Shown here one piece after another: positions 1 to 64,000 of a stretch of 64,000 nt of DNA. The notes under the pieces are model-generated. The model was not told where the DNA came from. It made no database searches and saw only the letters and a list, made by a program, of their open reading frames with translations. This DNA comes from Candidatus Saccharimonadota bacterium (GTDB taxonomy: Bacteria > Patescibacteriota > Saccharimonadia > Saccharimonadales > Saccharimonadaceae). The DNA is taken from contig JAQGHA010000009.1 in NCBI GenBank assembly GCA_028289065.1, forward strand, positions 1 through 64,000, in the 5' to 3' direction. The stretch's first letter is position 1. Every line of letters starts with the position of its first letter. The translations under genes and the position numbers were made by a program.

Positions 1-4
1 TATT

Positions 5-559
5 CTAACTCTCGCCCACCACGGTTTTACGACTACTGTTCGTTCGTCTGCTATGACTCTTGCCATGTCCGTGTATCTCCCTATTCTCGTTGATCGTTCT
101 TGGTTCGTTACTGTACCATAAAGCACCCACTATCGCAATTATGACCCCTGCTATTACATCGAACGGTGTATGCACCAATGCCAGCACACGGCCGATACAA
201 ACTACCACCACTAACGCCGCTAAAACGATGGATAGTTTTTTCATACGAGTTTCAAACCAGACGGCGGCAGCAATGGCGGTGACGAATAAAGCGTGGTCCG
301 ACGGGAAGCCGGGGTTATTAAGATATGAAGCACCTGGGTCAACGCCAAGAAGTTCGAAGGGACGAAGGTCGGAGGGCTGGTAAACGCTAGCTAGGAACTT
401 TGCCAGCATGTAAGCGGTTAAGCCAGCCATCAGAATGCGTGAATAGGCTTTAAAGCGCTGGCCTTTAGGTACTTTAAATAAAATAGCCCAAGCACCTATT
501 AAGACTACCGCAATAACGGAGTAATCGGCTATCAAACGAATGAGGAAATCGGCTGACAT
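5..559 (-). CDS. PAP2-family phosphatase (membrane, undecaprenyl-diphosphatase-like)
   Basis: 184-aa ORF, multi-TM, with GFPSDHA and H-x3-D-type C-terminal motif (HTPFDVIAG) typical of PAP2. Confidence 0.8.
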   Translation of the reverse strand: MSADFLIRLIADYSVIAVVLIGAWAILFKVPKGQRFKAYSRILMAGLTAYMLAKFLASVYQPSDLRPFELLGVDPGASYLNNPGFPSDHALFVTAIAAAVWFETRMKKLSIVLAALVVVVCIGRVLALVHTPFDVIAGVIIAIVGALWYSNEPRTINENREIHGHGKSHSRRTNSSRKTVVGES

Positions 560-816
560 ATGTATATAGTATAAACCTCGCTTTAGGTAATACGCTAGGG
601 CTTATGAAAAACCCGGGGGAAATATCAAAAAATATTGAAAAAAAGTTTATTTAGCGTAAAGTTAAAAATATAAACATATACGGTTACGCACGAAAAAAAA
701 GTATTTGCGCGAAATTTCAGTATAAGACTTCTTACTTGGTGTATCAATAAGACAATTGTCAGATCTAAGGCTTTAGTCGGAGCACTTAGGGATTAACTTC
801 AAAAGAAAGGATTGAC

Positions 817-927
817 ATGAATTTTACTATTCTTGAAACTGTCACAAACGAAGCCGTTCGTGACAAGAAGCAACTTAAAAACTTCGCTATAGAACAAGCA
901 TCTGCCGGCACACCATGGCTTGAATAA
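817..927 (+). CDS. Small peptide, candidate prenylated pheromone/RiPP precursor: MNFTILETVTNEAVRDKKQLKNFAIEQASAGTPWLE
   Basis: ATG preceded by AAGAAAGGATTGAC (good SD spacing); 36 codons then TAA; single Trp two residues from the C-terminal end; directly upstream of an isoprenoid-synthase-like gene; missing from the supplied ORF track because of its size. Confidence 0.65.
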   Translation: MNFTILETVTNEAVRDKKQLKNFAIEQASAGTPWLE

Positions 928-940
928 TTTTCAAGTCTTT

Positions 941-973
941 TTAGGCAAGAGTTTTCTAGAAACTCTTGCCTAA
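941..973 (+). terminator. Intercistronic hairpin / partial terminator between peptide and synthase
   Basis: Perfect 14-bp inverted repeat TTAGGCAAGAGTTT-tctag-AAACTCTTGCCTAA followed by a T-rich stretch. Confidence 0.65.
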
Positions 974-1016
974 ATGATTTTTATATATTTATTCTAAATT
1001 ATTACTGGAGATTCCT

Positions 1017-2285
1017 ATGTCTTCCCTTATGAGACAAGTAATTAATATGACAGAGATACTTGAGGCAAACAAAACAGTAACTCAGAATCAATTAACAAAC
1101 CTAGTTGAATCACTTATCGAATCAGAATCTCAACCTGGTGGACCATATTTAAACAAAAATCAGGCTGATTTAGTTCTCAATGCACGTATATTGAAATTAT
1201 TTCACTTACTCAATAAGGATCTTCCAGAAGTAGAAAATTATATATATGATCAATTATCGAATAATACACTTCTTTCAGTTAATGAAAAAACAAACGTTAA
1301 AAAGATAATAAATTTTAGCATAAGCAAAGAACCAGCTTTGCATACAAAACGTGAATATAACTATTCATTTTTTAATTCATTCGTTGAATCATTAACATCA
1401 GAAGTCGGTACAGAGATTGATATATTTGGTAAAAAAATAATTTCAGTTGATAAGTTCGGAGAAATAACTAGATTCTCTTCTTCATTTTATGAGTCTCTCA
1501 ATTTATCAAACATTATTTTAAGCATCGACTTGAAAAAACTTGGTGAAGCCAATTTCATGATTTGGCTAGCTTATTCTATTTACGACTCCGTCATAGACGG
1601 CGACATTAATCCCGGTGCCATATCCAGCGGAAATGTCGCATTGCGTAGAGCGCTAGAGTTATACAGATCGTCTAACATTGACTATTCCACTGTGTTGGAA
1701 TATATAGACAAAGTCGATATTGCTAATTCTTGGGAGGTGGCACATTGCAGGTTTAAAATAAACTCTAGAGAATTTGAAATCTCATCAGTCCCAAATCGCA
1801 CGGAACTTGAATTTTTACTAGAAAATAGAGCTATTGCGCATATTATAGGACCTTTGTGTATAGCTCAAGAAGTAAATATGACTTCGAATAATATCAAGAA
1901 ATTGGAACAAGCTTTAAAATATTACTGCATAGCGCGTCAGTTGAATGACGACATTCATGACTGGATTGAAGATTTCAATAACGGAAGAATAACATTTGTT
2001 TTAGCCGAGTTATTGCGAAAAACAAATTTCGCTTCAGGTAAACATCGCAATCTAAATGCTATAAATATTATGAAGAAATTATTTTATGATACAGAACTTG
2101 AAAAATTAAGTAAGCTAATTGAAACATATATAATTAAATCGATATCACTATTAGATCAAATCGATTCAAGGCTAAGCGATTGTATATTCACAACTTCATA
2201 CATACTGCCTATTGGGGATTCGGCTCAAAAAGCGTCAAAACAACACAAACTCAATAAAGACACTGTTCTAAAAATTCATCTATAG
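1017..2285 (+). CDS. Class I isoprenoid (polyprenyl) synthase-like protein, ComQ-like candidate modifier
   Basis: 422 aa; Asp-rich motifs YDSVIDGD and LNDDIHDWIED (DDxxD); N-terminal 'QPGGPYLNKNQADLVLNARILKLF' resembles terpene-cyclase-like repeat sequence; follows the 36-aa peptide. Confidence 0.6.
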   Translation: MSSLMRQVINMTEILEANKTVTQNQLTNLVESLIESESQPGGPYLNKNQADLVLNARILKLFHLLNKDLPEVENYIYDQLSNNTLLSVNEKTNVKKIINFSISKEPALHTKREYNYSFFNSFVESLTSEVGTEIDIFGKKIISVDKFGEITRFSSSFYESLNLSNIILSIDLKKLGEANFMIWLAYSIYDSVIDGDINPGAISSGNVALRRALELYRSSNIDYSTVLEYIDKVDIANSWEVAHCRFKINSREFEISSVPNRTELEFLLENRAIAHIIGPLCIAQEVNMTSNNIKKLEQALKYYCIARQLNDDIHDWIEDFNNGRITFVLAELLRKTNFASGKHRNLNAINIMKKLFYDTELEKLSKLIETYIIKSISLLDQIDSRLSDCIFTTSYILPIGDSAQKASKQHKLNKDTVLKIHL

Positions 2286-2310
2286 GCTTGTGTGCATTTA
2301 TTTACGGCTG

Positions 2311-2919
2311 TTAAGATACATTTGTTTTAATATAGTCATAAAATTCTTTGAATGAAGGACATTTATTATATACAAGAGAGATATCAATAGATCCTGCAAT
2401 TCTTGGATTTATAGATGTTTGGTAAAAAATTTCTTTACCGGAACATTGAAATATAGCTTCTCTAAGTTTTTCTTTAGGAGATGTAATTGTCTCTGGATTA
2501 CCTGAAAATCTCGGTATTCTCTTAAGGCCTAAACTGGTTTTTATTCCAATAGGATCTGCTATCAACCATGCTTCTATTTCTTCTACCGGTATGCATACTA
2601 AATTGTTTCGAATAGCAGATAATGAAAGTTTCGAAGTTAACTCTGCTTTAAGTTTCTTATGATCATTTCGGTCTAAATCATGAACTACAATCAGTATGTC
2701 ACATTTTCTATTCTTTAAATCTTGCGCCCAGGCTACACATTTACTTCTTATCTTCGCGCAACCATTACCTACTTTTGACTTAAAACCTATACCATCAGTA
2801 TCGACAATTTTAGAGATAAGGATTCGAATAGTCTCGAAGTCGGTTGAATCTTCGGAAATAATGCCAATATGGCCTATGCCTTTATTTGAAGGAGAAGCCA
2901 TCTTCTTTCCAGTACTCAC
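2311..2919 (-). CDS. DUF4276/TOPRIM-like protein, partner of AAA ATPase (candidate defence nuclease)
   Basis: 202 aa; ISEDSTDFETIRILI (acidic start motif), ILIVVHDLDRNDHKKL (DxD), IPVEEIEAWLIAD; start overlaps end of upstream ATPase gene by 38 nt. Confidence 0.6.
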   Translation of the reverse strand: MSTGKKMASPSNKGIGHIGIISEDSTDFETIRILISKIVDTDGIGFKSKVGNGCAKIRSKCVAWAQDLKNRKCDILIVVHDLDRNDHKKLKAELTSKLSLSAIRNNLVCIPVEEIEAWLIADPIGIKTSLGLKRIPRFSGNPETITSPKEKLREAIFQCSGKEIFYQTSINPRIAGSIDISLVYNKCPSFKEFYDYIKTNVS

Positions 2920-4093
2920 CTAGATTACCAGAGTCGTTCAAGTATAGTTTAAGAGCACGGTAATCATCTTTTGACATAGCACTCTGTAGTGGCTCGACTA
3001 TTGTTCCCTGGTTACTTTTTCGTACCAGTGAAACATTCTCAGGACTTATCTTATCCAATACATAATCTGAGTGTGTACTAACTACAATTTGCTTATATTT
3101 TGATTGATCTTTAATTAATTCCATTACATTACTTAGTAAGCCATGGTGGACACAAACCTCAGGCTCTTCAATTAACATTAATTTACTATTATCATTTAAG
3201 ATATAAAAAATCAGTGCGAGTGTTTTAAATGTCCCTTCAGAAAGTTGATTAGGAGAAAGCTGTAAGGTTCCTATACTGAAGATCGGTACTACTAATACAC
3301 GATTGCTTGTTATTTTTTCGGTCATTCCTCCAGCTTTAATTTTTACTGAACTATTAGGAACTTTGATTTGAGAGAAATCTATATCGTCTACAAGATTAAC
3401 ACCCAAGTGATTAACAGCATTTATATAACGCTGATACGCTTTTTTATTATTATATTTCAATATATATAGATCGTATAAAAATTGTTGATGACCACTACGT
3501 TTGTTCGGTCTGCGTGCCGATCTATCTTCTTCAAGCTCGAAAGAAATGGGACTTTTTGATGGATCAGAGAATACAGTTGCACCATAATATTTAATACTTC
3601 GAAGAAATGGAGTAAGTTTGAATAGAAAATCTCTCAATATTTCATCATCAGGTAAGTACATACGTTCGTGAGTATGTAGTCTGTTCGCCCTAATCAGATA
3701 ATCGATAAAGTCAAATGCTTCAGGATCAATTTTTGTCCATTTAGTCATTTTAGAAACTCTTTTTAAATACAATTCAAAGTATTTTACTTCATCATATACT
3801 TCTATATTATCTAAATATAATTCTGCTTTGAGCCTATACGTATCGTTTTTGTAAGTAAAACTTGCGATTATCTCTGTCATGGGATAGATATTTTCTTCAA
3901 CGCCGTATCGACGATGTCGTGCATTTCCAGACGCTAATTGCCTTAGAAGCTTAACCGCACCTAAGGTACTCGTCTTACCAGATCCATTGAGTCCTATTAA
4001 AGCCGTTAACTCAGCATGAAGCTTGATATCTGTGTCAACCAGAGATTTATAATTAGCTACATGTATCTCATTTAAGACTAAATTGTCATCCAT
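2882..4093 (-). CDS. AAA family ATPase (AAA_15/21-like, RecF/OLD-type)
   Basis: Walker A GLNGSGKTS; LMLIEEPEVCVHH Walker B and VSTHSDYVLDKI; likely start MDDNLVLNEI at 4093 rather than track start 4195. Confidence 0.75.
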   Translation of the reverse strand: MDDNLVLNEIHVANYKSLVDTDIKLHAELTALIGLNGSGKTSTLGAVKLLRQLASGNARHRRYGVEENIYPMTEIIASFTYKNDTYRLKAELYLDNIEVYDEVKYFELYLKRVSKMTKWTKIDPEAFDFIDYLIRANRLHTHERMYLPDDEILRDFLFKLTPFLRSIKYYGATVFSDPSKSPISFELEEDRSARRPNKRSGHQQFLYDLYILKYNNKKAYQRYINAVNHLGVNLVDDIDFSQIKVPNSSVKIKAGGMTEKITSNRVLVVPIFSIGTLQLSPNQLSEGTFKTLALIFYILNDNSKLMLIEEPEVCVHHGLLSNVMELIKDQSKYKQIVVSTHSDYVLDKISPENVSLVRKSNQGTIVEPLQSAMSKDDYRALKLYLNDSGNLGEYWKEDGFSFK

Positions 4094-4474
4094 ATAGTAA
4101 TATAGTAACACTACATTGCCGTTTAAAAGATATCTGTTTGTTAAAAATCGATACAAGGCATACTCATTATATAGACTAACAAATCTCATGCTCACAAGCC
4201 GTTTACAGACAAGACCGGTCCCTCGTGATTAAGCTTCATTACATTAATGTGTATAAGAATTGGTTTCGAAATATAATTAGATGTTTCGTATATGAGGTAT
4301 AGTAATTTTATTTAACTTGTGCTATAATAGTAACATTGCATCCGAATGGATACCTCACTATTGCCTCAAGCCGCTCAGTCGCGGGCCCAACTGGTAAATA
4401 AATAGATATGGTTTACTGCTGTTCGTCTGCAGCGACAACATACCAATTTCTAACCCTGAAAGGGATTACTATTT

Positions 4475-5728
4475 ATGGCATATCGCCCTAGCAACAACTC
4501 ATCAACTCAACCACGTGGAGCTCGTCCTGGCCACCGTTCATTCGGCGGACAGTCTTCAAACAACCGACGTCCATCAGGTGGCAACGGCGGCGGAAACCGT
4601 CGCGGTGCTTACATTCACCCAAGCAAGTTTATTAACAAAGCTGTAGCTGCAGTCGACGAAGTCGTCTACGAGCACAAAAACAACTTTGCAGACTTTCCTT
4701 TTACAGCTGCTTTGCACGCTAACGTTGCAAAACGTGGCTACACTGCACCAAGCCCAATCCAAGACCAAGCGATTCCCCTTATTCTAGAAGGCCGCGACGT
4801 TATTGGTTTAGCTAACACTGGTACTGGTAAAACAGCTGCCTTCCTATTGCCTATCATTAACTCACTTACAACTCACAGCCCACGTGCTTCAGTGCTTATC
4901 ATGGCACCAACCCGTGAACTTGCTGTGCAAATTGAAGAAGAGTTCCGTGCCTTTTCACAAGGTATGCAACTATACGACGCAATTTGTGTTGGTGGTACTA
5001 ACATTGACCGTCAAATCCGCGACCTTCGTCGTGGTGCGCACGTAATCATTGGTACACCTGGCCGTCTTAAGGACCTTATGAACCGCCGCGAACTTAACCT
5101 AAGCAACGTTACGACACTTGTTCTTGACGAAGCTGACCGTATGCTCGACATGGGGTTCATCAACGACATCCGTACAATTGTTAGCCAAACTCCTGCTGAA
5201 CGCCAAACATTGTTCTTCAGCGCGACTATTACGCCTACTATTAAAGATTTAGTTAATACTTTCCTTAATGACCCAGCTGAAGTACAGGTACGTACTGCTG
5301 ATACCAGCGAACGTGTTGACCAAAACATCATCGAAGCTGATACCAAAGAAGCTCGCCTTGATATCCTTACTAACATGTTAAACGAAGCTGAATTCGAAAA
5401 AGTTCTAGTATTCGGTGAAACAAAGTTTGGTGTTCAACGACTTTCTGACCACCTTGAACGAAGTGGCCACTCATCTGTTGCCATTCACGGTAACAAGTCA
5501 CAATCTCAACGCCAACGTGCTTTGAAGACTTTCAAAGATGGTAAAGCTCGTATTTTGGTTGCAACCGACGTTGCTGCTCGTGGTTTAGACATTCCAAATG
5601 TTAGCCACGTTATCAACTACGACCAACCTGCTACCTACGAAGACTACGTTCACCGTATCGGCCGTACTGGTCGTGGTGGCGCTAGCGGTAAGGCACTTAC
5701 TTTTGTGCCAACCCAAACTCGTCGTTAG
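4475..5728 (+). CDS. DEAD-box RNA helicase
   Basis: ANTGTGKTAAF, PTRELAVQI, LDEADRMLDMGF, FSATIT, HRIGRTGRGG; N-terminal Asn/Gly/Arg-rich extension. Confidence 0.95.
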   Translation: MAYRPSNNSSTQPRGARPGHRSFGGQSSNNRRPSGGNGGGNRRGAYIHPSKFINKAVAAVDEVVYEHKNNFADFPFTAALHANVAKRGYTAPSPIQDQAIPLILEGRDVIGLANTGTGKTAAFLLPIINSLTTHSPRASVLIMAPTRELAVQIEEEFRAFSQGMQLYDAICVGGTNIDRQIRDLRRGAHVIIGTPGRLKDLMNRRELNLSNVTTLVLDEADRMLDMGFINDIRTIVSQTPAERQTLFFSATITPTIKDLVNTFLNDPAEVQVRTADTSERVDQNIIEADTKEARLDILTNMLNEAEFEKVLVFGETKFGVQRLSDHLERSGHSSVAIHGNKSQSQRQRALKTFKDGKARILVATDVAARGLDIPNVSHVINYDQPATYEDYVHRIGRTGRGGASGKALTFVPTQTRR

Positions 5729-5748
5729 TCAGCTCGGCAAACTCGTCG

Positions 5749-6549
5749 TTAGTTTACGAGACTGCTAATTTCTTTAGCAACAAATTTAGTGTACCGGCCT
5801 ATGATTTCATGGCCGGTCACTATTTTTTTTGCGGTAATGTTTGGCATGGCTTTTGCTAAGTTTCGAATGCGCGCACCAATAACGACCGGGTCTAACGTGC
5901 CGTATAAAATTGTGATTGGTAATTTCAACTGAGCCGCATCTTCTAAGGCGGTTTGGTTAACGATACTTGCTTCCAAGGCTGCCACATAGGTGGCGATGTT
6001 CCCGGCATTAATATCTAATGCTTTGGTGGCTAGTTTTAACTTCACAATAAGTGGCGACAGCGATTCTAATGTTTGCGGGTATTTCTTTGCTCGTCGGTAT
6101 AAATCTTTTAATAGTTCATCGCGTTGTAATAGTTGGCGCTTTTCTTCAGTTTGCTTATAAAACGGTGGGCTACATAAAATGAGCTGCTTAGCGATAAATG
6201 GGTAGCGCTTGGCAACTTCAACCGCCACTAAGCTACCCAGTGAGTGGCCAACAATAATAGGTTGCTTCAACAAACGAAGTTTAAATAATGTTGCCCCTAC
6301 TGATCTCGCCTGCGTTTTAGCATCGTAAATTGCCCAGCTTGGCTTTGGCGATTCCCCAAAACCAAGTAAATCAATGCCTAGCACCCGAACATCTTTCGGT
6401 AGCAACGGTATCAGTTCTTCCCAAGCCTTGGCGGAGTTGCCAATGCCGTGTATCAAGATAATGGTTTCCTTTGGTTTTTTAGGTGACAAAAACTCCGTCA
6501 CATGTAGTGGGTACGGAATTTTTAACCAACGGTGAACAAACACATCCAT
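5749..6549 (-). CDS. alpha/beta fold hydrolase
   Basis: IILIHGIGNSAKAWEEL, VGHSLGSLVAVEVA, YGTLDPVV. Confidence 0.85.
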   Translation of the reverse strand: MDVFVHRWLKIPYPLHVTEFLSPKKPKETIILIHGIGNSAKAWEELIPLLPKDVRVLGIDLLGFGESPKPSWAIYDAKTQARSVGATLFKLRLLKQPIIVGHSLGSLVAVEVAKRYPFIAKQLILCSPPFYKQTEEKRQLLQRDELLKDLYRRAKKYPQTLESLSPLIVKLKLATKALDINAGNIATYVAALEASIVNQTALEDAAQLKLPITILYGTLDPVVIGARIRNLAKAMPNITAKKIVTGHEIIGRYTKFVAKEISSLVN

Positions 6550-6581
6550 CTACCTATCATACCAAACCTCTGATATAGTTA

Positions 6582-6890
6582 ATGGTAATGTCACGCGAAA
6601 ATTACGTATTTCAAGAACACGTCAAAGGGAAAAAGAAGCTTACTGCTTTTGATATTATTGTCATCGTTGCTTCGTTTCTCTACCCTTTAAGTAGCATTTA
6701 TCAGGTTATTGCCATTTTCCATGGCTCAACCGAAGGTGTCTCGCTGTATTCTTGGGTAAGTTTCGCCGTCTTCTCGGTCATTTTTCTTATCTACGGCATC
6801 AAACACCGCATCACTCCAATGATAATAACTAATAGTATTTGGTTAGTTATGGATAGCTTAGTTGTTATTGGCGTGTTACTAAACAGTTAG
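6582..6890 (+). CDS. Small 3-TM protein, SemiSWEET/PQ-loop-like
   Basis: 102 aa, three hydrophobic segments with 'YPLSSIYQV' PQ-loop-like motif and a conserved-looking Asn/Trp TM3. Confidence 0.5.
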   Translation: MVMSRENYVFQEHVKGKKKLTAFDIIVIVASFLYPLSSIYQVIAIFHGSTEGVSLYSWVSFAVFSVIFLIYGIKHRITPMIITNSIWLVMDSLVVIGVLLNS

Positions 6891-7276
6891 TCTTCAATAA
6901 GGGCAAGTACGTTACCGGCTGGGTCTTTAAACCAAGCAATATTTGGGCCTTGGTTGGCATCCTTACCACGTAGCACTCCCCGCTCGTCTTGCGGCGCTGG
7001 CATATTATCGTAGCGTTCAAACTGGATACCATGGTGGCCAGCCAAGTGGTTGATAGTGTCATTAATATCGGCAACCACAAAATTCAAAACTGTAAACTCG
7101 GCCGGTACGTGGTTGGGTTTTTCATATATAAACAGCTGGCCACCGCCAGGTAATTCAAGAAGTAAGCCCATACTATCGTCTTTTAAGAGAAGTTGAAGCG
7201 TATCAACGTAAAACCTGCGGGCTTCTTGAATGCTTGATACTGAAATTCCGCTAAATGAAGATAAAGCTGTAATCAT
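6887..7276 (-). CDS. VOC family (glyoxalase/bleomycin resistance) protein
   Basis: ARRFYVDTLQLLLKDD...GPNIAWFKDPAGNVLALIE. Confidence 0.85.
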   Translation of the reverse strand: MITALSSFSGISVSSIQEARRFYVDTLQLLLKDDSMGLLLELPGGGQLFIYEKPNHVPAEFTVLNFVVADINDTINHLAGHHGIQFERYDNMPAPQDERGVLRGKDANQGPNIAWFKDPAGNVLALIED

Positions 7277-7296
7277 GTACTTATTATACTCTCCTT

Positions 7297-9300
7297 CTAA
7301 TCCTGACTATATATCCAAGCTCGTAAATACGTCCGAGAATTGCCATCATCAATAAATTCGTCAGTCTGCCTATCCAGAGCCTGAATTGCAGCAGCTTTAT
7401 CACTTAAAGCTAAGTACATCAGCAAGTAATCACCCAGCGCTACGTTGTAGTTATTCGGCTTGTCTTGTTTGGCAAGTTTTTCTTTTATGCCACCGTTATC
7501 GGCTTTGAATGTTTCCATCACTGGGCTCATTGGAATAAGTTGAATACCCAATTTCGTATTTGATTCATCACTGAAGAATGTCGAGTATGTCCGTTTACCA
7601 CCAAAGTTTAACGAAGCAACCGGGCTGGTGTAATTCTTTAAATAACTTGCCGATGTATCAACACTTCGCCAAGCGGTGTTAGCTGTCGCGGTTTCATTCG
7701 ACAACATCCATTGGCCATTCTGCTTCAATGTTTTGTTACCAATTACCTCCGCCCAAAGCGCTACACCGTTATATGCATTCAAAGCTTCCGAACTCGATTC
7801 TTGGTTGTTTCCATCTTGGAAGGGCGACAAACCGGCTGCCCACGAGTGCGCCGAGTATGGGTCATAGGTTCGCTCTACTGGAAATTCAGGGTACGTTTCG
7901 TAGGAAGCAATATCGGCTACCAGTAAATTTACTTCGTCTTTATATTCATCAACAAATGATTTATCGTATTTACCCAAAATACTGGCTGCGTATATAAAGT
8001 AGCCATAGTGGAAATGGTGGTCGTTAAAATCTTCCGAACCAAAAGCTGCCGTTAAGGCCGCAACACCCTTTAGGTCAGTATCGTAATAAAAATAGTTCTT
8101 ACCAAGCCGAGCCGAAAATTCTCGCTTCAAAACTGATTCCAATTGAGTGGCTACATCCGCTTGATCAAGTTGCTTAGCTATACCGTACAACATTGCTGCC
8201 CTCGCTAATTGTTTACCGGCAAAGTAACTATCTTGAGCTTCAATGGTAATATCCTGGCTATCGGCTTGTAGGTCGCTAATAACCAAGCGCTTCTCTTCGT
8301 CGCTCAGCTTACCTAACGACAACTGGTTCGAAGCTGAAATAAGTGGCACCGTGGTTGTAAATTCATTGCCCCGTCGTGATTGCATATCGCCATAGATACT
8401 TTGGTAAGCAAGATCTACCTTTTCACCACCATTTGCAGTTTGATAAGCCATAGTACTTACGACGGTTGGTTTTTGGTTGGCTGTTTCGTATTTAAATTTT
8501 GTTAACGACTGTCCGTCTTTTTCCTCATGCGTTATTTTAACGCCCGTCACTTCATTACCGGAATTCTCAGCTAACATGTCGGTCGAACCTTCTGGAAGTG
8601 CATAGAAGGTCGCTAAACCACCCTTAGGTACGGTTACTGTCACCTGTCCCCCATCGGCCGATAGCTTCGCATTACTATGCGTAGCAATCGAGTAAGTACG
8701 AATGCCTTTTTTAAATGTATATTCGCCATTAACTACCTTGCCACCTTCAGTATTAACAACCCGAAGTACCGAGTCACTTCCTGCGCGATAAAACACATAC
8801 GGCGAACCCTGTGCAATTGTTAGTTTGCCTAAGGCCTGTTCGCCTTTTGAATAAGTTAAAGATGCAGATGTCTTATCGAAACGACTAAGTTGAAATTGAG
8901 TTGCTCCCTCAACTAATACTTCTATTCCCGCTACATGGCCGCCAGTAATTGTTTTGGCGTCACTCACTATAGTTGGTAGTCCAATTTGAAACCCAGTGTC
9001 CAAAGCTTGAATACTAAGCGGCATAGGAAAAACTGCTAGTGGTTTTTCTTGCAAGGCTAAGCCACTAATCCAAGAATTTGTTGGCGGCTGCACCCCCTCG
9101 GCAATTCGATTAAGGGATGCCATTGAAGCTGCTTTAGTTGGCAGTTCCTTTAAAGCATTTTTGTTTAAAATAGACGTATCACTTGAAAATAGTCCAAGTC
9201 CATTAGTAGTATTTCGATTTACAAGTACTATAGCGACAACACCGATCAGTACGACAGCGAGTACAGCGCTCGTTAGTATGTAGGTAGTTCGGCGCTTCAT
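7297..9300 (-). CDS. Glycoside hydrolase family 81 (endo-1,3-beta-glucanase-like), N-terminal membrane anchor
   Basis: 667 aa; HHFHYGYFIYAASIL, RTYDPYSAHSWAAGLSPFQDGNNQESSSEALNAYNG are GH81-type motifs; N-terminal TM segment. Confidence 0.8.
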   Translation of the reverse strand: MKRRTTYILTSAVLAVVLIGVVAIVLVNRNTTNGLGLFSSDTSILNKNALKELPTKAASMASLNRIAEGVQPPTNSWISGLALQEKPLAVFPMPLSIQALDTGFQIGLPTIVSDAKTITGGHVAGIEVLVEGATQFQLSRFDKTSASLTYSKGEQALGKLTIAQGSPYVFYRAGSDSVLRVVNTEGGKVVNGEYTFKKGIRTYSIATHSNAKLSADGGQVTVTVPKGGLATFYALPEGSTDMLAENSGNEVTGVKITHEEKDGQSLTKFKYETANQKPTVVSTMAYQTANGGEKVDLAYQSIYGDMQSRRGNEFTTTVPLISASNQLSLGKLSDEEKRLVISDLQADSQDITIEAQDSYFAGKQLARAAMLYGIAKQLDQADVATQLESVLKREFSARLGKNYFYYDTDLKGVAALTAAFGSEDFNDHHFHYGYFIYAASILGKYDKSFVDEYKDEVNLLVADIASYETYPEFPVERTYDPYSAHSWAAGLSPFQDGNNQESSSEALNAYNGVALWAEVIGNKTLKQNGQWMLSNETATANTAWRSVDTSASYLKNYTSPVASLNFGGKRTYSTFFSDESNTKLGIQLIPMSPVMETFKADNGGIKEKLAKQDKPNNYNVALGDYLLMYLALSDKAAAIQALDRQTDEFIDDGNSRTYLRAWIYSQD

Positions 9301-9303
9301 CAA

Positions 9304-10038
9304 CTATCCCCTCTTCGGTGTGAAAGTATCTTGGATAACCTTTATTAAGTTTTGGAACCAAGAGTCTTGGCGCAGGTGAAGCTTTGCATCAACCGGTGTA
9401 CCGACAGAAAAACGGAAGTCGCTCATATTCGCATCGGTAATTTTAGCCTTCACTACCGTGTCAACTTTCTCTTCATCTTTACTACTTTCAAGTGTGACCG
9501 ACGTTATAGTCGCTTCTTTTTTAGTATTGTCAGGGAACAACAATTCAAGTGAGCTATCGTCTTCAATCCTGGCATAATCGGGCGGTGCAAGTTGGAAGTG
9601 GGCCGTTACGAATAACGAATCTAGAACATATACGGTTGTGATAACTCCACTAGCAGGAATATACGATCCCTCACGGAAGAAAATCTCGTCAATTACACCA
9701 GCATTAGTTGAACGGATTTCAATATTTTTCGTTTCAGGGTTCAGTTTGAATGGAAGGCTTTCTTCTTTAAGTGCCCCAGATGCCAAGTCAGTGTTAAGCT
9801 GTTGGCTTTCGATTTCAAATAGTACTTCATTCTCTGCAATCTTTTGACCCTCTTCTACATTTTGTTTGACTACAAGCCCAGGGTAGTCTGTACCGATAGT
9901 TCGCGATTGCGCATCCAGTGTTGCTTCAACAGAATCTGATGTCGACATACTAATGTTCAAAAATACTGTCAATACACCGACTAAAAGTACTACAAAAATT
10001 ATTCCAAAAAAGAATTTAATTTTACCACTTAATTTCAT
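9304..10038 (-). CDS. HlyD-like membrane fusion / co-polymerase protein
   Basis: 244 aa with N-terminal TM, biotinyl-lipoyl-like segment (VVKQNVEEGQKIAENEVLFEIES); overlaps GT2 gene start. Confidence 0.65.
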   Translation of the reverse strand: MKLSGKIKFFFGIIFVVLLVGVLTVFLNISMSTSDSVEATLDAQSRTIGTDYPGLVVKQNVEEGQKIAENEVLFEIESQQLNTDLASGALKEESLPFKLNPETKNIEIRSTNAGVIDEIFFREGSYIPASGVITTVYVLDSLFVTAHFQLAPPDYARIEDDSSLELLFPDNTKKEATITSVTLESSKDEEKVDTVVKAKITDANMSDFRFSVGTPVDAKLHLRQDSWFQNLIKVIQDTFTPKRG

Positions 10039-11726
10039 GCTGCTTCTCCTTCAGGTGTAATTTGTTCGGATGCGAACTGTTTAATCGTTATTTTCTTTGG
10101 TCCGCGTTCGGCCTTTTTTAAGGCTGATGCTTCGACGGTTGCAACATACACAAAATATCCAAACACAATTGTATTAAACAAGTTCCATACTAACGAAATG
10201 GAAAGCTCATAGGTGTAAAGTGCTTTAGCGATTCCAACTAAGCTTGTTAGGAACAGGAAAACAAAAATATATACTTGGGCGCGTACATAGTTGAACGGTG
10301 AATCGTAGTTACCAATAGCATTCGTCGCACTCCACGCTTGATCACGTCGGAACAATGCATTAAAGAAAGCTTTAATGTAAATTGGGAATGATACGTTAGC
10401 TAAGATGAGCGTCTTTATTTTCAAACCACCCATGGTATAAAACGCCAGTACCAGCTGAGTAACATAGAAACCGCTATACATTAAGGCCCACTGCCAAACT
10501 GGAATGTCTGTCGAAATTGGAGATAGGTTAAAGAATATTTGTAGCGGTGGCAATAGTAGCAGCAATAGAACCGAGAAACCAACAAAATAATACGATGATG
10601 TGGTCAGGTACTGTAACCGCTGGTCAACACTCAATTTTTTAATAAATAACGGGTTCTTACGAAGAAACACTTCGAAGCTTCCAGTCGCCCAACGCAGTTG
10701 TTGCTTTGAGTAGGCCATCAAGTTTTCTGGCGTCTTTCCAACTGCCAACAAGGTAGGAATGTAAATTGATTTCCAACCTTTTTCATGAAGAAATAATGAA
10801 GTCCAGATATCTTCTGATTTAGACTTTTCATATACTCCACCCAAGTCTTCAATGGCGCGTCGTCGAAATACCACATTTGTTCCAACGCAAAACGAAGCAT
10901 TAAATTTGTTCTTACCGGCTTGAATAAGAGAATAAAATACGTGTTGCATAAAACTCGCACCACTTGAAACAAAGTTTGTTTGATTGCTGTAGTATTGAGG
11001 CGTTTGTACAAAAGCTAGTTCAGGGTCTTCAAAAAATGGTAACGTTTCATAAAGAATATTTGGTTCAGCCACAAAGTCAGCATCTAATATCAGGAAAAAT
11101 GAACCATTTGTTTGACTGAGAGCAAAATTGATATTACCCGCCTTAGCATGTTGATTCGTTGGACGGCGAATATAACCGACCTTCAAAGTTTTGGCAAGTT
11201 CTTGAACATCGTCTGATTTTCCGTCATCTAAAATAAAGGTTTTATGTAAACCATACGCATCGCGGGCAGCAATTGCCGTCTGGCGAATATCATCTAATGG
11301 CTCGCCGTAAACGGGAATAAAAATATCAATTGTAACTGGTTTACCGTGTAGCTCCATCGGAATACGACGAGCTATTTTAGCCGTTTCAGGAGTAATTGTT
11401 TTTAATGCAGATTTTCCACCGCTTTGCCCAGCAAATAAACGGTCTTGAGCGTGATGATACTCATACCCACGAGGATTAAAGCGTCCACTTAAAATAGTCC
11501 AAAAAGCCATAAGCCCTTGAAATATAATAAAAATTTCAGCAGTTAACGCCAAAGTATATGGAAGCGGATCGCCCCTAAACTCTGGCTTAATAAGATACCC
11601 TAAATAAATAAGCGCTCCTACACTTGCTAAGAACAAGATGAGCGTTACTGATGGAGACTTGATTTGACGTTCAATACGGTTCGCAGCTATTTGCAAATCT
11701 TCTTTTTGTGACACGAGGCCTCCCAA
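10035..11726 (-). CDS. Processive GT2 glycosyltransferase, cellulose-synthase-like
   Basis: 563 aa; ILDDGKSDD, LDADFV, TEDIW-type 'SEDIWTSL', QQLRWATG (QxxRW); multi-TM. Confidence 0.9.
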   Translation of the reverse strand: MGGLVSQKEDLQIAANRIERQIKSPSVTLILFLASVGALIYLGYLIKPEFRGDPLPYTLALTAEIFIIFQGLMAFWTILSGRFNPRGYEYHHAQDRLFAGQSGGKSALKTITPETAKIARRIPMELHGKPVTIDIFIPVYGEPLDDIRQTAIAARDAYGLHKTFILDDGKSDDVQELAKTLKVGYIRRPTNQHAKAGNINFALSQTNGSFFLILDADFVAEPNILYETLPFFEDPELAFVQTPQYYSNQTNFVSSGASFMQHVFYSLIQAGKNKFNASFCVGTNVVFRRRAIEDLGGVYEKSKSEDIWTSLFLHEKGWKSIYIPTLLAVGKTPENLMAYSKQQLRWATGSFEVFLRKNPLFIKKLSVDQRLQYLTTSSYYFVGFSVLLLLLLPPLQIFFNLSPISTDIPVWQWALMYSGFYVTQLVLAFYTMGGLKIKTLILANVSFPIYIKAFFNALFRRDQAWSATNAIGNYDSPFNYVRAQVYIFVFLFLTSLVGIAKALYTYELSISLVWNLFNTIVFGYFVYVATVEASALKKAERGPKKITIKQFASEQITPEGEAA

Positions 11727-11814
11727 AATTAAATTTATTATTTTACGTTCTCTACAACTATGTCATAACTTATTTTAGGTAGCAACGCCAATTGGTTGAT
11801 AACTGTGAAATATA

Positions 11815-12387
11815 TTACAGTTTAGACACATATCTATTACCAGACAGGTAAAATCGCCATAATATATCCTTAGCATGGCTGATTCCGACACGTTTGGTTT
11901 GAATAATTTTGCTAGCTTCAGCCGGCTTTTGGATAATAAGTTTTAACGGCGCTTCCGTTAAATCATGCCCATTCAACCGTTTATCAATTGCCAAAGCCTT
12001 ACATAACTTTGCTGGCCCGTTGGTCAGCTGAATACCCTCAACGTTACGCAACTCCCGCATACACTCCTCACCTTCAACCGGCTCGACCGCTCGTATCAGC
12101 ACCGCCGAACCATCCCCTTTCTTTCCCGTCACGACATTGCAGCAATAATGCATGCCATACGTAAAGTACACGTATAAATACCCTGCTTCGCCAAACATAA
12201 TTTCGGTACGCGAGGTTTGCCCTTTATAACTATGGCTGGCGGCATCCGTTTCGTCGTAGGCTTCGGTTTCAACAATTCTCACGCGCATCTTCTTGCCATC
12301 TATTTCGCGTTCTAAAATACAGCCAAGCAGCAAGGGTGCTACTTCATATGCTGGTTTTTGTAAGAAAACAGACAGTAACTTATTCAT
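11815..12387 (-). CDS. DNA-3-methyladenine glycosylase (AAG/MPG family)
   Basis: ETEAYDETDAASHSYKGQTSRTEIMFGEAGYLYVYFTYGMHYCCNVVT. Confidence 0.9.
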   Translation of the reverse strand: MNKLLSVFLQKPAYEVAPLLLGCILEREIDGKKMRVRIVETEAYDETDAASHSYKGQTSRTEIMFGEAGYLYVYFTYGMHYCCNVVTGKKGDGSAVLIRAVEPVEGEECMRELRNVEGIQLTNGPAKLCKALAIDKRLNGHDLTEAPLKLIIQKPAEASKIIQTKRVGISHAKDILWRFYLSGNRYVSKL

Positions 12388-12442
12388 GATCTTATTATAC
12401 TAGCGGAGTAATATGTAATGCAGATAATTTATTTTTGCAGAA

Positions 12443-13075
12443 ATGAGACCTATGACCGAAGACCCTAACGAACTTAAAGCACTTACATTAATATGTACCC
12501 TCACCCCCTCTCCAGGTGAATCGTCAACCGATAAGTTGGCTCATGACCTTGATGCAGAGTTAAGCAAATATAACGTTAAAAATGAATTTATCCGCGTTGT
12601 CGACTACAACATTAAACCTGGTGTCGAAACCGATATGGGCGATGGCGATAATTGGCCAATGATTCGCCAGAAAATGCTTGACTCGGATATTTTCATTATC
12701 GCTACCCCAACCTGGGTAGGCCAAATGTCTAGCGTAGCCCTACGCGTCATTGAACGGCTCGATGCCGAGCTAAGTGAATTGGATGAACAAGGCCGCCCGC
12801 TCACCTTCGGTATTGTTGGTGCTGTTGCTATTGTTGGTAACGAAGACGGTGCTCATAAAATAACTGCTGATGTTTTCCAAGGCCTTAACGACCTTGGCTT
12901 TACTATTCCTGCTCAAGCCGCTACTTACTGGAACGGCGAGGCTATGCAAAGAACTGACTACAAGGACCTTGACAGCATTCCTGAAAAAGTCGCTGGCGCT
13001 AATGCTATAGTCGCTCGAAACGTTGCTCACTTAGCCAGGCTTCTGAAATCAAATGAATACCCTGCTGCTGAGTAA
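12443..13075 (+). CDS. Flavodoxin-like NAD(P)H-dependent oxidoreductase
   Basis: SDIFIIATPTWVGQMSSVALRVIERLDAE...; flavodoxin-fold motifs. Confidence 0.75.
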   Translation: MRPMTEDPNELKALTLICTLTPSPGESSTDKLAHDLDAELSKYNVKNEFIRVVDYNIKPGVETDMGDGDNWPMIRQKMLDSDIFIIATPTWVGQMSSVALRVIERLDAELSELDEQGRPLTFGIVGAVAIVGNEDGAHKITADVFQGLNDLGFTIPAQAATYWNGEAMQRTDYKDLDSIPEKVAGANAIVARNVAHLARLLKSNEYPAAE

Positions 13076-13096
13076 AAATAAGTAAGGAGGAATCTT

Positions 13097-13270
13097 ATGG
13101 CTAAATACGGTCCAAAAGCCCAAGAAAAAGTTGAAGAAACTATGCACGAAATAAAGGAGGGCAAATTAACAATTGGCAACTCGAATAAAAAGGTTACCAG
13201 TAAAAAGCAAGCCGTTGCCATTGGGCTTAGCGAAGCCCGTAAAGCTGGTGCTAAAGTTCCAAAGAAATAA
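13097..13270 (+). CDS. Small basic protein (DUF6496-like)
   Basis: 57 aa MAKYGPKAQEKVEETMHEIKEGKLTIGNSNKKVTSKKQAVAIGLSEARKAGAKVPKK; strong SD GGAGG. Confidence 0.75.
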   Translation: MAKYGPKAQEKVEETMHEIKEGKLTIGNSNKKVTSKKQAVAIGLSEARKAGAKVPKK

Positions 13271-13284
13271 GTTAATTGCTTACA

Positions 13285-13313
13285 AAAACACCCACTGTAA
13301 AAGTGGGTGTTTT
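13285..13313 (+). terminator. Rho-independent terminator (bidirectional-capable)
   Basis: AAAACACCCACT-gtaaa-AGTGGGTGTTTT. Confidence 0.85.
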
Positions 13314-13329
13314 ATTTCAGCCTTGCTCG

Positions 13330-14232
13330 CTACGGTAAGTGGTTTCCACCAGTCACCCCAATAACCTCAGCTGTAATATAGCTTGATTCTTGGCTTGCAA
13401 GGAATACGTAAGCCGGCGCTAATTCGGCTGGTTGCCCTGGGCGCCCTAAAGGAACGTCTGAACCAAATTGTTCCAGCTTTTCTTGTGGTTGGCCATGGCT
13501 TGGTTGTAATGGCGTCCAAATTGGCCCAGGCGCTACGGCATTTACGCGAATACCCTTACCTGCCAGCATCTTCGCTAGGCTTTTGGTAAAGGATGTAATG
13601 GCACCTTTAGTTGAAGAGTAGTCCAAAAGGCCTGGTGAAGGTTGGTACGACTGAATAGACGTCGTATTGATAATACTGGCACCCTCTGGCATGTGTGGCA
13701 CTGCTGCTTTGGTTATCCAAAACATAGCAAATACATTAGTGGTGAAGGTTGTTTGGAATTGTTCGCTCGTGAGGTCTTCGATGTTTTCAACAAACACCTG
13801 CTTACCGGCATTGTTTACTAAAATATCAATACCCCCAAGTTCTTTAGCCGCGGTTTCAACCATCGTTTTACAATTTTCTTCGTCAGTTATGTCGCAAGGG
13901 ATACCAACTCCTTTTTGGCCAGCATTCTTAATTTCAGTTAATACATCTTCGGCGTCAGTTGCTTCTTCGGGTAAGTAATTAATTACTACATCAGCCCCTT
14001 CGCGAGCAAAAGCGATAGCCACTGCCCGTCCGATACCCGAGTCCCCACCGGTAATAAGTGCTTTACGTCCTTTAAGCCGTCCTGAACCTTTATAGGTTTT
14101 TTCGCCGTGGTCGGCTTTAGGCGCCAGGTTTTCATCAAGCCCTGGTTCCGGCTGGCTTTGCTTAGAAATAACATCTGCGTTTGGATACTGAGTGGTTGGG
14201 TTTTGCATTGTATACTGATCGTTTTCGCTCAT
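13330..14232 (-). CDS. SDR family oxidoreductase
   Basis: [37 protein letters not shown] motifs; long N-terminal extension as in YghA-type SDRs. Confidence 0.9.
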
Positions 14233-14322
14233 AAAGATACCTCCTTTAAGTCGTTACTCGATAGTGTTTCGTCTCCGTTAACTTTATTATTATTGTACGA
14301 ATAACTGAAAAGTTGCTGAAAC

Positions 14323-14784
14323 TTATTCTACCCGGCGAGCAAATAATTCTTCAGTTTCACGCATAAAAATTTCAGCGGTTTTTGGCCCGACGCCATAAAA
14401 CCTCTGCAGGCGTTTAGAGAATTCATCTTCATCCATACTGCTTTCAAATAGTAGCCATAACGAACCTTCGTAATCATCTACCAGCTGCTGCATGCAAATA
14501 CGTAATGCCCGAGCAGTCACTTCATCGTATCGTGTATATTTGCCTTCATCTAATAAGTGAACTAATTTTCGCGGTGGCAGTTTTAAAATTGCCCATGGCG
14601 TATCAATTTTGCGGTCCATAAATATGCGCCAGGTTTGAGCGGCCACACTGGCTTGGATTGGTTTACCAAATAAGTACGCCAGTAAAAACCAACGAAACAT
14701 ATCATCGTCACCTGATAGTACATCTAGCCCAAAATCCTCAGCATAGTGGACGGGCTTTGGTTTTTTAGTCCTAGGCATAGCCAC
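14323..14784 (-). CDS. HhH-GPD-type (endonuclease III-like) DNA repair protein
   Basis: 153 aa; 'FYGVGPKTAEIFMRETEELFARRVE' HhH motif. Confidence 0.6.
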   Translation of the reverse strand: MAMPRTKKPKPVHYAEDFGLDVLSGDDDMFRWFLLAYLFGKPIQASVAAQTWRIFMDRKIDTPWAILKLPPRKLVHLLDEGKYTRYDEVTARALRICMQQLVDDYEGSLWLLFESSMDEDEFSKRLQRFYGVGPKTAEIFMRETEELFARRVE

Positions 14785-16138
14785 CTATTAGGTGCCGGTT
14801 TTCTTTAATGAACCGACGAATAATTTTATATTCATCCAGGTCAAAGTTAGGCTCGGAATCAACAATCATTTCATTACCGTCTTCATCACTAAAACCTTGT
14901 ACAATCCAATTTTCAATGACTACTTTTTCACCAGCCTGGTTAACCGGAATAGTAACCGGTCCTTCAAACGGCCACTCAGATAATTTGCTGCGTTCTAAAG
15001 CAATTTCAAACCGAGCGTTATAGGTAGCAGCATCTTCTTCACCTATACAGGCACCTTTACAACGGCCGAGTGAATACGAAAAACAAGCAGCCTTTGATTT
15101 CTCTAAGCCCATTAGCTTTGGACACAAACGATACAGTCGAGTTAATTCATCGATTGTTTGTTTAGCTTTAATGCGGTTGGTATACACACCATAAATAGTA
15201 CTCAAGTCGGTTTCATTACCAACGCTTCCCGAAACAACGGTTAGGTTTGAATAGCCATCTTGCTCTTTTTTCACCAACATTGCGTACGACGATACCCGCC
15301 GTAATAACCGGTTATACAGTGGCTTCAATTCCTTAATAAGTTTAGACTCGAGTAATAGCGCAGCTAACTCACTGCCGGTTGGGACCGTTTCAACGTGGTG
15401 AACCTGCTGACTAATTTTCACTTCTTTAGGGCTAGTACTTTGAAAATGCGATAGTACTCGCTTTCGCAGCGTAATACTTTTTCCTACGTAAATGGGTTGA
15501 TGGGTGTCATCTTTAAATATATATACGCCTGGTCCATTACCAATTTCTTCCAATTCATTTAGGTCCAGGTGCGGTGGCAAAGATTGTGATTTCAATTGGT
15601 GCATCAATGCAGCCGCAAAAGCTTCTTCGCCATGCTGGTCGTAGGCTAGTTGCGAGAAATATAAAATAGCCCGAGCATCTTCTAAAGCGCGGTGCCTATC
15701 AAGTACTGGTATAGAATGGCGAGCAATTAGTTTTTCTAAGCTATGGCCTTTTTCACCAGCATATAAATAACGAGATAATCGCACAGTACATAATAATCGT
15801 GGCGAAAAGGCGGTGCCTATTAGTGAAAATTCTTGTTTTAAAAATGAATAATCAAATCGCACATTATGGGCTACAAAAACCGCCCCATCTAAAATCTCAA
15901 GTAATTCATCAGCAATGTCTTCGAAGACTGGCGCGCCAATAATATCAGCCGAAGTTATGCCTGTAATGGAAGTAATCGTTTGTGGAATATGGGTTTGCGG
16001 GTCAATCAGCGTCGAGAACTCTTTTACAATTTCACCATTCTCATAGCGAATCGCAGCTACCTCTAATACTCGGCTATTTCGATAGCTCCCTCCGGTTGTT
16101 TCAATGTCCACAAAGACCACTGGATACTCAAACATCAA
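14771..16138 (-). CDS. DEDDh exonuclease (DnaQ-like) fused to GIY-YIG UvrC-like nuclease domain
   Basis: VFVDIETTGG...HNVRFDYSFL...HRALEDA (exonuclease) followed by GPGVYIFKDDTHQPIYVGKSITLRKRVLSHF (GIY-YIG). Confidence 0.9.
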   Translation of the reverse strand: MMFEYPVVFVDIETTGGSYRNSRVLEVAAIRYENGEIVKEFSTLIDPQTHIPQTITSITGITSADIIGAPVFEDIADELLEILDGAVFVAHNVRFDYSFLKQEFSLIGTAFSPRLLCTVRLSRYLYAGEKGHSLEKLIARHSIPVLDRHRALEDARAILYFSQLAYDQHGEEAFAAALMHQLKSQSLPPHLDLNELEEIGNGPGVYIFKDDTHQPIYVGKSITLRKRVLSHFQSTSPKEVKISQQVHHVETVPTGSELAALLLESKLIKELKPLYNRLLRRVSSYAMLVKKEQDGYSNLTVVSGSVGNETDLSTIYGVYTNRIKAKQTIDELTRLYRLCPKLMGLEKSKAACFSYSLGRCKGACIGEEDAATYNARFEIALERSKLSEWPFEGPVTIPVNQAGEKVVIENWIVQGFSDEDGNEMIVDSEPNFDLDEYKIIRRFIKENRHLIGGYA

Positions 16139-16211
16139 TTCTTATTATACGCCTTACCCTAAGTGCACGCATTTATATATTTCATTTAAAGTATTTGCCA
16201 AGCAGTTTATA

Positions 16212-16961
16212 ATGGAAACGATGGAGACACTACAAAAGCAAAAAATCGATGGCTACGATGTTGGCGTGCGAACTAATGACTACGACGCATCGAAAAAAAC
16301 TATTATCTTGATACATGGTATTGGTGTGTCGAGTGTATACTACATTCCATTGGCGACCGAGCTCGCCGGAGACTATAATGTTTTTGCCCTCGACCTACCT
16401 GGCTACGGCGCAACCCAAAAACCTTCCAAGCCTCTCAATATCGAACAGCTCGCTAATGTGACCGCCTCATTTATCTGGGAGAATAACCTACAAAATGTTA
16501 TAGTAGTTGGTCATTCAATGGGGTGCCAAATCATAGCTCGTCTTAACCAACTTGAATCAAAGAATATACAAAAGCTTATTTTATTATCGCCTACCACCAA
16601 CCGTCGAGAACGATCCGTCCTTATGCAGGCAGTTCGGTTAACTCAAGATACTTTTCATGAAACATTAGAAGTAAATATAATAATTTTTTCTAACTATCTA
16701 CGTATGGGTGTAGTACGGTATTTACAAACTTCAAAGTACATGGTCACTAACCATTTAGAGGATTCACTCCAGAACATCACCACTCCCACTCTGATTGTTC
16801 GTGGCGAAAAAGACCCTATCGTACCACGTGACTGGACAACATATCTTCAAACCTTATCACCAACTATTGAAACTACTGAAATTCCGTCCGTTCCCCATGC
16901 CTTTCATTATTCGTTTGCAAAGGAGACAAAACAGCTATGCCAAACATTTATCGAAAAATAA
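16212..16961 (+). CDS. alpha/beta fold hydrolase
   Basis: IILIHGIGVSSVYYIPLATEL, VGHSMGCQII; likely start METMETLQKQK. Confidence 0.8.
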   Translation: METMETLQKQKIDGYDVGVRTNDYDASKKTIILIHGIGVSSVYYIPLATELAGDYNVFALDLPGYGATQKPSKPLNIEQLANVTASFIWENNLQNVIVVGHSMGCQIIARLNQLESKNIQKLILLSPTTNRRERSVLMQAVRLTQDTFHETLEVNIIIFSNYLRMGVVRYLQTSKYMVTNHLEDSLQNITTPTLIVRGEKDPIVPRDWTTYLQTLSPTIETTEIPSVPHAFHYSFAKETKQLCQTFIEK

Positions 16962-17659
16962 TCAATCTATCTATTAACGGTTGGTCGTGGCTGCTTGATT
17001 ATTTGTATGTCGCTTATTGGCAAATACATGATTTTTTCATCCATGAAAACGCGGCACAATATTTAACGCCTGCTTCAAAACTTACTGAAACACCCATCAT
17101 TCTCATCCCCGGTATTTATGAAAACTGGCAGTTCATGAAACCAGTGGCTGAGGTACTATATAAAGCCGGTCACCCAATATATATTATTGATGACCTTAAT
17201 TTTAATACCGGCGATATTGAAAAAATGTCTGAGCTGGTGGATGCCTTCTTGAATAAAAGCCACATTACGGACTGCATCATTGTTGCTCATAGCAAAGGCG
17301 GTTTAATAGGTAAATATATTCTTGCAAATTTAAATACACATAGAAAAGTTAAAGGAATGGTTGCTTTAAATACTCCTTTTTCTGGTTCGCTGTACGCCTA
17401 CTTAATGCCTTTAAAATCAACCAGTATTTTCAAACCTAACTCACCAATATTGGGTCAGTTAGCTGCAAATACAGAAATAAATAAAACAATAGTCTCAATT
17501 TACGGCCTATTTGACCCCCATATTCCTAAAGGAAGTTTTTTACAGGGAGCTCAAAACCTTCGGCTATCTACAAGGGGGCATTTTCGAATTATGAATAATA
17601 GTTCGGTCCATAACGCCGTCCTAACTGCTATTAAAAACATGAAAGAACGGCAATTATAG
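16937..17659 (+). CDS. alpha/beta hydrolase (lipase-like)
   Basis: PIILIPGIYENWQFMKPVAEVL, VAHSKGGLIGKYIL. Confidence 0.8.
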   Translation: MPNIYRKIINLSINGWSWLLDYLYVAYWQIHDFFIHENAAQYLTPASKLTETPIILIPGIYENWQFMKPVAEVLYKAGHPIYIIDDLNFNTGDIEKMSELVDAFLNKSHITDCIIVAHSKGGLIGKYILANLNTHRKVKGMVALNTPFSGSLYAYLMPLKSTSIFKPNSPILGQLAANTEINKTIVSIYGLFDPHIPKGSFLQGAQNLRLSTRGHFRIMNNSSVHNAVLTAIKNMKERQL

Positions 17660-17743
17660 TTTGAAATAGTAAAAAATTTTACATAAATTAATCCTCCAAA
17701 TAATTACTATGGGTCACAGACAGATAATTTAAGGAGAAATTTT

Positions 17744-18127
17744 ATGAAACTTATATCGACAAAAGTACACACAATTATTGGTTTAGTTGTCGGTGTAACA
17801 CTAATTTTTGCATCAAGCATCTTTAACTTTACAGATAATACCGCTGCTTCAATGGTTGCAATGTGGGTTGGTATTTTCATCGTATTAAACGAGCTAATTA
17901 CTACTAGCCCGTCCAGCCCGTTGAAGCTTGTGCCGATGAAAGTACACCTTATCCTCGACATCGTCACCGGTATTTTCCTTGCGGTTTCACCATGGTTATT
18001 CAACTTTGCCGATAGCGACCAACCAGGCCAATGGGTACCACACCTTATTGTAGGTATTATGGTTGCTGGTTATGCACTTGTCACTTCAACTGATGATGCT
18101 AAAGAGAACACCCGTTCACGTAGCTAA
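17744..18127 (+). CDS. SPW-repeat-like 4-TM protein
   Basis: Duplicated 2-TM unit (HTIIGLVVGVTLIFASSIFNF / HLILDIVTGIFLAVSPWLFNF). Confidence 0.7.
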   Translation: MKLISTKVHTIIGLVVGVTLIFASSIFNFTDNTAASMVAMWVGIFIVLNELITTSPSSPLKLVPMKVHLILDIVTGIFLAVSPWLFNFADSDQPGQWVPHLIVGIMVAGYALVTSTDDAKENTRSRS

Positions 18128-18149
18128 ATTAATAACCAAGGAGGTATAA

Positions 18150-18428
18150 GTGGACCCTGCAAACCCTAACCCTACACAAGATCCGCTTGACGATCTGCAA
18201 CTTAAAAGCCCACAAGATGCTTTAGATACCGACGAATCAACAGTGGATGATGTAACTCATTCACTTACCGACGACCCGACTGAAGAATTAGGCGTCGACC
18301 CAAAAGCATTCAAAGAAGAACTTGATAAGTACGACTTTGATGAAGCTGGTCACGGCGACGATGACATGCGCGAAGAAATCGAAAGCCGCGATATGGAAAA
18401 CGCTGAAGACGTTGATAGTCGACGTTAA
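18150..18428 (+). CDS. Small acidic hypothetical protein
   Basis: 92 aa Asp/Glu-rich ORF with SD (AAGGAGG) and GTG start. Confidence 0.6.
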   Translation: MDPANPNPTQDPLDDLQLKSPQDALDTDESTVDDVTHSLTDDPTEELGVDPKAFKEELDKYDFDEAGHGDDDMREEIESRDMENAEDVDSRR

Positions 18429-18453
18429 TTAATCGAAAAATGAGGAGGTACAT

Positions 18454-19638
18454 ATGAAGGCAGTAACATGGCAAGGCAAACGGAAAGTATCCGTCGAAGA
18501 AGTACCTGACCCGGTTATTCAAGAACCGAATGACATAATCATTAAAGTTACCTCAACCTGTATTTGCGGTTCTGACCTTCACCTATATGAAGTAATGGCA
18601 CCATTTATGGAAAAGGGCGACATTATGGGCCATGAACCAATGGGTATTGTTACCGAAATCGGAAGCGCTATTACGAACGTAAAAGTTGGCGATCGTGTAG
18701 TTATTCCATTCAACATTTCTTGCGGGCACTGCTTTATGTGCGACCAAGGCCTGCAATCGCAATGTGAAACAACCCAAGTACGCGACCAAGACCGCGGCGC
18801 GGCATTACTCGGTTATAGTAAGTTATACGGCCAGGTTCCAGGGGGCCAAGCTGAATTCTTACGTGTCCCACAAGCGCAGTATGGTCCAATAGTTATTCCG
18901 CACGAAGGTCCAGATGACCGCTACGTGTACTTATCAGATGTTCTACCAACCGCATGGCAAGCTGTGGAGTATGCCAACATCCCTAAAGGTGGTTCGGTAG
19001 TTGTAATGGGGCTCGGCCCAATTGGCGATATGTCTACGCGGATCGCCAAACACCGTGGTGCCGGCAAAGTTATAGCCGTTGACCTAGTTCCAGAGCGCCT
19101 ACAACGCGCTAAAGAAAATGGCATCGATGTAATTGACTTGTTGAAACATAAAGATGATTTAAAAGAAATCATTCTTGAAAAAACCGATGGCCGCGGGCCA
19201 GATTCAGTAATTGATGCTGTTGGTCTAGAAGCTCATGGTTCACCAACTGCTAAATTCATCCATGACGCATCTAGTTTATTACCCGACCCAATTGCTGAAA
19301 CCATGATTGAAAAAGCTGGTGTTGACCGCTTAGCGGCTTTCTATGCGGCTATTGATACAGTTCGTCGCGGTGGTACAATCTCACTTTCTGGTGTGTATGC
19401 CGGCAAAGGTGACCCAATCCCAATGGATACGTTGTTTGATAAGCAAATTCAAGTTCGAATGGGCCAAGCCAATGTAAAACGCTGGATTGACGATATCCTT
19501 CCCCTACTTACAGATGAAGATCCACTTGGTGTCGATACCTTTGCAACACATCATGTACCTCTCGAGGATGCACCGCATGCCTACGAAATCTTCCAGAAAA
19601 AGCAAGATGGCGCTATTAAGATAATCCTAAAGCCTTAA
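18454..19638 (+). CDS. Zinc-dependent alcohol dehydrogenase family protein
   Basis: CICGSDLHLY, GHEPMG, CGHCFMCDQGLQSQC, VVMGLGPIG. Confidence 0.93.
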   Translation: MKAVTWQGKRKVSVEEVPDPVIQEPNDIIIKVTSTCICGSDLHLYEVMAPFMEKGDIMGHEPMGIVTEIGSAITNVKVGDRVVIPFNISCGHCFMCDQGLQSQCETTQVRDQDRGAALLGYSKLYGQVPGGQAEFLRVPQAQYGPIVIPHEGPDDRYVYLSDVLPTAWQAVEYANIPKGGSVVVMGLGPIGDMSTRIAKHRGAGKVIAVDLVPERLQRAKENGIDVIDLLKHKDDLKEIILEKTDGRGPDSVIDAVGLEAHGSPTAKFIHDASSLLPDPIAETMIEKAGVDRLAAFYAAIDTVRRGGTISLSGVYAGKGDPIPMDTLFDKQIQVRMGQANVKRWIDDILPLLTDEDPLGVDTFATHHVPLEDAPHAYEIFQKKQDGAIKIILKP

Positions 19639-19639
19639 T

Positions 19640-20581
19640 TTAAGAAGAAGTACGCCTGGTAGTGCGTTGTTCTAAACGGTGATTAATCTCCGCCCCCAGC
19701 AAAATAATAAAGGTTGAGAGGTTGAACCATACCAATAGAACAATGACACTACCAAAGACATTATATATATTGCTATACACCGATAAATACTTGGCATACA
19801 AGAAGAATAAAGTAGTACCAGCCAGCCAAATAATACTGGCTATCCCCGCTCCCCAACTTACCCATTTCCAATGAGGGTTATGGTTGCTAGGTGCAAACCG
19901 GTAAAACAACGCTAACGAAACGGCAATAATAATCGCTAAAAACAACCATCGCAAAACCGGGAGGCTGATAGCGTAAAACTCCGGTACACCCATGTGAGAC
20001 AACGCCGGCTCATCAATAAGCACCAAACCTAGAACGAGCGTCATTACAAATATTGCGCCGAGTGCCATCAGAAAACTCATACCAATTAATTTTGAAACTT
20101 TTCGTTTTTCAACCTGTTCATAGGCAGTGTTTGTAGCGCTAATCAAGGCGTACATTGCCCTCGAGGCGCTATATAGCGCAATTAATATTGCTACGATTGC
20201 CACGACCACATTGCGTAAATTATATTCAAAGGCGCTTTCCAGCTGTGAACCAATTAATGCGGCAATATCAATTGGGAAATAAATCTCAATCGCCGACAAT
20301 GCTGAATTCAGCTCATTCACATCAACCGTATAAGCCACTATGGCAATAATGGCTGCAATTAATGGGAAGAATGCCAAGCTAGCATAGAAGGCTGACCCGG
20401 CGGCCAGAATTGGCATCTTCTTATCTTTTAAAGCTATCCGCGTTTCCAGTAAAACGAACCGCCAATCTTGCGCTGAAAATAAGTGCGGGCTAGTTACCGC
20501 TTTTCGAGGCTCATTACCTGTTATCACAAAATAATCTAACAGATACTTTCGTATTTTTTTACGTTTTGACTTAAATATCAT
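19640..20581 (-). CDS. YihY/BrkB family membrane protein
   Basis: AAGSAFYASLAFFPLIAAIIAI..., WFNLSTFIILLGAEINHRLE. Confidence 0.9.
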   Translation of the reverse strand: MIFKSKRKKIRKYLLDYFVITGNEPRKAVTSPHLFSAQDWRFVLLETRIALKDKKMPILAAGSAFYASLAFFPLIAAIIAIVAYTVDVNELNSALSAIEIYFPIDIAALIGSQLESAFEYNLRNVVVAIVAILIALYSASRAMYALISATNTAYEQVEKRKVSKLIGMSFLMALGAIFVMTLVLGLVLIDEPALSHMGVPEFYAISLPVLRWLFLAIIIAVSLALFYRFAPSNHNPHWKWVSWGAGIASIIWLAGTTLFFLYAKYLSVYSNIYNVFGSVIVLLVWFNLSTFIILLGAEINHRLEQRTTRRTSS

Positions 20582-20656
20582 ACTACTTAATTTATTCTTA
20601 TTCCTTTAATAATACAGGAACGTGCAAGATAAACGAATGTATAATAGAATGTAATT

Positions 20657-21643
20657 ATGTCTGAACTTCCTAGCCACCGTACCCATTTTAAAGAACCAGT
20701 AGTTGAATCAGGGGCCGACCCGTATGTAATTATCCACGACGATGCATTTTATTATTGTCATGTAATCAATGATGCTGGTATTTTCATTAGAAAAGCCGAT
20801 ACACTGGATACAATTGGAAAAGCTGAACCGGTTAAAATTTGGGAACCACCGGTTGATTCTATCTTCGAAGGCAGCATGTGGGCGCCAGAAGTTCATAACT
20901 TAGATGGAAAATGGTACATCTACTTTGCCGCCGGTGAGCGTGATGAGCATTATTCAAATCAGCGTATGTATGTTCTTGAGGGCGAAGGCGATGACCCACA
21001 AACCACTTCATATGAATTAAAAGGTAAAATCACTGATACTTCCGACGAATGGGCCATTGACGGTACTATTTTGAATATGGAAAATGATGAACGGTATTTT
21101 GTATGGTCAGGTCGACCAACCGTTGAAAATCGATCTCAGAATTTATATATTTCTAAAATGCAAAACCCCTGGACACTCGAAGGTGAACGGGTGGCTATCG
21201 CATCTCCAGTATACGATTGGGAACAACGTGGCGGAAGTATTAACGAAGGCCCACAAATCGTACCTAAAGGTGACCAACGCTCAATTGTCTACTCCGCATC
21301 ACATAGCACCGGTGATTATTACTGCCTAGGCCAAGTAAGCTTAGTTGGCACCGACCCTCTCGATCCTACCCACTGGGTAAAACGGCCAACACCCGTCTAT
21401 GAATCACACGGTAAACTTGTTGCACCTGGTCACGCGTCATTCATCCTTACACCTGACGAAAATTATGGTTGGATGATATTCCATACTGCCCGTAAAGCCG
21501 GTGCTGGCTGGGACCGACAAGTTCGCCTAGCAGCTTTTGCACTGGAAAGCGACCTATCCTTGAAGTTTATAGAAGATACCAGCATATTGAAGTTAGATAA
21601 GCTTATCGGGTTGCTGAATAAGATGATTAAATATCGATCATAA
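20657..21643 (+). CDS. Glycoside hydrolase family 43-like protein
   Basis: ADPYVIIHDDAFYYCHV, MWAPEVHNLDGKWYIYFAAG, WAIDGTIL, NEGPQI. Confidence 0.85.
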   Translation: MSELPSHRTHFKEPVVESGADPYVIIHDDAFYYCHVINDAGIFIRKADTLDTIGKAEPVKIWEPPVDSIFEGSMWAPEVHNLDGKWYIYFAAGERDEHYSNQRMYVLEGEGDDPQTTSYELKGKITDTSDEWAIDGTILNMENDERYFVWSGRPTVENRSQNLYISKMQNPWTLEGERVAIASPVYDWEQRGGSINEGPQIVPKGDQRSIVYSASHSTGDYYCLGQVSLVGTDPLDPTHWVKRPTPVYESHGKLVAPGHASFILTPDENYGWMIFHTARKAGAGWDRQVRLAAFALESDLSLKFIEDTSILKLDKLIGLLNKMIKYRS

Positions 21644-21658
21644 AGTTGGTATAATAAT

Positions 21659-21802
21659 ATGATGAAAAAATCTTTGAATATCACTAACCATACTGAATCT
21701 GGCAAAGTACACGTAAAGGTATTTTGGAAGACAGGGCTCATTATTAGTATTATTTTGAGTGTCGTTGGTACACTGATTTTGAACTTAGTATTTAACCACT
21801 AG
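21659..21802 (+). CDS. Small single-TM protein
   Basis: 47-aa ORF MMKKSLNITNHTESGKVHVKVFWKTGLIISIILSVVGTLILNLVFNH. Confidence 0.45.
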   Translation: MMKKSLNITNHTESGKVHVKVFWKTGLIISIILSVVGTLILNLVFNH

Positions 21803-21812
21803 ATTGAAGCTA

Positions 21813-22205
21813 CTATTTCCTCTTATTATTTACTTCAGTTTCAACTAATTCCTCAACATCTTGAGGAGGTTCTTCGTACTTCTGGACAACAATATAGTTA
21901 GGCTCTTTAATGACCACGCTTTCAATTTCAGGCACATCATGTCTATCAGCCATGACAAAGCACTTCGAAGATTGATGAATTCTATTATATTCACCTAATG
22001 TTACCTCTATTCGTTTTGTACAATTCTCATCAGAACATTCACAAAGAAACATCAAAGTCATGTCTGGATCAACAAAGAGTTGTGTTACTCCGTCTTCTTT
22101 AGCAATCGCCTCTAGCTCATCAAAACCATCAGTAACGCGTTTATTCGCTTCTTTGAAGGCAACTTCATTTTGCGCCATACGACGTGCAGATGTAGATTTG
22201 GTCAT
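21813..22205 (-). CDS. Hypothetical protein
   Basis: 130-aa ORF; 'LFLCECSDENCTKRIEVTLGEYNRIH' conserved-looking Cys motif. Confidence 0.6.
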   Translation of the reverse strand: MTKSTSARRMAQNEVAFKEANKRVTDGFDELEAIAKEDGVTQLFVDPDMTLMFLCECSDENCTKRIEVTLGEYNRIHQSSKCFVMADRHDVPEIESVVIKEPNYIVVQKYEEPPQDVEELVETEVNNKRK

Positions 22206-22282
22206 ATGTTAAGTCTACGCTTCTAAGCAGGAACTGACTATAGAGCAAGGTATAGACTTGCTTTATGTTTAATTTCTTGGGT

Positions 22283-22300
22283 GGGATGAGGGATTCGAAC
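22283..22300 (-). repeat. 18-nt direct copy of tRNA-Gln 3' end (GTTCGAATCCCTCATCCC)
   Basis: GGGATGAGGGATTCGAAC on + strand is identical to 22402-22419 inside tRNA-Gln. Confidence 0.75.
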
Positions 22301-22355
22301 TAAAAATTCCCAGGTGGTGTTTTGCGTTGCAAACGGGGGTTCGAGCCGCTACGTC

Positions 22356-22400
22356 AGCCATAGAAAAAGAGAGTCTTTAAGACTCTCTTTTTCTATGGCT
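22356..22400 (-). terminator. tRNA-Gln terminator hairpin overlapping the tRNA 3' end
   Basis: 22-bp perfect inverted repeat AGCCATAGAAAAAGAGAGTCTT-t-AAGACTCTCTTTTTCTATGGCT. Confidence 0.7.
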
Positions 22401-22470
22401 GGGGATGAGGGATTCGAACCCCCGAATGTCGGCACCAAAAGCCGATGCCTTACCACTTGGCGAATCCCCA
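22396..22470 (-). tRNA. tRNA-Gln (anticodon TTG), CCA encoded
   Basis: Minus strand TGGGGATTCGCCAAGTGGTAAGGCATCGGCTTTTGGTGCCGACATTCGGGGGTTCGAATCCCTCATCCCCAGCCA folds as cloverleaf; loop TTTTGGT gives anticodon TTG. Confidence 0.95.
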
Positions 22471-22524
22471 GTACGGCACCGATGTATTATACCGCAACCG
22501 GGGTAATCGCTCAAGCTCTAGGTG

Positions 22525-23115
22525 CTATTTTGCCTTTTTAACGCCGCGCGAACGTTCAACATGGGCAAATTGTCCATGAATTTCGAATAAGAAATAACCG
22601 CTGACGGCCACCCAAACAGCACCAAACAGTACTGAAATAATGAAGTTAATGACGCTTAAGCCCAAGAACGCCCCCACTACTAAGGCCACGATACCTAATA
22701 ACCATGTTGCGAATAGAAGTACCCAGCCTTTTTTCTGTCGTTCTTTCAGAGGCTGAATAGCAAATGCTAGTAGAATAGCTTCTAACAATAAGAAGAATAA
22801 ACTAACAATAATAGTAATGATGTTCCAAGTTGTAATTGCCGGTGAAACAAAATACGCAGCAGCTGGTGAATCCATTAAACTAACAAGGCTCGAGAGGTTA
22901 GATAAATTGCCTAAAATACTTAAAACCGTAAGTATTAAACCAATGACAACAATCCACCAGGCATTTTCACTAAGCCATTTGCGCGCTTCATTAGGCAAAT
23001 CTGGAACGCTTTTAAACCATCCAAAAACCGTTTTTTCAAGTTTATTTAAAAATTCCATTGCACATAACTCCTCTGCTATTGCCTTTATCATACCGCTCAA
23101 TGACTGTTTCGACAA
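22525..23115 (-). CDS. Hypothetical membrane protein (YccF/DUF-type 4-TM)
   Basis: Four hydrophobic segments; likely start MEFLNKLEK. Confidence 0.6.
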   Translation of the reverse strand: MSKQSLSGMIKAIAEELCAMEFLNKLEKTVFGWFKSVPDLPNEARKWLSENAWWIVVIGLILTVLSILGNLSNLSSLVSLMDSPAAAYFVSPAITTWNIITIIVSLFFLLLEAILLAFAIQPLKERQKKGWVLLFATWLLGIVALVVGAFLGLSVINFIISVLFGAVWVAVSGYFLFEIHGQFAHVERSRGVKKAK

Positions 23116-23121
23116 TGTCTA

Positions 23122-23598
23122 CTACTTGGTTCGCTTCCCTGGCCACAGCCCCCAGGCACTCCATGCGGCTAACACGCCTAAGGCTAGGCTAATGAATACT
23201 GCCCACCATCCTGGCGTTAAATCAACTACCGTTCCTAGAAAACCAATTGTTTCTACATCAACATTAGCGACAAGTATCCATACTGATATAAATAACCATA
23301 TTCCTACCGCCAGCCAGCCTAGCAACATACTCACAAAACGAAAAGCTGGGCTCAGCCGCATACGTAGCAAGAAAGGGACGGCAAATATTTCCGCGAATAT
23401 CAGAATTGGTGCCACACTATATACGCCGTTATCGCTTAAAGGTAAGTTAAGTGACTGAATAAAGGGCAAAAAATCTTCAAACGTAAATAGCTGAGCAACA
23501 GCCATTAATACTAATACAGCTGCAAAAAATATTGCTATGTTTGAACTTTCCTTTGAACGTGGCTTCGGTGCAGGGGTAGATTTAACTAAAATGCTCAT
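23122..23598 (-). CDS. Hypothetical membrane protein
   Basis: 158 aa, four predicted TM segments. Confidence 0.6.
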   Translation of the reverse strand: MSILVKSTPAPKPRSKESSNIAIFFAAVLVLMAVAQLFTFEDFLPFIQSLNLPLSDNGVYSVAPILIFAEIFAVPFLLRMRLSPAFRFVSMLLGWLAVGIWLFISVWILVANVDVETIGFLGTVVDLTPGWWAVFISLALGVLAAWSAWGLWPGKRTK

Positions 23599-23823
23599 GT
23601 TTCACAGTATAGGCTTCCCTTCAGACTAACGCAAATCGTTGTTATTTTTAACATTATGCTTGCGCTTTTCTAGGTAGCAAGGTACAGTAAACAACAAGCG
23701 AAAGTTACGTAAAAAACAAAAACTCCAAAAAAAAATGTTGTAGCTGACTCGCTCTACGATATCCACCACAACATCGAAGGATTCCCGCCCAAAATTGGCG
23801 GGTTTTCTTTTTGGTTTTATTTT

Positions 23824-24477
23824 CTACTCAGCTTTAAAAGAATTGTCGGCTCGCCACTGAGCTATTGCTGCGTGGTTACCGCTTAATAGGACGTCTGGTA
23901 CGGCTAGGCCATTATATTCAGAAGGTTTGGTGTATTGAGGGAACTCTAAAGTTTCTCCGTCTGAAAAGCTCTCAATCGCTGCACTGTCTTCCCCACCAAG
24001 CACCCCAGGAATCAGGCGAACGATACTATCAATGATAGTCATAGCTGGAAGTTCGCCGCCTGTCAGTACATAGTCACCAACACTTACCTGCTCATCCACT
24101 AAACTGACGATGCGTTCGTCATAGCCTTCGTAGCGCCCACAAATAAAAATATAACCGTGTTCCGCCTCTGACCAGTTCTGAGCCACAGATTGCTTCCAGC
24201 GTTGCCCACGGGGGGTCATAAGCACCACTTTAGCAGTTGGGTCATTCTTCTTAGCTTCTTCAACGGCCGCAAACAAAGGCTCGGGCTTTAAAAGCATTCC
24301 ATCACCCCCGCCATACGGGGTATCATCAACTTGCTGGCGAGGGCCAATACCAAAGGTACGCAGGTTAATAGTACTCAACTGTACTATTTCATCTCGTTGA
24401 GCCTTCCACATCATGGAGCTTTCAAACACGCCTGTAAACATCTCCGGAAAAAGGCTTATTACTTGGAATTTTTTCAT
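23824..24477 (-). CDS. trmD: tRNA (guanine-N1)-methyltransferase
   Basis: ISLFPEMFTGVFE, GGGDGMLLKPEP, ICGRYEGYDERI, SVGDYVLTGGELPAM. Confidence 0.97.
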   Translation of the reverse strand: MKKFQVISLFPEMFTGVFESSMMWKAQRDEIVQLSTINLRTFGIGPRQQVDDTPYGGGDGMLLKPEPLFAAVEEAKKNDPTAKVVLMTPRGQRWKQSVAQNWSEAEHGYIFICGRYEGYDERIVSLVDEQVSVGDYVLTGGELPAMTIIDSIVRLIPGVLGGEDSAAIESFSDGETLEFPQYTKPSEYNGLAVPDVLLSGNHAAIAQWRADNSFKAE

Positions 24478-24497
24478 TATTACTAGTGTACGATACG

Positions 24498-24526
24498 TTG
24501 ACGAACTTGTAAATATATGGTACGGT
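24498..24526 (+). promoter_or_regulatory. Sigma70-type promoter of orphan cassette 1
   Basis: TTGACG-17 nt-TACGGT. Confidence 0.6.
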
Positions 24527-24561
24527 TTTACCAGCTCATCCGCCGAACCGAGAGGAACAGT

Positions 24562-24921
24562 ATGGACGTTGCAGAACCGGTGGTGAAAGCCACCAATAAA
24601 AAATACAAGAAAGCGCCTAACTACATCCTCCCTGCTGTTAGGCAGAAGGTAGATAAGGATGCTCGCGCATTGTTCGTAGCATACAAACGAGCGGTTGCTA
24701 AGTTTCCTAGGAAAATCCGTACTTTTGCAGTCACTCAGCTGTCAGCAGAGCCGCACAGCACCATTAGTGAAGCTCTGCAGGGTGGCTCGTTGCAAGTAGC
24801 CGCACTGGCTCTGAAGTACAAAGTTTCCGAGGAAACCATCAAAGAGGCGCTCGACGTCCTCGCCCTTATCCGCAAGTTATCGGTCGACAACGGTACAATA
24901 AGCCGTCACCACGCCGAATGA
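24562..24921 (+). CDS. Orphan hypothetical protein (cassette 1)
   Basis: 119-aa ORF from MDVAEPVVKATNKKYKK; higher-GC codon usage than neighbours; promoter upstream and terminators downstream. Confidence 0.65.
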   Translation: MDVAEPVVKATNKKYKKAPNYILPAVRQKVDKDARALFVAYKRAVAKFPRKIRTFAVTQLSAEPHSTISEALQGGSLQVAALALKYKVSEETIKEALDVLALIRKLSVDNGTISRHHAE

Positions 24922-25010
24922 ACACAACTACACACAGCCCGTTGAGTGAGCCCGCCCTATATGGCGAGAGCCATCAGCGGGCTTTCTCAATGTCAGGTAT
25001 AAATAAAAAC

Positions 25011-25038
25011 AAAACACCACCTAAGAAGGTGGTGTTTT
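25011..25038. terminator. Bidirectional rho-independent terminator
   Basis: AAAACACCACCT-aaga-AGGTGGTGTTTT. Confidence 0.85.
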
Positions 25039-25127
25039 TATCACATAAGCTCTCAACAAATGGTGATTTGTCGCTCGCATGAGCTGTTGTCTCGCAGTTC
25101 AAAGGTTTGGTGTTGAACTATTGGTAA

Positions 25128-25565
25128 TTATATATCAAGGTCATCAAGTTCTGCAAGCTCGGCGCGGGTCTTTTTTGTGTAGTCTGAGCTGTTGTCCACA
25201 GCTTCATCTGTTGCGTTGTCCACAGCAGCCTCTTGTGCGGCTGTTTGAGAGGTGTTTTCGTCAGTTTGAGAGGTATTTGAGCTGTGTTCGTCGCTACTTA
25301 TCGTAGCGCCAACCTGCCCATCGTTGTTAACAATCTTCAAATTGTAACGTGCATCATTTTTAGTCCCTAAGGCGCGCAGCAAGGTTCGCAAGCTTTGAGC
25401 TGTAACGCCGCGCTTACCAATTACCCGCCCTAAATCTTCCGGGTTAACAGTAAGAGTAAGCAGAACGCCCTTTTCGTCTATAATTCGATCAACTAGTACA
25501 TCGTCGGGGTGTCCAACGACGGACTTGACGATATATTCAATAAATTGTTGGTCAATAGTCGACAT
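25128..25565 (-). CDS. KH-domain RNA-binding protein (KhpA/YlqC-like) with acidic tail
   Basis: From MSTIDQQFIEYIVKSVVGHPDDV...GRVIGKRGVTAQSLRTLL (GxxG KH motif); located between rpsP and trmD. Confidence 0.85.
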   Translation of the reverse strand: MSTIDQQFIEYIVKSVVGHPDDVLVDRIIDEKGVLLTLTVNPEDLGRVIGKRGVTAQSLRTLLRALGTKNDARYNLKIVNNDGQVGATISSDEHSSNTSQTDENTSQTAAQEAAVDNATDEAVDNSSDYTKKTRAELAELDDLDI

Positions 25566-25647
25566 AGAGCCCTCCTCAGTCGCATATAAGTATCGTAAGT
25601 TTATTGTAGCATAGGGCTGATTTTTGGTATACGGAAGCGTAACCACA

Positions 25648-25676
25648 TTGACATTAATACATATATGTGCTATAAT
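25648..25676 (+). promoter_or_regulatory. Perfect-consensus sigma70 promoter of orphan cassette 2
   Basis: TTGACA-17 nt-TATAAT. Confidence 0.85.
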
Positions 25677-25736
25677 GCTTGCATCAGACTTCGTAAAGAC
25701 GAGGTTTACCCCTACCACTGCTCTGAAAGGAGCATC

Positions 25737-26220
25737 ATGACCACGACCATCAGCGCAAACCCGCTCGACAGCATCCTCAAGTCGGTCGTCGAGCGCGAAA
25801 ACGCCCAACTCGCCGCCGACACGCTCCGCAAGCAGCAGGAGGCAGAAGAGCGCCAGAAGCGCACCGACGCCCGCCTGGAGCGCGAACGGCAGGAAGAGGC
25901 TGAGCGGTGGCGGGCAACAGTCCGCTCCGTCATCCTCGGATTCATGAACGCCCTGGCAAACAGCGCGCTTCGCAGCGAATGGTCCTCAACAGGACATCAA
26001 GGACGTCAAGGCCTACGCCGACGTCCTCGTCTGCCTGACCGACGAGCACGAGCTTCCCGACCTCAAGCCCGGACTCAAGCGCGTCGTCCAGTCGAAGTTC
26101 GCCTACGGCATGTACCTGAACTCCAGTACCATCTCCCCGACGCTCTTCTTCGGACAGCGCCAGGAGTGGTTCAAGCCGCTCTACACAAAGACGGTCGAAG
26201 ATCAGGCCAACCGGCACTAG
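25737..26220 (+). pseudogene. Orphan hypothetical gene (cassette 2) split by a +1 frameshift
   Basis: Frame 0 MTTTISANPLDSILKSVVERENAQ...ALANSALR then coding continues in +1 frame ...ANGPQQDIKDVKAYADVLVCLTDEHELPDLKPGLKRVVQSKFAYGMYLNSSTISPTLFFGQRQEWFKPLYTKTVEDQANRH*; shift lies at about 25945-25985. Confidence 0.65.
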
Positions 26221-26320
26221 GTCAGAACAAGACCAAACATACGCCTCAGGACGTCCTCCTGAAACCCGCCTACAAGCGGAAGATCCCCTGGTATCTACCA
26301 GGGGCTTCTCCTTGTCATAA

Positions 26321-26348
26321 AAATATCCCGCTTAGTAGCGGGATATTT
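26321..26348. terminator. Rho-independent terminator (rpsP / cassette 2)
   Basis: AAATATCCCGCT-tagt-AGCGGGATATTT; an additional CCCCTGGTA/TACCAGGGG hairpin lies at 26285-26304. Confidence 0.8.
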
Positions 26349-26366
26349 AGTTTGCAAAGTTTGAAA

Positions 26367-26735
26367 CTATTCAGCAGCTACAGTTGCTTCTTCAGCAGGA
26401 GCTTCAGTAACTTCTTCTTTTGGCTGGTTCTTACGAAGCTTGTCCGCGTGGCGGATAGATTTTTGCTTAGTAACGTTTGCTTCAACAACCCATTTAGGTA
26501 GTTTTACACCAGCTTCTTTCATAAGTTTTACAACTCGAGGGGTTGGCTGTGCACCATTATCTAGGTATTTTTGAGCTAGTTCAACTTGAACGGTAGCATC
26601 TTTAGTGTGTGGGTTGTAACTACCTACGTAGGCAACAACACGACCACTAGATGGGTGGCGTTGTGATTCCTGAACAGCCAGGCGGTAGGTTGGGTAGCCG
26701 GCGCGGCCGACACGTTGCAAACGAATTGCGAGCAT
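26367..26735 (-). CDS. rpsP: 30S ribosomal protein S16
   Basis: MLAIRLQRVGRAGYPTYRLAVQESQRHPSSGRVVAYVGSYNPHTK. Confidence 0.96.
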   Translation of the reverse strand: MLAIRLQRVGRAGYPTYRLAVQESQRHPSSGRVVAYVGSYNPHTKDATVQVELAQKYLDNGAQPTPRVVKLMKEAGVKLPKWVVEANVTKQKSIRHADKLRKNQPKEEVTEAPAEEATVAAE

Positions 26736-26819
26736 AAAACAAACTTTCCTTTAACTCTTTAGACTTTTTATATAAGTTCTTGAATAATTTTACACTGTTC
26801 TTCCCTGTAAGTCAACCTG

Positions 26820-27530
26820 TTAAGCGGCTGACTCGTAGGTATTTAATGCGAGTTTAGCAGCTTCTTGTTGTGCAGCTTGCTTACTAGGGCCCGTACCTTT
26901 ACTTACTAAACGAGATCCAGCATAAACACCAAGGGTGAAAACCTTATCATGGTCAGGACCAACTTCTTCCATAACAACGTAGCGAGGCGTAACGCCATCA
27001 ATCCGTTGCATCACCTCTTGAAGGTGTGATTTCGGGTCGCGCCATGAACCTTCTTTAATAATAAGTTCAAGTTTTGAATTGATATGTTTGGCAATAAAAG
27101 TAGCTGCGTCGTCATAGCCTCGCTCCAAATAAATAGCACCGATAAGCGCTTCGAAAGCATTCGCAAGAATTTGCATACGCGCCCGTTCACCACCCTGCTT
27201 TTCACCGCGGCTCATACGGACTAATGGCTCATAGCCAATCTTTGTACCAGCTTCACCAATACTTTCAGTCCGTACCAAAGCTGCTCGCCAGCTAGTTAAA
27301 ATACCTTCAGCTTCGTTATAATTACGGAATAAGAAATCCGTTACTACTAGTTCAAGTACAGCATCGCCTAAAAATTCTAAGCGTTCGTTGTGCTGGCTGA
27401 CGCTTTTACGGTGTTCGTTGACATAACTTCGGTGCGTTAAAGCAGTGACAAGCAGGTCAATATTTTCAAACTCGAAGCCCAGTACAGTTCGGGAAAATTC
27501 TTGGTATGGTGCAGTTAACATACCTGTCAT
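26820..27530 (-). CDS. rnc: Ribonuclease III
   Basis: NERLEFLGDAVLELVV signature; C-terminal dsRBD. Confidence 0.96.
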   Translation of the reverse strand: MTGMLTAPYQEFSRTVLGFEFENIDLLVTALTHRSYVNEHRKSVSQHNERLEFLGDAVLELVVTDFLFRNYNEAEGILTSWRAALVRTESIGEAGTKIGYEPLVRMSRGEKQGGERARMQILANAFEALIGAIYLERGYDDAATFIAKHINSKLELIIKEGSWRDPKSHLQEVMQRIDGVTPRYVVMEEVGPDHDKVFTLGVYAGSRLVSKGTGPSKQAAQQEAAKLALNTYESAA

Positions 27531-28024
27531 TATAATTTCTCTAATCGAATACGCTTCATAGCCAGAAGCATCAATTTCCCAATGTCTTCGTACTCAATCG
27601 CATCTAAGGCATCTTGAAAATTAAACCACTTAATGCCGTTCATCCATTCTTCTTTTTGGATGTCATTCGTATCACCCTTTGCCCGAACTAAATAAATTTG
27701 GGTTGTCATAAGAACTAATTTATCAATGCGACGGTATCGAAAATGAATTTTTCCAAGCCAGCCTAAAATATCAACTTGGCTTAGCCCAGCTTCTTCGCCA
27801 ATTTCACGACGTGCGGTTTGTTGAGCTGTCTCGCCTTCTTCAATGTGACCTTTTGGAATCGTCCAGCGGTCTTTAGCATCTTGAATAAGTAAAATTTCTA
27901 CGCCTTTTTCACCATGGCGAAATACAATACCGCCAGCCGTTGGCTCGCGAACAATTTCCTGGATAGATGGTTTTTTGCGTGAAAAGTATTTCTTAAACTT
28001 ATCAAACTGTGGTGCTGCTGCCAT
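27530..28024 (-). CDS. NUDIX hydrolase
   Basis: GHIEEGETAQQTARREIGEEAGL Nudix box. Confidence 0.93.
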   Translation of the reverse strand: MAAAPQFDKFKKYFSRKKPSIQEIVREPTAGGIVFRHGEKGVEILLIQDAKDRWTIPKGHIEEGETAQQTARREIGEEAGLSQVDILGWLGKIHFRYRRIDKLVLMTTQIYLVRAKGDTNDIQKEEWMNGIKWFNFQDALDAIEYEDIGKLMLLAMKRIRLEKL

Positions 28025-28463
28025 TATCGGCTCCCTCTATAAGCGTGCGGTATGCTGTTCCCAGTACACCGTTCACGAACTTACTCGAGTTATCGGAACC
28101 AAACGCCTTAGCGAGTTCAACTGCTTCGTTGATGACCACTTTAGGAGGAACAATTTCCCCTTGATGAAGTAGTTCGTACACTCCTATACGAAGAATACTT
28201 CGGTCAACCCGAGCAATTTGTTCAATTGGCCAGTCTGGCGCAATTGGTCGAAGCTGGTCGTCAATGGATTTTTGGTGTTCAATCACCCCTTTGACAAGTG
28301 TTTCGACGAACTTAGTATCGTCAATCGCTGTTTCGTAGCGGTCTAAATTACGCTTCAAGATTTCTTGAATGTCGACCGATTGGTCTTCAGAATCTACACG
28401 AAACTCGTATTCATACAGAGTTTGTAGTGCGACGATGCGACCGAGATGACGATTAGATGCCAT
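28002..28463 (-). CDS. nusB: Transcription antitermination factor NusB
   Basis: NusB fold sequence; 'RVDRSILRIGVYELL...VVINEAVELAKAFGSDNSSKFVNGVLG'. Confidence 0.95.
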   Translation of the reverse strand: MASNRHLGRIVALQTLYEYEFRVDSEDQSVDIQEILKRNLDRYETAIDDTKFVETLVKGVIEHQKSIDDQLRPIAPDWPIEQIARVDRSILRIGVYELLHQGEIVPPKVVINEAVELAKAFGSDNSSKFVNGVLGTAYRTLIEGADNGSSTTV

Positions 28464-28515
28464 AATGCGTTAGTTCTCTTTTATTGTAAATGTAACAGAT
28501 ATATCGAAAAGGCTG

Positions 28516-28668
28516 CTATTTGCTAGCAAGCGCTTTACCGGTTTCTTTGCGTGTAGCTTTTGCCTTAACGGGTGATTTTGCGTTCACTCGTCGAGCCAAT
28601 ACAAGCCGTAAGTGGCTGCGTCGCAGACCTGTCTTGCGAGGGCTACTCTGCTTCTTTGGTTGTCCCAT
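28516..28668 (-). CDS. rpmF: 50S ribosomal protein L32
   Basis: 50 aa MGQPKKQSSPRKTGLRRSHLRLVLARRVNAKSPVKAKATRKETGKALASK; not in the supplied track. Confidence 0.85.
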   Translation of the reverse strand: MGQPKKQSSPRKTGLRRSHLRLVLARRVNAKSPVKAKATRKETGKALASK

Positions 28669-28780
28669 TGAAAGAACTCCTTTTCTTAGGTGTTATTAAA
28701 CTTAGCATCATTATACTATTTTTTACAGGGATACTCAAGTGGTTATGGTTTCAGAAATTATGTGGTATTGTATTATTAAC

Positions 28781-29263
28781 ATGAGCGAAACACCAACAAC
28801 CCCACCACAAGAAGAATCAGAAGATAAATTTGACGCAATTTTGAATTTTCAAGCGACGCAAGCCGCTAGGAGCATAGTACAGGCCGAAGCACCCCAAACT
28901 CCTGTTGTTTGGGATAACGGCGGCGACATGCCGCGCGACCACAGCACCCGTAAAGCAATCATATACACTGGGGCCGCCGTACTTACGGCTGCCGCGGGCC
29001 TTTCTATCGGTCTAGATGCTCAGCAGCCATCATATTCAGATGAAACCAAAAGGTACACGGTTGGGAACGGTGAAGGATATGGTGAAGGATATAATAATGC
29101 CGCTGAAAGTATTCTTGGCAGCGAAAAAGAAGATATCAATGAACTTGTTCACCACATTCAGGCCGATCCGGCAAATATTGATGTCATACAAGGCGGTCTC
29201 CAGCCTGGTGAGCAACTTGTCGTGCCCGTAAGTGTTAATGGCGCCGAAAACACAGATAAGTAA
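28781..29263 (+). CDS. Hypothetical single-TM protein with LysM-like C-terminal segment
   Basis: MSETPTTPPQEESED...; TM segment; 'YTVGNGEGYGEGYNNAAESIL...GGLQPGEQLVVP' LysM-like. Confidence 0.55.
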   Translation: MSETPTTPPQEESEDKFDAILNFQATQAARSIVQAEAPQTPVVWDNGGDMPRDHSTRKAIIYTGAAVLTAAAGLSIGLDAQQPSYSDETKRYTVGNGEGYGEGYNNAAESILGSEKEDINELVHHIQADPANIDVIQGGLQPGEQLVVPVSVNGAENTDK

Positions 29264-29268
29264 GCGGC

Positions 29269-32127
29269 TTAGGCGACAATACTGACAAGTCGCCCAGCGA
29301 CGTAAATTACCTTTTTCGGCTCACCAGTCAAGAATTTAACGACATTTTCATGTGCTAAAGCTTTGGCTTTCACATCGGCTTCAGCTTCGTCTTTTCCAAT
29401 ACTAATTTCGCCGCGAAGTTTACCATTTACCTGAACCGCAATAGTAATGGTCTCTTCAATGATTAAAGCTTCGTCCCAAACAGGCCACTGTGCATTTTGC
29501 ACCAGGCCTTCACCGCCTAATTGGCTCCAAAGTTCATCAGAGATGTGCGGTGCAAACGGAGCAATTAACTGAACAAGTGTTACTAATGCTTCATGCCAGC
29601 CTTCGTCTGAAAATCCGTCTACCTTAAACTTGTATAAGTCGTTCACGTATTCCATTAACGCGGAAATTGCAGTATTGAAACTGAGTCGACGGAAGTTATC
29701 GGTAACTTTCCGAATCGTTTTGTGCTGAGCAACACGAATTGCATTGTCATTTTTCGTGACACTTTTATCATTCGAGTTTATATATTCTTGGCTTAATGTC
29801 CAAACGCGGTTCAAGAAACGGTACGAACCAGCAATGCCTTTTGAACTCCAATCGGCATCGATTTCAATTGGACCCATGAAAAGTTCGTACGTTCGCAGTG
29901 CATCGGTACCATAGCCTTGGTTAATAATATCGATCGGGTCAACGGTATTTCCAAGGCTTTTACTCATCTTGCGTCCGTCTTCAGCACCAATCAAACCATG
30001 GTAGATAAGTTTCTTAACCGGTTCTTTAAAGCCAACCAGTCCCATATCATAAAATACATGCGTCCAAAATCGTACATACAATAAGTGTGCCACCGCATGG
30101 TCGCCACCTACGTAATAATTTACCGGGCTCCAGTAGTCTACTTTTTCGCGGCTCCAGGCGTTTTCAGTATTATTAGGGTCAGCGTAGCGCAGTAAGTACC
30201 AGCTAGAACATGCGTAGCCATCCATTGTATCGGTTTCACGTAAGGCCGGGCCTCCACATTCAGGGCAGGTTGTGTTTACCCAATCGGTAGCACGAGCTAA
30301 GGCAGACTTACCATCACCCTTCGGTGCATAATCCTCTATTTCAGGAAGTACGACTGGTAAATCCTTTTCAGGGACCGCCACAGCACCGTGTTCGGCACAG
30401 TGAATAATAGGAATTGGCGCACCCCAATAACGTTGCCGACTAATTAACCAATCACGCATTTTATAGGTCGTTTGTGTATGGCCTAATTTCTTTTCCGTTA
30501 ACCAATCGACAATTTTTTCACGCGCTTCGCTACTTGGCATGCCGTCAAATTCACCTGAATTAACAAGGATGCCTTCGCCGTGGTAAATTTTGCCACCGAC
30601 TAATAAATCGAAGCTTGTCGCGTGCAATTCATCGCGAACCTTCGCAACAATTTCTTTTTCACTTAACCACTCAACCGTAAACTTACCTTGTTCATTGGCC
30701 TCAAGGGCAGTATTTATTTTTGTATCATCAATTAGCTCGAATAAAAGGGCGTTGGCTTCAATTCGACGAGCCACATTTTTACTATGCGCAAAATAATTGT
30801 GATGAATTGTATCGGTTTTACTAATAAGTTGAATGTTTGTATAACCGGTTTCTTCAGCAATTTCACGAATTGCAGTTTCGACGATGTCTTCGTTCTCTTC
30901 ACGTCCGCCACCGACAAATAGGTTGCCGCCAAGGTCAGCACCCCAGTTGATAGACAAATACTTATTTGTTTTAGGGTCACGTACAATCGCTACAATACTT
31001 TTGCGGTATTCAGGATTTTCTTGAGGTTTACCAGTTTCCGGTTGAACGACTTGAATGATTGGCAAGTTGTACTTTTCAGCAAACGCAAAGTCACGCTCGT
31101 CATGTGCCGGTACACCCATTACCGCACCAGTTCCATAGCCACCAAGTACGTAATCAGCTACCCAGACAGGTACTTTTTCGTTACTCACCGGGTTAATCGC
31201 ATAACTTCCAGTAAAGACACCCGTTTTTTCTTTCGTGTCATTGGTACGTTCAATTTCAGACTTCTTAACTGCCGTTTTGATGTAGCTTTCGGTAAATTCT
31301 TTAAAATCACCAACCGCTAAAGTTTTTGATAGCTCGTGTTCTGGAGCTAATACTAGGAAGGTTGCACCGAAAATAGTGTCGGGGCGAGTTGAAAATACAG
31401 TTATCGATTCGTCACTACCTTCAAGTTTAAATTCAATTTCCGCACCTTGCGACTTGCCAATCCAATTTGTTTGGGCGGTCTTAATTTTTTGCGGCCAATC
31501 AAGGTCTTCGATATCGTTCAATAAATCATCTGCGTAATCAGTAATTTTGAAAAACCACTGCTTCATTGATTTCTTTTCAACCACACTGCCACAACGCCAA
31601 CAATGTCCACCTTCAACCTGTTCGTTAGCAAGTACCGTTTTATCAACTGGGCACCACCATTGCAAGCTTTCTTTTTGATACGCTAGGCCACGCTCAAAAA
31701 ACTTGGTAAAAATCCACTGTGTCCATTTGTAGTATTCAGGGTCACTCGTATTAAGCTCTCGAGTCCAATCAATTCCCACACCCAAAATAGCGAGTTGCTT
31801 TTTAAAGTTGGCAATATTCGTTTTTGTAGTTAAGCTTGGGGCTGTGCCGGTTTTAATTGCATAGTTTTCAGCAGGCAAACCAAAAGAATCCCAACCCATA
31901 GGGTTTAAGACGTTTTCACCATGTTGTCGGTGAAAACGTGCGATTGCATCGACAATGAAATGCTCAAAAGCATGACCAACGTGCATACCTACACCACTTG
32001 GATAAGGAAACATGCAGGAAATATAAAATTTCTGCTTAGAAGAGTCATCAACGGCAACAAATGCTTTTTGGTCTTCCCAAATTTGCTGCCATTTTGGCTC
32101 AATAACTTTTGGATTATATCGCTCCAT
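29269..32127 (-). CDS. leuS: Leucyl-tRNA synthetase with inserted Nudix domain
   Basis: FPYPSGVGMHVGH (HIGH-type), KMSKSLGN; internal segment GGGREENEDIVETAIREIAEETGY matches Nudix box GX5EX7REUXEEXGU. Confidence 0.95.
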   Translation of the reverse strand: MERYNPKVIEPKWQQIWEDQKAFVAVDDSSKQKFYISCMFPYPSGVGMHVGHAFEHFIVDAIARFHRQHGENVLNPMGWDSFGLPAENYAIKTGTAPSLTTKTNIANFKKQLAILGVGIDWTRELNTSDPEYYKWTQWIFTKFFERGLAYQKESLQWWCPVDKTVLANEQVEGGHCWRCGSVVEKKSMKQWFFKITDYADDLLNDIEDLDWPQKIKTAQTNWIGKSQGAEIEFKLEGSDESITVFSTRPDTIFGATFLVLAPEHELSKTLAVGDFKEFTESYIKTAVKKSEIERTNDTKEKTGVFTGSYAINPVSNEKVPVWVADYVLGGYGTGAVMGVPAHDERDFAFAEKYNLPIIQVVQPETGKPQENPEYRKSIVAIVRDPKTNKYLSINWGADLGGNLFVGGGREENEDIVETAIREIAEETGYTNIQLISKTDTIHHNYFAHSKNVARRIEANALLFELIDDTKINTALEANEQGKFTVEWLSEKEIVAKVRDELHATSFDLLVGGKIYHGEGILVNSGEFDGMPSSEAREKIVDWLTEKKLGHTQTTYKMRDWLISRQRYWGAPIPIIHCAEHGAVAVPEKDLPVVLPEIEDYAPKGDGKSALARATDWVNTTCPECGGPALRETDTMDGYACSSWYLLRYADPNNTENAWSREKVDYWSPVNYYVGGDHAVAHLLYVRFWTHVFYDMGLVGFKEPVKKLIYHGLIGAEDGRKMSKSLGNTVDPIDIINQGYGTDALRTYELFMGPIEIDADWSSKGIAGSYRFLNRVWTLSQEYINSNDKSVTKNDNAIRVAQHKTIRKVTDNFRRLSFNTAISALMEYVNDLYKFKVDGFSDEGWHEALVTLVQLIAPFAPHISDELWSQLGGEGLVQNAQWPVWDEALIIEETITIAVQVNGKLRGEISIGKDEAEADVKAKALAHENVVKFLTGEPKKVIYVAGRLVSIVA

Positions 32128-32154
32128 AACAGAGTAATTTTACCACAAAAAGCG

Positions 32155-33441
32155 TTACTTCGTCAGAGAGTCGAATAATTTTTGCTTCTTAGCCATCCAT
32201 TCCGGAGATTGACGGACCAGTTTATCTTCATCTTCCGTCGAATGAAGAACAACTTTTACTGCCTCTTCGAGGAAAATGTTATCTTGTGCACCCTTGAACA
32301 ATACAGCACTGCCCTTTTCCAAAAATTTATGGACATAGGCACCAGCTTCGATTGGGCTTTTAAAGCTGACTGTGTGACAGCCATGAATACGTGCAGCCGG
32401 CGCGAGGTACTTTTCGGCATCTTCACCGACCGTAACGACATGAGTGAGTTGCAATGGGTCACACCACGCGCCAAGTGCTTCGTGTTCAGCTGCAGATGTC
32501 TCACCTAATTCGTCCATACTTCCAAATACAGCTATTTTTTGCGGAACTTTCAACTGGTACAGCGCCTGCAATGCAGACTGGACCGCCAGTGGGCTAGAGG
32601 TGTAAGTATCGTCGATAATAATCGACTCATTCATTCCACGTAGTACGTTCATATGGCCCTTTAAAGCCCGGATTTTCTGCATACCGTTCGTTATTTCAAT
32701 TGCGGACAGTCCTAATTTCACACCCACCGCCCCGGCAGCAACCGCGGTTCGAATACTGTGATCTCCCATTAGATGGAGAGTTGTTTCAATTGCCTCGGTC
32801 CATTCCGGTGCGTAAAACAGGCCAGTAAAACTATTTTCAAAAGTATAGTCGCTGGTATCAAAGCGATATTCAGCGACATCGTTTGTTCCATAAGTATTTA
32901 TCTGAGCGTTAGATACATTCGCCGCATACTTACCATCGATATTGTCACGATTTATTAAGACCTGCTTGCTAAAGTTCACAACCGCCAATTCCTCCGCAGC
33001 GACATTATCAAGCGTCTTGAAATTTTCCATGTGCTCCGCAGAAACTGCTGTTACAACCGCTACATCAGGCTGTAAGTATGTTCCATAATGAGCTATCTGC
33101 CCCAGCGCACTAGTACTAAGCTCTTGCACAATTACATCGACGTCGGTGGGCTGTTTAATACGCTGTTTAACGGCTTTAAATACCGTCAGCCATTGACTCA
33201 CGCTTCGGATTTCTTCCGGAAAATCGATACCTAATATAGCCAAAGGCACACTTACCGGCGAGTTATAATTACTTTCTTCTAATCGAACCCGGTATTTCTC
33301 GCTTAGTACAGTACCGATACCAACTTTAGTACTGGTCTTACCAACACTTCCAACCACTACCACCAGTTTTACTTCCGGGTGCTTTTTAAAATATTTCTGA
33401 ACGGCACGTTCCAGCTTGGTTTGAATATAATTTTTAAACAT
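32155..33441 (-). CDS. Mur ligase family protein (MurF-like)
   Basis: VVVGSVGKTSTK ATP-binding motif; IIIDDTYTSSPLAVQSAL; likely start MFKNYIQTKLERA. Confidence 0.88.
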   Translation of the reverse strand: MFKNYIQTKLERAVQKYFKKHPEVKLVVVVGSVGKTSTKVGIGTVLSEKYRVRLEESNYNSPVSVPLAILGIDFPEEIRSVSQWLTVFKAVKQRIKQPTDVDVIVQELSTSALGQIAHYGTYLQPDVAVVTAVSAEHMENFKTLDNVAAEELAVVNFSKQVLINRDNIDGKYAANVSNAQINTYGTNDVAEYRFDTSDYTFENSFTGLFYAPEWTEAIETTLHLMGDHSIRTAVAAGAVGVKLGLSAIEITNGMQKIRALKGHMNVLRGMNESIIIDDTYTSSPLAVQSALQALYQLKVPQKIAVFGSMDELGETSAAEHEALGAWCDPLQLTHVVTVGEDAEKYLAPAARIHGCHTVSFKSPIEAGAYVHKFLEKGSAVLFKGAQDNIFLEEAVKVVLHSTEDEDKLVRQSPEWMAKKQKLFDSLTK

Positions 33442-33458
33442 TAGGTTTATTATGCCAC

Positions 33459-34181
33459 ATGAAACAATTGATGTACTACTCAATGTATACTACGTATATG
33501 AAAAAAATCATCTTTGGCATATTTGCCCATCCCGACGACGAGGCATTCGGCCCAAGCGGAACACTTCTACTGGAAACTCGCCAAGGTACTGAACTTCATC
33601 TAGTTACTCTGACGGCAGGCGAGAATGGTACTAACCCCGATGGTCATGAACGACTTGGTGATGTTCGGCTTGAGGAATGGAAAAAAGCCGGTGCCTTGAT
33701 TGGCGCAACTTCTCTGCATCATTTTGGATATGAAGACGGCACGCTTAATAACTTGAACCACATCGAAATTACCCAGCGAATAGAATCGTTGGTTATTGAG
33801 ACTATTGGTTCTCAATCAGACATTGAAATAGAGATGATGAGCATTGATTTAAACGGCGTAACAGGTCACATTGACCATATCGTAGCCAGCCGCTCGGCTG
33901 TACTGGCGTTCTACCGTTTGAAAGCCAAGGGGTATCCGCTCACCCGCATTCGATTATCTTGCGTTCCCTATTCGCAACTTCCGAACCCAAATACCAGCTT
34001 CGTATTTATGGAAGCTGGCCGTAGCGATGAAGAAATTGACGAAGTGGTTGATGCATCCATCGTTCTACCGGAAATCTACCAGATTATTCGTGCCCACCAT
34101 ACCCAAAGAGACGATGGGCAACGCCATATTGAAAACCTTGGCGACGGCGTTGCTATTAATAGTTTCTTTATTCTAACGTAA
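33459..34181 (+). CDS. PIG-L family deacetylase
   Basis: FGIFAHPDDEAFGPSGTL, GHIDHI. Confidence 0.93.
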   Translation: MKQLMYYSMYTTYMKKIIFGIFAHPDDEAFGPSGTLLLETRQGTELHLVTLTAGENGTNPDGHERLGDVRLEEWKKAGALIGATSLHHFGYEDGTLNNLNHIEITQRIESLVIETIGSQSDIEIEMMSIDLNGVTGHIDHIVASRSAVLAFYRLKAKGYPLTRIRLSCVPYSQLPNPNTSFVFMEAGRSDEEIDEVVDASIVLPEIYQIIRAHHTQRDDGQRHIENLGDGVAINSFFILT

Positions 34182-34546
34182 TCGATTAGGATTAATAAAA
34201 AAATCGCCTCTATTTTAGAGACGATGTTTTATTGCTGGTGCGCGCCCACCCGGGGCCGCAGATTCATATGTTTGTTTTGATTCAGCGCTTGGAGTTTAAG
34301 CCCCTAGCGCATCAGCATGTCATTATTATGCTACCGCTTAGTAAAAAACACAAGTGCACATTAATGGCCATACTCTAGCTTTATTATGCGAAATGTGCTT
34401 AACTAAGCATGTTCAGAAGCACGCCGTATGTAAAAGCTAAAGGTGAGCGCTTATCTTAAGTCTAAGATATCCTCTCTTCTTCGCTACAAAGTACCAAGCA
34501 AGGTCGATCTGAAGAAGTACTAAGAAGAAAAGAGTATCTAAAGACT

Positions 34547-34894
34547 ATGTCTCAAAATCTATTTATCGGTAGCCTAGCTTACGCTACTACCGACGACAGC
34601 CTCAAAGCTTTCTTTGAAACTATCGGTGAAGTGACCAGTGCCCGTGTGGTAACTGATCGCGACAGCGGTCGTTCAAAAGGTTTTGGTTTCGTTGAATTTG
34701 CTGATGAAGCAAACAACCAAAAAGCTGTTGACGAACTAAACGGTAAGGAACTTGATGGCCGCGCTATCAACGTTAACCTTGCGCGACCAAAGGAAGATCG
34801 ACCTCGTCGTGACTTCGGCGGAAACGACCGTGGCAGCCAAGGTGGCCAAGGTGGCGGCAACGGTGGTGGTTCATTCCGCCAACGTAGCTGGTAA
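34547..34894 (+). CDS. RRM-type RNA-binding protein, Gly-rich tail
   Basis: NLFIGSLAYATTDDSLKAFFE (RNP2), KGFGFVEF (RNP1). Confidence 0.95.
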   Translation: MSQNLFIGSLAYATTDDSLKAFFETIGEVTSARVVTDRDSGRSKGFGFVEFADEANNQKAVDELNGKELDGRAINVNLARPKEDRPRRDFGGNDRGSQGGQGGGNGGGSFRQRSW

Positions 34895-34906
34895 TCTAAC
34901 CAACTT

Positions 34907-34936
34907 AAAAACAACCCCAGCAATGGGGTTGTTTTT
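34907..34936 (+). terminator. Rho-independent terminator
   Basis: AAAAACAACCCC-agcaat-GGGGTTGTTTTT. Confidence 0.9.
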
Positions 34937-34952
34937 GTTGGAGGCTATTTAT

Positions 34953-35312
34953 TTATCGAAACAGTGGCGAAACAAGCCAGTCTTGGTTTAAAGACAAGAC
35001 CGCATTTATAATTCCAAAACCGTTGAGTAAATATACTGATGCTGCCACAACTAACCCGGTAAGTACCAAGGCGCTTATTTTTACAAATATATTTTGACGT
35101 TTCAGCCAATCTATCCACTCATCGTACTTCCCTTTTGTATACTTCAACATTCTAGAGGCAAATTCGAATTCGGTCGCTAAAATTGCTAGCCCACCAAACA
35201 CAATCAGCCATCCCGGCCCTGGATACGGAACGAGGATCAACCCAACCAACGTCACAAAGCCACCAACAATAGCCGTCAGTACTTTTTTGCTATGACGCTT
35301 CAGTTGGTTCAT
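34953..35312 (-). CDS. PGPGW-motif transmembrane protein
   Basis: VPYPGPGWLIVFGGLAILATEFEFASRML. Confidence 0.85.
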   Translation of the reverse strand: MNQLKRHSKKVLTAIVGGFVTLVGLILVPYPGPGWLIVFGGLAILATEFEFASRMLKYTKGKYDEWIDWLKRQNIFVKISALVLTGLVVAASVYLLNGFGIINAVLSLNQDWLVSPLFR

Positions 35313-38355
<3,043 letters not shown>

Positions 38356-39207
38356 GAGGAGGGTGGGAACTGAAAAGCTTTGAGAAAAAACCTGGTTTTA
38401 ATGGGTTAGTAATAAATAACTGGGCCGTAGCCGATTGTTGCTTTCGCATTGGCTGGCCATACGCTAATAATTTTTCAAGTGCTGAGGCCATGCCTTCTGA
38501 ATCGCGAGTAGTTAACGCGCCACTCGCATCCGCTAAATATTCACGTTGGCGGCTGATAGCGGTTTGAACAATCACGGCGGCGATTGGAGCCAAAATAATA
38601 ACTACTATACCAATAATCAATACCACAACATTCGAGCTACTATTACGGTTGTCACCTCCAAAGAAAAGCATTCGAATCACAATATCAGACAGAAGACCGA
38701 TGGCACTAACGAGGCCGAAAGCTATCATACTGACACGTATGTCGTAGTTTTGAACATGCCCCATTTCATGTGCCATAACCGCCGTCAGTTCCCTATCATC
38801 CATAATTTCCAGCAAGCCAGTAGTAGCCGCAACTATTGCGTGTTTAGGGTCACGCCCCGTAGCAAATGCATTGGGAGCTGGGTCATCAATTATATATACC
38901 TTCGGCATTTGCATACCAAGAGTAATTGAAAGGTTTTCGACCACTCTGTAAAAACGTGGGTTATCACGCTTTTCTATTTGCTGAGCACCGGTCATAGCAA
39001 CCGCAATTGCACCAGCGGCAAAGTATTGAATAAGTGCATAAATAGCAGCACCGCCAATCACCCAGTAGGTAATTGACGTGTTGCCGTAAAACCAACTAAT
39101 AATGAAGCCAATTGCCGATATAATACCGACAAACACGGCCATAATCAGAAAAGTATTTCGCTTATTTGCAGCAATTGCTTCATACATAATGTAGACTCAA
39201 CTTTAAA

Positions 39208-39771
39208 TTAGAATTTAACTTCGGTTGGCTTGTTGGCAGCCGCACGTTCAGTTTCATCAACGTCGAAGAACTCACGGTTTTCAAATTTGAACATACCCGC
39301 AACAATATTTGCAGGGAAGGTTTGAACTTTAGTATTCAAACCAGTTACACCTGAGTTATAAAATCGGCGTGAAGCTTGAATCTTATCTTCAGTGTCAACG
39401 AGTTCACGTTGTAACTCAACGAAACTAGCATTCGCCTTTAGGTCAGGGTAAGCTTCAGCAACTGCGAATAGGCTTTTTAAAGCACCTTCGAACTGGTTTT
39501 CAGCAGCAGCTGTATCCTTAACACCACTGGCGTTAATAACATTAGCTCGAGCTTCAGTTACGGCTTGGAATACACCACTTTCGTGTTGCGCATAGCCCTT
39601 AACGGTTTCAATCAAATTCGGAATGAGGTCCAAACGACGCTTTAGTTGAACGTTAATATCGCTCCAGGCTTCATCAACCCGAACACGGAGTGTGACAAGA
39701 CTATTGTAAGTAGCCCATAAAAAAATACCGATCACGACGACGACGCCGAGAATAATCCAAACTGCTAACAT
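39208..39771 (-). CDS. LemA family protein
   Basis: RVDEAWSDINVQLKRRLDLIPNLIETVKGYAQHE. Confidence 0.95.
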   Translation of the reverse strand: MLAVWIILGVVVVIGIFLWATYNSLVTLRVRVDEAWSDINVQLKRRLDLIPNLIETVKGYAQHESGVFQAVTEARANVINASGVKDTAAAENQFEGALKSLFAVAEAYPDLKANASFVELQRELVDTEDKIQASRRFYNSGVTGLNTKVQTFPANIVAGMFKFENREFFDVDETERAAANKPTEVKF

Positions 39772-39879
39772 ATCATAACTCCTTATTTCTAGTACTCTTA
39801 GTATACTACGTAATACCTCACATTAGGGAGAGAATAAGTAAACTTATCCTTTCTGCTAATTGTTCGTTTTATAGCAAAA

Positions 39880-39898
39880 CCTCGGCGATTTGCCGAGG
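39880..39898 (-). terminator. Terminator inferred to have been the original tRNA-Leu terminator, now separated from it by the element
   Basis: Minus strand CCTCGGC-aaatc-GCCGAGG-TTTT immediately downstream of the CGCACCAAG att copy. Confidence 0.65.
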
Positions 39899-39907
39899 TA
39901 ATAATTG

Positions 39908-39916
39908 CTTGGTGCG
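39908..39916. repeat. Left attachment core (attL/attR, CTTGGTGCG)
   Basis: Identical 9 nt to 50259-50267; minus strand CGCACCAAG = tRNA-Leu 3' end + AG. Confidence 0.7.
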
Positions 39917-40057
39917 CCAGGTGAACAAACCTTTGAACTTATGGACCAGATAGCTGAATGGCTCCTTCAAAACCTTGTCGATAGCTCCTTCGCAACACCA
40001 AAGTTGTCCGTCACAGAACGCATATCCCACTTATCTCAACAGGTCTACACGTACTAA
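39917..40057 (+). pseudogene. Displaced C-terminal coding segment of the serine integrase (PGEQTFELMDQIAEWLLQNLVDSSFATPKLSVTERISHLSQQVYTY*)
   Basis: Open frame from att core codons CTT GGT GCG, the same phase as the integrase codons CTT GGT GCG at 50259-50267; no start of its own upstream. Confidence 0.7.
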
Positions 40058-40312
40058 TTATAATCAGCAAGACGGTATTTGAACCAAGAGAGTGGATATT
40101 ATTTGTTTTGAGCGGGTGTATAATAAGGTCCAGAAGTTACGCACACTAGCATTTGCAAAGCGCCCCTGGCTATCTTATACATACGAATCAGTTCCCTGTC
40201 GTGAATGCGCTATCATCGGTTAGCAAGTTCCACCAGGTAGCTCCAAATCTAAACCCGTATAGCTAAATCTCTTTTTTAGTTATTTTTTATATCTTAGACA
40301 AGGAACTTTCGT

Positions 40313-40597
40313 ATGGATCCAGCCTCACTAATTAATGAACGTGTAGATGTCGTCCTGATACATTATGCCAATGCATCAGAGCGACTTCTTTGCGTTCCCT
40401 ACAAGATGAAATACCGTAATCAGGAGGTTATCTTTACCGTATTTGGAATGAGACACCCAACAAGCAAAGGAAAACGAATGCTGCATGTATTTGAAATGAG
40501 TGATGGCATTAACGACTATAGACTTGAGTACGACGCTGAGAGACTTACGTGGGTCCTCGTGAGTATCATGGAGGGACACTACAATGGACGACATTAA
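40313..40597 (+). CDS. Hypothetical protein coupled to Y-family polymerase (YolD-like position)
   Basis: 94-aa ORF overlapping the polymerase start by 14 nt. Confidence 0.6.
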   Translation: MDPASLINERVDVVLIHYANASERLLCVPYKMKYRNQEVIFTVFGMRHPTSKGKRMLHVFEMSDGINDYRLEYDAERLTWVLVSIMEGHYNGRH

Positions 40598-41837
40598 CAA
40601 AGAAGAGCCAATGGTAATGCACATAGATCTAAACAGTGCTTTTGCCACAACGGAACAGCAGGCTCACCCAAGCCTTCGAGGCAAGCCAATGGGTGTAACA
40701 AATCGATTATCGAAAGAATGTTGCGTTATTGCAGCAAGCTATGAAGCAAAGGCGCTTGGTATCAAGGTCGGCACTCGGCTAAGCGAAGCCCGGGCTATAT
40801 GTCCAGATTTTATAATGCTTGAAACAGACGCGCCAAAATACCATGTCGTCTACCAGAAGCTTGTAACGATTATGAGAAGTTATTCCCCAAAGGTAGAAAT
40901 GAAAAGTATTGATGAAGGTATTATTGATTTCCACGGAATGGGACCCGTGCTTAATGGTCGAACACTTACTGAAATTGGCTACGAGATCAAGCAGCGTGTA
41001 AAAGATGAAATCGGTGATTGGATGCGAATCAACATCGGAATAGGAACTAACAGATTTTTAGCAAAGGAAGCTGCAGGCTGGCATAAACCTGATGGCTTAG
41101 ACGTGATCGACTATCGTAATTTAAAAGCATACTACAAAGACAGGAAGCTAACCGACCTTAGCGGAATTGCTGACGGTTACGGTGCTCGCCTAAACTCTTA
41201 TAATATTTTCAGCCCAATGCAGTTTTTAGCTGCCAAAGAGTACACTCTGAAAAAGCAGGTTTTCAGAAGTATCGTCGGGACGTATTGGTACCGACGACTA
41301 AGGGGTTGGGAAGTGGATGAATACGACACTAAGCTAGGTATGGTTGGCCGTCAATGGGTTGTCGCAAGCCCTACTCATAAAAGCGACTATCTACTCCCCT
41401 GTCTTGCATTCTTGTGCGAAACGGCCGGCGTGAAGCTTCGTTTTAGGAATGTTGAAGCGCGTGGTATATGTGTTTGGGCCACACTCCAAAACGGCGAGTT
41501 GTTTAGATTAAAGCGCATCTACAAATCGACATTCTTCACAAACCAAGAAGTATATCGCAGAGCGATGGAGCTTTTTAATAAACGTCCTAGTGGAGCAGTT
41601 GTTACAACCATAGGAGTGTATTGCTATAGCCTCGAGTCATCGAAAGAAAGCCAGCTTAGTATGTTTGAAGATATAGCAAAAATGGGTGACCTAACTAAAG
41701 CAATGGATGAGATAAATGAGTTTTATGGCAAGATGACGTTACACATGGCTACCACCCTTGAAGGAAAAAAGATCATCAAACAGAAGATACCGTTTGGTGG
41801 TACAGAGTACTTTGACCTACTTCTCAAGTCTGCCTAA
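40584..41837 (+). CDS. Y-family DNA polymerase (DinB/UmuC-like)
   Basis: VMHIDLNSAFATTEQQAHPSLRGKPMGV, MKSIDEGIIDF, NIGIGTNRFLAKEAA. Confidence 0.92.
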   Translation: MDDINKEEPMVMHIDLNSAFATTEQQAHPSLRGKPMGVTNRLSKECCVIAASYEAKALGIKVGTRLSEARAICPDFIMLETDAPKYHVVYQKLVTIMRSYSPKVEMKSIDEGIIDFHGMGPVLNGRTLTEIGYEIKQRVKDEIGDWMRINIGIGTNRFLAKEAAGWHKPDGLDVIDYRNLKAYYKDRKLTDLSGIADGYGARLNSYNIFSPMQFLAAKEYTLKKQVFRSIVGTYWYRRLRGWEVDEYDTKLGMVGRQWVVASPTHKSDYLLPCLAFLCETAGVKLRFRNVEARGICVWATLQNGELFRLKRIYKSTFFTNQEVYRRAMELFNKRPSGAVVTTIGVYCYSLESSKESQLSMFEDIAKMGDLTKAMDEINEFYGKMTLHMATTLEGKKIIKQKIPFGGTEYFDLLLKSA

Positions 41838-41913
41838 TAAATAACGAACTACACAAAGGTTACTAAAATTTGGAAAAGTTCTATAATAGCCCCAGAAAGC
41901 ATATGAATATTTC

Positions 41914-43146
41914 ATGATTATATATATTGATACTAATAAATATTTGCAATTCTTTACTCCCTCTAGTGAACAATTCAAGTCTCTTGAGATACTCAAAAAT
42001 AACATAAAGAGTAAGGACATTACGTTGCTCTTTCCACGTATAACTCAAGATGAGCTGCTTCGGAATGTGTTCTCAGTACAAGCAGTTTACGTGTCTGGCT
42101 TTAGAAAGCAAAGAAGCGAGCTCAAGATTAATTCATTTGCAGAGATTAACGCTGGTATCAAAAAAGACATCGAAAAAAAATTAAAGGTAATACAAGACGA
42201 TCTAAAGAAGCTTGAGACCGAATATCTGGCCGAGTCAGAAAAAATCCTGAATGACGACATAGCATTTTTCATAACTAATTCAGAAGCACCATCAGTTGAT
42301 GATGAGCTGTTTGAGGCTGCAAAGAAAAGAAGAATGCTAGGAAATCCGCCAGGAAAAACAGATTCAGTATTGCACATAGGTGATCAGGTTGTATGGGAAA
42401 CCATACTACGGGACTACACCCATGACGACGTGGTAATTGTCTCGGGAGATAAAGATTGGGCCAATCCACTCTCGTTGTACCTAAAAAAACCTGAGTTAGA
42501 CGATGTGTTAAAACGTGAATGGAAAGAGAAATCAAAAAAGAAAATTTCCCTTGAAACAAATCTCAGTTCGTTTGTTAAGAAAAATCTCAAATCTCAGATA
42601 CCAATTTCAGATGAAGAAGTCGAAAGAGAATCTGGCATCACGGAAGATACTATCGATACAGTTGAGGTCATTAATCGTCTAGGCACTATTAATTCAAATC
42701 CCTGGAGAGGTATAGACTTTAGCTCAATTAATAACAATATAGGCCTTGCGGATACACTGCAAGCAATGCATGGCATGACAAACAATTATGATATTGCCAA
42801 AAAAGCTTTTGGGGATTTCCAACCTATGAGCGAAATGATTAAGAGGAACATGACTGGCTTATCTTCGGTACAAGCAAGAATGTTCAAGGATTCTATGCCA
42901 AATATGGCAAAATTAATTAGTGATTCTATGCCTGATTTTTCTGGAGCTGCTTCGTTAATGAGGGATTCACTCTCAAGTTTGAATTCAACTGACTTTCGCA
43001 AAAGCTTGGGGTTAAATAATGATTTCTTAAATTGGAAATGCAAGTACTGTAAGGCTGAAAACCTATCTACTGCACTCACCTGCAATGTGTGCGGGAAGAG
43101 CCGTGATGAAGACGATAACGATAAGGCAATAGCTTCAAATAAGTAA
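41914..43146 (+). CDS. PIN-domain protein (DUF4935-like) with C-terminal RanBP2-type zinc finger
   Basis: MIIYIDTNKYLQFF N-terminal acidic motif, VVIVSGDKDWANP; C-terminal WKCKYCKAENLSTALTCNVCG. Confidence 0.75.
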   Translation: MIIYIDTNKYLQFFTPSSEQFKSLEILKNNIKSKDITLLFPRITQDELLRNVFSVQAVYVSGFRKQRSELKINSFAEINAGIKKDIEKKLKVIQDDLKKLETEYLAESEKILNDDIAFFITNSEAPSVDDELFEAAKKRRMLGNPPGKTDSVLHIGDQVVWETILRDYTHDDVVIVSGDKDWANPLSLYLKKPELDDVLKREWKEKSKKKISLETNLSSFVKKNLKSQIPISDEEVERESGITEDTIDTVEVINRLGTINSNPWRGIDFSSINNNIGLADTLQAMHGMTNNYDIAKKAFGDFQPMSEMIKRNMTGLSSVQARMFKDSMPNMAKLISDSMPDFSGAASLMRDSLSSLNSTDFRKSLGLNNDFLNWKCKYCKAENLSTALTCNVCGKSRDEDDNDKAIASNK

Positions 43147-43157
43147 TCGACCGTAAA

Positions 43158-44060
43158 TTAATATTGCCACAAATCCATCAAGCTCGGCTGTGTGTATTTG
43201 GGGAATTTATCACCGAAAATTTGTCCGAGCAGCTCAATTGCATTCTTATGATCACCGTCATACTCGGCCTGTGCGGCCCGCTTAGCTATGTTCTCTGCTG
43301 TCTTCAAACGCTGTAGAAAATTTGTATATTGTTGGAAGGTTAAGTGCTGCGATAAATCCCCACTGTGCCCACCTGGATCTTCCACCTTAATATAAGCAGG
43401 TGCCTTCTCAAAGAATAATGCAATCTCGCGAACGTAGTTATCACCCATTTTTGCGAACATTGTTGCGACCATTGTCTCCAGATGATATGAACTCAGTAAA
43501 GCTCCGTGTAATGAATTCCATTGTTTGATCAGTAATACAATGTGTTTCAGCCTGATACCTAGTACAGATTCCCTTGATTTATACCATGCTATTTGTGCAT
43601 CAGGATTTGTTGAAATCCACTGTCCATCTCCTCCCGGCAATGAGTAACCAGTACCGTCTGTAAAATAAAATACTGGTGCAATATCAACATGTAAGTCGTC
43701 TTTATAAAACAAGCGAACAGCTTGACCTCTACTACCGATTGTCTCAATCCTATAGTCAGACAAGGCGTTTCTTACTTTGTAAAGCATTTCTTGTGCATTA
43801 TTGAAGGTCCCGTGTATGTTCTTCTCGTTAGAAAACACTGCCAATACGTCAATATCACCAGGCGGCGAGGACATAGTGCCTTTAGCTGCTGAACCTATCA
43901 ACTGTGTACGCAATAGCGGCATATCAGAATCTGCTCCAAATGACTTTTCGAGATATTTATGCGTAGTTATCCGACGTTTTTCTAGAATTTCAACATGGCC
44001 CTGCTTTGGCAATAACTTGTTTAAATATTCATCTATTGCAGCTGCTGTATTATTGGCCAT
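43158..44060 (-). CDS. CD-NTase (SMODS-type nucleotidyltransferase), CBASS-like
   Basis: LIGSAAKGTMSSPPGDIDVLAVF (GS...DxD) and DDLHVDIAPVFYF (third Asp). Confidence 0.82.
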   Translation of the reverse strand: MANNTAAAIDEYLNKLLPKQGHVEILEKRRITTHKYLEKSFGADSDMPLLRTQLIGSAAKGTMSSPPGDIDVLAVFSNEKNIHGTFNNAQEMLYKVRNALSDYRIETIGSRGQAVRLFYKDDLHVDIAPVFYFTDGTGYSLPGGDGQWISTNPDAQIAWYKSRESVLGIRLKHIVLLIKQWNSLHGALLSSYHLETMVATMFAKMGDNYVREIALFFEKAPAYIKVEDPGGHSGDLSQHLTFQQYTNFLQRLKTAENIAKRAAQAEYDGDHKNAIELLGQIFGDKFPKYTQPSLMDLWQY

Positions 44061-44620
44061 TATTTATCGGCTTCATATTCCTGAAAGCCAGACTCGACAC
44101 TCTTTTTTGCCTTCTTCCAGGCTGAAACTGACGGTATTTCTGCGGTGGTATTCAATTCTTGCTGTCTTGCCACTAAAGATGATAAAGCTTGCCTGGCATC
44201 GTCATAACTCATTTTACTAACATCTACGTTTATGAATATGCGCGCATCTTGCTGAAGGGCTAGGTATGCGTTTGCTGCAGCATGTGCAGCAGTTTTTGTT
44301 TTGGGTGCACCAAGCGACGAAGCAACGGCCCCAAGACCTGCTGCACCTAGAGCTACCACACCAGCAATAGCACTACTCACCACCTCAGACAAAGCTCCGA
44401 CTCCAGCAATAGCAGCCATAATGGCCGATCCGCCACTCAACCATCGATCAACGAACCGCCAAGATTTTGAATACTCAAATTGCGTTTGTGCGCTATACAT
44501 GGCACTTTCGTGGACCCGTTCTGCCTCTTTGATCAACTGGTCCATCATATTGGTTTCGCTCATAGTGAATCCTTTTCTTATAATATTCTTAATTATAGAC
44601 CTTGTCTTACACATAGTCAT
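44060..44620 (-). CDS. SLATT-like 2-TM effector protein
   Basis: Two TM segments (GGSAIMAAIAGVGALSEVVSSAIAGVVALGAAGLGAVASSL) flanked by helices; stop/start overlap (TAATG) with CD-NTase. Confidence 0.75.
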   Translation of the reverse strand: MTMCKTRSIIKNIIRKGFTMSETNMMDQLIKEAERVHESAMYSAQTQFEYSKSWRFVDRWLSGGSAIMAAIAGVGALSEVVSSAIAGVVALGAAGLGAVASSLGAPKTKTAAHAAANAYLALQQDARIFINVDVSKMSYDDARQALSSLVARQQELNTTAEIPSVSAWKKAKKSVESGFQEYEADK

Positions 44621-44930
44621 TAAATCTCATTGAGCAGCGTACATAGTGGTCCTAACATGCATCATTACTCCCCCCCCTATGCTATGTATATTAAGCCAAC
44701 TGCGAACGGCGACCACACACCTACCTACATCTCTGTCTCTATAAAAAATACTGTTTTTTTTGGAAAATCATCAGGGGTAGAGCAAATATTAAATAATAGT
44801 AAAAATGCATCTTTTTTACAAAAAACGAAGATTGGACCACAAAAAATGAATACTAGTATGTCTCGCACATCCACAATATACGTGCGATAATCTTGATAAC
44901 GCACCAAGTAAAAGCCGGGAGACTATCACT

Positions 44931-46535
44931 GTGATCGAAAAAATTATGATTAAAAATTATCGTGCCTATCAGGACTTTACGCTGGAGTTTAATGATGGAA
45001 TGAATATCATTGTAGGTGATAACGATATAGGAAAATCCACATTGCTCGAAGCGGTGAATCTTGCGTTGACTTCAAAGCTAAATGGTAGACCTTTTGCCTT
45101 CGAGCTATCACCCTACTTGTTTAATAGCATTGCTACTGAAGAATATTTAGCCAAATTGATCGCAGGCGAAAAACCCACTCCTCCGGAGATAGTCATTGAT
45201 CTGTTTTTTAAGGAAAACGGCGAAACGGGTCTACTTAAAGGCTCCAACAATCTTACCGGCAATGATGCCGTTGGAGTGCGCATAAAGGCTTCAATGAGCT
45301 CAGATTACACTGTAGAGTATGAAAACTTTATCAGCGAGCCGGCTAAAATCAAACTAGTTCCTGCAGAATATTATAGTGTCGAATGGCTCGGCTTCTCGGG
45401 CAACGGCATAACCATGAAAAGTTTGCCAAGCTCTCCGTCTTTTATCGACGCTTCAGCGATAAAATTACAGAGCGGTGCCGACTACCACCTTCAATCGATA
45501 ATCAAGGAACACCTTGATCCAAAAGAACGCGTAGAGCTCTCACGAACCTACAGGAACACCCGTGAAGAATTTGCCGACCACGATTCCGTCAAAGCGATCA
45601 ACGTCAAGCTCGGCGGCTCTCAAGGCGACGTAAGCGATAGGAGCTTATCATTAGCAATAGACATCTCACAACGTTACACGTGGGAGAGCAGTTTAGTTGC
45701 TCACTTGGACGGAATGCCGTTCCAGTACGTAGGCAACGGTGAACAAAACACACTAAAAATACTCTTAGCACTAAACCGAAGAGCGGAAGATTCAAATGTT
45801 ATCTTAATCGAGGAGCCTGAAAATCATTTATCATTCTCCACACTCAATATGTTGGTCGCTAAAATAGCGAAGAAGTGCATCGATAAGCAAGTATTGATCA
45901 GTACCCATAGCTCCTATGTATTGAACAAGCTCGGTATGGATAGCCTTATTTTGCTCACAAGAACAACTGGAATTCGCATAGGCCAGGTACCTAATGAAAC
46001 CCAAGATTATTTTATGAAACTGTCCGGTTACGATACGCTTCGCCTTGTATTAGCCAAAAAAGTGATCCTAGTAGAAGGTCCGTCGGACGAATTGATAGTA
46101 CAGCGAGCATACATGGATGCGCATGCCGGTAGGCTTCCTATCGATGACGGAGTAGATGTAATCAACGTCAGAGGCTTATCATTCAAGCGCTTTTTAGACA
46201 TTGCCAAACTGCTAAAAAAGCCTTCACGCGTCGTTACAGATAACGATGGTAAGCCCGATGGTGCGGTGGAAGCGACATATTCAGAATACACAACCGAACC
46301 CATGATCGAGATACATGTAGGTAAAGATCCGCTATATAAAACACTCGAACCGCAAATCTTACATTCGAGCAATCGAGAAACTCTTAATAGAATACTAGGC
46401 ACAACTCATGCAACCGATGAACTGCTGGTTGAACATATGAAAAACAAAAACAATAAGACTACAGTAGCATTGAGGATATTTGAAAGCGCAGAGACCATTA
46501 CAATGCCGGAATATATCGTAGATGCCATCGCATAA
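44931..46535 (+). CDS. OLD-family ATPase-TOPRIM nuclease (GajA-like)
   Basis: IIVGDNDIGKSTLLEAV Walker A, ILIEEPENHLS, STHSSYVLNKL, TOPRIM VILVEGPSDELIVQRAY...VVTDNDGKPDG. Confidence 0.85.
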   Translation: MIEKIMIKNYRAYQDFTLEFNDGMNIIVGDNDIGKSTLLEAVNLALTSKLNGRPFAFELSPYLFNSIATEEYLAKLIAGEKPTPPEIVIDLFFKENGETGLLKGSNNLTGNDAVGVRIKASMSSDYTVEYENFISEPAKIKLVPAEYYSVEWLGFSGNGITMKSLPSSPSFIDASAIKLQSGADYHLQSIIKEHLDPKERVELSRTYRNTREEFADHDSVKAINVKLGGSQGDVSDRSLSLAIDISQRYTWESSLVAHLDGMPFQYVGNGEQNTLKILLALNRRAEDSNVILIEEPENHLSFSTLNMLVAKIAKKCIDKQVLISTHSSYVLNKLGMDSLILLTRTTGIRIGQVPNETQDYFMKLSGYDTLRLVLAKKVILVEGPSDELIVQRAYMDAHAGRLPIDDGVDVINVRGLSFKRFLDIAKLLKKPSRVVTDNDGKPDGAVEATYSEYTTEPMIEIHVGKDPLYKTLEPQILHSSNRETLNRILGTTHATDELLVEHMKNKNNKTTVALRIFESAETITMPEYIVDAIA

Positions 46536-47553
46536 CAACCTAGCTATTATCGCAGCAGCCGGTTCTCGAAAAACGGAGTATGTGATCGACAAGGCCTTAG
46601 GAATGCCCGACAAAAATGTCCTCATAACAACATATACGAACGAAAACCAACGCCAAATCATAGAACGTATCCAGGCAAAGAGCAATGGTACTGTTCCTGC
46701 TCACATTACTGTACTTGGCTGGTTTACATTCTTAGTTAATGAATGTGCAAGACCATATCAAAATGCTTTTACTCTTAAACCCGGCTACATGAAGTCATTA
46801 AATTTCATTGGTGAACGATACAGACTTACGTCAAAAAATTCACTCAGCTATTTCTTCGACAAAAACAGAGATATCTATCGCAATGGGGTATCTGATTTTG
46901 CGTGTGATGTAAACCAAATTACAGGCGGCAAAGTAATCGCTCGACTTGAGCAAATATGGGATCACATATTCATAGATGAGGTACAGGACCTGGTAGGCTT
47001 TGATCTTGACCTGCTTGATCGGCTCTTTGACTCAACAATAGGCATTACTTTAGTAGGAGATCCACGCCAGTACATGGTGCCAACGAATACAGCTAGCAAG
47101 TACAAGAAGTACAAAAAAGAGGGTCTGCTCGACTGGTTTGAGGAACGAAAAGCAAAAGTGACTATTGAACCACGCGTCCAAAGCCATAGATGCAATCAGA
47201 CAATTTGTGATTTTGCAGATGCACTTTTTCCCAATATGCCTTCGACAGAATCGCTAAACACAGAAGTAACTGGCCATGACGGCATTTTTATAATACCTCG
47301 TGCAGATGTCGCTGCTTACGTAGCAACCTATAAGCCAACTATATTACGCGAGAATAAGAACACAGATACTGAAGGGTTGGCAGCAATAAATATTGGTGTA
47401 TCTAAAGGTAGCACCTATGATCGTGTACTAATATTTCCAGCAAGTACTGTAATCCAGTACTACAAAAACCGTGACCTTGAAAACTTTAAGAGCCGAGAGC
47501 GTCTTTACGTAGCCGCTACTCGCGCCCGCTTCAGCGCGACATTCGTGGAGTAA
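46522..47553 (+). CDS. UvrD/PcrA-like helicase, short (GajB-like)
   Basis: IIAAAGSRKTEYV, HIFIDEVQDLVGFDLDLL, LVGDPRQ, RLYVAATRAR; overlaps upstream gene by 14 nt. Confidence 0.8.
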   Translation: MPSHNNLAIIAAAGSRKTEYVIDKALGMPDKNVLITTYTNENQRQIIERIQAKSNGTVPAHITVLGWFTFLVNECARPYQNAFTLKPGYMKSLNFIGERYRLTSKNSLSYFFDKNRDIYRNGVSDFACDVNQITGGKVIARLEQIWDHIFIDEVQDLVGFDLDLLDRLFDSTIGITLVGDPRQYMVPTNTASKYKKYKKEGLLDWFEERKAKVTIEPRVQSHRCNQTICDFADALFPNMPSTESLNTEVTGHDGIFIIPRADVAAYVATYKPTILRENKNTDTEGLAAINIGVSKGSTYDRVLIFPASTVIQYYKNRDLENFKSRERLYVAATRARFSATFVE

Positions 47554-47554
47554 C

Positions 47555-47791
47555 TTACCTGCCCTGAAGATTCCGAACGTCAGTATTAGTGAAGCCACGC
47601 TTACCCATTGCTTCGTCAAATCGCTGGTCCATATAGAAAAGATCTGCAATTCCACCTATAAAAAAATAGTTTAAGGTAATCAATCTTTTGAACCATTTCT
47701 CGCCTAGGTACATTCGGTTGATCGGGAACGGCATGATAGTACAAATGATTGTCAGCACTTTATAGGTTTTTCGATTTTTCACAGTATTCAC
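47555..47791 (-). CDS. TM2-domain small membrane protein
   Basis: 78 aa; FPINRMYLGEKWFKRLITLNYFFIGGIADLFYMDQRFDEA. Confidence 0.7.
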   Translation of the reverse strand: MNTVKNRKTYKVLTIICTIMPFPINRMYLGEKWFKRLITLNYFFIGGIADLFYMDQRFDEAMGKRGFTNTDVRNLQGR

Positions 47792-47825
47792 CTTCTTTAT
47801 TTAGCCCATATATACATCATGGGTC

Positions 47826-47977
47826 CGCTAAATAAAAAAGGACACCGTGACGGTGTTCTAAATCGTTTGTCCGCAATAAGCTTTCACCTACTGTTTCGCA
47901 CGGTGCCCATTTTTATAGGCGAATACCGCACGGAATTAATCCGGGCTAACTTATTGCGAATTTGAACGATTTAGAAC
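47826..47977 (-). ncRNA. Candidate structured ncRNA (long closing stem, internal hairpin, intrinsic terminator)
   Basis: Minus strand GTTCTAAATCGTT..CGCAATAAG pairs with CTTATTGCG..AACGATTTAGAAC; terminator ACACCG-tca-CGGTGT-CCTTTTTT; extended -10 TGGTATAAT about 7 nt upstream of the stem. Confidence 0.6.
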
Positions 47978-47983
47978 AAGTTG

Positions 47984-47992
47984 ATTATACCA
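47984..47992 (-). promoter_or_regulatory. Extended -10 promoter (TGGTATAAT) of candidate ncRNA
   Basis: Minus strand TGGTATAAT, TSS predicted at the start of the closing stem; -35 is weak. Confidence 0.55.
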
Positions 47993-48035
47993 TGCTCTTA
48001 GGACTTAACAGAGACAAGGGATATAATGGTCATCA

Positions 48036-48476
48036 ATGCGCAAGAACAATAGCCAACACGATTATGGAATCGTCTCCGATATACCTCAGGACGGTGACGT
48101 TTTGTATTGGCTGGATTACGATACGGACCAAGGAATACTTAAGTTGAACGGTATTAGGATCCAGCGGTTCCAATGGGGTAAACAGGCCGACATGCTTTTC
48201 ACAGAACTGTTCAGTCAGGCTGACGATATTAAAGTACTGGAAATCCAAGATGGATCAGTGGACTTTAACCCCATCGTAAATAACATTAAAATGCCACTTC
48301 TTTTCCGCAAGGCAATCTTTAGAACGTCCGACAGTGGAAACAAAATGCAAATCACAACCAGAATCAACAGGGAAATGCTTAAGAAGCACCGCGTTTTACA
48401 ATCGACAGTCGATGATTACATCACCGAAAAACGTGATGCTTTATACAAATCAGAAAAAACCAATAAAGTTCAATAA
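48036..48476 (+). CDS. Hypothetical protein
   Basis: 146-aa ORF inside the element. Confidence 0.55.
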   Translation: MRKNNSQHDYGIVSDIPQDGDVLYWLDYDTDQGILKLNGIRIQRFQWGKQADMLFTELFSQADDIKVLEIQDGSVDFNPIVNNIKMPLLFRKAIFRTSDSGNKMQITTRINREMLKKHRVLQSTVDDYITEKRDALYKSEKTNKVQ

Positions 48477-48525
48477 AACTAAATAGAAAAACGACAGAGC
48501 CGTTCGCTCGTGTGACTATAGTCCC

Positions 48526-48675
48526 ATGAACACAACTTCACCAGTAAAAAACATACAGGCAGAAAGCCTTATTGACCTGGTCGAAGTACTTGAAAAGATT
48601 GAGCTGAATTACAATCGTATCGAATCAAACAGCGTAAGCATGACTGGTAAAAATGGACAGATTATTGTCTACTAG
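48526..48675 (+). CDS. Small hypothetical protein upstream of integrase (recombination directionality factor not excluded)
   Basis: 49-aa ORF MNTTSPVKNIQAESLIDLVEVLEKIELNYNRIESNSVSMTGKNGQIIVY. Confidence 0.45.
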   Translation: MNTTSPVKNIQAESLIDLVEVLEKIELNYNRIESNSVSMTGKNGQIIVY

Positions 48676-48704
48676 TATTCCTGGTTTAGTATAGACTGGT
48701 AAAA

Positions 48705-50282
48705 ATGGCACGAAACAAAGAACCTATCGATCTCAGCACTTTGCGATACGCTCTGTATGCCCGCAAGTCGACCGAAGATGAAGGAAGCCAGATGCGCTCG
48801 ATCAAGGACCAGATAGACGAATGCAAGAAACTTGCAAAACGCGAAAACTTGAACGTCGTGATTATCCTAGAGGAATCAAAATCTGCAAAGAAGCCGGATA
48901 ATAGACCGGTTTTTTCTCAATTGCTTAACGACATAGAGTCTAATAAGTACGATGCTATCCTCTGCTGGCATCCTGATAGGCTAAGTCGAAATATGCTAGA
49001 GAGTGGCAAAATCATCGACATGCTAGATACCGGTGTAATAAGAGACTTGAGATTTAATAGTCACCAATTCAGCAATGATGCCAATGGAAAAATGTTACTT
49101 GGAATGCTTTTTGTTTTCTCCAAGCAGTATTCAGAGGACCTTTCAGAAAAGGTCCGGCGTGGCATAGATCACAACTTTGAAGAGGGTAAATCCTCAGGTT
49201 TTCCTAAATGGGGATATAATCGCGATGCAGTGTCTGGGTTCTATCGTCCAGATGATAACTTCGAGTATATAAATCAAGGCTGGGAAATGCGCTTGTCTGG
49301 TTCCTCGATGGAAGAAATTCTCCAATACTGGCGAGATAATAATGTACACCGAATGACAAAACTGAACAGAAAAAGCCTAGTGTCTCGACGCGTAGACGTG
49401 TATAAAAGTACCGCTACTAGAATATTTCAGGATCCATTCTATTACGGCATACTTGAACAGGCCGAGCAAGAAGTTGATTTGAGGACAATATATAACTTCA
49501 ATCCCATGATTGACGAGAGTATATACGAATCAGTACAGGCTTTGGGCTATAACAGGTCTCGTACAAAGCCACAGGAGACCCGTGGTGGCGTGTTTTACCC
49601 ATTCAGAGGAATGGTATTCTGCGGAGTATGCAACAGCACCACACCAATGCGCGTAGGAAAGAATAAGAGTGGTAGCGGTACGTACTTTTTGTCATACCGA
49701 TGCGACAACAAGCTATGCACCCGTAAAGTTAAGTCCGTAAGAGCCAAATATATAATGGACGACTTGTATGAAACTCTGGATAAACTCAAATTCACTGAGA
49801 ACGAATACTCCCAGTACAGTAAACATATTGAAAACTATACTGACGAAAGCCTGGTTGAGATCAGAACTCTACTTAGAAGCCGTAAGGCTTTAAAAACGAA
49901 TAAGGAAAATCAGCGAAAAGAGATGTCTTTAAAACTTGCCAACCTTGGCAAAAAGTCGCTAGCTTATGCAGATGTAAATGAATACCTGGAGAATTTACAA
50001 AACGAAATTATAGATTTACAAGCAGAAATCCTCACCTTAGAAGCAAAAATGGCAGATCCAGCCAAGATAATGTTGAGCAAAAATGAGTTTTTGAACTTGG
50101 CAAATTCAGCCGCTGACAAGATGAGAGCTGGGGCTGCAGTCGAAAAAGACATGCTTGCACGAATATTGCTTTTGAACTTGACCATAAATAACGAAATGGT
50201 CCCCTCCTACCAGTGGAGAGAACCATTCGCTGACTTGCTAAAAGCCAAATCAATTTCACTTGGTGCGAAGAGCGGGACTTGA
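48705..50282 (+). CDS. Large serine recombinase / integrase
   Basis: YALYARKSTEDEGSQMRSIKDQIDEC (catalytic Ser), CWHPDRLSRN, zinc ribbon CGVCNS...CDNKLC, coiled coil; stop codon lies inside tRNA-Leu. Confidence 0.93.
   Translation: MARNKEPIDLSTLRYALYARKSTEDEGSQMRSIKDQIDECKKLAKRENLNVVIILEESKSAKKPDNRPVFSQLLNDIESNKYDAILCWHPDRLSRNMLESGKIIDMLDTGVIRDLRFNSHQFSNDANGKMLLGMLFVFSKQYSEDLSEKVRRGIDHNFEEGKSSGFPKWGYNRDAVSGFYRPDDNFEYINQGWEMRLSGSSMEEILQYWRDNNVHRMTKLNRKSLVSRRVDVYKSTATRIFQDPFYYGILEQAEQEVDLRTIYNFNPMIDESIYESVQALGYNRSRTKPQETRGGVFYPFRGMVFCGVCNSTTPMRVGKNKSGSGTYFLSYRCDNKLCTRKVKSVRAKYIMDDLYETLDKLKFTENEYSQYSKHIENYTDESLVEIRTLLRSRKALKTNKENQRKEMSLKLANLGKKSLAYADVNEYLENLQNEIIDLQAEILTLEAKMADPAKIMLSKNEFLNLANSAADKMRAGAAVEKDMLARILLLNLTINNEMVPSYQWREPFADLLKAKSISLGAKSGT
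50259..50267. repeat. Right attachment core (CTTGGTGCG) at tRNA-Leu 3' end
   Basis: Identical to 39908-39916. Confidence 0.7.
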
Positions 50283-50347
50283 ACCCGCACGGCCGTGAAG
50301 CCAAGAGATTTTAAGTCTCTCGTGTCTACCAATTCCACCATCCTCGC
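50261..50347 (-). tRNA. tRNA-Leu (anticodon TAA), CCA encoded
   Basis: Minus strand GCGAGGATGGTGGAATTGGTAGACACGAGAGACTTAAAATCTCTTGGCTTCACGGCCGTGCGGGTTCAAGTCCCGCTCTTCGCACCA; long variable arm; loop CTTAAAA. Confidence 0.95.
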
Positions 50348-50384
50348 ATGTATATGTTCTTGGTACAAAAAAATTATACCAGAT

Positions 50385-50458
50385 TGGAGGCACCTACGGG
50401 TAACGCTCCCGTCTACACGGTTTTGCAGACCGTTGCCTAACTTCTCGGCCAAGGCGCC
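50385..50458 (-). tRNA. tRNA-Cys (anticodon GCA), CCA encoded
   Basis: Minus strand GGCGCCTTGGCCGAGAAGTTAGGCAACGGTCTGCAAAACCGT...AGGTGCCTCCA; loop CTGCAAA. Confidence 0.93.
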
Positions 50459-50538
50459 ATCCTGGCCATTATACCAGAGTCATCATCAAATCGGCGACCC
50501 CTCGTGATATACTATTTTTAAACGTAAGAGGAGCTCCA

Positions 50539-51360
50539 ATGTCGTTAGTTAATGAGCCGCACACCCCATCACTTGCTGCCAAAGAAGCATCGTCTTCTGA
50601 GCCAAGTCGTATTGGCAAATTAAAGTTAGCCTTTTTGTATGTTCTTATCGGCGGGCTTGCTGCCTCAGCTTTAACCGCTATTATTGCTCTATTAATTGGC
50701 TCATTTAATAGTGAGATTCAAAAGTCACTACTGACTATTTTTGTTTTCTTTAGCCACAGCCTCTTTATCTTGGCGTTGCTTTGGGCAGATAAATACAATG
50801 AAGTCGGCCGAAATGTACTTCCTACTAGCATCTTTGGCTTGGCTTTAGCTAATATGATCACTACAACATTGTCTACCTGGGAAATCATTAGTACCGAAAC
50901 AGCTTGGCGTGCTCTAGGCCTTTACTTTTTAATAATTGGGGCTGTATTTATTATTACCGGCATATTAAAATTACGCCTTAACCACAAAGCCACCAAAGCT
51001 GGGCTTTATACATCTATTGGGTCAATTACGGTATTAGTTATTACACTCGCTCCATGGGTTCTTCATATTGTTGATAGGTTTGACCCTCTATACTTCCGTA
51101 GCGTTGCTGCTCTATCTATATTTTCAAGCACCGCTTTCCTAATTGCGATAATCCTTCGTGGTATTGCACTAGCGCGACATCCCGAATTAAAAGCAACCAT
51201 ACCAGCAACCCACCCTATTCCAGGCAACCTACTGGCCATCTACATTACCGTCGGAACTATTACCGCCATGGTATGGTGTAGTGGCCTAGCCGGCTTCTTA
51301 ATAAGCGCAGTCGAAAATACCCGCCCGGCTTTCGACAATGGCTACAACCGTTACTATTAG
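50539..51360 (+). CDS. Multi-TM membrane protein (DUF5671-like)
   Basis: 273 aa, seven or more hydrophobic segments. Confidence 0.55.
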   Translation: MSLVNEPHTPSLAAKEASSSEPSRIGKLKLAFLYVLIGGLAASALTAIIALLIGSFNSEIQKSLLTIFVFFSHSLFILALLWADKYNEVGRNVLPTSIFGLALANMITTTLSTWEIISTETAWRALGLYFLIIGAVFIITGILKLRLNHKATKAGLYTSIGSITVLVITLAPWVLHIVDRFDPLYFRSVAALSIFSSTAFLIAIILRGIALARHPELKATIPATHPIPGNLLAIYITVGTITAMVWCSGLAGFLISAVENTRPAFDNGYNRYY

Positions 51361-51366
51361 TACCCT

Positions 51367-52665
51367 ATGAAAAATTTCATTCCTGTTTTAATTAATACCG
51401 CACTGGCGAACATCACAACCAGCTTTCTATGGTTTGCTTTAACATTCTGGGTATATATTGAAACACAATCCGTTCTTGCTACTGGGCTGATTGGCGGAAC
51501 GTACATGTTACTGGTGGCTGTTTCGAGTTTGTTCTTCGGAACCCTCGTGGACCAGCATCGTAAAAAGACCATCATGGTAGCATCGGGTCTGTTTACTTTA
51601 GTTACTTACTTAATAGCAGCCGCCTTCTTTGTCCTCACCCCTTCTGAACTATTACTTGATTGGACTGGGCCGTACTTATGGATCTTTGCAGCAGTCGTAC
51701 TGATTGGTTCTGTCGTTGAAAATATGCGTAATATCGCTTTATCAACTACTGTTACATTGCTGGTTCCAAAGGAAAAATATGCCAACGCTAACGGGTTAGT
51801 TGGAACCGTTCAAGGGCTTGGCTTTCTCGTTACCTCAGTATTTAGTGGCCTCGCAATTGGTTTCCTCGGTATGGGCTGGACCTTAGCTATCGCCTTAGTC
51901 GCCACGTTCCTCGCCACTATTCACCTAGTCTTTTTTGTAAAAATTCCCGAAGAACAAATTGCTCACGACCCTGAACTTGAGAATAAGAAAATCGACATCA
52001 AAGGGAGTATTGCGGCAATTAAAGTTGTTCCCGGTTTATTTGGCTTAATCATATTTTCAACCTTTAATAACTTCATTGGTGGCATATACATGGCCCTTAT
52101 GGACCCCTACGGTTTGACGCTATTTTCAGTCCAAATTTGGGGTATTGTATGGGGCATTTGTAGTACTGGGTTTATTCTTGGAGGAATAATCATTGCTAAG
52201 AAAGGCCTTGGTAAAAAACCACTTCGAACGTTGCTAATAGCTAACATTGTTATGGCGACGATTGGTATGTTGTTTGCAATCCGTGAATTCTGGTTGCTAT
52301 ATGTCGTCGGTATATTCCTCTATATGTGCCTTATTCCTATTATTGAAGCTACCGAACAAACAATTATTCAGCGGGTTGTTCCACTAAAAAGACAAGGCCG
52401 CGTGTTTGGCTTCGCTCAAAGCTTCGAGGCAGCCGCATCCCCTATTACAGCCATTCTGATAGGACCCATCGCTCAGTTCTGGGTTATTCCATATATGAAT
52501 AGTGCGGACGGTCAGGCGCAGCTAGGATGGCTTTTAGGTACAGGTGATGCTCGTGGTATTGCACTACTGTTCTTTATCGGTGGTGCCATTATGCTTATAG
52601 CCGTGTTACTCGCCTTTAAAACCAGGTCTTACAAAGTTTTGTCTCAGTTCTACAGCAAAACTTAA
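51367..52665 (+). CDS. MFS transporter
   Basis: 432 aa, about 12 TM; 'FFGTLVDQHRKKTIMVASG' MFS loop motif. Confidence 0.9.
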   Translation: MKNFIPVLINTALANITTSFLWFALTFWVYIETQSVLATGLIGGTYMLLVAVSSLFFGTLVDQHRKKTIMVASGLFTLVTYLIAAAFFVLTPSELLLDWTGPYLWIFAAVVLIGSVVENMRNIALSTTVTLLVPKEKYANANGLVGTVQGLGFLVTSVFSGLAIGFLGMGWTLAIALVATFLATIHLVFFVKIPEEQIAHDPELENKKIDIKGSIAAIKVVPGLFGLIIFSTFNNFIGGIYMALMDPYGLTLFSVQIWGIVWGICSTGFILGGIIIAKKGLGKKPLRTLLIANIVMATIGMLFAIREFWLLYVVGIFLYMCLIPIIEATEQTIIQRVVPLKRQGRVFGFAQSFEAAASPITAILIGPIAQFWVIPYMNSADGQAQLGWLLGTGDARGIALLFFIGGAIMLIAVLLAFKTRSYKVLSQFYSKT

Positions 52666-52715
52666 TAATTCAGTATTATACTATCTATAATAGATGCTAA
52701 TTCGAAAGGCTACCG

Positions 52716-53834
52716 ATGAAAAGAAAATCCGTCATTATTACACTTGTGGCCATAACTGCCGTACTGCTATTAACCGCATTTGGGTTCGCCGGGGGAATGT
52801 ACATCCAGAAACTACGTACTGGTACTACCTACAATGCCTTAAACTCAACCAGTGACGGAAATACATCGGTTACGAACGAAGAAAGTACGATCGCCGCTAT
52901 TGCCGAGAAGGTTGGCCCAAGTGTCGTATCTATCGTTACTAAAAGCCAAGCGCAATCGTACTACGGAACTGCATCGCAACAAGGTGCCGGCACTGGAATT
53001 ATCGTTAGCTCAGACGGTTACATCATGACCAATAATCATGTTATTGAAGATGCCAACGACGTGGTAGTTATTGATAGTACCGGTGTACAATTTGATGACG
53101 TTACAGTTATAGGCCGCGATCCTCTTAACGATGTCGCTTTTTTGAAGGTGAAATCAAACGCTACATTTAAACCCGTTACGCTCGGTACAAGTTCTACCCT
53201 GCGAATTGGGCAACAAGTTGTCGCCATCGGTAACGCACTCGGCCAGTATAGTAATACAGTTACAAGTGGTATCATATCTGGTGTTGGCCGTCCCGTAACT
53301 GCTGAAGCAGGTAACGGCCAAACTGAAACACTCACCGACCTCATTCAAACCGATGCTTCCATTAACCCCGGAAATTCTGGTGGACCACTACTTAATATGG
53401 CGGGGCAAGTTATTGGTATTAATACTGCCATTGCTGCCGATGCCAACGGAATTGGCTTTTCTATTCCAATCAACTCTACCAAAGGCGTACTCGCTGGTGT
53501 ATTAGAGAAAGGCAAAATCAGCCGTGCCTACATGGGAGTGAATTACTTGAGTGTTACTCCTGACGTTGCGAAGCAATACAAATTAACCGTAAAAGATGGC
53601 GCATACGTATATGCAACCGACGGGTCGGCCGTAGCCTCGGGTAGTCCAGCCGAAAAAGCCGGGCTTAAAAACAACGATGTCATTGTAAAAATAAACGACG
53701 ATACTATCGGCAAACAAGGCAGCTTATCTAGTATTATTGGCCAGTATAAGCCAGGCGATACTGTTACGGTGACATATTTACGGGGCGGAAATAGTAATAC
53801 CACCCAGCTGACGTTTAGCGCTTACAGTTCTTAA
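52716..53834 (+). CDS. HtrA/DegP-like trypsin-type serine protease with PDZ
   Basis: NNHVIEDAND, DPLNDVAFLKV, INPGNSGGPLLNMAGQVIGINTAI; PDZ C-terminus. Confidence 0.96.
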   Translation: MKRKSVIITLVAITAVLLLTAFGFAGGMYIQKLRTGTTYNALNSTSDGNTSVTNEESTIAAIAEKVGPSVVSIVTKSQAQSYYGTASQQGAGTGIIVSSDGYIMTNNHVIEDANDVVVIDSTGVQFDDVTVIGRDPLNDVAFLKVKSNATFKPVTLGTSSTLRIGQQVVAIGNALGQYSNTVTSGIISGVGRPVTAEAGNGQTETLTDLIQTDASINPGNSGGPLLNMAGQVIGINTAIAADANGIGFSIPINSTKGVLAGVLEKGKISRAYMGVNYLSVTPDVAKQYKLTVKDGAYVYATDGSAVASGSPAEKAGLKNNDVIVKINDDTIGKQGSLSSIIGQYKPGDTVTVTYLRGGNSNTTQLTFSAYSS

Positions 53835-53884
53835 CTATTCAACACTACTTGTAATTTCTAGGAAATATACTATAATAGTTAATA

Positions 53885-55198
53885 ATGTCCGAGCGTTTCC
53901 GAAATCCACCAGAGAAACCTGCTACTCCTCCTCTTATCGAGACGTTTGACAATGATGTAAACGAATCTGGACTTGATAAAAAATATCGCGATAAAGAAAG
54001 ATACCAACTTTTAAAGCCTTTCTTTCTAAAATTAGGTGCAGTTACATTAGCAGCTGCAACTATAATTAATGCTTATTGGGCTGATGTTGAAGACAATCGA
54101 GCCAAGCAAGCTGCCGCCGTAATTTCCATTAACGACATGTCAGAGCCTATGGAAAACGACGTGGATGATATTTCAGACCTACCGGTAGAAGATGACCATA
54201 AGAAAGCAACCTTTTTTATAGACGGATTCAATTCATTCGATGCTGACTATTACAGGAAAAAAATCGGTCCAGGTTTTCGACAGGTAGCGTATGGAGAGGA
54301 GATGTCACTAAGCTTGAATAACGCCTTTTTAAGCCGTGAGGGTATCTATAAAAGCATCGAAAGATTAGTTAAAGCAAATGACTACGAAAGTGTTTCTATA
54401 GCAGCATATAGTATGGGCGGCGACATAGCTATTGAAGCAGCGTCTGACCTTGTGACTAAAACCGATATTGAAGTTGATACAGTTACTACAATGAGTACAC
54501 CTGACGGCTTTAAAGGTTTAAGAAAGTATCAACAAAAAGAATTGAGTGCTGGCTTGGCAATTGCGAACATTCCAGGAGCAGTCGACTCTTCCTGGGTTCG
54601 GAATGGAAGTGAAATGTATTTTTATCGTGATAAATTTACAAAAGGCGAGATGAAAGATTGGTGGAACGTTGCTCATAACTCGGGTGTTGTTATTGATAAC
54701 ATATGGAACCTTATAGAAACCTGGAATGAAGTTGTCGAACGATCAAAAGACCCTAAGCGCACATCGATGCAACTCTTAACCCAACAGGTATACAAGATGG
54801 ACCAGTTCGATATGCTCAAAGAGCTGAAAGCGATATCAGCCCAGCGAGGCGGCAAACAAATGCCAGTATTCGTCTACCTAGGTACAGGTTCACCTGGGTA
54901 TGATTACATGGTTGATGATAAGTTATCGTCAAGTAATTTTGCACGCTATGCCCATGAAACGGATTTAGATTATCTAAGCTATTTAGTACCAGGTGCTATT
55001 CATTCTCAATACTATAAAACGATTGACGAATATAATGAGGTGTTAAAACGTGCCAGTCCGACAATTAGAAGTAACGTTGATGCTGAAATTGCCGCCCATC
55101 ACTTTGCACTCTTAGCTAAGCAAAAACAATCAGAGTCCCTCGCACCTAATAAAGTTGAAGGTGAAAAATACCGCATCTTTGACGTTGTGCAAAAATAA
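53885..55198 (+). CDS. alpha/beta hydrolase-fold membrane protein
   Basis: N-terminal TM; SIAAYSMGGDIAIEAA (GxSxG-like YSMGG). Confidence 0.6.
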   Translation: MSERFRNPPEKPATPPLIETFDNDVNESGLDKKYRDKERYQLLKPFFLKLGAVTLAAATIINAYWADVEDNRAKQAAAVISINDMSEPMENDVDDISDLPVEDDHKKATFFIDGFNSFDADYYRKKIGPGFRQVAYGEEMSLSLNNAFLSREGIYKSIERLVKANDYESVSIAAYSMGGDIAIEAASDLVTKTDIEVDTVTTMSTPDGFKGLRKYQQKELSAGLAIANIPGAVDSSWVRNGSEMYFYRDKFTKGEMKDWWNVAHNSGVVIDNIWNLIETWNEVVERSKDPKRTSMQLLTQQVYKMDQFDMLKELKAISAQRGGKQMPVFVYLGTGSPGYDYMVDDKLSSSNFARYAHETDLDYLSYLVPGAIHSQYYKTIDEYNEVLKRASPTIRSNVDAEIAAHHFALLAKQKQSESLAPNKVEGEKYRIFDVVQK

Positions 55199-55208
55199 CG
55201 TTGTTGGT

Positions 55209-55709
55209 TTACTTTTTTGAACGAACAACTTCGCTAAAAAGCCTCTGCGCTAAAGCCGCGCCTGCGGCAATAACGAATGACCAGAATACTATTGCCATTG
55301 CAATAATTATCACGCCGGGCGCGTCGTCTCGATCAGCCACAATATAAATATAAGGTAAGCCTAAGGTGTAAAATACGCCAACAATTACGGCTGCATTTTT
55401 AATATTCTTTAATAATTTTACAGTTTTTAACGTACGGACAGCATTTCTATCTACCATATGAAGCAACTTTAGTGCCTGATACAGTGCAAAAAAGAATGGA
55501 ATAAGTGAAAGGTATACCCCTATTAATATTGGGGCATACCCACCTACTTTGCCTGTCACTAATTCAGGAACCGTTACTGCACATACAATAATAGCTAAGA
55601 CACCCGCAAGCAGAATGGCTGCTCGTAAAATAATCGTAGGATATACTTCATAGTTGAAGCTACTTCTTATCACCACCAATAATAGTCGAGGCGCCGCGAA
55701 GTGCATCAA
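55209..55709 (-). CDS. DUF2975-like membrane protein
   Basis: 166 aa, four TM segments. Confidence 0.55.
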   Translation of the reverse strand: MMHFAAPRLLLVVIRSSFNYEVYPTIILRAAILLAGVLAIIVCAVTVPELVTGKVGGYAPILIGVYLSLIPFFFALYQALKLLHMVDRNAVRTLKTVKLLKNIKNAAVIVGVFYTLGLPYIYIVADRDDAPGVIIIAMAIVFWSFVIAAGAALAQRLFSEVVRSKK

Positions 55710-56427
55710 TTAATTCAACCGGGAATAGCATCATTGTCTTCTGGCTTGGCTCAGTACTAATACGCTCCAATGTTCCAAGCGTACGCAGGTTCAACGCACC
55801 AGGAACCTTCGCAAAGATTGCAGCAGCATCGGCTAGGTTCTGCGCAGCTAGTTTTTCACCATCGGCACCAATAATATTGGCTCGGCGCTCACGTTCGGCT
55901 TCAGCCTGCTTTGCCATGGCACGTTTCATATCTTGAGGGAGCTCGATATTTTGCATTTTTACGTTTTCAATATCGATCCCCCATTTGCTGGTTTCAGCGT
56001 CGACAATTTCTTTAATGCGTTCGCTAATTTCTTCGCGCTTTTGCAATAATTCATCGAGTTCAAAGTTACCAGTAACATCACGTAAAGCAGCTTGGGCAAA
56101 TTGGCTGGTTGCATATACGTAATTAGTTGTTTCAAGTACAGCTTTAGCAGGGTCAACAACTCGGAAATAGACAATCGCATCAATACCAGCCGTAACGTTA
56201 TCTTTTGTAATGATTTCTTGCTTAGGTACATCAATTGGGGTTGACCGTACATCAACGCGAATCATTTTTTGGAAAATAGGAACAATTACTCGCAAACCCG
56301 GTGCTCGTACACCAGTAAAACGCCCCAGCGTTAATACGATCCCACGTTGATATTGATTGACCACTTTTAATCCACTTAAAATAAAAATGGCGACGGCAAT
56401 GATAAGTGTCCAAATTAATGATTCCAT
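55660..56427 (-). CDS. SPFH/band-7 (slipin/stomatin-like) protein
   Basis: VNQYQRGIVLTLGRFTGVRAPGLRVIVPIFQKMIRVDVR. Confidence 0.92.
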   Translation of the reverse strand: MESLIWTLIIAVAIFILSGLKVVNQYQRGIVLTLGRFTGVRAPGLRVIVPIFQKMIRVDVRSTPIDVPKQEIITKDNVTAGIDAIVYFRVVDPAKAVLETTNYVYATSQFAQAALRDVTGNFELDELLQKREEISERIKEIVDAETSKWGIDIENVKMQNIELPQDMKRAMAKQAEAERERRANIIGADGEKLAAQNLADAAAIFAKVPGALNLRTLGTLERISTEPSQKTMMLFPVELIDALRGASTIIGGDKK

Positions 56428-56462
56428 GTAAACTCCCTGTTCATAGCCTTATTATACCGTAC

Positions 56463-57149
56463 TTAATTATTTATCTTCTTCAAGAAAGCATTGGCCCAGT
56501 TTTTGTAACTTAGATTATTTGGGTGAAATAAATCTGGGGCAAAACCAAACACACTTTGGTTCTCTTGGGTTTCTTTTTGTAGATCGACAAACTTTAGGTT
56601 TGGATATTGATGTAACTCTTCTTCAACTATCGCACTCGCCTGTTTTCCATTTTCAGTACTGCCCGGCCGACTGTTGAAAAGGGGCATGTTTGAAACAAAG
56701 CTGCCGTCCGGTAAGGTTTGAAGTACTTTTTTGAACTTACTACGAAAGGCTGTAGCGTCAAAATCAGCGATATCATTGGCACCAATCTCAATTGTTATAA
56801 TGTCCGGTTTAAGCGTGGCAATAACCGGCGCTTGGTCTTTTAGATAATCGTCCATTTTGGCACCAGTTTTACTTATATTAACAATGCGCACCGATTTACC
56901 ATTCTTGTTTTCAATATTTTTAGCAATTAGCCCAACATAGCCTTTAAACGGATTAGTTGCACCTATACCTTGCGCAGCCGAATCGCCTAAAGCAAGGTAC
57001 GTAATTTCCCCAGTGTCCTTGGATTTTTCAACCCAATATGCGCTATATTTATTCACACTGAGTGATAACCAAAGAAGAGCAGCAAGCACAATTACAATAA
57101 TAAGCCCAGTAATGATTAATAACACTTTTAAACCTCTACTGACCTTCAT
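56463..57149 (-). CDS. SGNH/GDSL hydrolase family protein
   Basis: YLALGDSAAQGIGA, IEIGANDI, DLFHPN. Confidence 0.9.
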   Translation of the reverse strand: MKVSRGLKVLLIITGLIIVIVLAALLWLSLSVNKYSAYWVEKSKDTGEITYLALGDSAAQGIGATNPFKGYVGLIAKNIENKNGKSVRIVNISKTGAKMDDYLKDQAPVIATLKPDIITIEIGANDIADFDATAFRSKFKKVLQTLPDGSFVSNMPLFNSRPGSTENGKQASAIVEEELHQYPNLKFVDLQKETQENQSVFGFAPDLFHPNNLSYKNWANAFLKKINN

Positions 57150-57226
57150 TATTTTAGTAAGTCTCGCATAATACTTACTATTATATAGTAGCTGAAGTGT
57201 AGAGAGTTAGTATTATGCTTTAATGG

Positions 57227-57904
57227 CTAGCCTGTTGTACTGTTCGGAGAAGTTAATGGCTTGGATTCTGGTGAACCTTGCTGTCTTAAAAATATAGAAA
57301 GCAGCACAATGCTTGCAACTGCTAAGTATTCACTCTGCCAGTTTTGGAATGATTCAAACCAGAATTGTGGGCCAGTTACATATTCAGTAAAGGTTTCACA
57401 TTTTTGGCCATGCATAAGCCCTTGGCTGCAGTTTTCTCTCGACCCTTCAACCGCATGAAGCGCAAATGACATTAAGAAAAGGAACACAAATACCAGAAAT
57501 AATGAGTTTCGATAGAGTTTAAGCCATATACCGCCCTTACGAACTGGCCAAGGTGAATTCTTAGTTATCGTTTTTCGATTCGCCCCTTGCTCGATATCAT
57601 TTTTAACATCTGGGTTTTTTGATTCCGCTGATCCCCTTTGAAATAGGAATGCCGTTAAAATAATATACGAAGCCATTTGTAAAAATTCGCTTTCCCAGTT
57701 TTCAAATATAGCTTCTCCAAAATGGCCACCGCCAAGGTATTCAGCCATAGAGATAGTTGGCTGATTATGGTCTTCCATGTCTTTATTATTAACTTGAAAG
57801 CCAGTGATGGTTTGGCCAATTACAAAAATTACAAACAATCCAATTAGCACTATAGATAATGAATTATTCTTCCAAAATTTCTTCATATTACCATCCTTCT
57901 GCAA
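57227..57904 (-). CDS. DUF6766-like membrane protein
   Basis: Duplicated 'GPQFWFESFQNWQSEYLAVASIVLLSIFLRQQGSPESK / GGHFGEAIFENWESEFLQMASYIILTAFLFQRGSAESK'. Confidence 0.7.
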   Translation of the reverse strand: MQKDGNMKKFWKNNSLSIVLIGLFVIFVIGQTITGFQVNNKDMEDHNQPTISMAEYLGGGHFGEAIFENWESEFLQMASYIILTAFLFQRGSAESKNPDVKNDIEQGANRKTITKNSPWPVRKGGIWLKLYRNSLFLVFVFLFLMSFALHAVEGSRENCSQGLMHGQKCETFTEYVTGPQFWFESFQNWQSEYLAVASIVLLSIFLRQQGSPESKPLTSPNSTTG

Positions 57905-57913
57905 TTAGTATAC

Positions 57914-58375
57914 TTATTCGTTTAAGTTTTCATCCTTAATGGCTTCATCGAGCGTCTTAGTTTCCGTTTTCTTCATTGCCGATAGCAAATCAGACACATC
58001 GATGTTCTGTTTTTCCGCTAAACGCTCGAGAATATTAACAATTGTATTAATATCGACTTCAGCTTTAAGGTCAGAATGGTAATCAAGTTCAGTTCGAGCT
58101 TCCGAAAGCTTAGCTTCGCGCCTTTGGCTCATAATAACAAAGGTGGATAACAGAATCGCTTCAATCGAGACAGTTGTCGTTAAAAAGCTAAACGGGTATG
58201 TATCAACAATCAAGTTATGCCCAAACACACCAGTATTTAAGAGAATCCAAAACGCAAAGAAAAGTACGTTAATAACAAGAAATGGCATTGAACCGGCCAC
58301 TTTCGTTACGTAACTCGAGATGCGGTCACTTTTGGTGTGAATCTTCTTCGTTTCAATATTTTTATTAATTGCCAT
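57914..58375 (-). CDS. DUF1003-domain membrane protein
   Basis: GSMPFLVINVLFFAFWILLNTG...YPFSFLTTTVSIEAILLSTFVIMSQ. Confidence 0.85.
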   Translation of the reverse strand: MAINKNIETKKIHTKSDRISSYVTKVAGSMPFLVINVLFFAFWILLNTGVFGHNLIVDTYPFSFLTTTVSIEAILLSTFVIMSQRREAKLSEARTELDYHSDLKAEVDINTIVNILERLAEKQNIDVSDLLSAMKKTETKTLDEAIKDENLNE

Positions 58376-58405
58376 AATAGGTTTAGTATATCACTTGAAT
58401 AATGA

Positions 58406-58693
58406 CTATTTATCGGCCTTAATGGCAGTGATAATATTTTGAATTCTTCGTTGTTTTGTTTCTTCAGCCTTAGCACCGGAAGCTTCACGGTCACGGGTTG
58501 GAATGACGACCATACACTTACCGTCAACTCCTGTTGCAGTACTTTGATAGGTATAGCCATTAATAGTAACCTTTAGCGGTGCACGTCTATTCGCCCTAAT
58601 TTCAGCGAGGTTCTTTTCGGGAATCTCGATAGATGCATGATTTCCATAGCCGATTACTACCGTTTGATAACTGGTTTTTATATTGGCTGTCAT
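58406..58693 (-). CDS. DUF1905-like protein
   Basis: 95 aa 'TVVIGYGNHASIEIPEKNLAEIRANRRAPLKVTINGYTYQSTATGVDGKCMVVIP'. Confidence 0.65.
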   Translation of the reverse strand: MTANIKTSYQTVVIGYGNHASIEIPEKNLAEIRANRRAPLKVTINGYTYQSTATGVDGKCMVVIPTRDREASGAKAEETKQRRIQNIITAIKADK

Positions 58694-58696
58694 TAT

Positions 58697-58918
58697 TTAA
58701 ACAAATGAACCCGTTTTAACTTCGCCCGTTTTTCGACCAAGCAATAAATCAAATGGCATACTCATCTGCTCACCCATTATATTATTCGAAACTTCGTCAG
58801 CGTACGAGACTGTCCATCCCCCGTATTTAAAATTTCCCGATGTGTCTTCATCAGGACCACCAGGGGCCTGCAAGATTCCATCAAGGGATATAAAAGACAA
58901 TACTACTAGTTTTCGCAT
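58697..58918 (-). pseudogene. Truncated RibD C-terminal/DHFR-like protein
   Basis: 73 aa MRKLVVLSFISLDGILQAPGGPDED...FDLLLGRKTGEVKTGSFV*: only the N-terminal part of the ~180-aa family. Confidence 0.65.
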
Positions 58919-59035
58919 AACTTAATGTTAACAAATAGTAGTTAAAAGACCACTATTATTTTAATTTCCTTATTAAGCATTGACTCCTAAAAAACCGATT
59001 AGTTATACTCACATTAACATAAGGAGATTATTAAT

Positions 59036-59332
59036 ATGGGTTTGAATCCTAGCGGTAGCGGGCTATCCGCGGCAACAGATGTTTCCTTTAGTAATCCCAC
59101 CAACGATCAAGTTATAACTTACAATTCATCAACTTCAAAATGGCAAAATAAAACCTTTACTGGCGGTGGTAGTTCTTCAATTACCAGCGTAACCGGTAAT
59201 GTCGTGATGTATTCCACCGACCCTGCAGCCAGAGGAACCACTGACCAAACAAAAGTTGTCCTTTTTATTACTTCAACCCAACCAACCGCTATGTTAAATA
59301 ATGACATATGGTTATCACAGCTAACGGTATAG
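59036..59332 (+). CDS. Small phage-structural-like/surface protein
   Basis: 98 aa 'DVSFSNPTNDQVITYNSSTSKWQNKTF' typical of tail-fibre-like linker sequences. Confidence 0.5.
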   Translation: MGLNPSGSGLSAATDVSFSNPTNDQVITYNSSTSKWQNKTFTGGGSSSITSVTGNVVMYSTDPAARGTTDQTKVVLFITSTQPTAMLNNDIWLSQLTV

Positions 59333-59341
59333 TCACTTAAT

Positions 59342-61918
59342 ATGGCTATTAAAGAATTTACCTCCGAGGGTGTCCCTACTGATGGTACCCAGCTCACGCT
59401 TGCTAACGAAGGTGCTGCTTCTGGTACCGCCATTGCTATTGTAAAGGGAACTGGTGCTTCAATTACTGGTACAGCTGTGCCTGCTGAAGTCATTATGGGT
59501 ACTAAATCAGTCAAAATTGATGTTGCTTCGGGTTCCTACGGGTATTTATCTTGGCCGGAAAGTAGTTTAACCGCAGCCGGTTTCCGAGCTTATCTTAGAC
59601 TAGAAGACACCGCTACGAGCTACTCGATTATTGGTATGGGAAATGGTTCCGGAACTTTAGCGAAAGTAATTCTACTTGCTAATGGGCATTTATATGCACA
59701 AGACCTCACCGGTAGCGTCACATATATAACTCCTGCAGCACTTACTTTCCCTGGAATATATGCAATTGATTTAGTAGCACAAGTTGACACTGCCAATACA
59801 AATGGTCGCATAATGTTTGCCGTTTACGATGCCGATGGTGATTTAACTGGAGGCATGAATGCTCCTTTTGACAGTACAACGGCAAATACCGGTTCGGCTG
59901 CTATTACGAGCTTAAATGTTGGAAAGTTCGAACCAACGCAAGTCGATGCCACAATGATAATCGATAACATTAAGCGAACCGATACCTTTACTCTCATTGG
60001 TCCACAAGCAAGTAGCGCAGCCTATACGGCTGTTATTTCTCCCACCGGCCAACTAGGCCTGAATGCCGGCCAGTTGCGAACATTTTCAGCTGCCAATTCA
60101 ACCGGTAGCCCAACAGTATATGAATGGACCCAAACTGCTGGCCCGGCAATTGCCTTATCTAATGACGACAGTGTCACAACTTCTTACTTGGTACCAGCAA
60201 CAAAAGCAAACGCTTCCGTTACTGTACAACTGAAAGTCGGTAATAATTCGAGCTTATCTGCTCCAGTCAGCGTCACTGACACCATCGATAAGCATGCTAT
60301 TTGGTATATGAAAAGCGGAACACTTACCCCTGGTACCTTCCGAAGGCAAACCCTAGGAGCGACTACGGTCACAGCTACTAACGTTACTACCGATAGCGTA
60401 ACCTTAAACTGGACCGGCGTTACCGGAGCTAGTAGCTATCTTACTGGAAGAAATGGAAGTGACTCCAACGGAAACGGACCTTACGAAACAACCGATTCAT
60501 CGAGCAGCCGTTCTCGTACTTTCATCAATTTATTACCAGATACGACATATACGCTTTACTGTACACCGAAACCAGGTGGTGTTAAGAAGTCGATTACTAT
60601 TACAACCGCCGCTTTACCGCAAACGCAATCGTGGGACTGGTCAGATTCTAACCTACCGTGGGAATACAGTAGTACTTCGGTATTTACCAGTAACTGGCCT
60701 GCAGGAACTACAATCGTTGACCTACAAACTGGTTCCGGTAGCTTTTACGATCGCCTGAGAGCGACTGTAATTGCTGCGAATAAAAGAGTTGTCGTCAGAT
60801 TACCAGCAGGAGTACATAGTTTTTCATCCTTTGTTGTCGCTGGTACTACTGGTGGACCAACGTACGCCTTTGGCTTTTGGCATCCGAATCTACAAGGACT
60901 TCTTGGTCAAGGCCCTGACCAAACTTTCGTACAAATGAATGCAAATAGCGTCAGCCAGGCCCAACTCGATAAAATGAAGACAATGGAAGCAGGTCCGGAG
61001 GGCGGCACAATCAACCATATGGGATTCATGCGTTTAGATGGAACGAGTGCATCCCCTGTGCTACTTGCGGGATTAACATTTAGAGCTGACGACCAGAACA
61101 TACTTACCGATGGTACCGCTTCAACTAAAAGTTATGGCGCGTTCTACCCTGACGTTGCTCCTTTTCAAGGTATTGTACTCTTTGGTGGAACACCAGGAAT
61201 AGTACAATACGTACGATTCCAAGCAGCAGCGCACGCAAAGTTAGGCTTACCACCATTTGAACACTCTAACTTCAATACACAGCTTTCTACATCAATAGTC
61301 ATCTCCCATTGTGAAATGGACGGCCGACTATCACCTGTATTCGATTCAACCCGCCCAAGACGATGCGGTCGTTTGATGGCAAATAATGAAATATCACACA
61401 AAGTTATTGATAGCTGGCTTCATGATGCACTCTATACTCGTTATGCAGCAAACGACCAAAACCGTGATACTTTCGGAACATATGAACTTACTCGTTCAAA
61501 ATTAGATCATTTCAATCCTTCTTGTGCAGGATGGGAATCATGTGCAGCTACAATTAATATAACTGACTGTATTATGGAGATAAACAATCCAAACCCTTCT
61601 TCAGCAACCGGTAATGTATTCCATCTATCATTAACTCCAGTAGGAGCTAATCGACCGAATCCACAAGGTGGCCGCCTTAATGTAACGCGCGGAGTATTTA
61701 CAAGTCCTAAGTACCCTTCAGTCGATGGCTACTTAACTATTCGCGCAATTGCTTCAATGCACTGGGTAACAGATGGTTACAGTAATACGATGAGAATCTA
61801 TGGTTCTAATGGCCAACGTAAGACCCCATATGTTGTAGGAGCATGGCCAGCATCGGCATCAACATTAGCTTCAGCTGGTGTTGACCCTGATACGCACTTT
61901 TTAGTACGAACGACTTAA
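59342..61918 (+). CDS. Large modular surface/tail-fibre-like protein: lectin-like, PKD/Ig, FN3 and pectin-lyase-like regions
   Basis: 858 aa; 'VYEWTQTAGPAIALSNDDSVTTSYLVPA' (PKD-like), 'TVTATNVTTDSVTLNWTGVTGASSY' (FN3), C-terminal beta-helix-like region; no obvious N-terminal signal peptide. Confidence 0.6.
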   Translation: MAIKEFTSEGVPTDGTQLTLANEGAASGTAIAIVKGTGASITGTAVPAEVIMGTKSVKIDVASGSYGYLSWPESSLTAAGFRAYLRLEDTATSYSIIGMGNGSGTLAKVILLANGHLYAQDLTGSVTYITPAALTFPGIYAIDLVAQVDTANTNGRIMFAVYDADGDLTGGMNAPFDSTTANTGSAAITSLNVGKFEPTQVDATMIIDNIKRTDTFTLIGPQASSAAYTAVISPTGQLGLNAGQLRTFSAANSTGSPTVYEWTQTAGPAIALSNDDSVTTSYLVPATKANASVTVQLKVGNNSSLSAPVSVTDTIDKHAIWYMKSGTLTPGTFRRQTLGATTVTATNVTTDSVTLNWTGVTGASSYLTGRNGSDSNGNGPYETTDSSSSRSRTFINLLPDTTYTLYCTPKPGGVKKSITITTAALPQTQSWDWSDSNLPWEYSSTSVFTSNWPAGTTIVDLQTGSGSFYDRLRATVIAANKRVVVRLPAGVHSFSSFVVAGTTGGPTYAFGFWHPNLQGLLGQGPDQTFVQMNANSVSQAQLDKMKTMEAGPEGGTINHMGFMRLDGTSASPVLLAGLTFRADDQNILTDGTASTKSYGAFYPDVAPFQGIVLFGGTPGIVQYVRFQAAAHAKLGLPPFEHSNFNTQLSTSIVISHCEMDGRLSPVFDSTRPRRCGRLMANNEISHKVIDSWLHDALYTRYAANDQNRDTFGTYELTRSKLDHFNPSCAGWESCAATINITDCIMEINNPNPSSATGNVFHLSLTPVGANRPNPQGGRLNVTRGVFTSPKYPSVDGYLTIRAIASMHWVTDGYSNTMRIYGSNGQRKTPYVVGAWPASASTLASAGVDPDTHFLVRTT

Positions 61919-61999
61919 GACTTACTTAGGTACAACAAAAGAGCCCACTGCGTTATCACAACGGAGCGGGCTCTGACGTTGTGTGCAGTGGGCATTCGG

Positions 62000-62470
62000 T
62001 TACGAGCGCTTCCTAATCTGGATGTAGCTGGTCTTCAGGTCCTCGTAAGGCCGATCGATTCGCTTGATGTCCTCAGCGCTTGTGACGTACACCATGATGG
62101 TCCTGTGCTCGATTGCGTACGTTCGCGGGTTGCTATAGCCCGAAGCGATGTCCATCGCCACGCCGAACGGAACTTTAGTGACTGTCGTCCAGACGCAGCC
62201 TTCTACCAGGTAGTGGCTACCAAGCAGCGATTGTAACCGCTCGATTTCGCGAAGCAGATATTCCGCATTCAAGAAGCTGGTTTTGCCGACGGTGCAAAAA
62301 TCGACGGAACCTTGCACCGCTCTGCGACCGACATACAGTCGCAGCGGAACAGTTGAGCGTAAAACCTCCTGAATTGCTTCATCGATGTTCTGGCGCGTCG
62401 CGGCTGCTATTTCTGCAGCTTTGAAGATATCTTCTTCGCGACGTAGTGCTCGACTTCTTTTTCCAAACAA
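62000..62470 (-). CDS. Orphan hypothetical protein (cassette 3)
   Basis: 156-aa ORF, higher-GC codons; upstream TTTACA-17-TATAAT; downstream GC-rich hairpin ending in T-rich tract. Confidence 0.6.
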   Translation of the reverse strand: MFGKRSRALRREEDIFKAAEIAAATRQNIDEAIQEVLRSTVPLRLYVGRRAVQGSVDFCTVGKTSFLNAEYLLREIERLQSLLGSHYLVEGCVWTTVTKVPFGVAMDIASGYSNPRTYAIEHRTIMVYVTSAEDIKRIDRPYEDLKTSYIQIRKRS

Positions 62471-62521
62471 TGTTCACACCCTTCTCGTGCCTCAACCAAG
62501 ACGATCTTGACTGATTTGGCG

Positions 62522-62550
62522 ATTATACGTCATTTTTGTATTGTTGTAAA
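62522..62550 (-). promoter_or_regulatory. Sigma70-type promoter of orphan cassette 3
   Basis: Minus strand TTTACA-17 nt-TATAAT. Confidence 0.65.
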
Positions 62551-62593
62551 TATAATGTTATATGTCAACTATCCGCCGACGCTCAAAATACTT

Positions 62594-63733
62594 TTAGAAC
62601 TGCTGTAAGAAAGATGAGCTAAATGTAGTGTTCAGCTGTGAATTGTCGCTAAAGCGCTGCTCGGCCAATTGCACCAGTTCGTTAACCAAATCGACTGTTG
62701 AAACGCCGGCGGCTCGCCAGTTATGTGCATAAATGCTGCCAGGAAGCGGATTAACTTCATTAAAGTACACCGTTTGCGACTTACTATCAATTAGTAAATC
62801 AACTCGGCCCATCCCTTGAAGGCCAAGGGCTTTATAGGTAGCTATCGCTGTCTGCAAGACTTTATCGTCTAAACCTTCAGGCAATACTACTGGAAGCTCA
62901 CTGTAGCCTTGAGAGCCTGTTTGTTTAGCGCCTCCGGTTTTCTTACCACCGCCGCGAATATATTTATTCTCAAAGTCAAAGAACTCATCGGCGGTTGCGA
63001 GCGGTCGTTCAATAAGGGCTGGTTTTGGAACTTTGTTACCAATAATTGGCACGGTCACTTCAATGAGGTTTGCCACCGCTTCTTCAACAATAATCTTGTT
63101 ATCGTAATAGGCAGCTACTTCTAATGCATTGTGCAGTTCTTCTTCTGTGGTCACTCGGGTAATACCAATACTGGAACCTAAATGGGCTGGCTTAACGAAC
63201 AAGGGGTACGAAAGCGTTGCGGCAACTTTTGCTGTTTCACCAACTTGATCAGCCAAAAATTCATCACGGGTTAAAAAGACAAACTTGGAAGTTGGTATGT
63301 TGTTTGCCTCGGCTACTTGCTTCGCCAACACTTTATCCATGGCTATAACGCTGGAATCCATATCAGCACCAACAAATGGAATGCCCGCCATACGAAATAC
63401 ACCCATTAGTGAACCGTCTTCACCAAAAGAACCATGCATGGCTGGAAAATTAATATCGATGCGCGTTTTATTTAACATAAAACCACCATCAAAAGTGACA
63501 GTAACTGGTTTAGCCTTTTTAATAAAGTCTTCTATTTTACCGCTACTAAACAACGAAATATCTTTTAGCTTTGGGCCACTTATCCAGCGGCCTTGTTTGG
63601 TGATATACACCGGAATGATGGTGTATTGTCCGGCCATCTCTAGCGGTTTAATAACCGAAGACAACGCCGTAATAATCGAGATATCGTGTTCTGTAGAACG
63701 TCCGCCAAAATATACAGCTACTGTTTTTTTCAT
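62594..63733 (-). CDS. ddl: D-alanine--D-alanine ligase
   Basis: VYFGGRSTEHDISIITA, LFVKPAHLGSSIGI, GRVDLLIDSKSQTVYFNEVNPLPG. Confidence 0.96.
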   Translation of the reverse strand: MKKTVAVYFGGRSTEHDISIITALSSVIKPLEMAGQYTIIPVYITKQGRWISGPKLKDISLFSSGKIEDFIKKAKPVTVTFDGGFMLNKTRIDINFPAMHGSFGEDGSLMGVFRMAGIPFVGADMDSSVIAMDKVLAKQVAEANNIPTSKFVFLTRDEFLADQVGETAKVAATLSYPLFVKPAHLGSSIGITRVTTEEELHNALEVAAYYDNKIIVEEAVANLIEVTVPIIGNKVPKPALIERPLATADEFFDFENKYIRGGGKKTGGAKQTGSQGYSELPVVLPEGLDDKVLQTAIATYKALGLQGMGRVDLLIDSKSQTVYFNEVNPLPGSIYAHNWRAAGVSTVDLVNELVQLAEQRFSDNSQLNTTFSSSFLQQF

Positions 63734-63752
63734 TATGATTAATTATACCTTA

Positions 63753-64000
63753 TTACTGGTAATTATCGGTCCAGTCATTCTGCATCAACACAATGTCGCC
63801 GGCGGCAACGAACTGGTCGAGGTTCGTATAAAATTGCAGCGGGTTGTCGATTTCAATCAGCTTGCCGTTAAACTTCTCACGAGTTAACCCAGCCTTTATA
63901 TACTCAGTGACTGAATTTTGCATCAGCACAACCACATCAACCGACCCGGCAATCTGCCTACCGATAGTTTCATGGATTTCTCGTACTTTAGACCCTTGCT
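63753..64000 (-). CDS. Mur ligase family protein (MurF-like), C-terminal part, runs off the window
   Basis: Open frame to window edge: SKVREIHETIGRQIAGSVDVVVLMQNSVTEYIKAGLTREKF...GDIVLMQNDWTDNYQ*; the track ORF (GTG at 63935) is an artefact of the edge. Confidence 0.75.
   Translation of the reverse strand, partial: QGSKVREIHETIGRQIAGSVDVVVLMQNSVTEYIKAGLTREKFNGKLIEIDNPLQFYTNLDQFVAAGDIVLMQNDWTDNYQ

Follow-up and report, generated by a model that had tools for sequence, protein, structure and literature searches.

What does a gene for a 36-aa peptide with a Trp close to its C-terminus do beside a gene for an isoprenoid-synthase-like enzyme in a Candidatus Saccharimonadota bacterium? An earlier note, made from the sequence alone, had read the pair as a distant analogue of ComX and ComQ, the pheromone precursor and prenyltransferase of Bacillus. 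We asked how far this reading holds in the window, by which we mean the whole 64 kb stretch of DNA that was analysed, and in the relatives of its two genes.

The peptide gene, the hairpin and the enzyme

The features of the locus are as follows.

817..927, + strand: 36-aa precursor peptide, putatively ComX-like in role (window-excluded HMM E 4e-9; homologues in 70/85 loci, window included)
916..918, + strand: codon of Trp34, where the prenyl group is proposed to attach (all homologous peptides found have a Trp 1-6 residues from their C-terminus)
940..974, + strand: intergenic hairpin with a 16-bp stem, a loop of 3 nt and a T-rich tail (z -4.5)
1017..2285, + strand: 422-aa class I isoprenoid-synthase-fold enzyme, proposed Trp prenyltransferase (HMM, motifs, predicted fold)
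1017..1391, boundary approximate, + strand: degenerate remnant of a class II cyclase (beta) domain at the N-terminus (retains GGPY and positions close to it; has lost the DxDD and QW motifs)
1584..1598, + strand: first Asp-rich motif, D190-S-V-I-D194 (DDxxD in most relatives)
1938..1973, + strand: second Asp-rich motif with the preceding Gln, Q308-LNDDIHDWIE-D319 (invariant residues)

The earlier note had placed a small ORF at 817-927 and a 422-aa protein on the same strand, and both the coordinates and the strand were confirmed. The peptide frame starts with an ATG at 817, preceded by AAAGAAAGG, and its translation, MNFTILETVTNEAVRDKKQLKNFAIEQASAGTPWLE, combines a conserved leader part (R15) with a C-terminal TPWLE. 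With a peptide HMM built without the window sequence, 817-927 ranked first among the 1772 open frames of the window (E 4.1e-9; runner-up 0.056), showing that the 36-aa ORF is a real gene and not a chance match. The ComX model PF05952 matched neither the window peptide nor anything in six tested genomes, and the peptide was rejected as a ComX family member on this absence; the control is weak, as no control genome, B. subtilis included, passed the cut-off.

The hairpin at 940-974 was absent from the earlier note. The 92-nt stretch that holds its stem folds at -25.1 kcal/mol (z -4.5 compared with shuffles), and in 70 loci the region 3' of the peptide has a median z of -1.7, with z < -2 in 32 of them, so that a hairpin at this place is common among relatives though not universal. 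We infer that 940-974 is a probable attenuator, which would raise the expression of the peptide over that of the enzyme. On the other side, the gene 5' of the peptide encodes a PAP2 phosphatase (5-559, minus strand).

The enzyme frame starts at 1017 after TGGAG, and an enzyme HMM built without the window found it at E 1.2e-79. Single-sequence searches gave the window protein no match in NCBIfam and chance-level matches only in Pfam, and the peptide no match at all; the polyprenyl synthetase model PF00348 left the window protein unmatched and matched 2 of 71 family members weakly (best E 0.07). The AlphaFold model (pLDDT 90.9) had FPP/GGPP synthases as its top PDB matches in Foldseek, and it predicts an all-alpha class I isoprenoid synthase fold of the trans-IDS type with two Asp-rich motifs. 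A fold of another class would have refuted the ComQ-like reading, and this was not the outcome. A phmmer search of the window protein against the PDB returned viral glycoprotein noise only and was discarded, while a role as the housekeeping prenyl synthase was ruled out by a separate PF00348 protein on contig 8 of the genome.

Both Asp-rich motifs that had been claimed were found. The first is altered in the window copy, reading DSVID with Ser as its second residue compared with the DDxxD of most relatives; the core of the second, D311-DIH-D315, sits within QLNDDIHDWIED. Eight residues are invariant in 71 sequences (D190, D194, Q308, D311, D312, D315, W316 and D319). The acid motif of class II cyclases, DxDD or a close variant, is absent from the window copy and is present as DxDD in 57 of 85 loci. 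On the tree, the window enzyme has a long terminal branch (1.55) and is fast-evolving; because of this branch and of the Ser in the first Asp motif, it remains possible that the enzyme has changed function or is decaying.

The enzyme family and its operon in relatives

Pattern scans from the window protein alone gave zero relatives in prokaryote genome contigs or viral contigs, and the window enzyme matched nothing among phage sequences. An alignment-based scan of 85,462 prokaryote species genomes found relatives in 81 stretches. Every record title that names a group is of CPR/Patescibacteria (a few say only "bacterium"), covering Saccharibacteria, Nomura-, Colwell-, Moranii-, Levy-, Magasanik- and Shapirobacteria, Microgenomates, CPR2 and others. 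The relatives found thus all appear to be CPR/Patescibacteria, and the family, which has no name and of which the window protein is a diverged member, is CPR-wide; the scan relied on two short conserved patterns, so distant relatives elsewhere may have been missed. Of 384 genomes from a sample of the window's phylum, 19 (~5%) have the enzyme, as do 18 of 296 genomes of its class, the window's own included, the class counts coming from a single-sequence search and being perhaps slightly low. A weak tblastn match on a Nostoc plasmid, inside a large protein annotated with tetratricopeptides, was not counted as a relative.

In long members of the family (~610-735 aa), the N-terminal part is an alpha-alpha barrel that contains QxxDGSF/W repeats as well as PDDLDDT, and an all-alpha C-terminal domain with DDxxD and QLNDDxHDW follows it. 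A profile of the N-terminal domain matched drimenol synthase at E 8e-15 when built from 12 sequences and 8e-18 from 71, with PDDLDDT aligned to the corresponding motif of the solved drimenol synthase. Moreover, the AlphaFold model of one long form (L058, pLDDT 93.8) retrieved drimenol synthases, squalene-hopene cyclases, trans-prenyl synthases and the tryptophan prenyltransferase Ord1 in Foldseek. The typical member therefore carries a fused class II cyclase domain that resembles drimenol synthase, and in the window copy this domain is degenerate. Since the label "no DxDD" requires four changes on the tree, either DxDD was lost more than once or its history was more complex. In two other Patescibacteria (G617:C3 124093-125070 and G609:C7 8157-8954), the cyclase-like and prenyltransferase-like parts seem to be separate or shortened proteins.

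We also looked at what surrounds the enzyme. In 59 of 85 loci, the genes for a response regulator, the peptide, a histidine kinase and the enzyme follow one another in this order on one strand. Pfam assigned HATPase_c to the kinase and Response_reg plus Trans_reg_C to the regulator, and a simple hydropathy count placed mostly 5-6 TM segments before the kinase domain. The kinase open frame starts a median of 10 nt past the peptide stop, and kinase and enzyme frames often overlap. By analogy, and with sensing inferred, this operon would be the functional counterpart of ComA-ComX-ComP-ComQ. Among the 296 genomes of the class, 15 have both sensor and enzyme, 3 the enzyme alone and 14 the sensor alone (Fisher p 9e-15, an optimistic value because related genomes are not independent). 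Other sensor-type kinases occur elsewhere in the class without the enzyme nearby (L139-L143).

A profile of 12 seed peptides found the peptide in 70 of 85 loci, window included, mostly ~1.3-1.8 kb 5' of the enzyme frame; at the 9-bit cut-off used, a few of the peptides may be false, and the peptides of L036 and L116 are partly masked. All 70 carry a Trp with 1-6 residues after it, and Pro precedes this Trp (PW) in 56. Because the seeds themselves contained PW, we ran a leader-only HMM restricted to the first 24 alignment columns, which are Trp-free. Of its 54 non-seed matches, 52 have a W among their last 7 residues, both exceptions being low-scoring, compared with a background of 12% among ORFs of 30-80 aa from the same DNA. 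The Trp near the C-terminus is the most constant feature of the peptide. Enzyme homologues without an upstream small ORF bearing a conserved Trp would have spoken against the earlier reading; such an ORF is present, mostly just 5' of the kinase gene, and this refutation was not met either. The correlation of peptide and kinase distances gave a partial Mantel r of 0.11 when controlling for enzyme and regulator, and that of peptide and regulator 0.14, a signal for peptide-kinase coevolution that is weak and non-specific and that we do not use as evidence.

Loci with one half of the system

The window locus has no kinase or regulator and keeps only peptide and enzyme, as the earlier note had claimed in stating that no ComP/ComA-type pair lies in the window; the claim held for the locus, while most relatives carry the pair in their operon. 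No receptor kinase was found in the rest of the genome (G000) either, the best hit of the sensor profile being E 0.36 in this 97.8%-complete assembly. Two further loci, L049 and L116, also have peptide and enzyme without kinase, making three kinase-less loci. The sensor profile found nothing in G059 or G249, and gave E 1e-87 in G072 and 7e-58 in G047.

The reverse state was found in seven genomes of the window's genus, which have the regulator-kinase sensor without a detected enzyme. In six of these (G004, G053, G077, G096, G139 and G243), the pair lies directly beside a PAP2 gene, in divergent orientation; for the seventh, G144, the fetched stretch contains no PAP2 gene. The receiver-only pairs beside PAP2 in the genus are listed here.

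L131, 5634-7697: receiver-only regulator-kinase pair
L132-L136 and L138: further receiver-only regulator-kinase pairs

None of these loci (L131-L136, L138) has a detectable peptide or enzyme nearby. In the window and in G249, it is the peptide-enzyme pair that lies beside the same PAP2 gene. G072 carries a regulator-kinase pair beside PAP2 plus a complete system, G047 has its complete set near PAP2, and in G059 the PAP2 gene is ~3 kb away. A hydrolase gene of the window (5749-6549) also borders several of the receiver-only pairs.

The window locus therefore appears to be a sender-only remnant. On the tree, the window lies beside L048, which has a full operon, and L049 and L116 form a separate clade; for this reason the sender-only state would have arisen at least twice if the tree is right, bootstrap values there being rough and the window branch long. 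The simplest reading is a complete ancestor from which opposite halves were lost, with replacement by recombination not excluded. MAG assemblies may miss or mis-join genes.

These loci bear on three other explanations. In the first, the window copy is a decaying remnant, its ORFs intact by recent ancestry and no longer functional. The long branch, the altered first Asp motif, the lost receiver and the degenerate N-terminal domain speak for it. Against it, neither the Trp nor the invariant residues of the two Asp motifs have been lost, the structural model is confident (pLDDT 91), and the sender-only state also occurs in the separate clade of L049 and L116. We consider decay unlikely.

In the second, the peptide is not a substrate: the product of the enzyme would be a free terpene or prenyl diphosphate, and the peptide would regulate the kinase as an inhibitor or co-sensor. 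Fusions of class II and class I domains usually yield free terpenes, and the peptide gene adjoins the kinase gene in most loci, as this explanation would have it. However, the peptide tracks the enzyme, because the three kinase-less loci keep it together with the enzyme and the kinase-only loci of the genus lack a detectable one. With the Trp near the C-terminus as the most constant peptide feature, this explanation is the least credible of the three, and we hold it to be very unlikely.

In the third, the product is a lipidated RiPP whose targets are other cells, as an antimicrobial or a host-directed molecule; kinase and regulator would then only autoregulate its production or sense damage or immunity cues. 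Three loci (those of the window, L049 and L116) keep peptide and enzyme in the absence of the kinase, which would fit a product that is of use by itself, and prenylated, cyclised Trp RiPPs exist outside quorum sensing (PMC13290415). On the contrary, the peptide gene usually sits between regulator and kinase at a median of 10 nt from the kinase frame, several genomes retain regulator and kinase without the enzyme, and no recurring immunity or export gene was seen in the operon in a search that was not exhaustive. We judge this explanation improbable too.

Directly 3' of the window enzyme, a DUF4276 protein and an AAA_21 ATPase are encoded on the minus strand (2311-4195). The pair matches the PADLOC candidate defence models HEC-01B/HEC-01A, and no copy of the ATPase was found at the corresponding site in receiver-only loci. 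Further on, 7297-9303 (minus strand) encodes a protein with a glycosyl hydrolase family 81 C-terminal domain and a hydrophobic N-terminus.

Proposed mechanism and comparison with known systems

Returning to the signalling reading, we consider it likely that peptide and enzyme form the sending side of a signalling system based on a terpenyl peptide, with prenylation, cleavage, export or secretion and sensing all inferred. The class I domain would bind a prenyl diphosphate via Mg2+ on the Asp-rich motifs and pass its prenyl group on to Trp34. The N-terminal part of the 36-aa precursor would act as the recognition leader, and unidentified proteases would then free the lipidated C-terminal end as a short peptide. 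Most relatives may in addition cyclise the chain with their N-terminal class II domain, before the transfer (drimenol synthase acts in this way on farnesyl diphosphate) or after it. There, the product would be sensed by the histidine kinase with 5-6 TM segments encoded between peptide and enzyme, which would phosphorylate the OmpR-type regulator encoded upstream. In the window lineage, the cyclase domain has decayed and a linear prenyl group is expected, and with the kinase-regulator half gone the signal would be sent without a dedicated receiver. No dedicated protease or exporter was identified.

Gene content, order and conservation, the predicted fold, the retention of the motifs and the absence of the kinase from the assembly are shown. 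That Trp34 is prenylated is an inference, drawn from the fold, the motifs and the conservation and from what is known of ComQ, PalQ and ChrPC, there being no biochemistry for any member, and the signal role of the product only from the gene neighbourhood of relatives. The earlier analogy with ComX/ComQ is supported, with Trp34 prenylation, prenyl type and signal role as inferences. A Gln beside the second Asp motif is described as a Trp-recognition feature of ComQ, PalQ, ChrPC and Ord1 (PMC13290415). Gln is also common at this position in ordinary prenyl synthases, and for this reason the invariant Q308 gives only weak support for Trp recognition.

ComQXPA of Bacillus has the same four roles in one locus as most relatives here (ComQ prenyltransferase, ComX peptide, ComP kinase and ComA regulator), and shares with them a Trp near the peptide C-terminus, an enzyme of isoprenoid-synthase fold, a multi-TM kinase and a peptide without obvious signal sequence. 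The differences are several. Gene order is RR-X-HK-Q here and Q-X-P-A there; the regulator is OmpR-type with Trans_reg_C, whereas the DNA-binding domain of ComA is PF00196 (PMC4008528); most members have the enzyme fused to a class II cyclase domain; and the membrane kinase and response regulator are missing at the window locus. In addition, ComQ has the first Asp motif without the second (PMC10853753), whereas the window enzyme keeps the second intact and has the first altered. A 2014 census found no comQXPA outside Firmicutes (PMC4008528). As peptide sequence, gene order, regulator type, enzyme architecture and host range all differ, we regard the CPR family as a functional counterpart of ComQXPA and not as a member of it.

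ChrPC and NctPC (Hubrich et al. 2024) are bifunctional RiPP prenyltransferase-cyclases that act on a peptide Trp, the P domain of ChrPC being trans-IDS-like (PMC13290415). They likewise join prenyltransferase and terpene cyclase in one protein, and they are described as prenylating first (PMC13290415). In the family studied here, by contrast, the cyclase is N-terminal and drimenol-synthase-like, the locus includes a two-component system, and the window copy has lost its cyclase. In Paenibacillus alvei, PalQ, an enzyme of the isoprene synthase superfamily, prenylates a Trp at the C-terminus of PalX (PMC10853753). PalX has an NHLP leader and a C-terminal Trp, and C-terminal extensions abolish PalQ activity, whereas 1-6 residues follow the Trp here. 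The closest solved relatives of the N-terminal domain of long forms are the HAD-fused drimenol synthases 9mhs and 9m7d, whose partner domain is a HAD phosphatase instead of a prenyltransferase-like class I domain.

Bifunctional prenylation and cyclisation on Trp is therefore known chemistry (ChrPC, NctPC; PMC13290415). What appears to be new is its joining to a two-component system in CPR, together with the split into sender and receiver. The open-access literature searched, which did not cover bioRxiv preprints as a collection, held no report of peptide quorum sensing in CPR bacteria. A bolder reading, which in our opinion could as easily fail as hold, is that CPR/Patescibacteria possess a system of the quorum-sensing type, with a single fused enzyme responsible both for cyclising a terpene and for attaching it to the Trp of a ribosomal peptide, and with a dedicated two-component readout. 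In this reading, the system has split into sender-only and receiver-only lineages at one chromosomal site in a Saccharibacteria genus, and these may talk to other strains or to neighbours. If this is true, scarce genome is spent on terpenyl-peptide signalling by ultra-small bacteria, many of them thought to be host-dependent, in ~5% of sampled phylum genomes; new terpene-peptide hybrids would be predicted; a defined set of substrate, enzyme and receptor could be tested in E. coli; and the genus would offer a natural example in which sending and receiving were reciprocally lost at the same place in the chromosome.

Concerning the prenyl donor, polyprenyl-synthetase-like genes were observed near the operon in four loci (L029 9766-10806, L032 3756-4820, L033 9388-10425 on the minus strand and L035 6363-7451 on the minus strand), and the one of them that was tested matched PF00348 at E 1.5e-55. 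It is possible that these genes supply the prenyl diphosphate. In L035, this gene sits between peptide and enzyme in a rearranged locus, with the peptide (6104-6220) and the kinase (4650-6002) on the minus strand, coordinates as fetched, opposite to the enzyme.

Follow-up and report, generated by a model that had tools for sequence, protein, structure and literature searches.

A serine integrase family of Saccharibacteria with attP inside the integrase gene and a predicted exchange of the C-terminus on integration

Most phage integration systems have attP adjacent to the integrase gene, int (PMC5311408). The window analysed here, which is the whole stretch of 64,000 nucleotides of contig JAQGHA010000009.1 from a Candidatus Saccharimonadota bacterium with a genome of about 933 kb, carries a large serine recombinase gene that ends inside a tRNA gene and, far to the left, a second copy of the same short core followed by an open frame. 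The locus raises the question of whether attP lies within int itself, so that the free and the integrated element would encode integrases with different C-termini. The element consists of the following features:

39908-39916, + strand: left copy of the core, CTTGGTGCG, in attL; the left boundary of the element, up to which tails of the same family have unrelated flanks
39917-40057, + strand: 46-codon integrase tail with its stop, parted from int by integration; a circular form, or an adjacent element, would rejoin the two
40313-48476, no single strand assigned: cargo with a Y-family polymerase-like gene, a PIN_12 protein, a CBASS-type cyclase with 2TM effector, Gabija GajA and GajB, and small ORFs (Pfam, PADLOC)
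48526-48675, + strand: conserved 49-aa ORF directly upstream of int
48705-50282, + strand: large serine recombinase in its short (integrated) form, 525 aa, ending GAKSGT from tRNA-Leu (Pfam Resolvase, Recombinase, Zn_ribbon_recom)
50259-50267, + strand: core copy at the right end, CTTGGTGCG, in frame with int and overlapping the CCA end of tRNA-Leu (attR)
50261-50347, - strand: target gene tRNA-Leu(taa), called with ARAGORN; its CCA end lies within the core, the gene stays intact and the site is empty in relatives

At the right end, the int frame reads TCA, the core (CTT GGT GCG) and then AAG AGC GGG ACT TGA, with the stop at 50280-50282 inside tRNA-Leu(taa). At the left end, CTT GGT GCG is followed in the same phase by 46 sense codons (CCA to TAC) and a TAA stop at 40055-40057. 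Five genomes of the same genus showed an empty tRNA-Leu/tRNA-Cys site, in which the LemA-side flank is followed by tRNA-Leu and tRNA-Cys without the element, and in L245 the reconstructed site aligns uninterrupted across the junction. As the locus is free of the element in these relatives, the 10.35-kb stretch between the core at 39908 and tRNA-Leu is an insertion, and its ends agree with those given in the earlier note; the coordinates and letters given there for both ends are exact. The crossover bases are bounded only by the common TGGTGC-like core. IMG/VR and phage records contained no close match to a free copy and no sequenced free circle; the circular junction of the 10.35-kb element would read int-core-tail.

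By our estimate, a random frame as long as the tail is open with a probability of about 0.1, and a 46-codon frame together with a 9-bp repeat is weak evidence by itself; what makes the window tail decisive is its homologues. The search of 295 genomes of the family with this tail returned homologues at 31-36% identity, several of them located 4-6 kb upstream of an integrase that is 50-54% identical to that of the window and itself ends in a tRNA gene. The iterated tail profile gave 61 matches, from which 55 left ends in 20 sequence clusters were retained; the tails of the family are 44-48 codons long, and those found with the profile start nearly always exactly at the GGT/GGC core. When the profile was built without the window, the window tail was the sole significant frame among 1352 window frames (E 3.8e-6). 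The tails have two features, the helix-like block FExIxxIAxWL and, in nearly all clusters, a conserved C-terminus of the form aromatic-x-aromatic or aromatic-x-leucine; their comparison with Pfam gave no convincing match.

At most about the first 28 bp of the tail, which hold the attP half-site motif, could serve as recombination site, and the substitution analysis was restricted to the part beyond them. From codon 11 onwards, 19 disjoint tail pairs showed pS of 0.204, pN of 0.027 and dN/dS of 0.115 (Fisher 6e-31), and this signal vanishes in the other two reading frames. Judged by these substitutions, the tail evolves as a protein. A frame open by chance, or conservation of the DNA site only, would be compatible with the motif and with the estimate given above, but beyond the half-site there are many synonymous and few replacement changes in the int frame only, homologous tails occur across the whole family and the profile lacking the window still finds its tail, so that this reading is hardly credible and we regard it as refuted. 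The tail is split from int in integrated copies and yet remains under lasting selection, which suggests a regular circular phase of the elements, and its selection as a protein argues strongly for a role of the long form in the episomal phase. Translation of the tail from a start of its own in the integrated copy is unlikely, as the ATG of the window tail is not kept in other tails.

The constraint on the first codons of the tail has another character, which is apparent from three copies of a short motif:

39933-39938, + strand: TTGAAC at +22 from the core G, inside tail codons; putatively the zinc-domain motif in the P' half-site of attP, shifted by 5 bp compared with +17 in the tRNA T-loop
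50279-50284, + strand: TTGAAC at +17, within the tRNA-Leu T-loop; putatively the zinc-domain motif in the half-site that comes from attB
40079-40084, + strand: second copy of TTGAAC, at +168, just past the tail stop; all 22 representative left ends have such a copy, between +157 and +170

The spacing of T[T/C]GAAC from the core G is +17 in attR and +22 in the tail in 12 of the 15 paired elements, a comparison that concerns one half-site only; of the 20 tail clusters, 19 have the motif at +22. Ahead of GAA, the encoded residue can be F, Y, H, L, P or S, whereas GAAC itself is constant, which indicates that the constraint at this motif acts on the DNA. According to Rutherford and colleagues, attP carries the zinc-domain motif of an A118-type integrase 5 bp farther outward than attB does (PMC3783163), and A118 attP needs specific sequence across 22 bp either side of the crossover (PMC3556126); the window family thus has the 5-bp outward shift in common with large serine recombinases. 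No constant motif was seen in the left arms of the att sites, and this absence may let one family use many tRNA genes. The second motif copy has the same orientation as the first and varies with it by family (ACGAAC with ACGAAC, TTGAAC with TTGAAC), and it looks like a second putative integrase-binding site.

More than 20 elements have integrase, tRNA and tail on one contig, and their targets are tRNA-Leu, Lys, Met, Ile, Gln and Pro; all family counts refer to sampled genomes, many of them metagenome assemblies. Near-identical integrases diverge exactly from the core onward according to the tRNA gene entered (L057 vs L067, L052 vs L068), and the replacement C-termini are short and variable, a few residues read antisense from the tRNA gene. 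The same anatomy was found in a single-contig genome (G305) from another family of the same order. Candidate tails also accompany some more divergent integrases located at other tRNA genes, in the homologous pairs L183/L187 and L205/L208 and, singly, in the Shapirobacteria record L202. Tail exchange explains the ragged, unrelated C-termini of integrases at tRNA ends in these genomes, and it means that the annotation of integrated copies misplaces the int 3' end for the episomal form. The named relatives of the window integrase come mostly from Candidatus Saccharibacteria. The genome of the window has a second such element (L045, contig C5 of G000), whose integrase is 49% identical, ends in a tRNA-Met gene and has its own left-end tail. 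Successive left-end tails within a few kb, presumably relics of repeated or tandem insertions, were observed in L053, L055 and L100 (contig C7 of G089; three tails), and at L100:782 an integrase remnant is joined to the tail.

These replacement C-termini, being random tRNA-derived residues, indicate that the enzyme tolerates change at this end, as would be expected if attP lay in the last int codons by happenstance, the two isoforms were equal and the tail served stability or solubility only. An overlap of int and attP would also keep the module together in exchange, as has been argued for the suicidal integrases of archaea (PMC8371274). Such a compact overlap without regulation is, however, at odds with the strong purifying selection on the tail and with its conserved C-terminal end, and we consider it very unlikely.

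Joined forms of int and tail also occur in nature. About ten int-core-tail junctions were found, all of them in frame and mostly in decayed or cut-off integrase genes and in tandem arrays (L042, L050, L059/L195, L104, L116, L117, L118, L121, L125 and L171/L226). As read from these loci, a second element in a tandem array rebuilds the int-core-tail junction. One locus, L149 (JAFWHS010000003.1), encodes an intact 562-aa integrase with tail, while L152, 67% identical to it, ends GARDRT in a tRNA-Leu gene. The tail of L149 belongs to another subfamily, and the fusion therefore probably reflects tandem elements rather than a circle. The homologues with tail for which the earlier note had called were thus found, and no free element with an integrase ending before the core was seen among the relatives examined, which include no sequenced free circle. 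The note's placement of attP inside int is borne out by the homologous tails that start from the same core, by the empty site and by the selection at protein level, and its proposal of two integrase C-termini, one in the circle and one in the integrated copy, is upheld from sequence by the homologous tails, the natural fusions and the dN/dS values. That this exchange could act as a switch of directionality or stability, as the note also suggested, is plausible.

In the window integrase, a Resolvase-type catalytic domain (PF00239, E 1.3e-26) is followed by a recombinase domain (PF07508, E 1.7e-6) and a zinc ribbon (PF13408, E 3.7e-5) that, with 24.4 bits against a cut-off of 25.3, is slightly below threshold; the zinc-ribbon cysteines C306, C309, C333 and C338 are invariant. 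The structure model of L149, based on an alignment of 57 sequences, shows the coiled-coil insert of the zinc ribbon as long paired helices at 362-451, and its fold matches the structures of the SPbeta, phiC31, Bxb1 and A118 integrases. The family has the same domain order and fold as the large serine recombinases of A118/Listeria innocua, SPbeta (YokA/SprA), phiC31 and Bxb1. The body of the model is well predicted to about residue 513; confidence drops at 514, before the tail, and the core-encoded linker and the tail are of low confidence save one short helix, so that their packing on the body is beyond the reach of the model. All recognisable recombinase domains precede the core, and the short form, as predicted from these matches, keeps each of them. 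Because these domains end upstream of the core, the short form can probably still act as a recombinase, with the tail as an added modulator.

This bears on a reading in which the tail is required for catalysis, integration inactivates int and excision needs another copy, comparable to the proposal for the archaeal SSV/pTN3 integrases. The archaeal 'suicidal' tyrosine integrases (SSV1, pTN3, pT26-2) have attP within the int gene, with an altered product, and have been called exclusive to archaea (PMC8371274); their logic is the nearest to such a reading, the tail is conserved at the protein level and tandem or multiple elements, which could supply the long form, are common in these genomes. Against it stand the location of the catalytic, recombinase, zinc-ribbon and coiled-coil parts, all before the core, and the long intact int frames retained in most integrated copies, and we consider it unlikely. 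The archaeal integrases have attP inside their own int gene, as does the window family. They belong, however, to the tyrosine class (SSV/pTN3/pT26-2 superfamily), whereas the window integrase has serine recombinase domains; moreover, the archaeal gene is split in two with its catalytic part separated, while the window family loses only a C-terminal tail that follows the recognised domains, and the catalytic domain of the window integrase stays in the intact int frame on integration.

The other system to be compared is that of mycobacteriophage BPs and its relatives, in which attP lies inside the repressor gene and only the unintegrated form makes a protein with some tens of additional C-terminal residues (PMC4557955). 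The window family likewise has attP in a coding gene and an extension only when unintegrated, but in BPs the altered protein is a repressor with an ssrA-like degron in its tail, whereas here it is an integrase, whose tail is longer, looks helical and does not resemble ssrA. With BPs as precedent (PMC4557955) and an extreme C-terminus conserved in nearly all tail clusters, the tail might be a degron that makes the long form short-lived and leaves the short form stable. The lack of an ssrA-like end in the tails leaves room for other degron types, yet the conservation spans the helix-like block, which is beyond what a degron needs, and an unstable enzyme in the very phase that needs integration seems counterproductive; we regard a degron as quite unlikely.

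Of 72 loci, about 42 have a homologue of the ORF upstream of int at this position, with a family range of 45-55 aa and no Pfam match. The ORF includes one helix-like block, its C-terminal end is hydrophobic, and by position and size only it could be a directionality factor or a leader peptide; if it is a directionality factor, the tail need not be the sole control. The idea that this ORF is a homologue of the tail was dropped, as profile comparison gave no support for it. Among the cargo genes, Pfam and PADLOC identified no repressor. The cargo includes two anti-phage defence systems at 43158-47553, CBASS (cyclase 3e-82, 2TM effector 3e-47) and Gabija (GajA 3e-195, GajB 1e-106), with the Y-family polymerase-like gene and the PIN_12 protein next to them. 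Related ORFs that by eye resemble small helix-turn-helix or terminase-small-subunit proteins are common to some elements (L139, L173, L183, L187).

Read from the sequence, the anatomy is as follows: the P arm and the core are int codons, the core and the P' arm open a conserved extension of 44-48 codons, and integration at the CCA end of the tRNA gene leaves this extension at the far left end while int gains a short variable C-terminus. The comparison of these loci argues strongly that the free circle or a tandem array makes the long integrase and the integrated copy the short one. Most likely, the tail would favour or license recombination of attP with attB in the free element. Its loss on integration would alter the activity or the partners of the integrase, which would thereby report the integration state, and may help to keep the element integrated until an excision factor comes into play. 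Taken as a whole, the explanation in which attP lies in the int 3' end, long and short forms exist and the tail is a modulator favouring attP x attB in the free element appears to us fairly probable. Its stricter version, a state-dependent serine integrase whose long form is the integration enzyme and whose gene is rewritten by recombination, so that the integrated element makes nothing but an enzyme that lacks the tail and differs in activity or partners, is a tentative proposal that we hold to be possible but somewhat doubtful.

The nearest precedents, by our comparison, are the archaeal suicidal tyrosine integrases and the BPs repressor, so that attP in a coding gene (BPs) and in an int gene (archaeal tyrosine class) are already known. 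Described serine integrases have attP beside int, e.g., phiJoe (PMC5311408), whereas in the window family it lies inside int. In the literature searched, from which subscription journals were mostly absent, we found no description of a serine integrase of this design, i.e., with attP in its own coding sequence or with an exchanged C-terminus. Self-altering integrases, which have been called exclusive to archaea and are of the tyrosine class (PMC8371274), thereby gain a bacterial example within the serine class.

The recombination site and the C-terminus of the enzyme share the same DNA, so that integration edits the enzyme, and the family offers natural long and short integrase pairs for direct assays. 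Serine integrases serve widely as tools of genome engineering, for which a central question is how their one-way action is kept. The hosts of this mobile-element family are ultra-small bacteria, Saccharibacteria and their relatives, and if the state-dependent reading is true, site-specific recombination would act in them as a hard-wired protein switch that uses the sequence of a tRNA gene as the alternative C-terminus.
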